A stretch of 64,000 nucleotides of DNA from Daphnia pulex (Eukaryota > Arthropoda > Branchiopoda > Diplostraca > Daphniidae). The notes beneath the pieces are model-generated. The model ran no database searches and was not told the origin of the DNA. It saw only the letters and a program-made list of their open reading frames with translations. The stretch lies in assembly GCF_021134715.1 (NCBI RefSeq), contig NC_060017.1, forward strand, positions 8,122,001 to 8,186,000. The letters run 5' to 3'. Position numbers and translations under genes: made by a program. This document shows positions 1-64,000 of the stretch, piece by piece (position 1 is the stretch's first letter; the number at the start of each line of letters is the position of its first letter).

Positions 1-435
1 TGATTTCCAAAGTGTTACATATTTCTTCCACTGTTTCAACATTCTCAAGTTTGTCTAAAAGAAATTTGGTGTCTGAATGTCCTTTTGGAATGTGTTCATC
101 TCCAATTCGACTGTAAAAAACATCCCCATTCCATAGAAGGATATTGCCACTTGAGTCTACCAATGGTTGTGGAACAGGAAAATCACCTTGTAGCCATAAG
201 GTATGGCCGGAAAATGTTGCTTTCCAAGATGTTGATAAGTCAATTTCAATTTCATGACTAGCATCTGGACCTCTTCGTTCCAGTACAACTTTATTTTCAT
301 TCTGCAGAAAAAAACAGTCTAGTTAATGCAAATTTATTCGACAAAAATTAAGTATAGTTTAGGTTAAGCAACCAGTTGTTTAGTGCACTTGTGATCCTCC
401 GACTTGGTTCTGACACATAATAGAATTCCACACAT
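1..435 (-). CDS. ASNSD1: Asparagine synthetase domain-containing protein 1, N-terminal part (partial)
   Basis: Two minus-strand exons (435-373 and 301-<1) join in phase 0 across a 71-nt GT-AG intron. The start is MCGI, the usual first residues of a class II glutamine amidotransferase, with Cys2 in the nucleophile position. Next come RRGPDAS and a GHTLWLQG...PQPLVDSSGNILLWNGDVF stretch that matches the ASNSD1 N-terminal domain as I remember it. The asparagine synthase-like domain must lie beyond the left edge. In vertebrates the ASNSD1 transcript also carries an upstream ORF (ASDURF); I looked upstream of the start and found nothing recognisable. Family assignment is firm; catalytic activity of ASNSD1 proteins is not established. 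Confidence 0.85.
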
Positions 436-1031
436 TTTCAGTCGATATCTTCAGTCTGTACAGCGTAACCTACACCTGTCGCGAGTCCACGACTAGCTTG
501 AATTTCCCCCAACATTGTCGTCTGCTTTTATTTATATTTCGAACAACAATGCCAGAGAACTTCTTGGTTAAATGAATTAAAAAAAAAGAACTGGTAAGAA
601 AATGGGGGGGGGGGGGTATACAGTATGTTTGGCATGCCCATGCCAAGAACAAACCCTTACAAAGCATAAAATGACTACACTAGCCGCAGATGAAGACGTC
701 CGGTAAAACTGTGATAACTTAACTGTACTCTGTACCAACGGTGTAGGTTACTGAGTATAATCTATCAAACCTTTCCCTATTCTGTGATCAGAACTTGAAT
801 TTTCATCTACATTACTCCTTCGTAATGTGGTAAATAAGAAGTAATTTGACAGATTTTTAATTTGTTTTCCAGTCACAGCATTGATACTTTCACCACCTTA
901 AAAGCAACTACTGGCCAACTAACTACGTAATAGCATAGCACCGCGAAATGCTTTAAAATATTCCGATTATTAAGCAAAAACAGTAGACGAATTAAAAGAC
1001 AAGTAACAATCGTAAATCAAATTTGATAATC
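436..1031. other. Non-coding stretch upstream of ASNSD1
   Basis: This should hold the ASNSD1 5' UTR and promoter. A likely 3' splice site (GCTGTACAG on the minus strand, just above 450) suggests a spliced 5' UTR. A G12 run sits near 605-616. I see no protein-coding signal here. Confidence 0.4.
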
Positions 1032-1037
1032 TTTATT
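1032..1037 (-). terminator. Poly(A) signal for the unidentified minus-strand locus
   Basis: AATAAA on the minus strand (tttatt on the plus strand) lies 5 nt after the stop codon of the open exon 1242-1042. Its position supports that exon being terminal. Confidence 0.45.
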
Positions 1038-1041
1038 CACA

Positions 1042-3659
1042 TCATCCAACAGAAACTAGACTAATGAACATTATGAAACACCTGGCGCCTTCATGTTTGT
1101 GCGTATGACCGATGCAACAAGGACAGCATTTCATTCTTGAATCACGTTTAAATCTATTAAAGTAAATAAAGTTGTTAACTACCCACAAATTAGCATGACT
1201 AAGTAGGACAGAATATGTAGCGTAGCTTTCCACTCCCCATGTCTACAGTACCAGACAAGACGAAGGATATACTACGTACTATTATTTTCGACAGCAGGGA
1301 TGTGTACAACTACAACAAGTAGAAACACCATAAATACTGCCGTCAAACGCAAATGGGAAAAATGAACCGAAGAATACCTGGATATTTGAAAACGCCAAAG
1401 AAAATCCAACCGAAACGTCAGCTCGGCACCAAACACCAACTGTACAAGAGACGAGGATTAAAAGTCTGCATAATATAGAGCAATAAATATTGCTCTTCAA
1501 CCCTTAGATTTCCTGTCAAGAATTGAACAGGAGACCTTACACGGAATAGCATTTTACTGTTCCCACCGTATACCAAAGAACAGCCATTTATGAGCATATC
1601 CAATCGGCTTAATTAGTGGGGTAAATACTGTTAGATGGTTACCAACCTGGAATAAGCCCCATCCGACTCATGGCAACGAATCGCCCTACAGGTCGACGTG
1701 CCTAAACAAGAAAAAGAAAAATTGTATTGTAGGAGAACTTGCTATGAAACTTGGTACAATGTCGAGTTCAACTCTCAAGTCTTCAAGAATTCTTCGAGAT
1801 TTGAAAACACCCATGCCAGAACGGCACAGACGCCTTCCACTCGAAGAATTTTTTATTTACCACCAAAGTAACGCCACAAACCGAGAAAAAGAGTAAGCCG
1901 CTGACTTTTCGGTGAAAAACACAATTTGATTCGAGTAAATATAATACCTGTCCATGCCTAATCCTCCCATTGACTTGCGACAGCCCATCCAACGGGAAAA
2001 ACACAAATCTGCAAAAGAGAAACCATTAGTATGGCATTCGGAGAACGTAACTCGATTTTTGATCAAAAAACAATTTCAGGGGTAAATCGCTCTTCAACGA
2101 CAAACTCAGAAGAGATGTCAGAAATTTTACGAATGTCATCATTGACAGAAAAGAAAACCACGTTATGCAACTCAATTACCGTGAAACAAATTCGCCTGCA
2201 TATTCGGTGGAACATAATTGGCACCCACTGCACAGCAGATATGCCACAACGACATTCTAGAACAAATGAAAAGAACTCAGTAAGTCGCAGCATTTTAAAT
2301 AAATCATAAATTGATGCAAATTTTTGATCAGTGGTAGTGACGAAACTTTAGATCTATCATTGAAATCTTCAAATTATAATTTGTATACATCATAAAGAAC
2401 AAGAACAAATCAAGATAATTATAAATTCATATTACCTTCAGTTTCACGTTCTAATGAAGTTCAAAGGTTTGATAGAGGAAACCCTGATTTCACTCAGCTT
2501 TCGTGTAGGAAGGGCCGTGTTGACGCCTACCTAACTAAAAGAATTCAACGAGATTAATACACCAAGTCAATTAACCTGGTCAATCTTTGCATTCAAATGT
2601 TTCCTCAGTCTCAATAAATCAGTTTATACCACCAGCTTTTTGTCTGGGATAAATGGTATCGTCACAGGAAGTAACTTATATCGTATAGAAAATAGCAAAC
2701 ACATACCTGCGGAATAAAAGAGCAATAGACCACCCGCTGTGGGAGACGCGACACACTGCCCCGCTAGAAGAGACCTATATAAATTCTAAAATTAGCAAGA
2801 ACCTACAACTCACCATCCAAGCATTGAAATGGAAATGTCAGAGTCATGCATGTCTAATATTTTGATTGACTTCATAATGCAACGTTGTGCAAGTCAGAAA
2901 GAATGATCATCACATAAATTAATCAGTACACAAACACAAACAACATTGATTACCTCTTAATGAAGCAAGCCAAGTAGATTTACTCCACAGGAAACCCACA
3001 AGGCCGAAACTGCCCAACACATGAATCATCAGAAAGAACTTATGACTGCAAAAATCCTGTATCCAGCAAGAAAATGAAAAATTAGAAGCCATTCCAAACA
3101 CTGTACATCACCCAGTATATAAGCTAATCAGATATGCAATAGTTTTTCCTCAAAGCGATCAGAACAGGTCTGTATTTGTCATCACGAAACAGAATCATGT
3201 GAAAATTAATTGTGAAATTACCTCCTTTTGAAGTTATGGTTTGGGAGATAAACCCATAACACCAAGCCCATTAACAGCAAACCAGTGATAGAATAAGATT
3301 CCTATGTCCTGTAAATACACAAAATTTCATGTGAGGTTCTGAAAGTGTTTCTGCTGAAAGCATGTAACAAAGTAACCTTAATAATTTTTCATTACCAACT
3401 TAAATATTTTTTCCCACAAAGGACACGTTTAACTAAGAAAAAAAACGAAGTATCTCAAAATAAAAAAAATGCTACACGTGTCTACAATTTCATTTTAAGA
3501 TTAGACTGAAATCACTGAATGTTCTATATGACACTCAAATATTTTGAAACAGGACATTTGCTATCAAATTTAAAAATATATAACTTAATCTAATCTACTA
3601 TTAAGTTAAAGAAAATGTCTGAAACAACTTACCCGATCTTGGTTAAGATACGCAGCCAT
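1042..3659 (-). CDS. Unidentified spliced gene candidate
   Basis: This locus is a string of minus-strand segments bounded by good splice sites. The 3' half is the convincing part: 2008-1948 (61 nt), 1701-1647 (55), 1439-1378 (62) and 1242-1042 (201) join in consistent phases (2, 0, 1, 0) with no stop until TAA/TGA-type termination at 1042. An AATAAA on the minus strand follows at 1037-1032. Upstream candidates are 3659-3633 (ATG, MAAYLNQDR, then GTAAGT), 3308-3222, 3045-2954 (strongly hydrophobic, LMIHVLGSFGLVGFLW), 2853-2814, 2774-2707 and 2530-2436. I could not link the two halves in a single frame, because several upstream segments have stops when joined in order. It may be one membrane protein with exons I have mis-bounded, two genes, or partly spliced 5' UTR of ASNSD1. 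No family was recognised. Confidence 0.3.
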
Positions 3660-5337
3660 GCTGCTCCCAATGTAACAATGGCCGAGCCACGAGACGAATT
3701 GATCGTTGGTACAGAAATTCAGCAAGAAAGAAACCTTTGTCGAGAAATGGGGGCAAGGAACCCCCAGGGTTGTGGTACAGCATTGCCATATCAAACCAAA
3801 CAAAATGCCTGTGCGCCAGTGCGCGGCAAATATAAAAATTTAAAAAAAGCAAAATTTACTTGTTGTTGACTTGTGGAGTCGGGAGCGTGGTTGTAATACA
3901 AATTTAGTATAGTCTACTATAAACAGAATTAAAACGAACAATTAAAAAAAAAATTAACTCCGTAATAATTAGTTCTTATATATGAAATTCTTTGTACAAG
4001 CTCTGGTACATGCCACAATTACTAAGTGATTCACAAATTTCTTGAACACTGTTCCCAAGCAAAAATCGTCGAGTCTTCCATTAATAATTCTCTTTCTATG
4101 GTGGCAATGGCTCCAACATTGAAAGTGGCCAAAATTCACACGTTACACGGTTACACTCCTTTCGTTGATTTGTTTTTGTAAGTGTATCAACACTATCATG
4201 GTTGACAGCACCAAGGACACTCTAGTCTAGACTCGCACTCTAGACCTTATTTAGCCAAACGTTAAACTGAAATACCAATTGTCTTTATTGAACTGAAGTG
4301 TAAATTCAGCTATGATGATACAATCAATAAACATAGGCTATCGTCTGACAACGGCTTTTTTCATTAGATAGATATGTCATCATGTCAATTAAGCTTAGGT
4401 TAAGTTACTGTATTTTCCGAATAATATTGCTAGTAAATTGCCTTAAGTATTATTTTCCTTGGTACCACAAATAAGTTTTATAGAATGAAGAACCTCGCAC
4501 GGATAAAGGTATTAGAAAAAGATTTATTAAATGAGTAGACAGCGACATTCTATAGAGTACCAACGCGACGGTACACATAATAATACGCCGAAAGGATGCT
4601 GTGAAATGAAGTTGAAGTGATTTTGGGTCGGGGCTGAAAGGGTGAATAGAAGAAACCCCACACAAATTCAAACACAAAAAGAAAAAAAGTTACGCAGAGA
4701 TGTCATTAGGAAAGACAATCCCTCCACCGAACAGAGACACACATACAAGACTGGCGATCGATTAGAAGGAAAGACAAAAAAAATGCGTTACATAAAGACA
4801 GTAAAGAGTGGTCTAGTTGTGTCTTCTGAGATAGAAAGGTGTGGGTATAGTATCTAGAAGGGGGGCGGCTCAGCATACAATTTCGTTCCCGATTCTAGTT
4901 CTTCGTAGATGATACCTAAAGATTTCTTATTCTTGAGCTGTCCTCACGCGACAGACAGTAATGAAGGATAAGGGAACGACCATATTAATCCGATCTGATT
5001 CTTTTTTTTGTTTGTTTGTTTTTTTTTTAGCTTATACAACGTACAACAAAAATCCCTCCACACCGGAAAAAACATGAAGTGCGGTTTATGAGATCGTGGC
5101 GGGTGCGCGACCAAAGTCCAAAACGGGGGAAGAATTGGTGTTTTAAAAAATAATAATAAAAAAAAAATCGATTTGATTGATTTATATTTGAAGGGGCCTT
5201 TCCGAGTTTGAAAATTCTAAAAAATTTTGGTAGTGGCGGGACGATGAAAAATGCTTCGCTTAAAAAAATGGAGCGTTGTGGGAGGGAAGGAAATTTTTAA
5301 CTGTAGTTGTTGTGTCAGATAGGATGATTTCTTGCTC
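3660..5337. other. Intergenic region and probable H3.3 3' UTR
   Basis: Nothing coding was recognised. The part next to 5337 should be 3' UTR of the H3.3 gene, since replacement histone mRNAs are polyadenylated and have UTRs. Possible minus-strand AATAAA signals lie at about 4518-4523 and 4284-4289. Long A and T runs occur near 5008-5031 and 5146-5167. Confidence 0.35.
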
Positions 5338-5880
<543 letters not shown>

Positions 5881-6475
5881 TTAACTGTTTAAATCTGAAA
5901 AGAATAAAATGAATTAATTGATTTATCAAAATGCTTTAAATTCAAAAGAAGCACTAGTGAAAACAAATCACTTGAATATAGATGTAACTTTTCTGAATAT
6001 CTCACTAATGTAAAATGAAGAAAACCTTAGAGAATTTCCTTGAATATGCAAAAAGAAACGCATAGAACACTAGGAATCTAAAAACAAACTAAAAGGGATC
6101 GATGACTCAACACATTGGCTGTCAAACAACTTGGGCCGCTTTGGCGGGAAAATGGGTACACAAAATACAATGTGGCAACCACGGCGCTATTACTATCGAT
6201 TCATAGGGAGAGAAAAAACTAACGCGTCCTGGGAAAAATGCTTCTCTCCTTCTACAACTAGATACAGGGCTTGGCCGATGAACCCCATTCCAGAGACGAA
6301 CGGCGAAATACCCAGAAACGACACAAATTTCAAACAGAACTTTCAACACCACTTCACAACCAATTCGGGTTTAAAAAACACTTAATCGAATCTAGAGAAT
6401 TCACTCTTCCTGAAGGCAGTTACAAAGATTGAGTTTAACATGATTAAATAGGTGAAACTTTAATTGAGAACTTAC

Positions 6476-6545
6476 CACACGTAGTACTTGGGGTCTGCAC
6501 TCTCGGAACACCTTACGAACAATGGCGACCGTTTTCGTTTTTGGA
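6476..6545 (-). other. H3.3 5' UTR exon (approximate upstream limit)
   Basis: A consensus donor GTAAGTTC on the minus strand ends this exon at 6476. The acceptor TTTTCAG that ends the intron lies just above the H3.3 start codon. The exon is GC-richer than its surroundings. The transcription start is not defined by a TATA box. Confidence 0.5.
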
Positions 6546-7299
6546 GGCCAGGACGACGCCTTAGGGGTATCCCGCTCTATCTCCCCACCCCCCTCTACGC
6601 AGGCGCGCCAAGAAACTTGCAGATATTTCCCCCTAACGGATGAATTTCAAACACAAACAAAGAAATAAAACTATTTTGCTATTTTGTATATCAACCGTTT
6701 TACTGCATATGCTGCTAGCCGTGCTAGGGCCTGATAATAATCAGCAGAGCAACTTTAAATGATTTTTTAAAAAAATTAATGAATTAGCCATTATCTGGTC
6801 TTATTAAATAATAATAGTGAGGTGAATGGTAGAAGAATTGCTTATTCCCAAACCTTTCTGTCTTATTGCGAAACTGACCTATATTACGAAACAGGGGCCA
6901 GGCTGTGATTACGACATCTTGATTAACTATTACCTGGCGGAATATTTCGCTTGCTGTTGTAATAGCTAAAAACCCTTTCATTTTTGTAAAAATTGCTCAT
7001 CAACATTGATTGAATACTTTGAAAGGTATACGAGAAAGGAGCAAAAAGACGAGTCTCATGTCACGTAGACTGAACAATTTAAAAACGGCAAAATTGGTCG
7101 TCGTATGCGCTAATTATTCTTAATGCGCAAGTTATTCTCACCCTTTGATTTCAGAAATCAATAAGGAAAATTCTTGTTAAAATTCTATATTCTTTTAATA
7201 CAATGTATTTACTATTTAGTGGTTTAATACGTATTTATTAAATATGGCACTTTGCGTAGAGGCTAGCACAGCAGAAGCAGACTGGCAGGGTTGTTTACA
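6546..7299. other. Divergent intergenic region between H3.3 and MED9
   Basis: Head-to-head spacer holding the promoters of H3.3 (minus) and MED9 (plus). It is AT-rich, and I recognise no coding sequence, repeat or core promoter motif in it. Confidence 0.4.
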
Positions 7300-7812
7300 A
7301 TGGCGACGCAATTAGTTGAGGGAGGAGACTTTGACTTGCTGTCTACTATATACGACATAATAAAAAGGTATAAATAGCTTATTTTTTTTGTTTTGCTGGA
7401 CGAAGAAAATACGTTTCCAATCACTACATTTATAGTGTCGAAAAAGAACAGCAAGATAACGCCCAAAAGCAGAAAGATAGCCAAGAAGCTGGTCAAAAAG
7501 TTCTGGAATTACAAAGAAAGTTGGATCACGCAAGAGAAGTGGTAAGAGTCTCTCAGAAGTCACTCATTGTAGTGGTTGTTTTAATGTGTTTAAAGAATGA
7601 ATTCAATTATAGATATGAGTTTAAACAAATTGTGTTATTAATCACAGGTTAAAAAGCTTCCCGGAATTGAACTCAGTAAAGACGAACAACTGCTACAAAT
7701 TGATTTACTTAGAAGACAACTCACACTGAAAAGAGATCTTCTGAACAAATACAGATTGATTACTTCTTTTGATCGTGAAGCTCAGTCAGAGTTTCAAATT
7801 CATCAACATTAA
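7300..7812 (+). CDS. MED9: Mediator complex subunit 9
   Basis: Three exons (7300-7367, 7436-7541, 7648-7812) encode 112 aa. The N-terminal part holds the short motif YDIIK, followed by a charged linker and then a coiled-coil region, KKLPGIELSKDEQ...LRRQLTLKRDLLNKYRLI. This matches the C-terminal MED9 signature (MPGI.LS.E.Q...L..Q...K..LL.KYK). MED9 is a small middle-module subunit of Mediator in the nucleus. The stop codon lies only 2 nt before the ATG of the next cistron, and no polyadenylation signal separates them, so both products probably come from one mRNA. Confidence 0.82.
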
Positions 7813-7814
7813 TT

Positions 7815-8066
7815 ATGGTTTTCCGTTACTTTTTCAATTACTTTGCCAACAACCCACAAGTAATTGAAAAACTCTCCGATTCCTACCCTGTGCGTCGCGC
7901 CGCCCGACTCACTGTTTATTTGTACCACAAGGGTAAGACTTTGGGAGAAGGCGTTATTCAAGAAAAACTAAAGGACGGAGCAGGGAGAGTTAGTTCATTT
8001 CATGGAAGATTCAAAGAGGAACTCAAGCAAGGAATGAAAGAAATTAAAGATGCTAAAAAAAGGTGA
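7815..8066 (+). CDS. NCBP2AS2: NCBP2AS2-like small protein, second cistron
   Basis: This 83-aa uninterrupted ORF begins MVFRYFFNYFANNPQVIEKL and continues SDSYPVRRAARLTVYLYHKGK. That matches the N-terminus of the vertebrate NCBP2AS2 protein (MVLRRLL...SPQLVERLSES.PIRRAAQLT). The C-terminus is basic and lysine-rich. Function is not established; the amphipathic, arginine-bearing N-terminus would suit mitochondrial targeting (inference). It lies wholly in the last exon of MED9, 2 nt after that stop codon, and is followed by AATAAA at 8111. It has no promoter space of its own. Confidence 0.78.
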   Translation: MVFRYFFNYFANNPQVIEKLSDSYPVRRAARLTVYLYHKGKTLGEGVIQEKLKDGAGRVSSFHGRFKEELKQGMKEIKDAKKR

Positions 8067-8110
8067 CCAAGATCTTCCAAGAATTGTGTATTTCTTTTAC
8101 TTGTATTGTC

Positions 8111-8116
8111 AATAAA
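8111..8116 (+). terminator. Poly(A) signal of the MED9/NCBP2AS2 transcript
   Basis: AATAAA, 45 nt after the NCBP2AS2-like stop codon. It is the first such signal after MED9 on this strand. Confidence 0.65.
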
Positions 8117-8235
8117 GTAGTGCTGCTGCATCAAGTTTCTTGATTAAAACATGTAAATTTAAAGAGAGAGATCCGAGAGGTGATTGTTAACCCAGCAACC
8201 CTTGACATGACACAGCTATAACGAGGATTTTAAGA

Positions 8236-11008
<2,773 letters not shown>

Positions 11009-12584
11009 GGTCAAAACTATGTTGATTCTATAAATATAATTTGAAAAAACAGAAACACTTTACATGGGCAAACTACAGAAGCTGCAACAGCTGTTATTTA
11101 GATTCCCAATAATTTACACAGATCCCCCCCAAGGCTTGTAATAAAACTCAGAAAAATGAAACAACAAAACTCACGTGATAACAAATGACGAAATTAAACC
11201 TACTCATAGGATGAAACTTGGTTACATGCACACAGACAGGGGATCACAGCCTCGCAGTGTCAATAACGAAAAGTATTCGGTTGAATTCTCTTGAAAAACT
11301 CGCTTTGTTGTTGTGTTGTATTTTCCCCAACCTCCAACTCCAACTCAGCCAACTTCCTACTACTACTACTGCTTCGAACTAGGAAGCATCTACTAGCTAC
11401 CATTAACACTTTGCATTTTATGCTATTTTCACTATTTTTATTTGAAATTTGAAAACAAAACAAAACAAACTCAGTGACTCCCTGACTTAGTCAGACTTAG
11501 TCATGGCGGTTGAATATATATTTCCAGCGGATGGTTTCTCGCACAACATTTCTCTCCACTGTCAGACACAAGTCTGAGAAACTTGTTTTATACCCGGTCG
11601 AGTGGTCGACATACTCGACATCCTGGACTGATGCAATACAAACCACTATTGTATGTCGTAGGCTACTAAGTCGTACTAAAGGAGGAAACCCTCCCCACCT
11701 TCCCCCCAAAAAATGTGTTTATTGTTTTGGTATTAGGATGATGAAATACTTTGCCAAGCAAATGACACTTTAAGATAATTTGTCAGCCAACTAAGATTAG
11801 GATATTCTATTCTAAGACTTATAAAAGATTGAAAGCATAAAAAGATAACTACATGATCACACCTTCTGTTTCATCTCGTATACTTCGTATAAACATTCAC
11901 ACAAGAACATGAATTTCAAGAGGCAGATAGGTATCGTATATGATAAGGTCTAAGATATAAACGAGAAAAGGGTAGCCAACATTAGGAGGTCTGCGTCGCG
12001 TTGCACATTCAAACGTATTGATGGCCCGCCGATTTTTTCTGTTTTTTAGAAAGACACGAAGAAATCTTGCTTTTGTAAAGTACTGCAAAAGAAATGACAA
12101 AATCAAGAAAAATCGATTTGACGGAAGGACGCTGCATGACAAGCCAGGCTAAAGCTCCTTATTCAGAAATAATCGATATCAACAAAATATCGTTCCGCAA
12201 AGTCGCGGATATAAATGTATCCATTTCGCCGCAAAAGGGTACATGTACAATAATGGATTGAAAGCAATACAACAAAAAAGGGCGAAAAAGATTTGGGAGG
12301 GATAAACGATTGTTTAATGTATAGCAGAGTGCAAAACGAGCATTCCGCACATACAAAGAGAGATAGAAAAAAAAATTTTGAAATAATTTTCGAGACAGGA
12401 GCGTTAATTCAAAGTATTCAAACTAGACGAACGAAAGCTGACGCAGTTGTCGTTCCAACCTTGATTCTTTCCTTCTTCTAAAGGAGACTAAATGAACTCG
12501 CTCGTGCCTCTTCCGACTTTTTGTTGCGTTCCGAAATTTTGACACAACAAGGGTTGGCGCACTCCTTTCGTTCGTTTTGCAGCA
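11009..12584. other. Intergenic region: GTPBP1 5' side and ariadne-1 3' UTR
   Basis: Near 11030 the minus strand shows TTTATAG, an acceptor for a GTPBP1 5' UTR intron. A possible donor is GTGAGTTT near 11172. The part below 12584 should carry the ariadne-1 3' UTR; one minus-strand AATAAA lies at 11718-11723. ORFs here have no recognisable content. Confidence 0.35.
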
Positions 12585-14570
12585 TTAGTCATTGTACTCC
12601 CACCACTCCTTGTCATAACCCTCGTAAACGTGTTCAGCCAATACTCTTCTCCGGCTGTCACAGTATCTGTATTTATCTTGGACCTTCTGTTTGATATCGA
12701 CGAGGTTCTCTTGCGTGATGTCGCGTTCAAGATATTCAGAAAGCTTCTCAGTTGCCGTTTCCAAATCTCTCTGATTGTCCTGCATGAGCAATAAATGTGT
12801 ATCGATATTAATTCGACGTCGTCTACAATGTGAGCAGCAAACGTACCTCAAAAATGACTGACTGATTATTTTTCTTTAGATAGTAGGCGAACACGTAGGT
12901 GTACATCAAAGTCTGTCGGCATTGGCACAGAATGTCAACGGCCTTTTTCAAGAATTGCACCTAGAATACAAGAGCAGAATGTCAGTTTGGTTTGTCAGTC
13001 TCCACTGTAACGATCTTCTTACCTCAATCCATGACATGTTGTGCTGCTGCATTTCCTCCATCTTCTCCTTAACGGTGGCGTAATGCTTGTGCTCCAGACG
13101 AAGCGACTGCATGTGATTCATGTAGCGATTGCAGTAAAAGAGGTAACGCTGCAGCGCCGCCCTTGAGCGCTCTTGGGCATCTCTAGCTGCTCGGGCCTCG
13201 TCTTCGTCGTAACGATTGCAATTGTACCTATCGTTTTTAAATTTAAAATTAGCAAAATGAAATTTCACATGGTCAAACTGGACTCACCAAGATGTTCCAT
13301 GAGGCTCCCATGGTCCGAGACAAACCCAGCAAAATTCGGTTTTACAATGAGAGTTTTTGCAAACCATGTGATTGCATCCTCCATCTTTTTCAATCGTAGC
13401 TTTGCATTTAGGGCATTCCTATAATACGAAAAATAACAGGAAATGAATGATTGCAATAACACTTACGATCAATCATCAAGTCGCTCTATACCTTGGTGTT
13501 AGCTGCAATCCAATTGGAAGTTTCAGAGTCATCGTCACACTTTTTTATCCACTTCCGGAGAAGTGTGCAGCGAACTGGCTCGTGCCAATTGTTACCACAT
13601 GCAAAACAGAACGTATGTCCGCAACGACAAGTAACTGGACGTGATTCGACGTGCTGAACTCGAAGAACACTGCTACAATCCGGACTTGGGCACCACCTTA
13701 ATAATCGATTACACTGCAACGAACAAGATACATTTACTTAATAATGACCATGTTTTAACAAAACAATGTAACAAAAACAACATACCTCCACAAAGCTATT
13801 GGTGATGAGATGTTGATACTTGAGTCGTACTTTGGCGTCAGGTACGAGTTTCATGACAGTGGCATCATCAATAAGAATTTCACAATTGTGAGCGGCACAA
13901 GATATGGTTTGGCCGATACCTTCTGACATGATCTTAGTGGTGAGATATTCGGCCCAGCACGAGACGCAAAACCGGTGCCCACACTCCAATCCAGACATCA
14001 CAGACGAAGGTAAGGTTGATAAACAAATCTAGAGCAAAATAAGACGCATGTTGGAAGGTTCGAGTCTTTCACAAAAATGCCCACAAAAACGCACCTCACA
14101 CTCTTCGACACTTGGACCTGCACGGCGCTGATCTTTCTTGGCAACTTTAGCTGGAACTGCAGCTTTGGCAAATGGACTTGCAACGTGAGCTTCTGTGAAA
14201 AGTTTTTCTGGATCGCCATCATAGTATCTCTCCATTAGTTTCTCTTTATCCCAACGAAAATGGTTAAGCAACATTCGAATCACAGTGGAGGGCATCTGCA
14301 AGAAAGCCATTTCATTATTTACATAGTCGATGCCAATCAAAATAGTAATATACATACCTCAACAACTATGTTAACTTCTTTCATACACTCATTCATGTGC
14401 TGAAGAATTTGTTCAGTGGTCAGAACTTCGTATGGATATTCATCGAGTTCTTGCCTGTCTTTGGGATTATTGGGTTCTTCTACCATTGCAAACTCAACAT
14501 CATCATCGCCACTGGACTCGTTACCAGAATCATCATAATCATCGTACATTATTTCCTCATCAGAATCCAT
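12585..14570 (-). CDS. ari-1: Ariadne-1, RBR E3 ubiquitin ligase
   Basis: Eight exons give 507 aa (fly ari-1 is of similar size): 14570-14358, 14295-14095, 14028-13786, 13713-13492, 13418-13288, 13227-13023, 12960-12847, 12779-12585. The N-terminus is acidic ([14 protein letters not shown]) and is followed by the UBA-like region. RING1 is [12 protein letters not shown] with [12 protein letters not shown]. The IBR region has [16 protein letters not shown]2 carries CNHMVCK, which includes the catalytic cysteine that accepts ubiquitin from the E2. The Ariadne domain ends KEWWEYND. The protein works with Nedd8-activated cullin-RING ligases. An acceptor just above the ATG (TTTTCAG) shows a 5' UTR intron. 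Confidence 0.96.
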
Positions 14571-16122
14571 GATGTATCTGAAAACACAAACAAAAATTTT
14601 AATATTTACTTCAAACTAAATACTAAATACAATAATATTCACAACTAGCCTCTAGGCAATTTTGATTTCTTGTCATTACTAATTTGATTTAATTAAAAAA
14701 ACTAAGAGCAAGAGCAACTGAAGGTTGTGAAATTTAGTGCAGTCAAGTCTCAAAGTCTATTCTCGACGTTTTATGACGAATATGTTTGTGACGAACCTGC
14801 TTTTACGAAACAATGAACGTTGATAAGCACTTGGTGTATGTTAGTACACCAGCAAATCTGTTCCACTAAGACACTGCAATTGGATCTCATCAGCTGAAGA
14901 ACAACTGATTTGGTTGGAAAATTGGAAAGGAATATAGAAGAGAACGATTCTCTTGTCTGTGGTGTAAAATCCCCGAGAGCTGCAATTGAAAGAGAGAGAA
15001 AAAAAAGGCCGTCAAACGCGAATGGCCAAGGACGTTTCTCAATCTCTTTGGTCTTTTGTGTGTATCGCTATTCCGGGTTTCAAGTGTAAATAAAATTCTT
15101 TTTTCCTTTCTTTGTCTTGCACTATTTTCCAGAGGTTATAATTCAAGTAAAAAAAATTGCCTAATTAATTATTTCGACTTGAGAAAACCTTCTAGAGGTC
15201 GACTGCCCTAACGATATTACTAATATGTAATATCTGTCGGACATGTTTGTACAGTGTTGCAGTAATCAAGAATATTTTCATTTTTCCATGTCTTTTTGGT
15301 TAACTAATTAGAAGAAGTTTCTGAAACGTATTTTATACGTTTTTATTTTTCTACATACGAATTCATCTTTGATTGAAATAATAATTAAGTTTATAATCTA
15401 GTTTTGAGAAGGGTTTTTTTAACACAAGTTCCGGAAATCACGATGACTCGATGAGGTCCGCAAAAATAGATTTAGGCCAATAAAAATAGATTTCCTGTCA
15501 TAAGGCCATGAATGTAATAAATTCTCATAGATTAACTTAAATAAACTAATTTACTTTCTGTATTTCTCTGATGTGTTTTTTTTTCTTGTTATTTATTGTT
15601 GCGACTTGGCTCTCTTACAACTGATGACGTTTTTGCTTTTTTTTCCCCAAAAAACGTATTTTTCCAATAGCTTCGTGGATTCTCAATAGATGGCATTAAA
15701 CTAGTGTTTCGTTCGAAAAATCAAAAATAATTCAAAATTCAGAATTGGAGAGGCAAAGAATTTAAAAATTAAAATTGATTATTCATCAATTATATCATAT
15801 AATCGAACTTAAATAAACCTCTAAAATTTTTCCCGCTCAAAACATTATTCAGTCGACAGACGACGGCACAACCTCACAGATAGTGCGTGGCCAGCGTGCG
15901 TCCGTGAACCTACTACTCATCCTTGTTGACGAAATTTAAAAAAAAATGTAAAAAAAAAGTAAAAATTATTATTCATGATCAATTGTGAAATTCAAAGTGA
16001 AGGCAATAAAATGTGTCAGTTAAAACAGCACTGGCTATGCTCAAGCAAAGATAAAGAGAAAAACCACGTGTTCAGGTGTGTTAGTTTCGGCCATAAAAAA
16101 CTGGCGCGTACGGTAACCGGTA
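14571..16122. other. Divergent region between ariadne-1 and DYNC2H1
   Basis: This spacer holds the ariadne-1 5' UTR and promoter and, at its right end, the upstream region of DYNC2H1. Much of 15000-15850 is AT-rich with homopolymer runs. No gene was recognised. Confidence 0.4.
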
Positions 16123-16157
16123 GTAACGTGTTATTTCTCCGTGTAACCCTTAGCAAC
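16123..16157 (+). promoter_or_regulatory. Tandem RFX X-boxes upstream of DYNC2H1
   Basis: Two sites fit the X-box consensus GTNRCC-N(0-3)-RGYAAC at every position: GTAACC-GGT-AGTAAC at 16123-16137 and GTAACC-CTT-AGCAAC at 16143-16157, starting exactly 20 bp apart. X-boxes are bound by RFX factors (DAF-19 in worm, Rfx in fly) that drive ciliary genes. The downstream gene is the IFT dynein heavy chain, whose orthologues are known RFX targets. Binding here is inferred. Confidence 0.8.
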
Positions 16158-16478
16158 GCTCGAAACACAAATGGTAACAACAGTCAGAAAAACACCATTA
16201 GGTCGGGCAAACCGGCTGACTGAAGCTCACAATACTTTGAGATGGATGGAACAGCCAATGATCACTTCAATTACAATCGTCTTCAAACACCACAAACTAG
16301 TAAGTCGTTTATTTTTAAAAATTGTTCTACGTGTAATTAGTGATATCACCATCTCCGTAGGATTTCGTCCTAGGGGTTGTCAAATCGCCCTACAAACGAT
16401 TTCAATTAATAATTCTGCCACTAAATTAAATTTGATAGACTAAACCATGGACTAAAGATTGCTTATGAGCACGTCAAC

Positions 16479-19400
16479 ATGTCATTCGAAATCTCACAGA
16501 CTCATACGTTTACACTTTTAGATAATGTCGACGCGGAGCTCCAAAATTGGAAAAACATCTCCAAAAACAGTCAAGAAATGGAAGAACGGCGACGTGCCAA
16601 TACATTTATTCGTGCGATTGAGCCAATCGTCGAAGAAATCAAAGCGCTGGAATCATTCCGACTAAGGGAGATGGAAGATTCTGCAAATAGCATTCTAGGA
16701 TGTATTGATGATTTGTGGAAACTTGAAGATTACAAGTATCCTCAAGATCAAATGGACCATCTTCTTAACATATCAAGTACTACCCAATTCACAGGGGGAA
16801 AAAAGGAATTGTTATTTGATTGAAATTTATTATTGCAGGTGCGTGTTTCGCAGAAGCGATCGCCAAGAAACTCAAAAACAGTTCAATTTGGATGCCAAAT
16901 TCTTCAAGTCATACTCACTTGGCTCAAGTATGTTGTAATTTAAATGTTTCTTAGAACTGCGTAATTGACAACTAATTGCTTTAGGCTTTGACTGGTTGTA
17001 ATGCGTGGATTAATGAATGCCATCGGATGACGTCACTCTTCTGGAAAAACGACATGTACCATCCATGGAAAGGAGAACCTTTTCTCTCGTTAAATGTTGT
17101 CAAGCTACGTGATCGTATCAATCAGGTGCAATAATTTCAGCGCGTATTTTAAAAAGGACGATTTGAACTAGGAGTTTATTTAATAGATTACTTCAATACT
17201 CCAAGTCATCAGCCTTGCAGCCCAATTGATACCGTCATCCAAACATGATTTGCTAGATCCCAATTATTTATTTGAGGGCTTTCAAGGTAGGATTTCATTC
17301 TTAAGATGCTAATGGGTCTGAAAACAACAATTTCATTGGCAGCTTTAGATGGCATGCCAAATTCCTTGCTAGACAACGCGGGGTGGAAAGCCGCCGTCAG
17401 CCAGTTCAACGATCACTTCACTCAGGCTGAAAAGGAAGCCGGTTCTGCCCTCCGGCCGCGTTTGACTTCAGCATCCAGCGGTGATCCATCTGCAGTACGA
17501 TTATTGATTAAGACAAATAACATGTGGCATAGGATTCAAATGGTTTTTGTTGAGTGCCTTTACAGCTATTAGACTCGCTTCTTGAATTCAAAGAGCTGGT
17601 TCAACGGCCTCGCATCCGCCGAGAGCTGGAATCAGAGGGTCGAGCGCTTATGAACTATACAAAGACATGGTTAGAGAAACTACGACGAGACCTTGCGACA
17701 GCTAAAGTTAATATCGGGTCCAACTCGTCATCAAAAGTGCCAGAAACATTACGGGAGATCAATGCAATTCGCCACTTGGAAACGCAAGTAACAAATTTAA
17801 ATCAAATTATGCTGAATTTAACGATTGATCGTAAGTACAAACAAAATTGTAGGTAACCAATATACAAAAAGGTGTCCAGATTTTTGCAAGCGATATGGAG
17901 GAAGCCAAAAATTTGGACCAGGAATCACGAAATTTGTTGTCGGAGATAAAAGATCAAATTAATGAAATCTTTGACGATTGGAGCCGAAATATTTTGGCCG
18001 GAATACGTGACGAGTCGTTAAGGTATGGTGGAAACATTAATACTTTTATTGATTGCTTCAAATAAAATGTAAAAATTGATTTGGTTAGTCTATCGAGCGA
18101 CTCGCCGGTCATGTCATTCGATGAGAACAAATTAATGATAATCAACTACGATCCTCGTTTGATCAATTTTGTCGAAGAAGTTCGCCTACTATCGTCCATG
18201 GGTTTTAAAATGGCTCCGCAAATCATGCGCAACTCGAAATTAGCTGAAGATTTCATGCAACAAGCGAAAAGTTTAGAGGAGGTAATGTAAGGTTAAATTT
18301 TAAAACTAAATTTTCTATTTGCTCACTGTTTTCGCGTTGCTTATACAGATTGCAACCTTTCACAACAATATTGGTGACAGTATGATGCCTTGCTTGAAGC
18401 CTCTGATGTTGGAAGCGGCAATTGGACTCTCTGCTTTGGTGCAGGAACAAAATGTCGTCACCTGGGCGCAAGCAGAAAATGTCAACAGCTACATCCGTCG
18501 ACTCCAGCAGGCTGTTCAAAGGCTAACCGCCCTAAATCAGCAACTCACCATGTGCCATGAAAAAATTCAAGAAAAGGTACTACTTAATTGTTTTCCCTTC
18601 CCTGCTTTTAATACAAGCTAATTCTATAAATTGTATGTCATAGGTTTTAAAGCTATTTGATATTGATCTGATGACGCAACAACAAAAATGGAAAGATAGT
18701 CTACGGGAAGTCCGATTGCTATTCGGAACTGTGGAAGCTCAAGTAAGCATATAAATTATCAATCACAGGGCTATTATCCCAATAAATGATTTGAATGAAT
18801 TGCAATTCAAGGGTTTCCACAATTCATACGCCTGGCGCTTGTATTGGGATTATCAACTGTATAAGGCCGTAGAGTGTCAGTACCTGTTACATTTGGACGA
18901 GCTACACACGAACGTGTCGGATATTCACATCGAACTTGATTTCAAGTAAGCAAAAGTTTTTTGTTACCGCAATTCTTTTTCGATTCCTTTATTTTGTTTG
19001 ACGGAAAAAGTAGTGGTGGGGGGGGGGGTGACCTTTTTATTGCTTTGCATTAGCAGAAAAAGGGGTGCGGTGGGCACCCTTACTTAAGTTTTCGACAACA
19101 CGGGCTAAAAAATAGAAAGGGGAAATATTTTTAGGAAGTCGCCTTGAGATTTATAATTTTGTTTTGTTTCAGGAAACAAAATTTGCTGTTCAAACCCCCA
19201 ATTGAAGACATAAGGCGCGAATACTACACCAAATTACGCAAGTTTCTGTCTCTCCCTCTACATTTCAAAGGATTTTTGGAGCAGCCTGGGGCTCCGAGCC
19301 TATTTCCAAAAATTGTCGAAAAACACGCCAATCGATTCAGTCAGGTGTACGCCGCATCAGGCAAAGTGTTTAGGGAATTGGACCAGTTTCAGGAACAATT

Positions 19401-22400
19401 TAAGATTTGGATAGTCCCAGCTCTTGTCGATCTAGACACTCTGTTTGAACAACGACTCAATGAACCACAGGATTGGGACTTGGCATTCCAGGCAGCCAAA
19501 AAGAAGAAAGAAGAAATGTCTGGTTTATCGAGGTACTATACTGTTATCAGTTGATAATATTGTCCGCTTGTAATTATACTCTCATTTCAACAGTGATGAC
19601 GAGCGTGTTGGATGCTTCGTGATTAGTCTAACTCCTTTGCATCGAGAGATTGAATACATTCAACGTCGTTATTGGGATGCCATAACCTCTTCACTCTACA
19701 CGTCCATTCACAAGGACGCGACATCCATCGAAACTTTCATATCCAACGCAACTGTTGTGCTGAATGTCCAGTTGCATGATGTCGACGAACTTTCTCAGGC
19801 CAGCAGTGACTTTAACGAATTACTTCGCACGACTCCCGAAGTATTTCGCATACCATTTAAATTATGTTATCAATTACTTTTAAAAATATCTGATTACCTA
19901 GATAACTCGCCTTATGAAAAAAGCTGAAACTAAAGCTCAAGTTTTGTCAAGATGGACACAGGACAGTGTGGAGATTTTTACCCAAGTCTGTACCAAATGG
20001 GAAAATTTCAATACGCTTCTCTCTCGCCATAAACAAGACATTAATCAACAGGTAATCGTTTTCATTATTAGAATATCAATTTCTAAGCTAATATTGGTAA
20101 CTTCCTATACAGTTGGACAGTCTAAAATCAAACAGTCAGTCCCAGATTATCAAGTTTACATCTGAAATCGACCAGTTTTATCAGAATTGGCAACAAGAAC
20201 AGCCACCGGATAGACTAGACATGACAAATTTAGACCAGTATTTAAAACTCTTACGAAAGAGTCGTAGGGAATGGTGCGAACTGATGGAGAATCAGATACG
20301 GTTAAAGTAAAACAATGAATTTCCATTCTGTTTAAATTGCGCGATTACAAATAATTATTTTAAAAATCGGCATTAGCGTCAATTTGGAAAAAGTTGGAGA
20401 GAAACCTGTCGAATTATCTGTGATAACCGAAATTGAAGGTGAAATTGCTCAGCGAGAGAGGATTTGGAGCCTCTACCAATCTTTCACCGAAGGTTGTATC
20501 TTTTTACACTCATAATCTAGTAAAATCTAATGGACATTTTGTATTTTTGGTGTTAGAATTGGATGAGATGGGTCACGAAGATTGGCTTTTGTCACGAAAT
20601 AAGATTGTTAAACTAGACGAATACCTGGAAACTTGGATGAATAGGCTTAATGAAAGTGAGGATAAATCACCAATAATTGATTGGCTAAAGAATCAAATCG
20701 AGCAACACAAGGTATTTTTGATTTCTCTTCTTTACCTCGACATTGACTGCATTTTTAATCATTTCAAATCCCATTTTACTTTATAGGCTTTCATTCCAGT
20801 GCTGAAACTAGCGCGCGGGGAAACATTTACAGAGCGCCATTGGGCAGAATTTCTAAAAATAACTGGCCTATCTACTACAAGCATCGAACAAGTCACCCTT
20901 GAAGACCTTCTTCGAGCGCAAACTGTTTTATCTCAAAACTTCAATGAATTAAAAGTAAAATTAAAGCCCTAATTTTTTAAATAATTTATGAAACAGTTTT
21001 TTTTCCAACTCTTGTAGGAATTAAATAGCAGAGCAGCTGGCGAATCGCTGGTCAGACAAGCGCTGGTTGAATTAGAACAGTGGGAAGTAGAGTCACATTG
21101 GACATTGGCTCAGCACGTTGATTCAAATGGCATTCAGTTATTCATCATTAAAGAATTCAAAGAATTGCTCAACAAGGTAAATTTCCTAAATATTTCCAAC
21201 ACGCATTTCCTAATTCTAAAGAGCATTTAACCAATCAGGTTGGTGAGAATATGAGTCTTATTCAGTCCGTCAAGGATTCATCCTACTATCAGGCATACAG
21301 CGACCGGATAATGCTGTGGGAAACCAAAATGACAGACCTAGATTTTTACCTCCGCCATTTGAGTCAAATTCAAATCAAGTGGGTTGCTTAATATTTCAAT
21401 CCATTTACATCTGCCTTTAATAAAATGGCAATATTTCATTTTTTTAAACAAAAGGTGGCTCTATTTAGAACCTGTTTTCAATCGAGGAGCTTTATTAAAA
21501 GATGCCGGACGTTTTCGTCGCCTGGATGCCGATTTTCGGTTCATCATTACCGAGATCAAGCGTGACAGCAGAGTGACGTCAATCTTACGCATTACTAATC
21601 TGCGCTCTTTGGTTACTAGCCTGCTAGATCAAGTTGGCCGCTGCCAGAAAAGTCTCTTTGAATTTTTAGAGGCAAGTTGTTAATCGCTGTTCCACGAATT
21701 GAATCCATTTTCACGACCTTTTGATTTGTACAGGATAAACGTTCGAAATTTGCACGTTTCTACTTCTTGGGGGACGAAGACCTGCTAGATATAGTCGGCC
21801 AGGCAGCCACCAGGCCCTCTGTAGTGCAACCGCACTTGAAAAAGCTTTTCGCTGGTATTCACTCTGTCCTTTTCAGCAACGATCAACGCTACATCGTGGC
21901 TGTGGCTTCGTTGGAGGGCGAGCGAGTCGAGTTGAAATCGCCAGTGTCGGTGTCGTCGGAACCAGTCGAGATGTGGCTCAACCGTTTGGTAACGGAAACC
22001 CGCTCCACACTACAGGCGATGTTGCGCAACTGTGTACAGGAGCGTCAGCGGGACGCCACCGATCTCTCTCGATTCCCGACACAGATCCTCTGTTTGGCCG
22101 AAGCGATCGTTTTCACAGAGCGATGCGAAAAAGCTATTTCCTCCTCACCCGGCGCGTTGTCCAAACTCAAAAGTGACTATCAAAATCAATTGGCCAGTTA
22201 CACCAGTGCTCCGCTGTTGCAGAGCAGTGGTTCTGACGAACAGGGTGTCATCGTTTTAAAATTGCAAGCTCTTATCATGGACATTATTCATTACATTGAC
22301 GTGATCAAGCAGATCCTCGATGCCAAGTGTCGTTCGACTAACGATTGGGCATGGAAGAAACAACTCAGGTATCAGTAATAATGAATTAAGTGTTGATGGC

Positions 22401-22561
22401 TTGTATTGATTTAAATTTCAAATAGGTTCTACTTGAAGGATGGCGTAGCAGTAGCGCAGATGGCCAGTACCGAAGTCGAGTACACTTACGAATACCAAGG
22501 AAACGTAGCGAAACTCGTTCACACACCTCTGACGGATAAATGCTACCTCACGTTGACATTG
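16479..22561 (+). other. DYNC2H1: DYNC2H1 exons 1-23 (tail and linker)
   Basis: Exon boundaries: 16479-16776, 16839-16927, 16985-17125, 17187-17286, 17343-17494, 17566-17830, 17872-18022, 18089-18281, 18349-18576, 18644-18742, 18812-18945, 19173-19532, 19594-19840, 19902-20051, 20113-20306, 20377-20492, 20557-20711, 20787-20954, 21018-21176, 21239-21378, 21455-21671, 21734-22368, 22426-22561. The frame is also open upstream of 16479 to 16425, with an acceptor-like ATAG at 16435-16438, so exon 1 may begin at 16439. The intron 18946-19172 holds a G-rich run. Confidence 0.85.
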
Positions 22562-25500
22562 GTTTGTTATTTTTATAGTTATGCGTCACGTTATTCAAAT
22601 TTATATTGAAATTTTGTTGCAAATAATAAAAGGCCTTACGTATGGGACTTGGTGGCAATCCGTATGGCCCGGCTGGAACGGGCAAAACGGAATCGGTTAA
22701 AGCGCTCGGTTCTCTACTCGGACGTCAGGTGTTGGTCTTCAATTGCGATGAGGTCCCATCAATTGTGTTTCATTATTCATGGCGTGGTACTGACGTATGT
22801 GCTTTGATTTGTCTAGGGATTGGATGTGAAATCGATGGGGCGTATTTTCGTAGGACTGGCCAAAAGCGGAGCTTGGGGCTGTTTCGACGAGTTTAATCGC
22901 CTTGATGAAAATACTCTATCGACTGTCTCTACGTTGATCCAGGCTATCCAGCTGTCGCTCAAGAACAAAAGTCATGTCGTCACTCTACTGGGCACTCAAG
23001 TATTGATCCAATTTTTAAAATTTCCTATTCAATTTATAACAATTTTTTTGAAAATAGGTTGACATTAATCCACACACTGGTATTTTTGTCACGCTCAATC
23101 CGGCCGGCAAAGAGTATGGAGGACGTCAGAAGCTTCCGGATAATTTGAAATTACTTTTTCGTCCGGTGGTCATGTCTGAGCCGGACATTGAATTAATCGC
23201 CGAAGTGATTCTTTATTCGCAGGGTTTTCGAGATGCTCAAATTATTGGCAAAAAGTTGGTCGACGTCTTTCGTCTCGCTCAGTAAGTTTTCTACGAAACG
23301 TGATTTTCAAAAACCCAAAAGTTTCATTCCATTTGATGTCGGACAGGAAACTTTTGAGTCGACAGCAGCACTACGACTGGGGCCTGCGAGCCTTGAAGAG
23401 CGTCTTGCGGACGGCGGGCGACGGTTTACGGTCCTCTTTGGCGACGAGTATCTCCGATGATGTCGAATATACAACGGTCGTTCGCGCTCTCAACTTCAAC
23501 ACCTTATCCAAATTGACGACGGTCGACTCGACTTTATTTCTTGGACTTGTGGCCGATATTTTCCCAAATGCTCAACAAAGCCACGATCCTGCACATGCTC
23601 ATCTGGTGGACGTCATCGCCACCTGTTGCCAAGAAATGGGATTGATTCCGTTGGATCGACAAGTAAGTGTAGACTTGTAAATAAACGAATTCTTTATGAA
23701 ATTAATGAAATAATTTCTAGGTCAAAAAAATCCTGGAAGTCTACGAACAAGCGAAACAACGAATGGGGGTCGTCATTGTTGGACCACCTCAAACTGGAAA
23801 ATCTACCGTGTGCGCAATTTTAAAAAAGGTTCATTTTCTTCTATATTTTTGTTATTTGCTGCCGATACCAACGTTGAACATTTTCAGGTCCTTCAGCAGC
23901 AAAAACGTAAAGTGCAAGCGTACACACTGAATCCAAAGGCCATCAGTCGTATCCATTTACTGGGTCTGATTGATCCGGCGACTCGGGAATGGACGGACGG
24001 TGTCCTCACTAAAATTGCACGGCTCGTTGTTTCAGATGCTGGTAATGACAGAAAAATTTATTTTAATTGAATTTTTTAAAATAATTTTAGTATTTATTTT
24101 ATTCAGAAATTACATCTTGGGTTGTTTGTGACGGAGACATTGATCCTGAATGGATTGAAGCGCTTAATTCAGTGCTTGACGATAATCGTTTGTTAACCAT
24201 GGCGTCCGGCGAGCGCATCAAATTTGGTCCCGATGTCAACTTCATTTTTGAGACTCACGACTTGACTTACGCCTCACCAGCCACCATTTCACGAATGGGT
24301 GTTGTCTTTTTTAGGTAAAATCTAAAGTTTGAATTGCTAAATTTTATTGCCAAGTTCCATTTCACATGGACCTTAATAACTCTTTCCCATGATGAATAAG
24401 TGAGGACGATATGGATTTCCATATTGTCATCCGCAGTTGGCTGCTCGAACAACCCAGTGAAGTACAAAAATCGCTTCAGTCTCTGATCGACAGTTATTTC
24501 TACAAAGGTAACGACCAACACGTTGATCTCTTTGTACTTGCACAGTTTTATTTTTAAACATTACCCTAATAGCTGTTATGGATATTCTTTAGCTCTTGAG
24601 TGGATATCCAAGAATGGAGAAGTCGTTGTCCCAGTATCTACTTTGACAACAATTCGTGGCATTCTCAGCCACTTGACATGTTGTAAGACCAAAAAACAAT
24701 TCGTTAACGGCCTTCTCAAAGGAGGCGGTGCTAATTTAACTTCCCAGTCTCTTATCCAATTCGGACAAATGGTGGGTTATTTTTCAAACTGGAACAAAAA
24801 GACGTATAATATACAATAACCCATTCATATTTTTGACAGATTTTATCCATGTGTGGGGAAAAGGCGCCAGACATGGAAAATCCTTTTCTATGTCGATATG
24901 ATTCCAAACTCGATGCTTTAGTCACTCTCGACTCCAATGTTTTGGACAGCACTCACTGGAATTATGACGAGCAAAATTTATTAGTACCAACGACCAACTT
25001 GCTCGTCACTTACGAGATGATTCAACCATGGTTTAACAACAAGGAACATGTTCTTGTTGTTGGTCCGGAAGCTTGCGGGAAGAGGTAACTCCTTTTTGTA
25101 TAGCCGTTGTCGATTTCTTGATACACTAACGCTGATTATTTTCTATCACTTTCAATGGGAATCAGCCTGCTTGTTGAACACTGCTTAAGGCAGATGCGAT
25201 CCACACGTATTGTAATTTTCCATTGCACAGCTTCAACTACTCCGCAGAACGTTCTTCATAAATTGCTTCAGGTAAAAATCCGATATCTTTCAGTCGTCTT
25301 GATTAACTACTATCATCCATATTTAGAATTCCATCATCGTTTCGAGTTCAAACGGACAAGTTTTGGTACCGAGAGAGGCTTCAACGTTGGTTCTCTATTT
25401 GAAAGATTTAAACATTGTCATGCCAGACAAGTGGGGAACCTGCCAACTCACCGCCTTTTTGGAACAAGTAATTTCATTCCATTTTTATTACTAGTATGAA

Positions 25501-28500
25501 ATAGCCAGCTGTATTAATCAACACCAGGTGATCAACTACAAGGGATGTTACGATAATAACGGCGAGTGGTTGGTTATGGATAATATCCAGCTTGTGTGTA
25601 CTTTGAACCTGAACCATTCGCAAGGACGTTTTCAACTTAATCCTCGCTTCATTTCCTTGTTGCGTGTTGCAGCCGTTGGGTATTCAGCATAATAATTATT
25701 TTAAATTAGAGGAAAATTGAATAATCAATGTTTACTGGACAGAGAGCCACTGTTAAGAGAACTGGAATTACTAACCTTTAGCTATTTAAGCGCTTCCTTC
25801 AAAAGGGAAAAAACGGTGGTTGCTGATCGTTTACTTCAGAAAATCACTTCTTTCATGGTCCATTTTGATGGCGAAGTAAATCCTATTTAGAAATCAAGCC
25901 TGCCTGAAAATAATAATTGTAAACATTTCTTTAGATGAGACGGAATGTAGTTCCGACAAACAACTTTCAAATTCTGTTCACAACAAGACATTTAACCAGC
26001 TGGGCCGAAGGTTTAGCTCGTTACGAAATCCGCTGGGAAGATTCAAATGCCGTTGTCATGGTAAGTCCTTTCCGGCCACCTCATCCACTCAAAGGATCCG
26101 TAATCAATCCTTGCTCATTACAGGCATTGGGCTACGAGGCGTGCAGGATCTATCGCGACAAGTTGGTATCCGATGAGCAACGAACGCAATTTGACGGGCT
26201 TTCGAATCAATTGTTTAACGAAGAATGGAAGACGTCCACACAAACGTCAGGAGGAACACTTTACACCACTTATCGATCGAAAAAACACGGACTCATTCCA
26301 GTGACACTGTCAGAGTGGGAAAAGATCGTGAAAAAGACTCTGCAGCAATACGGTACACGGTATAATAACTCGTTGTATAGTTTCACTTACATTTGGTGTT
26401 TCATTATATAGGGAGAGAAAACGAGCCCTTGGATGTGGAAATGCTGTTGGAGTTACTGCAAGCAGTTGTTCGAGCGGACAGAGTATTAAGTGACCCATCT
26501 GGCCGCTCATTGCTATTGATTGGGAGGTCAGGGGTCGGTCGCCACACGTCTATCAAGTTGCTGTCTGTCATGCATCACGCCCGGGTTATGACCCCCTTTC
26601 CCGGAAGGAACTACGGCCGGAAGCAATTTACCAATGACTTGAAATCGGTTAGAATTAAGAATTACAAAATCATGTAAATATTTAACTAAAAAATTGTTTT
26701 AGGCCATGCATGCCGCTGGTGTTGATGGCGACTTGGTGTATTTTGTGCTGGAAGATCATCATGTTACAGATTCCCATTTTTATGCCCTGATTGATTCATT
26801 ATTGGCTTCGGGAGAGGTACAAACAGGCAGCCAAGATGATCTGTGGAACTCCATTTTATCTTTGAATTTGATCAGGTTCCAGGGATGTACACTAGTGAAG
26901 AAATTGAGGCTCTTTTGGCGCCGTTGAAGGAAGTAGCTGCTGACGAAGGCTATGGCGGCAGCCTTTTCTCTTTCTATGCTCAACGTGCGTGAATTTCCAT
27001 TTATTTTTTTAATAGCGAAGAAAGGGCTTGTTGTATTGTTATTTCGTTCAACAGGTGTGAAAAATAGGTTACGTGTCATCTTTATCATCGATTGCGCCCA
27101 GCCGACTTATGAGACCGTCTTGGAGACGCATCCTTCCATGTACAAATACAGTGACGCAATTTGGATGGAAAACTGGACGAAGATAAGCATGACGGCCGTT
27201 GCAGCTAGAATTCTCAAGTATATATTTTCTTAATAAAAACTAAACTATAATTTTGATTCCTTAAAAAAAACTATCTTAAATTTGATAGGGATGAAAGAGC
27301 GGTGCAAGAACTTGATAAATCAGTCCACATTTACGAGAGTTTGGATGCTTCGTTGAAATGTCCGAGGCGTTACGTTTCGTTCATTCAAACCTTTTCCAGC
27401 ATATGCGGCCAAAAGACGGATCGTATTTTCGAACAACAGCAAAGAATTCAGGTACTTCTTTTGCTTTGTTTATCCCATTCATCTCGAAGGTATAAAATCC
27501 CTTGTTTATTAATTAGACTGGTGTTAGCAAGTTGTCCGATGCTCGCGAGCTTGTCGCTCAGTTGCAAGCGGAAGCCGGCCAACAAGAGCAATTGTTAGCT
27601 CAGAAGCAAATGGAAGCCCAGGCGGCATTGCAAAAGATTACCGACACGATCCAGAGTGCCGGAGTGAAAAGAGATGAAATGCAAGACCTCCGCAGTACTA
27701 TCGCTAACGAGAACGTTGCCCTTACCACCAGGTATCGTTTCACATTTTCTTTTTTTCCGTCTAATATGCGGCGACTTTGCATGAGTGATAAATAGTAAAT
27801 GTTGACCGTAAACCGAGAGAACAAAGTAGGAAAAGCGTGACTAGGTGAAACAAAAGAGAAATACAGTTTTCGTCACTTTCTCTTTTTCTGTGGTTTATTT
27901 TCAGCATCCATAAATCTCTTCTTATTAACTATCGATGACTATATTCGACTCGTTTCCCCATCAATTTCTAATTGAACGTAATAAGCCCTAGTGATCCTGT
28001 GTTTGACAAGTCCACAGCAATAAATGTTGCTGGTTGGAGATTTGTCTTCTTTTTCTCAATCGTCTTATTTGTTTTTAGAAAGGAGGCCATCGACCAGGAG
28101 CTGGCTGAGATCGAGCCACTCCTTATGGAAGCTCGATCCGCTGTGTCGGATATCCGTAACGAAGCGCTGTCTGAAATCCGCTCGCTGCGCGCACCGCCCG
28201 AAGTGATCCGTGACATCCTTGAAGGAGTCCTCCGATTGATGGGCATCTTGGACACGTCGTGGACATCTATGAAGAGCTTTTTGGCCAAAAGAGGCATCAA
28301 GGAGGAAATCAGGTAAAAATTTTTAAAAATAACTGAACAATGAACGAGTGAGAAGAAATGTTGGTTTGAACAAATGATTTGTTTATTGATGATTCATCAA
28401 TCGATATAATGTGTTTAGACCTACTGAGTTTCTTGTTCTAGGAGTGGCAAGAACCAGTTCTCGTCTTTCACTTGGAAACAAATATAGGATGTATGTATGG

Positions 28501-31500
28501 GGTGGTGTGTTGTGTAGTTATGAATTAGTTGGAATGACTCTAATATTCAGGGTTTGTAGTTTTGCTGGGGTGGTGCTGGTTTGTAGGCGGGTTTGTTGTC
28601 GGGGTATTTGGCTTCTCCCTCGTATTTGACGTCGGCGACGTAGCCGTATTCGTCGGCCTTGTAGGAGACGATTTGGGTGCGGCCATCGGGCAGAGAGACC
28701 CGGTAAGATCCCGTCACGGCTTTGGTGTCGGCCGTCTCTTGATGGGCAAAGTTGTTGTAGGTCGGCTCATCCTTGACGGCGTAGCCGAAATTGTAGGGCA
28801 TCAACGGCTATCAATTTCCAAATCGATGCGGTATGGTGGTTAACATTTGCCAAATCAAAATATACATCAGCTTTGTTTAATCATACCTCCTTAGCTTCGT
28901 AACTGGGTGCAGGGTAACCAGCAGCAGGTGGTTTCGGGTACGGAAGTTCGGCAGCGAAAGCCGCAACAGCGAAAATGACGACGACGGCAAACTATAAATT
29001 GACATTTAACACAATTTTGTGGTAGATAATAGGCCAATGCGAATAACTAAATTTGCCTTCTTACCTGATGCATTGTTGTTTGTTAGTAGAAGATGGGAGA
29101 GATGCAACTGATATTTTGTTTGCTATTCACGCCGTCTTTTATATCCCGAGCAGTGGGGAGGGAGGAAACCTACAATGGCGGCAGGGCGGGACCATGGGAG
29201 TTTTTTAAGGATGAATGATTTTCTCGTTTTCTCTCTTCTTCCTTTTCTTACTATAGCTTCCATTACACAATACAACTATACTAATAATGCATTTAGCTTA
29301 GCTTTACGCCAGGAAATAATCATATCGTTCGTGGTAGTTTCACAAATGATTGGGGTTTGGGATGATTGGCACTCTTTCTTATTGTTTTTTCTTTTTCCTT
29401 AATATTGAAATTTTTGAATCGAGAACAGACGCCCGTGCATATCTCTTATTAATTCATTTCATCCGAACCTTGCCTAAACTATATTGTTTGCACCGTGCGT
29501 GTTATATAATGTCAGTTTTCTGATTTGGATAATGGGAAAATCTCATCTGCCGATAGTATTCGAAATGTTTCCTGTGAAACTATAGACGATTTTTGTAAAG
29601 TTAACAGTCGCTGACTCAAACTTTTCCGTTTTATTTCTGCGCTTCCTTCAATTTATGACGAAGCAAATAATGGCTGAGTAACTTTTCTCTTTTTTTTGAA
29701 AACTAGAAACGCGATCGCTACCATTCCGTAAACAATATGCGAAACTCTTGGCTTAACTAGTTTGGAGTTCTTCACTAACTCTCGTGATCATTCTCAGACT
29801 TTCACTCGCGAGTTTTATTTTTTATTGGCGCGGCTCAACTCGGCATCTATTTCATCTTAATTGACGTTTCATAATTTTCTTGTATTGTAGATTAAAGCCA
29901 AACAATTTGGTGGAGAGCTTATAGCGTATAAACGATTATTAATTTAGTTTAATCTAATTTAAAAATCTAGAAATTTGACATTGAAATGCTGCTGTTCCAA
30001 AACTTGGTGTAGCAAAATGGATATGCATGAGGCCCATGGAATTAAATTAGAATGATAAATGTGAGAAAATATTCTTTGCTTACATTCCTGTCACGGCCAA
30101 AATGATACTATTACGATGTTGGGTGATGTACATCATTTCCGCAAGAACGCATCAGATAATTTTTCGAGGCCATACAAATATAGATTTATTTATTAGAAAA
30201 TGTTTATAGCTGCTCTCCAACCGTTTTTATTTTCTTTACACTTTCTATGGTTACGCAGTTTAATACGAAATTTATTCGTCGAGTATTGCCGTTTTCTTTT
30301 GTTGCAGCCGACAGTTCATACATAACAACGTTTCATGGGTATTGGCGAGTTATGGTTTTAACTTTCATTTTTTTTGTTACTTCTTTATTACGTAACAAAA
30401 GATATGACGAGTATCTTGGCACAAGAAAGCGGGTATTAGTTTACTTTTTCCGCCCAACTAAACTGCCGTCATTTCCGTCGAGGTTTTTTCTTTTCTATTT
30501 TCTCTTTAACTGTTCATCTCCGAATTTTAACCATTTTCTGCAAGTGATTTACCAGTCTGACAGAAGCAAATCGTGACTCATAGATGATGCGATATAGTCT
30601 CGATAATCTTAAGAGGAAACAATAATCGAGAAAACATTATAAATGACCTGAATAGATTATCTGCTATACATTCATCTAATCAATCAATGCGATATTTTTT
30701 TTAAAAAAAAGGTCGTTTGACGCCAGAAAAATTTCCGGGGAAAGTCGACGAGCCGTCGAACAATTGCTAGCCCGTCGGAAAGAATCCTTCGATGATAGGT
30801 AAATATTTTTATACTATGCAATGTAAAGGTGAATGAATTCAACTTTAATTTTTATTTTCGTTGATTGCAGAGTTGCTAAAAGAGCTTCGGCTGCTGCCGC
30901 CCCATTGGCCTCTTGGGTTCGTGCCAACGTGAGCTACTCCCGTGTGTTGGAAAGGATCACTCCACTGGAACAAGAGCAAGCCAATCTCAGAAGGCAAATT
31001 CGACTTGTTCATCAAAATTTCTTGAAAATGAATCGGCTCATCTTCTCGTTTTCTTTCAACTTCCTTCAACAGGAACCTTCAGGCAGCCGAAGACAACATG
31101 ACTCGTTTAGCCACCGGATTGGACGATGTGGACAAGCAGGTGGCAATCTTACGAGATCAACTCTCGGCGTCGACTCGCGAAGCCAGTGAGATCGAAATTG
31201 GACTAAAGAAAGCGCGTGAGACTCTCAGCGTTTCGCAAAATTTGGTAATGGAATTGGCCGACGAATACGATCGCTGGCGGTTACAGGTAATCCTCATATT
31301 TGACGAGGAATATGAATCGCAATTTCTCAATCATTTATGTACGTCGCTGTTTTGTCGGTAGCTCGAGGAACTGGAACACGATCATCACAATGTGGCTTTT
31401 TACGCTCTACTTGCAGCTGCCTTCATCAATTTTCTGTCCTGCTCTACAGAGGATGATAGGAAAAGTGCATTGTCTCGATGGTTAACTCAGCTTCAATTGC

Positions 31501-34500
31501 ATCCTGCAAAATCGGAAAAAGAACCAGAAAAATCGATTTTCTCATTAAAGAAATTTCTGACTAGTGAACAAGAATTAATGCTTTGGCGCTCAGAAGGATT
31601 GGCTGCCGATGATTTGGCCGTCGACAATGCTTTAGCCATCCTACAGGTACGACATTATTAATTTGGATTATACAGCAAGAAATTTCAAATATTATTTCGT
31701 AGGGAACTTTATATCCTCACGTTCTTGATGCCACTGGAAAAAGTATTCAGTGGATTGCAACTCATTTTAAATCAATGACTATCGAAATAACTTCGCAAGG
31801 GGATGAGCGCTTTGCTAACATCCTCGATCTCGCCATCAGGTTTTAAGATGACACTAAAACGAAATTAATAACTAATTTAACTATTTGTTGAAAACAGATT
31901 CGGGAAAATTTTAATCGTTCAAGATGTAGACAACATAGATCCAATTCTATTTCCTATTTTACGCAACGATTACGTTATTCAAGGTGATATAATCTGTAAC
32001 TTGGCGCAATTTGGCAGGTTTCAATTGTGGAATTTCATTTTTATTTTAGGTGTGCGAAAACTTGTTCGATTGGGCGACAAACTAGTAGACTGGAATGACA
32101 ATTTCCGGCTGTTTCTCTTCAGCCGCTCGACTGGGTTGGTGCCTTCCCCGCAATCGAATGCCTTAGTCAACACCATAAATTTTAATACGACTCAAGCTGG
32201 ACTTTCCGAACAGGTAAGTCAAACACATAAATGTTTATAGGTGCTAACATAATATCCCCTGAATTCGTCTGCCAGCTCGTCGCACTGACAGTCAAATTCG
32301 AAAATCCAGAACTGGAACAACGGAAGAAACAGTTACTGGAACAAGAAGAACAGCTCAAACTGCAACTGGCACAGTTAGAGGAGAAACTTCTTCAAACTCT
32401 GGGAAATTCTACAGGAAACATTTTGGAAAATTCGGTTCAAACTTAAACTTTTTCTATTTAATTGGCAGGGGCTAAATAATAACTTTTTTCTTTTTATATG
32501 ATCTAGGATGTCCTGACTTCTTTGAGGCAACTTAAACAATCTAGCGCTACGATAGGAAAGTCTCTGAGGGAATCACTTGAACTGCAATATTCACTGGAAA
32601 AAGAGAGGTCGACTTATAATGAGTTAGCCCAGTTTGGGAGTCGTTTGTTTTTCGCCATACAAGAACTTTCCAAACTGAATGTTTGCTACCAGTTTTCCGT
32701 GCAGGCCTTCATGCACATATTTCTGAAGAATCTAGATTCCAAGAATGTAACTCTTTTCTACGATAAATCTTTATACAGACTATCACTGGACGATTTGTAA
32801 TTTCATTTTTATATTTCAACTAGATCGAAAATGGACCGGAAAAAATGGGCTTCATTCGGCAGCGGCTCCTCAAGACGGTGTATACCATGGTCTCTCGAGC
32901 TCTGTTTAAACCCGATAAGATGGTTGCTGCTCTCCACATTGTTCGAGAAATGTATCCGCACATTTTTCAATCGAATGTAATTGAAATTTGCCTTATTTTA
33001 TGGATAACTATATTAATCTTTGAAAAATATATTTAGGAATGGGAATTGTTTGTTGGATTAAAATCGGGTCGCATTCAGTCCAAGCAGATAGAGCTTCCGG
33101 GCTGGATTGATGAAAGTCGTGCTCTTAACGTATCAGCTATCAAAGTATCAATAAGTTACCCGTAGAGTGGGGTTAACATGGAAATAACAGTTAACCGTCG
33201 TTCCGCTAGGTGATTTTCCCCAGTATTTTCTCGGCCTTACATGTGGAAGACGCTGCGCTATGGACTAAATCGAGTACAGCTATCCCTTCGGTCATCAGCC
33301 AAGTACTTTCTCCTTTCCAACAAGTGCTTGTGGTTCAGGCCATCTATCCTGACAAACTCATCAACACTTTGACGCAGTTTCTCTCAAGGACTTTAGGTAA
33401 GCTCGAATTGACCATACCCGAAAAAACTAACTAACTTTCGTCATGTTTTTGGCTGTTTAGAATTGACCGAATTGTTTCCAGCGACGTCAAGTCTACGAAC
33501 TATTTTCAATGAAACGTCTTCAACTGAACCTATTTTGGTGCTTCTTCCTTGTGACGGCTCGGGCGCTTATGACATGACAGTCGAGTTAGAAGAGTTGGCC
33601 AGAGACACACTCGGAGAAAACTGTCTGGTCGAAATCGCTATGGGAACCGACGAGACGGAGAAAGCAACTGAATCCGTGATGCAAGCAGCTCGTAACGGTC
33701 ATTGGACTTGCCTCAAAAATATCCATTTGGTCAGCAGTTGGTTACCTGTGCTCGACCGGTTAATGAATGAACTCGACCAGGAAGACGGTGGTCTTCACGT
33801 CAATTTCCGATTGTGGATGACGGCTGAGCCCGTTTCCACTTTGCCAGTCTCACTTCTTCAACGTTGCAAGAAGATAGTTAGCGAGGTGAATTGCGAATAC
33901 GCTAAAACTCTTTTTCATAAGAAATTAATGAAACATTTTCAATTAGGCTCCGCAAGGAATGAAGCGCAACTTGAATCGCATTTTCGAAGCCTGGAACCCG
34001 AGTTCCTTGCCAAGTTCTCCTATTCACATGCAAGCCTTGTTCGTACTAGCTTGGTTTCACGCAGTGGTTCAAGTATGTATTATTTTGTTTGACTTTAAAT
34101 TGGCTTTGTCTGGGATACAGCTCATTTTTTAAATTAGGAAAGAAGAAATTACGTTCCGCAAGGATGGCTCAAAAAACATGAATTTAACGAATCCGATCTT
34201 AGAGCGTCAACTGAATTACTCGATCAGGTCTTCAAAGAGATTGATAATTCGGGTAAAAATCTGTTCGCTTATTTTAAATCAAATTTATACTTGAAAATTT
34301 TCTTGAAATAGGTAACCGCTGGGAATACGTGAATGGATTACTTTTGAATGTCATTTACGGTGGCCGGATAGACAACAACTTTGATCTACGAATTCTTCGT
34401 TCATATCTAACACAATACTTTAATGATGATGTGCTTGGCAAAGATCGTTCCCCTATTAATGAGGAAATTAGCGTTCCCTTGTCAAAAAATCTTCGGGTAT

Positions 34501-35937
34501 TTTTTCATTTTTTAAAAGTTGCCTTGTGTAATCAAAATATGTTTATATTGCTATTTTATTATCTCGATTTTAGGATTATGTGGCGCTTGTACGCCATTTA
34601 CCCGAAACGGATAAATCCGCTTATTTCGGATTGCCACCCAACATTGATGTGACCGTTCAATATAACGAAAGTGTCTATTTGTCCGCCCGATTGAAAGGTA
34701 AAACAGATTTAATAAGCGCATTTGAAAATGTCATTTTTAATTGCCTTTTATCGATTCAGCTTTTTATCAGGCTTCAGTTCAGCCTTCAGCTGGGGACGTG
34801 AAACTTCTCATGAACAAACTCGCTCCTATTTTCTCCGCATGGAAATCTTTATTGCAGGTTGTACTGGTGACCCATCGGGTTCTATCCCATAAAATTAAAA
34901 CAAAATTCTACTTAATTTAGGGAACCACACTCCTGTCGATGAAAGATTCCATCTCGTCCTCAACGAGTGTCCCATCTAACCCGTTGGCGGCTTTCATCGC
35001 TGCAGAAAGTTCCTTGGCTCTCCGCTTGATTCAAACCGTACATCAGTCTTTAGCCGCCATGAACCGATTCCTCAAATCTGGCATGCCTCTCCCTTTTTCT
35101 TTAATGGAATCAGCGTCTGAAATCACCTTGATGAAGGTTACTTTTAAGAAAATTGCATTTTTATATGATAAAATAATTAATGTGTTTTCAATCATTTTGC
35201 AGACCCCGAAGTCATGGTATACTTTATGGGAAGGACCGTTGCAAGTGGAGCAATATCTTGGCTCTTTAGTTAAAAGGGCGCGAGCATTAGCAGAAATATG
35301 GCTACCAGCCGTGCAGAAGAATCAACTATTGTCGGCTGTTTTGGATATTTCAGAGCTCATGAACCCAGAAGCTTTCTTCAGTGTACATCGGCAGCATAGC
35401 GCAAGGTATAATAGACTGGTTGTCCTGGAGTTCTCACCATAAATTCATAACAGTATAACAATGCAATTTTAATGCAACACCTAGGGAAATGGGGATTTCA
35501 ATGGATTCTCTGCAATTGTTGGTTTCATGGAACAAGTCGCAAACATCTGTTGATATCAGCACTGCTACTCTGAGTGGGATATACATTCAGGGAGCTCGAA
35601 TGACATCTGCTATTGGGATGGAAGAGTGCTTCGTCGAGACTCCATCGTGGAATCCAATTCCTCCCTGTTTCCTGTCGTGGGTTCCCCTCGAAGATGCGGT
35701 TCGTAAAACTGATGCAACAACTTATATATATTTAATGCATTGGCGATTGACAACTCATTTTGTTAATTTTATTTTTGATAAAAGAATTCTCGGGCCAATG
35801 GATTGCACACTGTTAAAGTGCCGCTGTATGTTGATGAAGAAAGACAGCGTTTGATTACCGTACTGGATATTCCGTTTGGTTCTGGTATAATTGACGACTG
35901 GTACCGAGCCGGAATTGCTTTGTCACTGAAAGACTGA
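16479..35937 (+). CDS. DYNC2H1: Cytoplasmic dynein 2 heavy chain 1 (retrograde IFT motor)
   Basis: I traced 68 coding exons (12,294 nt, 4,097 codons plus stop) with every junction in phase. The product drives retrograde intraflagellar transport in cilia. The tail matches DYNC2H1 (FDDWSR, WKAAVSQ). AAA1 has GPAGTGKT and [12 protein letters not shown]2 has [12 protein letters not shown]3 has GPEACGKS; AAA4 has GRSGVGRHT, where the P-loop lysine is Arg as in the human protein. A microtubule-binding stalk follows, with [19 protein letters not shown] and [11 protein letters not shown], then AAA5/6 and the C-terminal domain. Human DYNC2H1 has about 4,300 aa; roughly 150-200 N-terminal residues have no clear counterpart, so the true start may lie upstream. 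One intron (28313-30711) carries a cuticle gene on the other strand. Introns after 21671 and 30993 appear to be GC-AG. Confidence 0.96.
22633..28312 (+). other. DYNC2H1: DYNC2H1 exons 24-46 (AAA1 to stalk)
   Basis: Exon boundaries: 22633-22752 (AAA1 P-loop), 22817-22999, 23058-23281, 23347-23662, 23721-23828 (AAA2 P-loop), 23888-24041, 24107-24314, 24401-24507, 24593-24771, 24840-25084 and 25166-25271 (AAA3 P-loop split between them), 25327-25467, 25528-25679, 25743-25875, 25935-26060, 26124-26352, 26412-26647 (AAA4), 26703-26816, 26876-26984, 27055-27217, 27289-27451, 27517-27731, 28079-28312. Confidence 0.88.
28382..28387 (-). terminator. Poly(A) signal of the nested cuticle gene
   Basis: AATAAA on the minus strand (tttatt on plus), about 160 nt after the cuticle-protein stop codon and still inside the host intron. 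Confidence 0.6.
28547..29073 (-). CDS. Cuticular protein with R&R chitin-binding domain, nested in a DYNC2H1 intron
   Basis: Three exons (29073-29065, 28991-28887, 28807-28547) encode 124 aa. The first exon holds only MHQ, an arrangement common in arthropod cuticle genes. The signal peptide ([17 protein letters not shown]) is followed by a Pro/Tyr-rich linker and then the Rebers-Riddiford region: [55 protein letters not shown]. The tail is proline-rich. The protein would be secreted by epidermis into chitinous cuticle. It lies antisense inside the 2.4 kb DYNC2H1 intron with its own TATA box and poly(A) signal, so it is a complete nested gene. Confidence 0.93.
29136..29143 (-). promoter_or_regulatory. 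TATA box of the nested cuticle gene
   Basis: TATAAAAG on the minus strand, 63 nt upstream of the ATG. This leaves about 30 nt to a plausible start site near 29108. Cuticle genes typically have TATA promoters. Confidence 0.7.
29144..30711. other. Remainder of the large DYNC2H1 intron
   Basis: About 1.5 kb between the cuticle-gene promoter and the next DYNC2H1 exon. It is AT-rich. It may carry regulatory elements of the nested gene, but I recognise no specific motif, repeat or coding exon. Confidence 0.4.
30712..35937 (+). other. DYNC2H1: DYNC2H1 exons 47-68 (stalk return, AAA5/6, C-terminus)
   Basis: Exon boundaries: 30712-30798, 30871-30993, 31073-31286, 31362-31646, 31703-31839, 31898-31983, 32050-32213, 32276-32434, 32507-32746, 32824-32976, 33037-33144, 33210-33396, 33461-33885, 33947-34072, 34138-34252, 34312-34496, 34574-34697, 34760-34857, 34921-35136, 35203-35405, 35485-35698, 35785-35937. 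Landmarks are [15 protein letters not shown] and the terminal IALSLKD. Confidence 0.88.
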
Positions 35938-35993
35938 ACAACGTCTTGTTTTTCCCTATAATGATTTAACCCAATATTTTGTGATTTCTGAAG

Positions 35994-35999
35994 AATAAA
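35994..35999 (+). terminator. Poly(A) signal of DYNC2H1
   Basis: AATAAA 56 nt after the DYNC2H1 stop codon. The 3' UTR is therefore very short. Confidence 0.65.
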
Positions 36000-36033
36000 C
36001 AACATGTGTAACCAGTAACTTTTAAAACTTGTA

Positions 36034-36270
36034 ATGGCGGCCGTCTTTTCAGGCCCTCGCCGCTGTTCCATGGTTCCATGGGATCCATTGATGGAAGCCG
36101 TGAGTGCGACTGGTGTGGCTGACACAGATTATTAGATTCATTTGTTATTATTTGATTATTTGTGTTGAATGTTAGTACTTATCTCTTATTTTTTGTCTTG
36201 TTTATTATATTAGGCCTATATTTCTTACGGGAACCTCACACGTCGCACCCCAAGGGGCTGCCAGCAATGA
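36034..36270 (+). CDS. Possible spliced 40-aa micropeptide
   Basis: Exon 36034-36099 (ATG, MAAVFSGPRRCSMVPWDP...) ends at the donor GCC|GTGAGT. The acceptor TATTAG opens 36214, and the joined frame reads to a TGA ending at 36270. It is followed directly by another donor-like AAG|GTGAGT. It lies just after the DYNC2H1 poly(A) signal on the same strand. No family was recognised. It could instead be a 5' exon pair of a longer transcript, or chance. Confidence 0.2.
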
Positions 36271-36489
36271 AGGTGAGTAATTTCAAAAGATTCAAATAAA
36301 ATAACAAGTAGGCCTATTTTGAAAAATGATTTTATTGCTATGTAAAAAACCACTACATTTTAAGAAACTCATAGCTACATTGTTTAAAAATCCCAATCGG
36401 CTAAAGCCATTGGTTTTTTTTAATAATGTAAAACGAAGTGTGCTTGCAAGTCAAAACTGAAAATTTAAGAAGGTTGCATTAAAACACTT

Positions 36490-37973
36490 TTAAACGCTTT
36501 CGATCGTTTCTGCGATTTCCAGTGAACCTTTTAGCGGAGCAGGTGTCGTGATGGTAGACTGTTGAGGGGAATTATAACGATTTGATGGATCGTACGAAGG
36601 ATAGGAAGGCCACGCAGGAGCATAAGAAGGTCTCAATACGTAAGGATTTTGAAAGGGGTACAAGGATGGACAGTCGAGTTGGTTTTTGCAGGGATATGGA
36701 TAGAACGTGTTCGTTTTGGGTGGACTGCACGGGGGTTGACTGCACAATGGCGGAGGATTCTGAAATGACATCTGTTTAAATAAAAATTCCAATTGGTCAG
36801 AGTTGCTAATTTAGGAAATAATGTTTGATTTAAAAAAAATTTTTACCATAGGCTGTTGGATGGGTTGGAAAGGTTGAAAAGTTTGCCCACATGGGGAACT
36901 GCATTCGCTTGGAGTACCTGGCTCTCCTGTCAGTCCCATTTCACCAGGTAAACCGTTCAAACCAGGAAGTCCTATTCAATTCAATTATGGAAATTAATTT
37001 TCAAACTAATAAAACAAATAATTTCATTTTTTTTTTTTACCTTGTGGTCCTGGGGGACCCTCAACTCCAATTGGGCCAGGCGGTCCTTTTAAAATGTGAT
37101 TTGAGTTAAAAATTAGTTAACTAATATGTATACAATATTGATTTATTACCTTCAGGTCCTGGTGGTCCGGGAGGTCCGGTCATGCACGAAGTCTGTTAAC
37201 ATCAACAAATCAAATGAGTAAACGCTAATCAATAGAAAGAAAAGGCATTGGAAGAATACGAAACCTCTTTTGCTTCTACAACTCCACCGGAGCAGTCGTC
37301 CAAGAAATTGGTTCTCTCAGGAACAGCAGCCATGAAATCTGAAAAAATTAAAATTCATCCACTTGAGAAAATCGTGAAGAAAATCCAAAAGAACGAGAAG
37401 TTTACCTTCGCACTGACGATTGATGTCCATCAAACGCGTTCTCATGAAGCGAATGACGTTTCTTTGTCGCATTAATTCCGCTTGGATGACGGATAAACGA
37501 CGAAAAACTAAACCTGATCCGTATCCGCCAACGACTGGTTCGCCGTAAGCGCAGGGCTGCGGCAGCTGCTGGGCAGCTCCGCAACCTTCCAGTCGGTCTT
37601 CCAGGAAGGAAATCCGTTGGGCAATCTTCTGCGGGATGGGCATCCTTTCGTAGCAATCGTCGGGGACTTCTTCCGGCATTACAAACTGATCTTCCAGATT
37701 GCGGAGTTGCTTTCGGTATTTTTCCGATGTTTGCTCTTTGGACCAATCAAAGAGATTTTCCTGAATGGCTCGCTGTTGGAGATGTTCCATGAAGAGCAAA
37801 GTTTGAGCGTTCTGTCTGAACCAACTCATATCTTTGTTGATGTAGCTGTTGGGGCACTGGCCGACTTCATCAATTTCACCCTCTTCATCTTTCAAGACCG
37901 CGGCTTCAACCTGAATGAGACAAATGAAGAAAACGATCAATCCAACTTTTCCAATAGAAAGCGGAAGGCTCAT
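36490..37973 (-). CDS. Secreted protein with a short collagen triple-helix segment
   Basis: Six exons (37973-37406, 37338-37265, 37192-37150, 37085-37041, 36971-36847, 36771-36490) encode 378 aa. A signal peptide (SIGKVGLIVFFICLIQVEA) leads into about 185 residues that are helical and charged, then a Gly-X-Y segment of about 14 triplets (GPPGPPGPEG, GPPGPIGVEG, GLPGLNGLPG), then a Cys/Pro/Tyr-rich tail. The collagen part is spread over small exons of 43, 45 and 125 nt whose boundaries split Gly codons, as in many collagen genes. The plan (helical N-domain, short triple helix, Cys flanks) recalls arthropod and nematode cuticular or non-fibrillar collagens, but I cannot name a family. Trimerisation in matrix or cuticle is inferred. 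Confidence 0.8.
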
Positions 37974-38787
37974 TTTCGTTAGAGGTTAAGAACTTCCGTA
38001 TTGCACCAAGGCAATCAGAAAACTGCCTGCGTGAACTGCTCCCCACTTGGGTTTTTATCTCTTTTGTATCCATGGCTTCTGGTGGGTCCGCTTCCTCCCG
38101 CCCATCTGCATTCGACACGTAAACAATTAACAACAGTCACACGAGCTGCTTCAGCGTGCAAACTCTGGAAATACCTTCTGGAAGGGTCTAGAGCACATTT
38201 TAACTATTTATAAAGGGCAGTGTAGGCCTATACAGGCCGACGGGCCTTTCTTTGTTAGGAACGAAGAGGTCAGGGAATTTTGTTTAGAAGAACTTTCGGA
38301 TTTTAAATCACGGGTAAAAAAACAAACGTGAACCTTCTTGTCCGTTCTGTTACAGCCTTTTCTCACGACTCGTGTATAAAATCCAACACATCTGGAGCTT
38401 TTTTTTCAAATATTTACTCTATAATTAAGCCAAAGTTCTTGGTGCCTTCCGCCGTACAAACTTCCGTGCTTTCACCAGGATTTCGTGTATACAACATCAC
38501 GTCGTCCCGGGAAATTCCACCCACTAAATGGTACGTTGTTTTCAATTAGATTAGAACCTTCGATCTCTTCCATGTGGTATACTTGAATTTCTTCATGGCC
38601 ATTACAGTTCAAACAGACTTGGAAAACATGTTACACCGACGCAGCAAATTGTGTATTTGGAATACACGGCAACATTGAATTTCATATTATGTAAGTAGCA
38701 CAGCGTTAAACCAACCAAAAAATAAACAAATACGACAACACCAAGCAAAAGAGGAATGAGTAAATACGTGACTAGATCTTAATTCTT
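37974..38787. other. Intergenic region between gamma-SNAP and the collagen-like gene
   Basis: Near 38048-38058 the minus strand reads AGATAAAAAC, a weak TATA-like site about 75 nt above the collagen-like ATG. The rest, up to the gamma-SNAP stop codon, shows no gene and should hold the gamma-SNAP 3' UTR. Confidence 0.35.
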
Positions 38788-40483
38788 TCAACACAATCCA
38801 CCTTCTTCCAAATCTTCCTCGTGTTTCACTCCTGTCGACTTTGCTTGAGGTTCTACGTCATTGTTGCTTCGACTACCGCCTCCGTATTCATTCTCGAGAT
38901 CCTTCGTTCAAAGCAAAAGCACGTTAACATGTCACTTTATTCTTAATGATTAGAAAAAAAGGAAGAAATTGTTCTCACGTCATCATCAATGTCTGGGATA
39001 TCATCCACAAGATCTTCTAGGTTCGTCTTTGGTCTGGCTGCATTTTCTAAATCACTGTAGCCCTTTGGTAATGGGACGACCCGAGTAAGTTTAGCATACT
39101 CCACATCCATGTGACGAATAAATGGATCAGCGAGAGCTCTCTCGGCTGCTTGGGCATCTTCAGAGTCGAATGCGCGATGGAGATTCATAGCGACTTGAAG
39201 CTAATCATCAACATTTTTTAAATTAGCAAACAAATAAGACTTTCTTAAAGCAATGCTTACTTCATCTTGCTGGCCATTGCCTCCCCATTCCTGTATGGCT
39301 TTACCAGCAGCGATAACATCTTCACGAGCTAGATGAAGCTAGAACCAGCCGAAAACAGTGTGGTGATTACAAAGGAAAAGATTGCAACATGTAAAGTTGA
39401 ACAATACCAGCACAACCACTACTAATACTCTTCCAACGGCTGCAGGATTTTCACCGGCAATGTGATAGTTCATCTCTCTTGACAACATATTGATGGCGTC
39501 TTCATATCTTAAGCGAGCAAAGGTTGATTAACAATTTTAAACAATAATTTGACTTATCAGAAACATACTTTCCCAATTTGACAAGTAGTCGTCCAGCTCT
39601 GGTTGCAAACTCGGATGCTTGGCGTGGCCTATCTTCAATCATGACTACTTCCATTGCTCTCCTATCGAGGGTGAAGGTTAAAATAACACGTTAAATAAAT
39701 GTTGCGGAAAAGGTATACCTGTAGAGAACGAGAGCATCTTCAGGCAGATGAGCCTCAATCATCTTTGCGGATTTGTCCAGCAGCAAAGCAGCTGTATCCG
39801 GAGATCCGTGCTCCTGAAACAGTTGGCAGGCCTTGTGTGCAATATTTGATATTTCCTTCCATTCTTGCAATTCCTTCAGCAAAATAATTGCTTGATCCAA
39901 GCTCCTAAATAGAAACAAATGTGTTGATAACTGTTACTTTTGTTATGCATTTAAAATGGATACTAACTTTGCAGCAGAGAAGAAACTGTGTCAAACAATT
40001 AAAAAATACCAAGTCAAGGAATAATGTTTCATAAGATATAAAACACATGATTCTTATTAATTCTAGCTTAATACTATCATCATTTATATTATAGAAAATC
40101 ATGCTTATCCGAAACAACAACGTTCTTAACAAATTATAAAATCTCCCTACATTAATTATTCATAAAGAATAGTGAGTAACAGTAAAAGGATACGCTTTAG
40201 TTTGTTTGTAGCAATCTGAAGCTTTGTACAGACAATCCTTTGCCTTCTGTAGCTCTTTTGCAGTTTTGAAACATGTCGCAGCTTTATTGTAACTGTCGGC
40301 TGCCAATTCATAGTCAGGTTTCCATTTCAGCAAGGAAGTTTTTAAGCTAATGTGATTGATTTGGTGAAGAAAATGAAACAATATTAACATATCATCAAAT
40401 GTAAACTTAACAGAAAAGACTTACTGTTTCTCTGCTTGTTGAACAAGTTCTGTTCCTTCCGAGGATTTCTTAGCTGCAGCCAT
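38788..40483 (-). CDS. NAPG: Gamma-soluble NSF attachment protein
   Basis: Nine exons give 340 aa (human 312): 40483-40425, 40346-40194, 39985-39968, 39904-39719, 39661-39569, 39507-39408, 39338-39261, 39200-38979, 38901-38788. The TPR-like helices are recognisable: LKWKPDYELAADSYNKAA, AKDCLYKASDCYKQTKA, then FFSAAKSLDQAI and GSPDTAALLLDKSAKMI. The terminal GGLC matches the vertebrate gamma-SNAP C-terminus. The protein recruits NSF to SNARE complexes for disassembly. The third coding exon is an 18-nt microexon; without it the protein would lose the FFSAA repeat segment but stay in frame. A 5' UTR intron is likely (CAG|GTGAGT near 40580, acceptor near 40496). Confidence 0.94.
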
Positions 40484-41243
40484 ATTAAAATTCACTAAAA
40501 ACGATTCGGTAAAATAAGCCAAAGAAAACTGTACAGGTAATATCCTCCTAGTTCTTGTAACTAGCACAAGTTACACTCACCTGTCAAAACAATGTCTGCA
40601 TCTTTTTTGCTGACGATCAAATCAATGGAATTGCAACGTTGTCGGATATATTTTCTGTTCGGTTATTCTCGCGTGAAGTTTTCGTGAATAATATGAACGC
40701 GCATAATAATCGTGAGACACGCACTGGAGCCATCACGTCCGATATTATTTATCACTGTTTTTATCACTTTGCCATTTTTCTCTCAAAAACCGACACGGGG
40801 ACTTTGAAAGCATTTAAGTAAGAGTCACTCAAATGACCTATCAACTGGGAAGAATCGTGACTTGCACGATGAAACGCGCGATCTGAAAAATATGAATTAT
40901 AGTTGGAATAGTTGCCCAATTATCTGTCGCTTGCGTGTTCAATTTCCATCTTATCACTGAGACCCTGAGACTTCTGAGTGAAAGTTCTGAGTTTGGTAAC
41001 CGAGTAGGCCATCACTTATGTGGAAATGTATCGTTTTATAATTAACAAAAAACTAATTAATTTCGTTCACTTAATTTTTTATGTAAAAATTAAAAAAGTA
41101 GCATTGGAAATTCTGTTGAAACATTTAAAACAGTCACAATAAAATCAATAAATGTGGGCTGTATTTATGGTTTAAAATAGAAAGATAGTTGTTAACGGTT
41201 AAAATAAATGACAGTTTCTTTGGTCATACACGTTACTATGATA
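40484..41243. other. Gamma-SNAP promoter side and downstream region of the small secreted gene
   Basis: Contains the gamma-SNAP 5' UTR intron and promoter (no TATA seen), and an AT-rich stretch at 41030-41200 that should include the 3' UTR of the next gene. No coding sequence was recognised. Confidence 0.35.
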
Positions 41244-41648
41244 TTATTGATGCTCTGGATACAAATTTGAATAATGCCACAGTGCAGGATTATTCCTTCC
41301 ATTAGCATCGAGATTCGAGTACGGAGAGACACCACCGAGCATAACCTAGATTGAATGAAAGATGATCCTGTTAATGACAACCTTATTAACAATTTAATTT
41401 TACACCAAACTCACCTCAGGAACAGGGTTTGTTAACGGTTGTATGTATATTGGGTTGCTGGACCGATACTGCGGAACAACAACCACGGGGGCTCTCGGAG
41501 CAAACGCCGTAGGTTCTTTAACGTCCCTGGCATCAAAATCGAGAAATCCGAAAACTTTTTTAAGTTTTTCGCGCTTATTGGCTTCGCAGTTGTGTATACT
41601 GAAAATTAAGGTGAAAGAAAAGACCAGTGCGACGCAACCTTTCTGCAT
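41244..41648 (-). CDS. Small secreted protein of unknown function
   Basis: Two exons (41648-41415, 41345-41244) encode 111 aa. I chose the internal Met (MQKGCVALVF...) over the ORF's first ATG because it gives a clean signal peptide ending near HNCEA. The mature part is short: KREKLKKVFGFLDFDARD, then a Pro/Val-rich PRAPVVVVPQYRSSNP, then a Tyr/Asn/Gly-rich end (SPYSNLDANGRNN, HYSNLYPEHQ). It has no cysteines after the signal and no R&R motif. The composition and the TATA promoter fit an abundant secreted or cuticle-associated product (inference). I do not recognise a family. Confidence 0.75.
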
Positions 41649-41821
41649 AGATAAGTTAGTTTCTAAAATAATATTGCGTAAATTTGTCAATAAAGTAGTA
41701 CCTTATTAATATACATTTTGTGTTGCAAATTGAGTTTGGCGACAGAAATCGAAAGTTACAACACGTAGAGGACGAGCACACGTAGACTACTTTCAATTCA
41801 GCGCAGCACCTTCTTCTTGTG

Positions 41822-41829
41822 CCTTTATA
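41822..41829 (-). promoter_or_regulatory. TATA box of the small secreted gene
   Basis: TATAAAGG on the minus strand, about 175 nt above the chosen ATG. This predicts a start near 41795 and a 5' UTR of about 145 nt. Confidence 0.6.
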
Positions 41830-42088
41830 CTTCCACCTCCCCCCGTCCTCGGTGCTCCACCTCCCTACTTTCTCCGAGTATGAGATGGCATTTTTTCTCT
41901 ACGTGACCTTTCTTAACGCTATAGGACGAAACCTTGACCTAATGAAAACTTTCTCCGCCAAGGGACATACCAACCAGTTCTAGTAGCGTAAAATATTCCC
42001 ATTAAGATCTCCCCTCGCCAGCCAGCAGCAAATATAATAAAAATAAATGGCAGCACTCTGTCATTGAAAAAGTTGTTTTTTTGAGACT

Positions 42089-42094
42089 TTTATT
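42089..42094 (-). terminator. Poly(A) signal overlapping the CDK20 stop codon
   Basis: The minus strand reads TTT TAA ATA AAA; the last base of the TAA stop is the first base of AATAAA. Confidence 0.5.
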
Positions 42095-43407
42095 TAAAAA
42101 TGTGTAGAAGACCAGTCCCAGTTAACAAATTCAGCCGTTGCGGTATTCACTGATTTCTCGGTCGGGAGAGGCAGCTCTTCTATTGCTGTCATCAACGGAT
42201 CTTCTTGAAAATATTTAGCTTCCAAAAACTGGTTGTCAATGCAAAGTTTTAATTAGATTTAAATTTTTAAAAGATAGAAGATTAGAAATGACCTGTTTAG
42301 CTGTTATTCGTGATTGGGGGCAATAGCGAAGAAATTGTTCCAGCATCGTTCGTGATGATTCGTCTACATCAATCAGGATTTTCTTAAAGGAGATTTGTTT
42401 CCGAGTTTTGGTAAATGAAATTTTGTGGAAATCTGGCAATGCTGATACACCTGGCCAATTTTCTTCGTCTGGAGTGCCTAGTACTATGTAATTACCCACA
42501 AAAGAGTTAATGCCATTCACCTTGATTATGATTACCGTATTGTTAATGACCTTGAATGACTGTGCACAGTTGGCCAATGTCATTTTCTCCCTAGGGTTTG
42601 ATGGAAATCCGGATACTGTTACAACATATTATATTGACAACATTGGCCATTATTTACCGGAAAAAGGGGAGAATTCTTCAACATTTCACCAAAGATACAG
42701 CCCATAGCCCATAGGTCGACTTCCGGTCCTGTTGTGAAAAAGGTGTTAGAATTAACATGGCATTTTTAAATTAAAATGAAACTTGCCATAGTTGCGAGAA
42801 CCATAGAGCAGTTCCGGTGCTCTGTACCACCGCGAAGCCACCTGATGTGTGAATAATCTTTGAGCCTTTTCGGAATGATTGAACGTACGACACAATCCGA
42901 AATCGGTCACTTTCAGTTCGCCTCGGGAACCAATCAGCAAATTGGCCGGCTTCAAATCCCGATGCATAATACCCAAACTATGAATATATTCCACAGCGCT
43001 GGCTAGCATCCACATGTCTAAATGGAAAGGATTGCATATTGGTTATTTGAATGCCTAAAATCTGATTGTAGAGATGTAAATATGGTACAGCTTTTCACGT
43101 GACTCGTCGGCAAAGGTTTGGAGTTGGAGCGCAAAAATTCGTAGAGATCTATTGGTAAATATTCAAAGACCAACACAAGCGAATATCCTTGTGGGAAATA
43201 GTCCACTAGGTTCACTACATATTCATGGCGGATCAGGCGAAGAGCCAGCAATTCACGAACAGCCGAGTTCGGCAATCCCTGCTCGTTAATGTTCTTCAAC
43301 GCTATCCGTTTCATGGCGACCAGTTTCATTGTGGACTTGTCAATACCTTTAAGAACGATCCCGTGTGCCCCTTCCCCAATCCTGCCGTTCACAATATATC
43401 TTTCCAT
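42094..43407 (-). CDS. CDK20: Cyclin-dependent kinase 20 (cell cycle-related kinase)
   Basis: Six exons give 326 aa (human 346): 43407-43089, 43017-42787, 42728-42658, 42590-42551, 42477-42293, 42228-42094. The start [18 protein letters not shown] matches the CDK20 N-terminus. Kinase motifs are the glycine loop GEGAHG, VAMKR (Lys), [15 protein letters not shown], and the T-loop [18 protein letters not shown]. Later segments [21 protein letters not shown] and GENDIGQL also match. CDK20/CCRK and its relatives (LF2, DYF-18) control cilium length and IFT. The intron 42786-42729 starts with GC. The stop codon overlaps the minus-strand AATAAA. An upstream in-frame ATG at 43437 exists but lacks family support. 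Confidence 0.93.
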
Positions 43408-43594
43408 GAGATCGTTTAAAAAAACTAATCGCAACAAATATTTTTAAACAACAAATTGGTTGCCTTGACTACGCGCCATCTATTGGTAACCATTATCGAC
43501 ACGTGAAAAGGAAAATTAGTCTGCTAGAAATTTGAAGAAGAACAAGTGGCAAGCAACTTTATGTGCATGTTGTTGTAAACTTTCTCGTACAAAA
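43408..43594. promoter_or_regulatory. Shared CDK20/XPD head-to-head promoter
   Basis: Only 187 bp separate the two start codons, so the transcripts must start within or very near this interval. At 43459-43472 the minus strand reads GTAGTC-AA-GGCAAC, an RFX X-box with one mismatch (T for C at position 5) and a perfect RGYAAC half. No TATA box is present. Confidence 0.55.
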
Positions 43595-46500
43595 ATGAAG
43601 TAAATCCCGCACTTTTGTCAATTCAGAGACCACATTTAATTTATTTACATGTTCATAGATTAAATGTTGATGGACTCCTCGTCTACTTCCCTTACGATTA
43701 CATATACCCGGAGCAGTTTTCATACATGCTCGAACTGAAACATGCTCTCGATGCAAAAGTATGTTGTATCGTCCAATACTAGTATAACTTGAAATTACAT
43801 AAATATCTGTTGATGTTGGATCAATTCAGGGTCACTGTTTATTGGAAATGCCTTCTGGAACGGGGAAGACAACAACATTGCTATCATTAATTGTGGCCTA
43901 CATGAAGGCTCACCCCCTTGATTTAACCAAACTAGTCTACTGTTCAAGAACTGTTCCTGAAATTGAAAAGGTTATGGAAGAATTGCGAAAATTAATGAAT
44001 TACTACGAAAAAGAGATGGGCATGGAACAAAACATTCTTGGCTTGGCACTTAGCTCCAGAAAGAATCTCTGCATTCACCCCTCAGTAATATGAATTAAAT
44101 AGTAAAAAGATTTAAAAGTATGGTTAATCAACAACACAATTACATAACAGGTCAGTAAGGAGAGAGAAGGAAAAGTAGTCGACGGGCGCTGTTACGGTCT
44201 CACGGCATCGTTTGTAAGAGCTCGTCATGCAGGTGATGACGCTGTGCCAGTATGCAACTTTTATGAAGGATTCGATGCTCATGGAAAAGAATTTCCGCTG
44301 CCTCCTGGGGTGTACAACCTGGACGATTTAAAGGAATATGGACAGGCCAAAGGATGGTGTCCTTATTTTCTTGCCCGATACACCGTTAGATCATGACATT
44401 TATAAAATATTGTACAACCAAATTAATACCAAATTTAAATTATAGATAACTCACGCCAACATTGTGGTGTACAGCTATCATTACTTACTTGATCCCAAGA
44501 TTGCAGAAGTCGTTTCCAAGGAAATTTCAAAAACTAGCGTCGTTGTCTTTGATGAAGCCCACAATATTGGTAATTTTACTGAAACGTAACCTCTTAAAAT
44601 TGCCCTACTAATTAAATATTGGTTTTTCTAGATAATGTCTGTATAGATTCGATGAGCGTCAAGATAACGAAACGTCTGCTGGATAAATGCTCCAATAGCA
44701 TTCAAATTCTGGAAACCACCATTTCAAAGTAATCACAACTGGATGTGCATGATTAATTTCAGAGTTGTTAACTTTTTTAACTCTTTAGCATGAAAGAAAA
44801 TGACAACAGAAGGTTGGAGAAGGAATACCAAAGGCTAGTTGAAGGATTGCGAGATGCTAACATAGCGAGAGAAACTGACATGGCTTTAGTTAACCCGGTT
44901 TTACCTTCTGAAATTTTAGAAGGTCTGTATTTATTCACAAGTATCCGTTCGGGCCATTTTAACATTTCTTTCATTTATAGAGGCCGTCCCTGGAACGATC
45001 CGTACTGCTGAGCACTTCGTGGCCTTTTTGAAGCGAGTAGTAGAGTACATCAAAACTCGACTCCGCGTCCAGCACGTCGTTCAAGAGAGTCCCGCCGGTT
45101 TCTTGAGAGATATTCACATTAAAGTGTGTATCGATAGGAAACCTCTAAGGTATATAAAAATACAGTTTCACACGCACAAATTATTATTTTACCTATTTTG
45201 TTGATAAACTTTCCAGATTCACCGCAGAGCGTTTATCTTCACTCATTCGCACTCTTGAAATATCCGACCTGACGGATTTCTCACCTCTTGTAACCGTTTC
45301 TCACTTTGCTACATTGGTCTCGACATATACTAAAGGGTTAATATCTTTATTTACAGTGATAAAATGGTGAAAAAATATCTAAAAGTAATTTACTATTTTA
45401 GATTCACCATCATCATTGAACCGTTTGAAGATCGGGCACCTACAGTTTCCAACCCAATTTTATATTTCAGGTATGTGAATATAGAACACGCAAAGACCAA
45501 CAGTGATTAATGCTAGTACATTTTACAGCTGTTTAGATTCATCTATTGCCATCAAACCAGTTTTCAATCGTTTCCAAACTGTCGTCATCACCTCAGGAAC
45601 CCTTTCACCGCTTGATATGTATCCGAAAATCCTCGACTTCCATCCAGTCATAATGACCTCATTTACTATGACTTTGGCGAGACCCTGTATTCTGCCAATG
45701 GTAGTAGATGCCTCATTTTTCATAAATGTTAACGTAACACTAAAATTCTTATTTTAAGTATAGATCGTATCGAAAGGTAACGACCAGGTCGCCATGTCAT
45801 CGCGATACGAAACTCGTGAGGACACCGCCGTTATTCGCAACTACGGAAATTTGTTGGTTGAAGTAGCGGCCGCTGTACCCGATGGGATTGTTTGCTTCTT
45901 CACCAGCTACCTATACCTGGAAACAATTGTGTCGTCTTGGTACGATCAGGGCATTATCGATCAATTGCAAAGACACAAGCTCCTCTTTATCGAAACCCAA
46001 GACGCAGCAGAAACGAGTTTGGCGCTGATTAACTACATCAAAGTACGTTTCGTTTCTAAAAGTAATTAATTCCTCTAGTCTAAAGATTTTCGTTTAATCT
46101 GAATCGATCTGTTTAATCGAGTGAAGGCTTGTGATAATGGACGAGGAGCTGTACTACTTTCAGTCGCACGGGGTAAAGTCTCTGAAGGAATTGATTTTGA
46201 CCACCATCTTGGACGGTATGAAAAATAATAGGAAAACAAAAGATTCTGACTATATTGACCATTTCTTTTACCGATTCATGTAGCGCCGTGTTAATGTTTG
46301 GTATTCCCTACGTTTACACCCAATCACGGATTCTTAGAGCACGCTTGGAATACCTAAGGGATCAGTTTCAGGTATTACTGGTTTGAAATTGCTTGTCGCT
46401 AATAATTCGTCGGCTTTCTAAGGCTTTTCTTTCTTGATCGAATTTGTTCTAGATCCGCGAAAACGATTTTTTGACCTTCGATGCCATGCGTCACGCTGCC

Positions 46501-46938
46501 CAGTGTCTCGGTCGGTGCATGCGCGGGAAAACGGATTATGGTATCATGATATTGGCTGACAAGGTAATAATGATTTTGGGGACGATGAACTAGGTCAACC
46601 TCGAAATTTATTCATGGGCATTTCCTTGTTTATTAAAGCGCTTCTCGCGGGCAGACAAGCGTAGCAAGTTACCCAAATGGATTCAGGAGCATTTGAAGGA
46701 TACCAATTGCAATTTGTCAACCGAAGAATGTGTGCAGGTACTAACAACCAGTAAATAACATGCCCGAATAATTTACAGATTGTAAATGTTGGAAAATTAG
46801 ATTTCCAAACGATGGCTTCGGCAAATGGCGCAGCCTTTCTCTCGTGAAGACCAGCTAGGAATATCGCTATTAACCCTTGAACAGCTGCAGAGCGAAGAGA
46901 TGCAAAAGAAGATTCAACAACGAGCACAAGCTGCTTGA
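43595..46938 (+). CDS. Xpd: XPD/ERCC2, TFIIH 5'-3' DNA helicase
   Basis: Seventeen exons give 760 aa, the same length as human XPD: 43595-43599, 43659-43758, 43830-44084, 44151-44384, 44446-44569, 44632-44728, 44789-44922, 44981-45149, 45217-45336, 45402-45470, 45529-45700, 45764-46042, 46127-46215, 46284-46371, 46453-46563, 46639-46737, 46801-46938. It has Walker A PSGTGKT, the DEAH box VVFDEAHN, the four Fe-S cysteines ([25 protein letters not shown]), [11 protein letters not shown], and motif [18 protein letters not shown]. It unwinds DNA in TFIIH for nucleotide excision repair and promoter opening. The first coding exon carries only ATG plus two bases. Confidence 0.97.
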
Positions 46939-47527
46939 ACCTGATCATTGGTAATGGTGTAATGTATTTTGGTAAGAATTTTTGGAACTACACAAATGGT
47001 TATATTGAGGCAGAGAAGCAAGCATAACAAGCAGGCACTATGTGTGGATGTGACTTGAACGGATAAGGAAATTGTTAACGGACCAACAATGATACAAAGA
47101 CCTAATAAATTAGTTCACACAAGTCTTCTTTGTTGGTAGTTAATTTGTTGTGTCAACGAACCATAGGCGCAACAACAAGGCAGGAAAGGGGCAAGAGATA
47201 CAAGACATACATTATTCAACAGAAATAATGCAAAAAAAATTTAGTTGACCTCCTTCACTCAGTTTGCAACTGTACTGAACGTCTTGTTCGAGGTCGATAA
47301 CTACTACGTTGGATTGTGTTCTTTGTTTGATTGTGTTGCAAGGGCTTTCGTTGATGGAAAAAGTCATCCGCGTAGAAGAATGAACTTAATCAACAATGCT
47401 ATATTAATAAATTTACATGTAAAAAGAGCGTGAAGAAAACATTTTAAACGGACGTTGAATAAGATTTCTTCCTGACGCAGGGATGATTCCATTTCCTTAG
47501 TTTCAGAATTTACTTGTTTTGTTCCAA
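46939..47527. other. Convergent 3' UTR region of XPD and SPTLC2
   Basis: The two genes converge here. AATAAA on the plus strand at 47104-47109 is a candidate XPD poly(A) signal. No coding sequence was recognised. Confidence 0.45.
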
Positions 47528-49928
47528 TTAATCAACTTGGTCCTGTTGAGGCTTGTTGTTATCTTCGCCGAAAATTACGGGTCCGACAGGAATCGGTAGG
47601 CGGGAATATTTAAGGCGTAACAGATCACCAACCTCGTCCATGGCCTCAATAGCCTGATGATCAAAAGTCTTGTCTACAATTCACATCACACGAAAGAGAA
47701 AACTACATACCTTGTCGAGCATTTCTTTGGTGTGTGAGGCAGAGATACAGAATCTTGAACGGCTTTCGGTGATTCGCGTGGCTGGGAAGCCGACACTGAC
47801 GGAGGCTACGCCGCGTTTGATGAGCTCCCGTGATGTGGCACTACCCATTCAATAGGAAAGAAATTAAGGTCACACAATGTACGTAAGTAGTACAACAATT
47901 ATTGAAACTTACGCAATTTTTGCTGGCATGAAAAGTAAGACTGGGACGACGGGTGAGTCATCATTGCCATAGACGATTAAACCAAGCTGGCGCAGCTTTT
48001 GGCGGAAATAACGACTATTGCGAGATAGCTGAACCAAGCGTCGCTGTCCTGCAATGAAATAAACCATGACGCAAGTTAAGACCTAGGTATTACTAAAGCA
48101 TTAGGACGCAATTGCCTTCATCTGTTCCGTCTTCTCCCATGATAATGCGCATTGATGAGATAATTTGCTGGGCGACAGGCGGTGACATTGAAGTGGCATA
48201 ACAATGGGCGTGGCTATGGATTCTTAGATGGTTAATCAGTTTCTATATCAATTCAAAATTATAAGTATGGAGTTTTCAAGCGTATGTAAACCAATCGGGT
48301 CGAACCTTTGATCCAGCAATGTAACCCCCCGCTGAGCCGAAACTTTTCGTGAACGTGCCCATCAACACATCAACGTCTTTGGGATCGCAACCGAAATAAT
48401 CTACGGCACCGCGTCCACGGGGACCGAGGGCTCCGATGCTATGAGCTTCGTCCAAGTAGAGATAAGCCTAGGAAAGAAAGCACGTTTAAAGCCATGCTGT
48501 TTATTACTTGGTGATAAGATCAAAATCATACCTTGTACTTTTTCTTGAGTGCGATTATCTCAGGAAGGTTGACGATTGAGCCCTCCATTGAGTAAACGCC
48601 TTCAACGACAATCAAAATTTTACGCCATGGCCGGTAAGTGCGAGGTTGTCCTTGGACCACAGCTTCGCGCAGTTTCGCCTCTAAACTCTTCATATCTAAT
48701 AATGTGAAATGTATCATCTTTTATTTGATATTGAAAATATATATCTGGGGACGTACTGTTGTGTTTGAACACCCGAATGGTGGCTCCTGACAATCGAAGA
48801 CCAAGAATAAGGGAAGCGTGGTTGTTTTCGTCACTGATAACAAGGCAGCCTTTGGAGACTAGACTCGGTAGATTGAGGGCGTTCGTAGCGAAACCCATAC
48901 CAAAAGTAATGGCGTCTTCAGCTCCTACAAATCTTGTAACCAACGTTTCCAATTCCTTGTGAATAGCCATAGTGCCTGCAGGATTGTAATAATAAACATA
49001 TTAAAGGCTGTTTTATGGCTATAGATTTCTCTTAAAGCAATACCAAGCTCTTGTCTGGGACTGCAGACTCCCAATCCCAAGCTGTGTGTAGTTTTTTGAG
49101 CTGCAGTGGCGCAAGGTCCCTCACATTCAGCGAAACCCAAGTAATTGTAAGATCCCATGTTAAGACATTTAGTAAAGGTGTTGGTGAAGCTATTTTCAAA
49201 GACGATGAGTAAATAAATTCATGAATACCACATCAATCATGTGATTAGTTACCTGAATGTCCAGCCATTATCATGAGTCACACGATCTTTAAGCACAAGT
49301 TCAGCTCCTGGTACAGAACAAATTGGTCTATTCCAACAATCACGAATGGGACGATAGACGTTCCGCGTGTAGAAAGATTCAAATGAGGAATAAAGTGGAG
49401 CATAACCCTAAAAATAAAATGCCATGCTAGGTTGGGGCAAACAGGTTTTCTTGTTGAAAACAAACAAATACCTCACGGTTCCTTTCTGGATTTTGACTAG
49501 GGACAAAACTCAGTAGAAATTCTTTCACATATCCAATAAGAATAACAATTCCCCAACCCATGTAGGTCAGCAACGCAACTGACATGGGGACTTCTTCAAA
49601 CGATTCAATGCCATTTCTGTTACGTGGTTTGCCAATTCCTTCGTAGCCCTCTTGGAATGATTGCTGAATTTCGAAATAGAAGATGCATAAATTAGAAGCA
49701 TGGTCAACCTAAAACGTCTTTCTAGTACAATCCAGAACAATCGACGAGGGGAATATGTTATCCGTCTACAAAATCAGGACACCTGCACTTTAAAAGCAAA
49801 GGTAAAGAAATACGTCATACGGTCATTACCTTATCTGTAAAATGACTCTCCGTTGGGCAGTAGGTGTGTTTCGATTTCCCATTTTGTCCAGGTGCCAATT
49901 TGCAATTACACGAATTAATAATCGCCAT
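47528..49928 (-). CDS. SPTLC2: Serine palmitoyltransferase, long chain base subunit 2
   Basis: Eleven exons give 551 aa (human 562): 49928-49830, 49663-49472, 49407-49253, 49189-49044, 48975-48757, 48695-48532, 48467-48306, 48242-48116, 48048-47913, 47840-47711, 47653-47528. The N-terminus has a membrane segment ([18 protein letters not shown]). The PLP fold shows [52 protein letters not shown] and the lysine motif GTFTKSF that binds pyridoxal phosphate. The enzyme (lace in fly) condenses serine with palmitoyl-CoA at the ER, the first step of sphingolipid synthesis, as a heterodimer with SPTLC1. The intron between exons 8 and 9 begins with GC. Confidence 0.95.
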
Positions 49929-50763
49929 TCCCGAAAAATAATAATTTCACTACTTGTAACACTACTTTGAATGGGATAAATTTGAAAAGAAAATAAAAAA
50001 AAGTACAAACAACGCCCCGATTCACTGTCTGTCTGCTGTGGAAAGGTCCTATACACTGAGACTCCACCTTACGAGTTACGACAAATTTTTATCTTTTTAG
50101 AAAAAAGCCTGTTGGCCTATTGGGCAACGAACTCGTAGCTCTGGTGCGCAGGACGAAATCCGAAACACAAAATGACTCAACTAATTCTTTTCTGTCTGGG
50201 TTTTAAAGTAAATTTTCCCATATCGCCATAGATAACATTTGATGAAAAGCAAACAAACGAAAAATACGTTTTCAGTTGATTCATGGTGCGGTTTTATAAC
50301 CTAAAGGCGAAAAGGGGGATGGGCTTATGATCCTATCCTCTTATTATCGATTTCGTGACGTCATCCGCCGATGGCCTCTGCTAGTCTGCTTGCTGTTTAG
50401 TAGAAAACTCCCTGTCGACTCAGTCCCAAAGCAACAATAAGCGAGCAAACGCACACACGAACCAACTTCACGCCGGTTTAGTTGAGACGTCCAGAGACAC
50501 ACAAGTAAGTAGAAGAAAGTCTAGCCAGAAAAAATAAAAATTACTTTTTCTTCCATTATTTTATTTTTGCTCTCTCTGTATGTGTTCTTCAGTTGACTTG
50601 AGGTATCGTCCGAGTTAAGACGTAATTCAATCGTTGTCTTCTCTCCAGCAGACTGTAACGTCTTTTATCTCATTTTCATTTCACAGGTTTAAACATTTAA
50701 AGTACGTGTCGTGAAGCTTTGTCCTTTTGTTACCAATAAGAAGAAACACAGTCTAGCTATACC
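49929..50763. promoter_or_regulatory. Divergent promoter region of SPTLC2 and Rtnl1, with Rtnl1 5' UTR exons
   Basis: On the plus strand a probable 5' UTR exon ends at the donor ACACAA|GTAAGT near 50504. It splices to TTTCACAG before about 50687, and the long-isoform ATG follows at 50764. The SPTLC2 5' side has no obvious TATA box. Confidence 0.45.
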
Positions 50764-53700
50764 ATGGATCAATATGAAAATGGCAGCAACCAATCTGGTG
50801 AATTCAAAGCTGAGAATGAACAAATTCTGCACGAAGAAGATAGTCACCACCCGACAGAAGAGGCAAAGCCAGATTCACACCATGTAAAGCCTGAAACTCA
50901 CATTCCCAGTCTGCTTAATCTCGATGAGAAATTTCCCGAACAAAATGGAGACATTCCAGATAAAGACTTGAAAAAAGAAGAAGCCTCGCCCAAAGACAGA
51001 GAAGAAGATTTTGATTTCGAAAAGAAGCTTCCAGATATTCCACAAGATACTCTGAAAAATGAATCTGATTCATCGATGAAGTTTTCCCCTGCACACTTTC
51101 AAGATGAAGTAAGTCACGATGAAGTTGAGCATCCTCCAGCCGAAACTAAGAAAGAAGAACACTCAGAGGGAGATGTCGAAGAGGATGAAGATGAAGTAGA
51201 AGAAGAAGAAGTTTTAGAACCTGAACAAGAAGTCAGTCACTGGAAACCACAGGAAGCGTCCCCTGAAGCTGTTGTCCCTAAATCGGAAGAAATTTTTACA
51301 CCACCGTCTCAAAGTCATCGCTCGCCTTCACCTGTTCCCGTGGAGGAACCCAAGCATGAGACACTTTCTAATAAGTCACCCGAATCTCTCCCTGCTGCTG
51401 AAGAAAAGTCGTCGATTTCTAATGTTACTCCTATTAGTCAAACCGAAACCAAGTCTCTTCAAGCCGAACCAGCTTCTTTGGTCGAGCTGGCCACTTTAGC
51501 CGAACCTACTACTATTGCAGCCGAGCCCCTCAAAACGCGTTCTGTCAAGAGCACAAAGTCGGATGGAACAGGAGGACACAGCTTTCTTGGTAAGTACTCG
51601 ATTCATTTATTCTTCAGCTAGGAGTGCCCACAACTAAAATGCTTTAACACACTCGCCATCTTTCTCTATTCAAATTATTATTACGCACGGTGCATGGCTT
51701 TTGGACTTCCCACACACACACACTCACAGGTCGATGGTTTGATCTCTCGCGCCTTAATAATAATGGTAAGCACCTTTCTTCTACAACAATCCATCTTTGT
51801 GTTTTGGCCAAGTTATTGTAAAGTAGACAGGCCTCTTGAAGTTTTCAAGACAAACAGAAACGTTTAATTGTTTAGTACCAGTTAAATGTAATTCGACATT
51901 TCTTCCGGATCACGACGTTACGACGAAATGGGGGCTATAAAATTGGGGAGAGGAAGTTTTTCTGCACCGTCTGTCTACCTTCTTTTTTTCCCCCAGAAAA
52001 CAGTTGGAGCATATCCCGAAGGGCGAATGCGTCATACTTTTTTTTGTCACTTTTTCTAATGCAATTTCCATTGCGAAATGTTGGGTTAGTAGAAGAGAGG
52101 AATAACCTGACTGTATACTTTCTCACCATATGTTTTTTTGGCATCGGTTGAATTTTAAGGCGAGCCACTTGTTCATCGCCATGACCAGTAGTGTATATCC
52201 CCCGCAAAAAAAAAGAAAGATCATTGATAATAACTATGCAATTGGAAATTATTATTTCCTCGCGAAATAGTTGGTTGTCGAAACCGCGCGTTGGAGTGAA
52301 ATCGTACCCAGCCAGGCTGTATGTCATTGATGCGTGAGCAATAAGTAAAAAGAGGGCGTGATCTACATGCCTCTTCCTCTTTTCATTCCTTTTGTACTGT
52401 GCCCATTTCCCCATCCCTGTCTTCTAATCCTATATATCCCGCCGAGCATTTCTTCTTTTTCTTTTCCCGCGCGCGCCGCATTGGGGGTCTTTATCGACGT
52501 GCGACGCCAGCGCCATGAGAGTCGCCTGCGGACTTCGATGCCAGCGCCAAAAGCCTAGGTTGAAACCAAAGCGAGAGCTACTAGCTAGCTAGCGAGAGTA
52601 TTATTGTTTCCTGCTGTTTGCTCGTTGATTCCCAGCTCGGGATTTTTCGCAGGATCGTCTGGAATACGGAGTCACCCAGTCGTGTCCGCTCATCATTTTT
52701 TGGTCTCTGTGAGACTAACGAAACAACATTTTTTTTTTAAAACTCTCTGCTTCCTTTTAGACTCGGTTGTCTAATCTCTCTCCTGTTCCGTGTCACAGTG
52801 TTATGAGTGCAGTACAGAGTGTGGGTTTCAACAAAATGGCTCTGTTTTCCAACGAACAGGGTGAGTGTCTCTCTTTCTCCAATTTCTCTTTTATCAATTT
52901 CGATCGTGTGCGTCGATGTGGTTGTGTCGATGCCTGCGAAAATCGACTCCTCGTTTCTGGACTTTGTGTCCTGGGCCAAAATTATCAGTAGTAGAGTTTT
53001 AACCTTGTTTCCGGCAGCCTTTATCTTTTCGTCTCCACTTCATCTATACATTAGTAATGATTTCTTTGTTTAAATGTTGCTACTTGAGTATACTACTCCA
53101 TGTTTGATGGAGGTCGGAAATAGAATGGGTGGGAGGTAAAATTCTTTTACTTGTAGGATTTTCTCAGGAGCGACGTCATATGAGCCAATAATGCACCAGC
53201 TCTAGACATAAGACTCAAGCTCGAGCTATTTCGGTTTCCCACTGCTCTCTAGCACCGTGATTGATTCAAACCAGAAAAAAAAATATCTGATAATTTTTTT
53301 CCCCCTCGAAATTTTACTGTGGTTTTTTGGGTTTCCTTTCCAGGCTGTCATGCATACATCTAAATTAAATTTTTTAAAAACTCGCCTGTCAAGATAAATT
53401 TTTCCGGAAATCTAAACAGCTGATGCTGCTATTGCAACAGACAAATGCTGACCAGTTTTTTTAATTGAAAGTAACCGACATGTGTCATTGCTCTGTGCTT
53501 GATCTTGACTGTATGCCCTTGATCTTGCTGTTGCCGAGGAAAGATAATATGGCGCCAATGTAAGCATAATTTACGGAGAAAGACATTCGTTGTCGTCGTC
53601 GATTGCGACAAGCCTCGATCTCACTCCAACGTTGATCAGCGTTCTAGTTGGTTCTGTTTGAGTTTAACCTTATTTAAATTCAATTATGAATTAGTCGTCG

Positions 53701-55437
53701 TCGTCTCTTATATTCTGTAATCGATCTTTTTCTTTCTTTGGAAACCTGTCCTGTGCTCGATTTCCTTTCTCTTGACTTTGTTAGTCGAGTTAATGTCAAT
53801 CGATTTTTGTTTTTGTCTTCCCCCCTCCTGTTTCCTTTCAGTTTTTTTCCAGTTAGGTGTATCAGGGTTGTTGGCAGGTTCAACGCCACCTGTCCTCAGA
53901 CGATTGAACATAGCTCTACTACTGCTCTAGGCTCTAAAAGTTTCTCTTCACCCGACTACTTAACAGAGGCAATTCTTTCTTTCCCTTCCCTTTCGTACCT
54001 GAGCGTTAGTCCAGTCTGTTGAAGGAAGCTGCTGTCAACGTGGCGTGCAACACTCACGTGATTTTCTTCCCTTCACTTCTTCAGTCTTGGAAACTGATAT
54101 CTCAATTCCACTGATCGTTTTTCAATAGCAAAACCGAATCATCGTTTTGTCATTGATATTTTCATCGGTGAATCACTGCTCACTTCCTCCCTACAAAAGT
54201 CTTCCATTTACCTAGCTGTGTTTGCCTTTGTGTTGCAACAACAGCTGGTAGCCCAGGTGCTCGTGTCGATTGACCTCATTCGCTCATCTTTTTTTATCCC
54301 CTTGTAATTCACCTCCAGTCATCCTTTCGGGTTTTTTTTAACTTTTTGTAAAACTTGAAAAAATGGGTCGCCGTAATCGTGAAGCTAGTAACACGGAAGA
54401 AGTGTACGAATCTCGGGGAGTTGGTAAGAATCAAATTTTTTCAAAGTGAAAAAGATTGTGTTTTAAATTTATTATTCATATCGAAATTCAACTTGTGCAT
54501 TTACTTGTGCTGGCTTAAGCTTTGTGTGTCAAAATTTGACTTGCATTCCATTCTGCGTTTGGCAGCTTGGTAGTAGACTTACGTGGCAAGCACCTTTTTT
54601 AAATCGATTCAGTTTTTCGGTCGATTATTAATCGAAGTGGTTCACACCACATTTCTAACCGCAGTTTTGGACTTGGTGCACTGGCGTGATCCGCGTAAGA
54701 GCGGAATTGTCCTTGGTGCTATCCTGGCCATCCTACTCTCGCTGTCTGTCGTCTCGGTCGTGTCCGTCATTTCCTATTCTGCATTGGCCGTCTTGTCGGG
54801 CACCCTTTCTTTCCGACTCTACAAGAATGTCCTGCAGGCCGTTCAAAAGACTCAAGATGGACATCCGTTCAAGTAAGTCATTTTCAAATGTTTTTTTTAA
54901 TTTAAAAAACACTGAATTAATTATTTTTTAAACACAGAGAATACTTGGAACACGATGTCACTGTTACCACGGAAAAGGTGCATGAAGTGGCTGATTTGAC
55001 TGCCGCTAAACTGAATGCCTCTTTGGTCGAGCTGCGCCGGTTGTTCCTGGTTGAAGACCTGGTGGACTCTGTCAAATTCGCGCTCGTCTTGTGGTTGTTA
55101 ACCTATGTTGGTTCTTTGTTCAATGGACTGACTCTGGTCATCTTGGGTAATTCAAGTCTTTCACTTCAACATTACTCGATGAATTTACTGACATGATTTT
55201 ATATTTTAGCCGTCGTGGGTCTTTTTACACTTCCCAAAGTGTACGAAACACACCAAGAAAAGATCGATCAGAATCTTGACCTCGTGAAAGGCAAGATCAA
55301 CGATGTTGTTGATAAGTAATTAAAATTTGACACTGTATTGATAAGTAAGGATCGAATTTTCTAATGATTGGCATTTTTATTTTGAAAATAGGGTTCAAGC
55401 TGTGCTGCCCATCGGCAAGAAAGCCAAGAGCCAATAA
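50764..55437 (+). CDS. Rtnl1: Reticulon-like 1, long isoform and shared reticulon domain
   Basis: The long isoform joins 50764-51589, optional 51730-51765, 54665-54872, 54938-55146, 55210-55315 and 55392-55437 (476 aa with the cassette). The long first exon is acidic, rich in Glu/Ser/Pro, and probably disordered. The reticulon homology domain follows: [18 protein letters not shown], two long hydrophobic hairpins ([15 protein letters not shown] and [17 protein letters not shown]), and [19 protein letters not shown]. The C-terminus KKAKSQ carries a KxKxx ER-retrieval motif. Reticulons bend and stabilise tubular ER. The first exon remains open for a short way into its intron, which is read-through rather than a real C-terminus. 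Two alternative first exons are listed separately. Confidence 0.95.
51730..51765 (+). other. Rtnl1: Rtnl1 36-nt cassette exon
   Basis: The exon reads in phase 1 to phase 1 as (G)[11 protein letters not shown](G). It is flanked by CACTCACAG and GTAAGC, with a CA repeat just upstream. Because its length is a multiple of three, inclusion or skipping keeps the frame. Confidence 0.55.
52803..52860 (+). CDS. Rtnl1: Rtnl1 alternative first exon B
   Basis: ATG starts [19 protein letters not shown], and the exon ends with G|GTGAGT in phase 1, matching the phase of the shared reticulon exon at 54665. The resulting isoform is 208 aa. A TATATA sequence near 52431 could serve as its promoter. Confidence 0.75.
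52861..54362. other. Rtnl1 intron between alternative first exons
   Basis: About 1.5 kb with no exon I can support. It should hold the promoter of first exon C. Pyrimidine-rich and AT-rich runs are common. Confidence 0.4.
54363..54423 (+). CDS. Rtnl1: Rtnl1 alternative first exon C
   Basis: ATG starts [19 protein letters not shown], and the exon ends G|GTAAGA in phase 1, splicing in frame to 54665 for a 209-aa isoform. It lies 241 nt upstream of the shared exon. Confidence 0.75.
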
Positions 55438-56877
55438 ATTTGAAAACTTAGAATAGCGAGGCTTGTGTTTCGGCCCCGTCCTCGGTGTGCTTGGGTCAGT
55501 CGGGATTCGGTAGACTTGACGAGAAGAAACCTTTACTAGTTCATTTTCTCCTTTCTCTTAATTGGTTGTGGCTGCTGCTGCTTTCTCTATTTTTCTCAGA
55601 CACTCGTTTGAAAGGGGCGAGCAGCAGGTCACAATGATACACTTTCCTTTTCCCTTCCTTTCCCCTCTAATAAATCCTTGGGCCCGTAGATGAAGATCCA
55701 TGAACATCATTTGCACTTGGGTAGTGCTCCATAGCAAAATTTCTTTCTTTATCCATCTCTTGTCGGACTTTGAAATTCGGAAGGCGGTCGTGTATTTTAA
55801 GAAGACGATATTTAATATGGGAGTTTGTCGGTGGTTTCAAACAAGTTATTGAAAAACTCAAGAAAGCCACGGGCTAATTTTTGAGTTTGCTCACCTATAT
55901 TATCCTCTTATTATAACTACTCTTTTTTTTTGTGTTGTTGTGTAACCGAATCTCTCAACAAGTCTTCAAACATCATTTTATTGTCTTGTGAACCAGTGTG
56001 TGGCTTGTCGACATGCTAAAATTTTGTCAGTCTCTCGAATCTCGGTGCGAGCAGAGCTGTAGTAGTGTGTTGTTTTTCTTCTTTTGTCGTCAGCCTCTTA
56101 CTCGATACAACTCCCAAATCAGAATTTCAGACAGAAAAGTTATTCGCGCTTCTCGTCCTGCTTTGGTGGCACTCATGAGTTCCCTTTTTCCTAAAATTTC
56201 TCTCTCCTCTATCTACTCCCCCAATATTTCAGATAAAAATTTATTGTTATATTTTTTATTCTTTAAGAGCTGAAGGTAAAAAGCCTCTCTTTTTCTATAC
56301 TAATAATATATAGTAATGCTCCTTGTCTGCTCTGTTCCCACCTATTCCCGTCACACTTTGGAAAATAAATATTCAACGTTCAACCGTGGATCGAGTTTTT
56401 CCAGTTTTTAAAAAACAACATTTCCATTCTCCTTCAACTTTCTAAATCATCTTGCTGGATCGATTCCAGCTCAGTTCTTTTACACACCGAGCTGGGGGGG
56501 TTTGTGTACAATTGTTTTATAGCGAATCACCACTTGTTTCTTTAAGAAGATTCTTCGTTGTTGCGAACGAGCCGCATCCGAGTTATTTTGGTTGCGCTTG
56601 GGAATCACATTGCAGGTTTCAGCAGTTGACTGCCGGCTGCTCGTCAGCCGAGTCTATATTTAAGTTCGCCCCATATATAGTGAGAGAATGTGCTCTACAA
56701 AAAGTATCTGTGCAATGCAAAAGGGGATTACCACCATCTTCTCGAGAAGAAAAAGTTCTTTTTATTTTCCAATTCCTTATAATGCTGTAGGGAATAAAGC
56801 AACTCTCTAATCTTGTTAGATGAACTTATGGTCTCATTTGATTAGGCACGAGACAAGTCAGAGATGTAGAAACAAGT
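55438..56877. other. Rtnl1 3' UTR and spacer to the fucosyltransferase gene
   Basis: One AATAAA overlaps the Rtnl1 stop codon (55433-55438). Further ones lie near 55670 and at 56364-56369, so a long 3' UTR with alternative ends is likely. The region is T-rich with no coding signal. Confidence 0.5.
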
Positions 56878-58080
56878 CTAAGATGTCGTGGATCTATTAT
56901 TATTACCGTCAATACTGCGAAAAGCTTTCACGTAGCGCGGATTGAGACAACGGGTCGTTGGGTTCCATGTCGACAAAACATCAGCGGGCATTATTTCCTT
57001 CCGGTCATCCGACAGATTGAGTTGTGCACAAAGAGAACACAAGGCCTGGCCGCCCATCTCTTCATATCCACTGCGGATAATGTAACTGGTTTTCCATTTC
57101 AAGTACCTCTCGTAAAGTGTTTGGTTGCCATCGAGCAACAGCAAGTAATCGGCCAGTTGTTTGGGTGAATAACTCAGGGCGTCGATAAATGAATACGGCG
57201 GAGCAATGTCGCTGTAATTGGCCCTACCCATGACAACTGGCACCACGTCAAGCTTCAATATCGAATAGAATTTCTCCGTGACGTAATGGCTGCACAGTGA
57301 ATTCTCAAACGACAGATAAAACTTGTATTCCTTTTCCAGCATGTCGTAACATTCCGGATGTGAAATCCCCGTATCAGAGTTCCATTTGCATTTCAACGGA
57401 CCGCAAAGACCAAAGATGTCGATAGGGATGTGCTTCTGCAATTCTCTGACGTAATTTTCTCGCCGACTTTGAGTTGTGTTGCAATGCGAAACAAACCAGG
57501 CGACCAGTTTTGTCTTTTTCCTTATTAGATAAGACTTGGATTTTAAATCAACCGCTGCCCGTTCTATCCGGCCATACGGATAAGGAATGTTTGATTCGGG
57601 CAGATAACTCATGGTCCAGTTGAAATATCCGATGTAATCCTTTTGGACGTTTTCCTTGTGATAGAAAGGTGATTCTTGGCTGAAAAAGATGTAATATTGA
57701 TGACTCTCCCGTGTGTCGGCTGGTGGCAGCTTGTCAGACTTTTCCAGTTGATGAAGCACAGCCATATTGAAAATAATGGCATCAAATTTGCCCAGTAAGT
57801 TTGATCGACGATCAGTTGTGACTCGACAATTCCTGTACGGACACGAGTTATTGTTGGGCAAACTTCTAAGAAAGACTTTCATTTCGATTCGATCGTAACC
57901 GTTCCACAATAGAATGTTCTTCGTCTGATGGGACTCGGATAACACATCATTAGGGTGGATGCGCACTATTACTCTTTCCCGAGTGATCGATGTCTGATGA
58001 TAACAAATTATAGTGATCACAAACATTATTATAATTCCAGCCAAGGATAAGTACCTAGAGACACAATAACGTTGTTCCAT
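56878..58080 (-). CDS. Alpha-1,3-fucosyltransferase, GT10 family (intronless)
   Basis: A single exon of 400 aa from the internal Met MEQRYCVSRY, which gives the expected type II Golgi plan: a short cytosolic tail, then the membrane anchor LSLAGIIIMFVITIICY. The catalytic domain shows the GT10 motifs FFSQESPFYH, FNWTMSYLPESNIPYPYG, KLVAWFVSHCNT and the GDP-fucose region KEYKFYLSFENS, CSHYVTEKFYSILKLDVVP. The open frame extends upstream to an ATG at 58209, but those 43 residues are not typical of the family. It transfers fucose from GDP-fucose to N-acetylglucosamine, either on the N-glycan core or on LacNAc/LacdiNAc; which one I cannot tell. Lack of introns sets it apart from its neighbours and suggests descent from a retrocopy or ancient intron loss. 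Confidence 0.9.
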   Translation of the reverse strand: MEQRYCVSRYLSLAGIIIMFVITIICYHQTSITRERVIVRIHPNDVLSESHQTKNILLWNGYDRIEMKVFLRSLPNNNSCPYRNCRVTTDRRSNLLGKFDAIIFNMAVLHQLEKSDKLPPADTRESHQYYIFFSQESPFYHKENVQKDYIGYFNWTMSYLPESNIPYPYGRIERAAVDLKSKSYLIRKKTKLVAWFVSHCNTTQSRRENYVRELQKHIPIDIFGLCGPLKCKWNSDTGISHPECYDMLEKEYKFYLSFENSLCSHYVTEKFYSILKLDVVPVVMGRANYSDIAPPYSFIDALSYSPKQLADYLLLLDGNQTLYERYLKWKTSYIIRSGYEEMGGQALCSLCAQLNLSDDRKEIMPADVLSTWNPTTRCLNPRYVKAFRSIDGNNNRSTTS

Positions 58081-58606
58081 TTCTGGGAAACAAAACTGGC
58101 AGTTTATCGTCTTCTTCTGATTAACACACAAATACGAATGAAGATAATACCCCTGGCAAACCATCAAATGAAAAAGAGGATACATGTAATTATCTCCGGC
58201 CATCATCATCTGCTATACATTTGGGAAGTTTTATAATTGTTCAAACAGGAAATACTTTGGGCGTTCCTCTTCCCATGCTCTTCCTTTGTTTCCTACATTT
58301 TGAGATTTGTTTTCCTGATAACATTCAAATCTTCTTTAGTAATTGGCATATCTTTTTTTGTGTCTTTCCACACTTTCAAAAAGAATAACAACAGTCCTGA
58401 TCCAGTAGTTTTATTTAATTTTTTAAAAACTAAAATTTCAAAATATCTTTTCCGAACACGCGATTTACAATATCTGGCAATGCGCAATTTCTTCTGCCAT
58501 CTAGTGATATTTTTTGAAACAATTTATGTAAACAAACGTGCACAGCAAACTCAAATGTAGTGGAAAATTTTCTTGCAAGTGTTGAGATTTTCTTTTTTAT
58601 TAAACG
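58081..58606. other. Divergent region between the fucosyltransferase and REV1
   Basis: Includes the 5' extension of the fucosyltransferase frame (58081-58209) and the REV1 promoter side. Other ORFs here look accidental. Confidence 0.35.
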
Positions 58607-61600
58607 ATGGCTGGAAGGGGTAAAAGGAAAAATAGGGACGATAATGGATTTGCAGAGTGGGTGAGACGACTTATTCGACTTCTGACACTACTAATTATGT
58701 TATTCATATTTGGAATCATTATTTACAGGGGGGTTATATGGCAGCAAAAATTTCTAAACTAGAAAATCAGTATTTGAATGAACAATTCAATGAAGTACAA
58801 GAAGATGATAAACTAAGCAATGTATTTTCAAATGTTGCAATTTTTGTCAATGGATATACCAGTCCAACTGCAGAAGAACTGAAGCGCATCATGCTGGCCA
58901 ATGGAGGAGTTTACCACCATTACTATAATTCAAAAACGACTACTCATATAATTGCGTCCAACTTGTGTGGTGCTAAAATCAAGAAACTCAAGGGCGACGA
59001 AAAATTTGTTAAGCCAGAATGGATTGTTGAAAGTCTGAAAGCCAATATGTTATTGGATGTGAAGCCCTATTTGCTTTACACTGGGCTAACTTTAGACAAA
59101 GGGCAACAAAAGTTGGACATTGCTTCAATACAGAAGAAAAATGATGACAATCAAACAGCAATAGAAAGAAAAATTGATGAAGCACATTCCTCTGAACCTG
59201 TTCCACCTGGTGATATTACTAGACATTCAAGAGAAATGAAACGCGCAGGAGAAGACGATTTTTTATCTGAATTTTACAAACGCTCAAGGCTTCACCACAT
59301 TTCCACAATGGGAGCGTTATTCAAAAGACATGTGACTGAGCTTCGAGAGAAAAATGATGGTGTTTTTCCAGGTACAATTTTGATAGCAGCATTTTATTAA
59401 TGCAATTACATGTAATATTTAAAAATTTAGGTATGGAAAGTATTGAAAACTGGAAGAACTTGACTGGTTGCCTAGGAAACTACAAGTGTGAAGAAACTGT
59501 TTTCATGCACATTGACATGGATTGCTTCTTTGTCTCGGTTGGACTGCGCAACTATCCATCGTTGGTGGGTAAACCGGTTGTTGTGACCCATGCAAGAGCT
59601 GACGCTAAACCGCTTCCAAGACGCGAAGGCAGCAATCGAGAATATGAATTCGACTGCTATAAAGAACATTGGATCAAAAAATCGAAATTTTCAGAAAATA
59701 ACAGCAATGCTGTTGATACGGTGGCTACGCTTTCAGATGTTTTTCCACGACTTCAGGATTTGGATGAAACTTGTTCCATGTCCGAAATCGCTTCGTGTAG
59801 CTACGAAGCTCGCGCAGCTGGAATTTATAACGGAATGTTCATGGGAGGTGCCTTGAAATTATGTCCTAATCTGGTTGCCATTCCGTACGATTTTGAAGGA
59901 TACAAGGAGGTAATACATTTACAATCAATTATTTAAAATCTTTAATTCATTTTTCCGTTTGTGGGCGTGTTTAAGGTGTCCACCTCGCTGTACAATACTG
60001 TTGCCGCGTACACTTTGGACTTGGAAGCCGTCAGCTGTGATGAGTTGTACGCAGACATTACCTCCGTTTTGCGCCAAAGTGGACTCACGCCAGCCGAGTT
60101 TGCTACTCATTTGAAAGAAGTCATCTTTAATAAGACACAATGTAACGCCTCTGTCGGAATGGGCCCGAATATGCTGATGGCTAGGCTTGCAACCAAAAAA
60201 GCCAAACCGAACGGACTGTTTTATATCAACAAGAAAGACATGAATGAATTTATGAAGGACCACAAAATTGAAGATCTGCCGGGTGTCGGAAGGTCCATGG
60301 CTCATCGACTTCATGGCATGGGCGTTCGCACTTGTGTTGAAATGCAGCAAGTATGTGTACATAGCTTCTATTTCATTAAACAAATATGTAATTGTGTTTC
60401 TGAAAATCAGGTAAGCTTGGGAAAGCTCCAACAAGAGTTTGGTCAAAAGCAAGGACAAACATTATATCATATGTGCCGGGGAGAAGATAAACGCGCTCTA
60501 AAGGTATTATCTCAGTCTCAGGTTAACTTTCCATTTCAAAATTGTTAATATTGCGTGGTCCACATAGACGGACCACGTTCGAAAATCTGTTTCGGCAGAT
60601 ATAAATTATGGAATTCGTTTCGCAAATGATCAGGAAATGCACAAATTCGTTCAAGAACTGTCCATTGAAGTGTCCAAACGAATGGAAGAAATTCACGTAA
60701 TTAATTTAAACATTTTTTTAACAGCGAAAGCAATTTTAACTTTGTTAAATGTCTCTTTAGGTGAGAGGAAAACTGTTGACTTTGAAGCTCAAAATCCGCG
60801 CCAAAGATGCCCCTGTAGAAACAGCGAAATTTATGGGTCACGGAGTATGTGATAGCATTTCTCGATCCACAACATTGTGTTCTGCCACTCGCGACACCAA
60901 AATCGTCGAAAAAGAAGTTCAAATCCTTTTGAAACAACTCAAAGGTAGTACGCTATATACCTTATCCTGCACAAACCATATTATTCTAACCCATCTCAAT
61001 TATTCTTTACAGTTGATTGCTGCGAGTTGCGGGGAATGGGCATTCAGTTTAGTAAACTTGTAGAGGATAACGTATTCAAAGGCAAACAACCGATACAGAA
61101 CTCTCTTCTCAATTTTGTAGCCCGCTCAAGGATAGTGCCACCAGAAGAAGTTGTAACAACAGTGGCGGATGTAACCGAACCTGAACGTGAAATCCTGGAA
61201 CCAGCTAGTTCTAAAACAGTTGATAAGGAGAAGAAGGATGATACAAGGGAAACACAACACCCACCTTCTCTCTTTGAACTTCCCTCAGCTTCTCAGATTG
61301 ATTCTGCCGTCTTTAACGAACTTCCTGACGATTTAAAGAACGACATTATTCAAGAATATCACCGAAAGGGAATCGCTTTAAGTGAAGTGAATAGTTTTGC
61401 AATGAAACCTACAACATCGTCATCTGTGAATGGCTCCTCGGTACCAACGTCGAACTCTGCTGGCACTTCCCGATCAGAGAATCCAGTATCCTACGACGGC
61501 ATTGAAGAAGTAGCGGACATAGACGCCAGTTATTGGTCAGCATTGCCTGACGATATTAAAACGGAAATTGAAAGAGACATTCAACAACGCAAAGCCGAAG

Positions 61601-62252
61601 CAACCTCGCCGGTCAAAGGCTGGAAAAGTATATTCAAACCTCAACGATCTCCTGCCAAAGCTACCAGCAAACTGGGAAGCGGGAAGACAAAAGCAGAAGT
61701 GAAGCGGAAGACGAAACCGAACGCCCCTTCTAAAGCAAAAATTCAGCCTATTGTTAGAGCTCCAATTGCTGTTCTCCCGGAAGAGGTAATAAAATTTAGA
61801 ATTTTCTCGGTCAGCAAATTTTGAATAGTTCAATTTTATGTTAGAAAAAAGAAGTTCAAGTTCAACCTCCTGAAGTATTGAAAGAAGAACTAGGGTTGAG
61901 TGGTGCAACTACTCTGCCTGAAATTCGCCAGTTGTTGATTGAATGGTTTTCTTCAACTGATGTACCTGAAAACGAAGATTGCGAAGCAGTCTCTAGTTTC
62001 CTTGCAAGTTTGGTGAATAATAAAGAATTGCACAAGATTGAGCCAATCATTCTTTTTCTAAAAAGGTATTTGAAAATGTTTTCAAATGATTCGTTTATTT
62101 CATGTTTCATAAAATTTTTGTTTCACATCAGAAGGGGGAGTGATATAAACGATTCCTGGAAACGTGCGATTGAGGATATTATCAATAATACGCAACTCTA
62201 TGTGATACAGCATTACAATGCTCCACTGAAACTACCGTCTCCGGTTTCTTAA
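58607..62252 (+). CDS. REV1: DNA repair protein REV1 (Y-family deoxycytidyl transferase)
   Basis: Ten exons give 1,023 aa (human about 1,250): 58607-58660, 58729-59371, 59431-59909, 59976-60350, 60411-60503, 60568-60696, 60761-60944, 61013-61785, 61845-62065, 62132-62252. The start region has WGGYMAAKISKLENQY, then a BRCT domain (VAIFVNGYTSPTAEELKRIM, TTHIIASNL, KPEWIVESLKAN). The polymerase core has FMHIDMDCFF and VSCDEL, the metal-binding acidic residues, plus SVGMGPNMLMARLATKKAKP and the little-finger region APVETAKFMGHG. Two ubiquitin-binding motifs follow (FNELPDDLKNDI and WSALPDDIKTEI). The C-terminal domain that docks other translesion polymerases is present (LPEIRQLLIEWFSS). It inserts dCMP opposite abasic sites and adducts. 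Confidence 0.96.
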
Positions 62253-62311
62253 CTGATCATTATTTTTTCTTGGTTAAAACAAAGATTTCGTTTCCAAATT
62301 TCATTAATTTG

Positions 62312-62317
62312 AATAAA
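62312..62317 (+). terminator. Poly(A) signal of REV1
   Basis: AATAAA about 60 nt after the REV1 stop codon. Confidence 0.6.
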
Positions 62318-62463
62318 TCATTCTTAATTTTAAATTCTTATTATGTCAACTAGCATCCCTTATTGCAAGGTTAATTGCTGTCAGGATTCACGGCAGGTCC
62401 AGGCAATATTACAGGCAATCAGCGGAATCATTTTTGAACGAACTATTAATTGTTTTATTGTAA

Positions 62464-62883
62464 CTAAACCTTTATTTCTTTTCTTTTACTGCTGAGCATC
62501 AAATGTCCGCCACTCCTGACGACGAAAATCAGCGGATCTAATATGAAGGAAAATTCCGTTGCCGCTGGCGCATTTCGGTTTGGCACGTAAGCATTTGTTC
62601 GATTCCATTGCGCTCTTTGTTTTGCTGCTAATGTCGTTGGGCGGAAATCAGCGGTTGCTGGAAATTCTTTGGTGGAGAATTGGGGATAACGTTTTGGTGA
62701 AGGTAAGTGAAGAGGCTGAATCATGGTGTGTTCGCACCATTTGGTAACTAAATCTGCTGCAATAGACTTCGGTGTAACTTTGCGATCACTTACCTTCGTG
62801 CGACTATGCGAGGCGATATGTCCGTAAACGACTATTTTGAGCCGAAAACTGAACAAATGAAAAGAACTTTTCAGTACTCTCAA
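62464..62883 (-). CDS. Unidentified 139-aa ORF
   Basis: An open frame starting MRVLKSSFHLFSFRLKIVVY, basic and lacking acidic residues over its first 25 or so residues, like a mitochondrial presequence. The rest includes ADLVTKWCEHTMIQPLHLP, KEFPATADFRPTTLAAKQ and FILDPLIFVVRSGG. A donor-like GTAAGTGATC and an acceptor-like CTATTGCAG occur inside, so it could be two exons, although splicing those two exactly would bring a stop into frame. A minus-strand AATAAA (62476-62471) overlaps the last codons. I recognise no family. It may be a small nuclear-encoded mitochondrial protein or a non-coding transcript. Confidence 0.35.
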   Translation of the reverse strand: MRVLKSSFHLFSFRLKIVVYGHIASHSRTKVSDRKVTPKSIAADLVTKWCEHTMIQPLHLPSPKRYPQFSTKEFPATADFRPTTLAAKQRAQWNRTNAYVPNRNAPAATEFSFILDPLIFVVRSGGHLMLSSKRKEIKV

Positions 62884-63257
62884 ATATCTTCAGAAAACCA
62901 AATTCATTACCTTAAGAAAACCGAAATTATTTATGTTCAGCGCTACTTATACGTCAAGTGCTTCAGCAAGTGCTGTGTTGCAATTTCTGCAAATTAAAAT
63001 TTTTATTTTTGAGAAGTGACATTAAAGTCGTATTTATTTATTACTTTAATTAAATAGTACAAAAGTTAAAATATTAGGAACTAATCAATTAAGAATTAAC
63101 TAGAAATCGAAATTCGAATCAACCTGTTGATTTTTCATTTAATATAATTTGCAACGTTGTTATAAAGCAGACGATAAGTTATCAAGTTTAGTTTAGACTA
63201 AAATTCGTGTGTTCATAAATAAAAAAAAAAATAGAATTCAATGCTTACTTTTGAAAA
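62884..63257. other. Intergenic region upstream of MMAB
   Basis: Very AT-rich spacer carrying the MMAB promoter. I see nothing definable in it. Confidence 0.35.
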
Positions 63258-64000
63258 ATGGCTAGGTTTCTTATAAGTAAACGTTTTACTTTTATTCAAA
63301 AAATACCATTAATGTTTTCTCAACACAATGCTGTTTTCATGGGATCCAACTCATGGTAAAATTTTGAAATGAATAATCAAAAGTAATTTATTTTTAATAA
63401 TTGATTCTTTGAATCAATTTGTCCAGTCTGTATAGTTCCTCATCCAAAGATAAAAGTATACCACCCTCATCAAAAGGATTTCTTAAAATATACACGAAAA
63501 CTGGAGATGGTGGAATGACATCAACATTTACGGGAGAAAGGCGTGCTAAGGATGACAACATATTTCAGGCTCTGGGTGCAGTGGATGAACTTGCTTCCTG
63601 TATAGGGTATAAGATACTGATTGTGATTAACTAACCTAACATACTCTCTAAAATTTATGTTTAAACAATAAGGCTTGCAAGGGAATTTGGTTTGGAAAAT
63701 GGCCACCCATACACTGACCATCTTCAAAGAATCCAGTGTATTTTGCAAGATGTAAATGCCTGTATAGCAACACCATATTCTTCAGCTCGTGAAGCACATT
63801 TGAAGAAAACAGAATTTGACTCTGGGTGTTGGGAATTTATTGCATCCCAACAGTGATCGACATTATTGCTACTGTTAATTCTGTGTAATTTGTAGGGACC
63901 TCAACAGAGGGCCCCGATTTTACCCTCTCTTCCCATTCAATCTATTGTTCCCTACCCTACTCAACCCTAAACCAACTATTGAAATACCAAAATGCTGTAT
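63258..64000 (+). CDS. MMAB: Corrinoid (cob(I)alamin) adenosyltransferase, N-terminal part (partial)
   Basis: Three coding exons are visible: 63258-63355, 63427-63606, 63673-63825. The first gives a basic, hydrophobic mitochondrial presequence ([17 protein letters not shown]). The next two give the PduO-type ATP-binding region [31 protein letters not shown], then [16 protein letters not shown] and [13 protein letters not shown]. The enzyme makes adenosylcobalamin for methylmalonyl-CoA mutase in mitochondria. The third exon ends at GG|GTGTTG, and the remaining C-terminal half lies beyond the window; I could not support any further exon up to the edge. The second exon is open back to a TTG at 63419, but that is intron sequence before the acceptor GTCCAG. 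Confidence 0.9.

Follow-up and report, generated by a model that had tools for sequence, protein, structure and literature searches.

The window, the whole 64-kb stretch of Daphnia DNA analyzed here, contains a cluster of RFX-type half-sites on the plus strand, followed by a gene that by sequence similarity is DYNC2H1, the cytoplasmic dynein-2 heavy chain, and further downstream a CDK-type kinase gene on the minus strand. The features are as follows.

16113..16127, plus strand: X-box 1, GTAACCGGTAGTAAC = GTAACC GGT AGTAAC, spacer of 3, GYAAC cores at 16113 and 16123
16143..16157, plus strand: X-box 2, GTAACCCTTAGCAAC = GTAACC CTT AGCAAC, spacer of 3, cores at 16143 and 16153
16173..16178, plus strand: fifth half-site, GGTAAC, core at 16174, 21 bp after the fourth core
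16113..16178, plus strand: entire cluster, with its five GYAAC cores on the same strand (offsets 0/10/30/40/61)
16242..16299, plus strand: predicted exon 1 of the DYNC2H1 coding sequence (MDGTANDHF...); a stop codon in frame lies 21 bp before it, and a GT donor follows at 16300
16522..16770 (end approximate), plus strand: second coding exon of DYNC2H1, tail of the cytoplasmic dynein-2 heavy chain
21725..22378, plus strand: DYNC2H1 open frame with the end of DHC_N2 (PF08393)
42236-43443, minus strand: CDK-type kinase gene; its promoter has an X-box at -65 as well as additional half-sites
43459..43472, minus strand: X-box GTAGTC AA GGCAAC, 65 bp upstream of the kinase ATG at 43407

The identity of the dynein gene, as named in an earlier sequence-only reading of this DNA, was borne out. 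The open frame at 21725-22378 scored 202 bits against the human cytoplasmic dynein-2 heavy chain and 98 bits against the next dynein, and the second exon aligned with the human DYNC2H1 chain at an E-value of 6e-05 (residues 380-461 of the tagged construct) and matched dynein-2 sequences in three of three cases. The ATG at 16242 is the first past the in-frame stop, and in the gene model that we infer the GT donor at 16300 and the AG before 16522 fit in phase. The main doubt concerns the start itself. The human protein has N-terminal sequence beyond what the predicted exon 1 covers; a further exon may therefore lie upstream, with the true start at another place. The tag length of the human construct that enters this comparison is assumed. 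The neighboring gene, divergently oriented, is of ariadne-1 type and starts at 14570 (minus strand). A search with the DYNC2H1 exon for relatives in prokaryote and viral contig collections, from which little was expected, gave 37 and 7 pattern matches, none of them confirmed. Relative to the predicted ATG the cluster lies 85-129 bp upstream, a position that agrees with the range of about 100-250 bp before the coding start described for X-boxes in worm (PMC2873420).

Both X-boxes fit the pattern GTNRCCN3RGYAAC exactly and are its only two matches in the 64-kb window; they also satisfy the permissive consensus GTNRCCN0-3RGYAAC quoted in PMC3414849. To this extent the description of two perfect X-boxes stands. 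Neither satisfies the stricter fly consensus GYTRYYN1-3RRHRAC, as the left half GTAACC, weak in both, has an A at position 3. The right half is strong in X-box 2 (AGCAAC) and fair in X-box 1 (AGTAAC). The stricter form is not a general requirement, and RFX targets departing from it are noted in PMC3414849. The geometry given in the sequence-only reading has to be corrected: the first motif begins at 16113, 10 bp before the coordinate of 16123 assigned to it, and the two starts are 30 bp apart, which rules out the claimed 20 bp and with it the argument from two helical turns. At 10.5 bp per turn, 30 bp corresponds to 2.86 turns and leaves the two boxes about 50 degrees off the same face.

We scored these sites with a half-site matrix built from 26 conserved X-boxes, at most 350 bp from the ATG, of 13 dRfx-dependent genes in two Drosophila species (Table 2 of PMC2375033, where not every single X-box was tested). 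On this fly matrix, X-box 2 scored 11.3 bits and ranked sixth in the window, and X-box 1 scored 7.3 bits and ranked 29th. The tile p-value of X-box 2 was 0.036, and 8 of 300 shuffles of the DYNC2H1 promoter reached its score. Each X-box alone is mediocre, and "perfect" overstates them. It is nevertheless reasonable that the predicted sites work in the manner of an X-box, because half-strong X-boxes are known at fd3F targets: those of fd3F/Rfx targets in fly often have one strong half-site only, RGYAAC (PMC3414849). The top score in the window, 18.4 bits at 59467-59480, was rejected as an X-box as it sits in a coding exon of a Y-family polymerase (REV1-like); this match is a warning about lone motif matches.

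The plus-strand GYAAC cores at 16113, 16123, 16143, 16153 and 16174 follow one another at steps of 10, 20, 10 and 21 bp. This is the sole instance of at least four same-strand cores within 66 bp in the 216 kb scanned, and only 1 of 300 dinucleotide shuffles equalled the half-site count of the last 150 bp before the DYNC2H1 start. There is also a 16-bp direct repeat, 81% alike, at a distance of 30 bp. It is thus quite possible, at somewhat short of an even chance, that X-box 2 with its AGCAAC half is the only working site, that X-box 1 and the remaining cores arose as by-products when a 30-bp segment was duplicated locally, and that the phasing is meaningless. The difference in score between the boxes (11.3 vs 7.3 bits) points the same way, as does the description of a single upstream X-box as typical in PMC3414849. 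Against it, the fifth core at 16174 lies beyond the repeat, and BBS9, IFT80, IFT81 and two B9 genes have additional half-sites as well. A single working box would be a sub-case of RFX control, and its likelihood overlaps with that of the explanation we prefer, control through the cluster.

The two boxes could also be permissive motif matches that happen to fall near a gene start. We searched the genome (133,188,837 bases on 13 contigs) for GTNRCCN3RGYAAC and found 191+214 matches (a self-symmetric one counts once per strand), whereas reading the pattern backwards gave 265+290; hence the motif is not enriched. That total of about 405, below the backwards control, speaks for chance, as does the finding in fly that the most degenerate of the X-box consensus forms, upstream of an ATG, had no predictive value alone (PMC2375033). 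What tells against chance is the combination. Assuming independent places, the whole genome should hold about 0.06 pairs with members no more than 50 bp apart, and two matches would fall in any given 250-bp stretch with a probability of about 3e-7; in 100 dinucleotide shuffles of the window the mean was 0.09 matches, with at least two in one shuffle. The four-core pattern GTAACN5GYAACN0-30GYAACN5GYAAC has a single match in the 133 Mb, at the DYNC2H1 cluster, with 7+10 for its backwards control, and this sole match precedes, at the usual distance, the orthologue of a known RFX target. High motif frequency, which the sequence-only reading had named as a possible source of such a pair, is rejected by these counts, and we regard coincidence as very improbable.

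To place the cluster among other ciliary promoters, we used cilium genes found by family searches: IFT80, three B9-domain genes, IFT57, BBS9, BBS5, IFT81, IFT46 and IFT20. Their names denote a family match, and the identity of IFT80 within its family is presumptive. A weak PF23387 match on contig C10, near a Copia-like open frame, and IFT46 were dropped before counting, giving ten promoters with a settable start, DYNC2H1 included. The best matrix site in the last 250 bp of each was:

DYNC2H1: -99, 11.3 bits
IFT57: -107, 18.4 bits
BBS9: -63, 16.4 bits
three B9 genes: -119, -83 and -66, with 13.6, 8.2 and 18.6 bits
BBS5: -129, 0.7 bits
IFT80: -106, 9.5 bits
IFT81: -106, 13.6 bits
IFT20: -64, 16.0 bits

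The survey of X-boxes upstream of ciliary genes that had been suggested as a check was made on these ten: the best site begins between -63 and -129 in all ten promoters and reaches at least 10 bits in seven, the other three falling below. Among 65 control ORF starts, many of them surely not true gene starts, three had a site of at least 10 bits in the -60 to -130 band. These positives include the kinase gene described above and locus L007, and loci L001-L008 had been fetched by the GTNRCC motif, so the controls are biased upwards; the kinase gene was removed from the 65 in one test, and the figure of 3/65 is with it. One of six hand-picked non-cilium starts had a site of at least 10 bits, outside the band. 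When nine promoters were dinucleotide-shuffled 300 times, an average of 0.42 genes had at least 10 bits, and never more than 4, compared with the six of nine observed, and the same nine promoters held 26 half-site cores against a shuffle mean of 6.3 and maximum of 15. The band was picked after the first nine promoters; IFT20 (-64) and the kinase gene (-65) are the later cases. At IFT46, whose start could not be placed, no X-box of at least 10 bits was found in 6.5 kb.

Several observations were made in passing. In the IFT80 promoter (L029:4055-4075), three copies of GTAAC, spaced by 6-7 bp, lie some 100 bp upstream of the ATG and resemble the DYNC2H1 cluster. Locus L007 contains a palindromic X-box, GTTGCCAGGCAAC, of 22.7 bits, 125 bp before an ORF at 778 of the reverse complement. 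DYNC2LI1 was sought via PF05783, and the matches looked like dynein-1 chains only; two dynein-1 light-intermediate-chain-like genes at C10:2855000 and C10:3284000 are in opposite orientation with equal or near-equal scores, and a third gene lies at C10:2013000. At L030:3726-7955 there is a retrotransposon open frame of 1409 aa, presumably Copia-like, which in the ORF list is flanked on both sides by one and the same 75-aa ORF.

RFX DNA-binding domains are encoded at three loci of the genome. The gene on contig C9 scored 123 bits against the human RFX1 domain (1dp7) and 34 against that of RFX5 and has the RFX BCD domain; by this similarity the genome that carries the cluster also encodes an RFX1-type factor. 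The C12 gene contains BCD pieces, and the C4 gene was recognized by its DNA-binding domain in the one frame scanned; the subtype of these two loci is our presumption. Their presence leaves room for an RFX of another type (RFX5/7-like), or for a different protein that binds GTAAC, which would read the cluster as direct repeats. The five cores, all in the same orientation at 10/20/10/21 bp, differ in this from the palindromes at several other cilium genes, and a forkhead motif is absent beside them. We nevertheless consider a different binder unlikely: the cluster occupies the position of canonical X-boxes, and the GTAACC array of IFT80 at -112 to -99 ties this form to IFT genes.

The forkhead-like motif AAACAAA/TTTGTTT was found in the last 150 bp of nine of the ten cilium promoters (loci L029, L032-L037, L046 and L058). 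The exception is DYNC2H1, whose 250 bp upstream contain neither AAACAAA nor RYMAAYA, the nearest RYMAAYA type being at -318. The motif occurs at 10 of the 65 control ORF starts, at two of the six hand-picked starts and in 12.8% of 1199 tiles of 150 bp; shuffles of nine promoters gave a mean of 1.5 and a maximum of 5, compared with eight observed. It was spotted in six promoters, and of the cases seen later IFT80, IFT81 and IFT20 (3/3) were positive and the kinase gene negative. Given so few controls and a motif of simple, A-rich composition, the pattern is no more than a lead, less settled than the RFX cluster. In fly, btv expression in chordotonal neurons is lowered when Fd3F, a forkhead factor working alongside Rfx, is missing (PMC3414849); in worm, FKH-8 works with DAF-19 across sensory cilia (PMC10393296); and a FoxT/fd3F gene is reported for Daphnia (PMC9269926). 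A tentative and rather doubtful extension is that in this crustacean core sensory-cilium genes (IFT, BBS, B9) share a module of a start-proximal X-box and AAACAAA, and that DYNC2H1 has instead an array of five half-sites for RFX alone, set on a lattice of about 10 bp, its forkhead partner replaced. DYNC2H1 would not be the sole departure from such a module, because the promoter of the kinase gene also lacks AAACAAA and has RYMAAYA-type matches only. If true, pan-ciliary RFX-forkhead control would predate the divergence of its roles between fly and worm.

Among the closest known systems is Drosophila btv, the Dync2h1 orthologue. A perfect consensus X-box lies about 100 bp before its ATG and its expression is down 124-fold in dRfx mutants (PMC10556659); btv is also among the dRFX targets in PMC2375033. 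The gene and the distance of the RFX site are shared with Daphnia. The fly gene has, however, one perfect X-box and a forkhead (Fd3F) site about 90 bp upstream, whereas Daphnia DYNC2H1 has two 3-spaced half-strong boxes and a half-site, with no RYMAAYA within 250 bp. Starts with two X-boxes, of which the second is in some cases degenerate, have been described (PMC4168999). In the double X-boxes of CG31320/HEATR2 the first box is palindromic with both halves well matched, unlike either DYNC2H1 box. The RFX/forkhead composites of fly (fd3F/Rfx) and worm (FKH-8/DAF-19) likewise place an X-box close to a cilium-gene start (PMC3414849, PMC10393296), whereas DYNC2H1 is without the AAACAAA seen in the other nine of the ten counted promoters.

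Together these data are best read as a rare cluster of RFX-type sites, located where X-boxes usually are, in front of a gene expected to be an RFX target, with fly btv as precedent and with an unusual multi-half-site form. We consider it highly likely that 16113-16178 is the proximal RFX-response element of DYNC2H1. RFX control, as the sequence-only reading proposed, agrees with the position, with the same arrangement at other cilium genes, with the RFX1-type factor and its BCD domain and with btv; the "perfect" sites and 20-bp spacing offered for it do not hold. In the mechanism we envisage, an RFX1/2/3-type factor would bind the cluster in ciliated sensory cells, most firmly at the AGCAAC of X-box 2 and more weakly at X-box 1, the fifth half-site and the other half-sites. 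Several weak half-sites probably replace one strong X-box, since each site is a poor palindrome. Binding about 100 bp before the ATG would then turn on the retrograde IFT motor gene, with its start just downstream. The cilium gene wiring of flies and worms is probably shared by a crustacean, and sequence evidence from the genome itself makes RFX control of the retrograde IFT motor likely in this animal as well. In the open-licence literature searched we found no crustacean X-box study. The promoters scored here provide a short list for testing RFX and forkhead roles in arthropod sensory cilia.

The kinase gene, a putative second cilium gene of the same window, surfaced among the control ORF starts and was not preselected. 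We take it to be CDK20/CCRK-like by subfamily, and its divergent neighbor to be an XPD/ERCC2-like helicase. The X-box at 43459 has the second-best fly-matrix score in the window, 15.7 bits. CCRK/CDK20 is described as a regulator of ciliary retrograde trafficking (PMC8500422).
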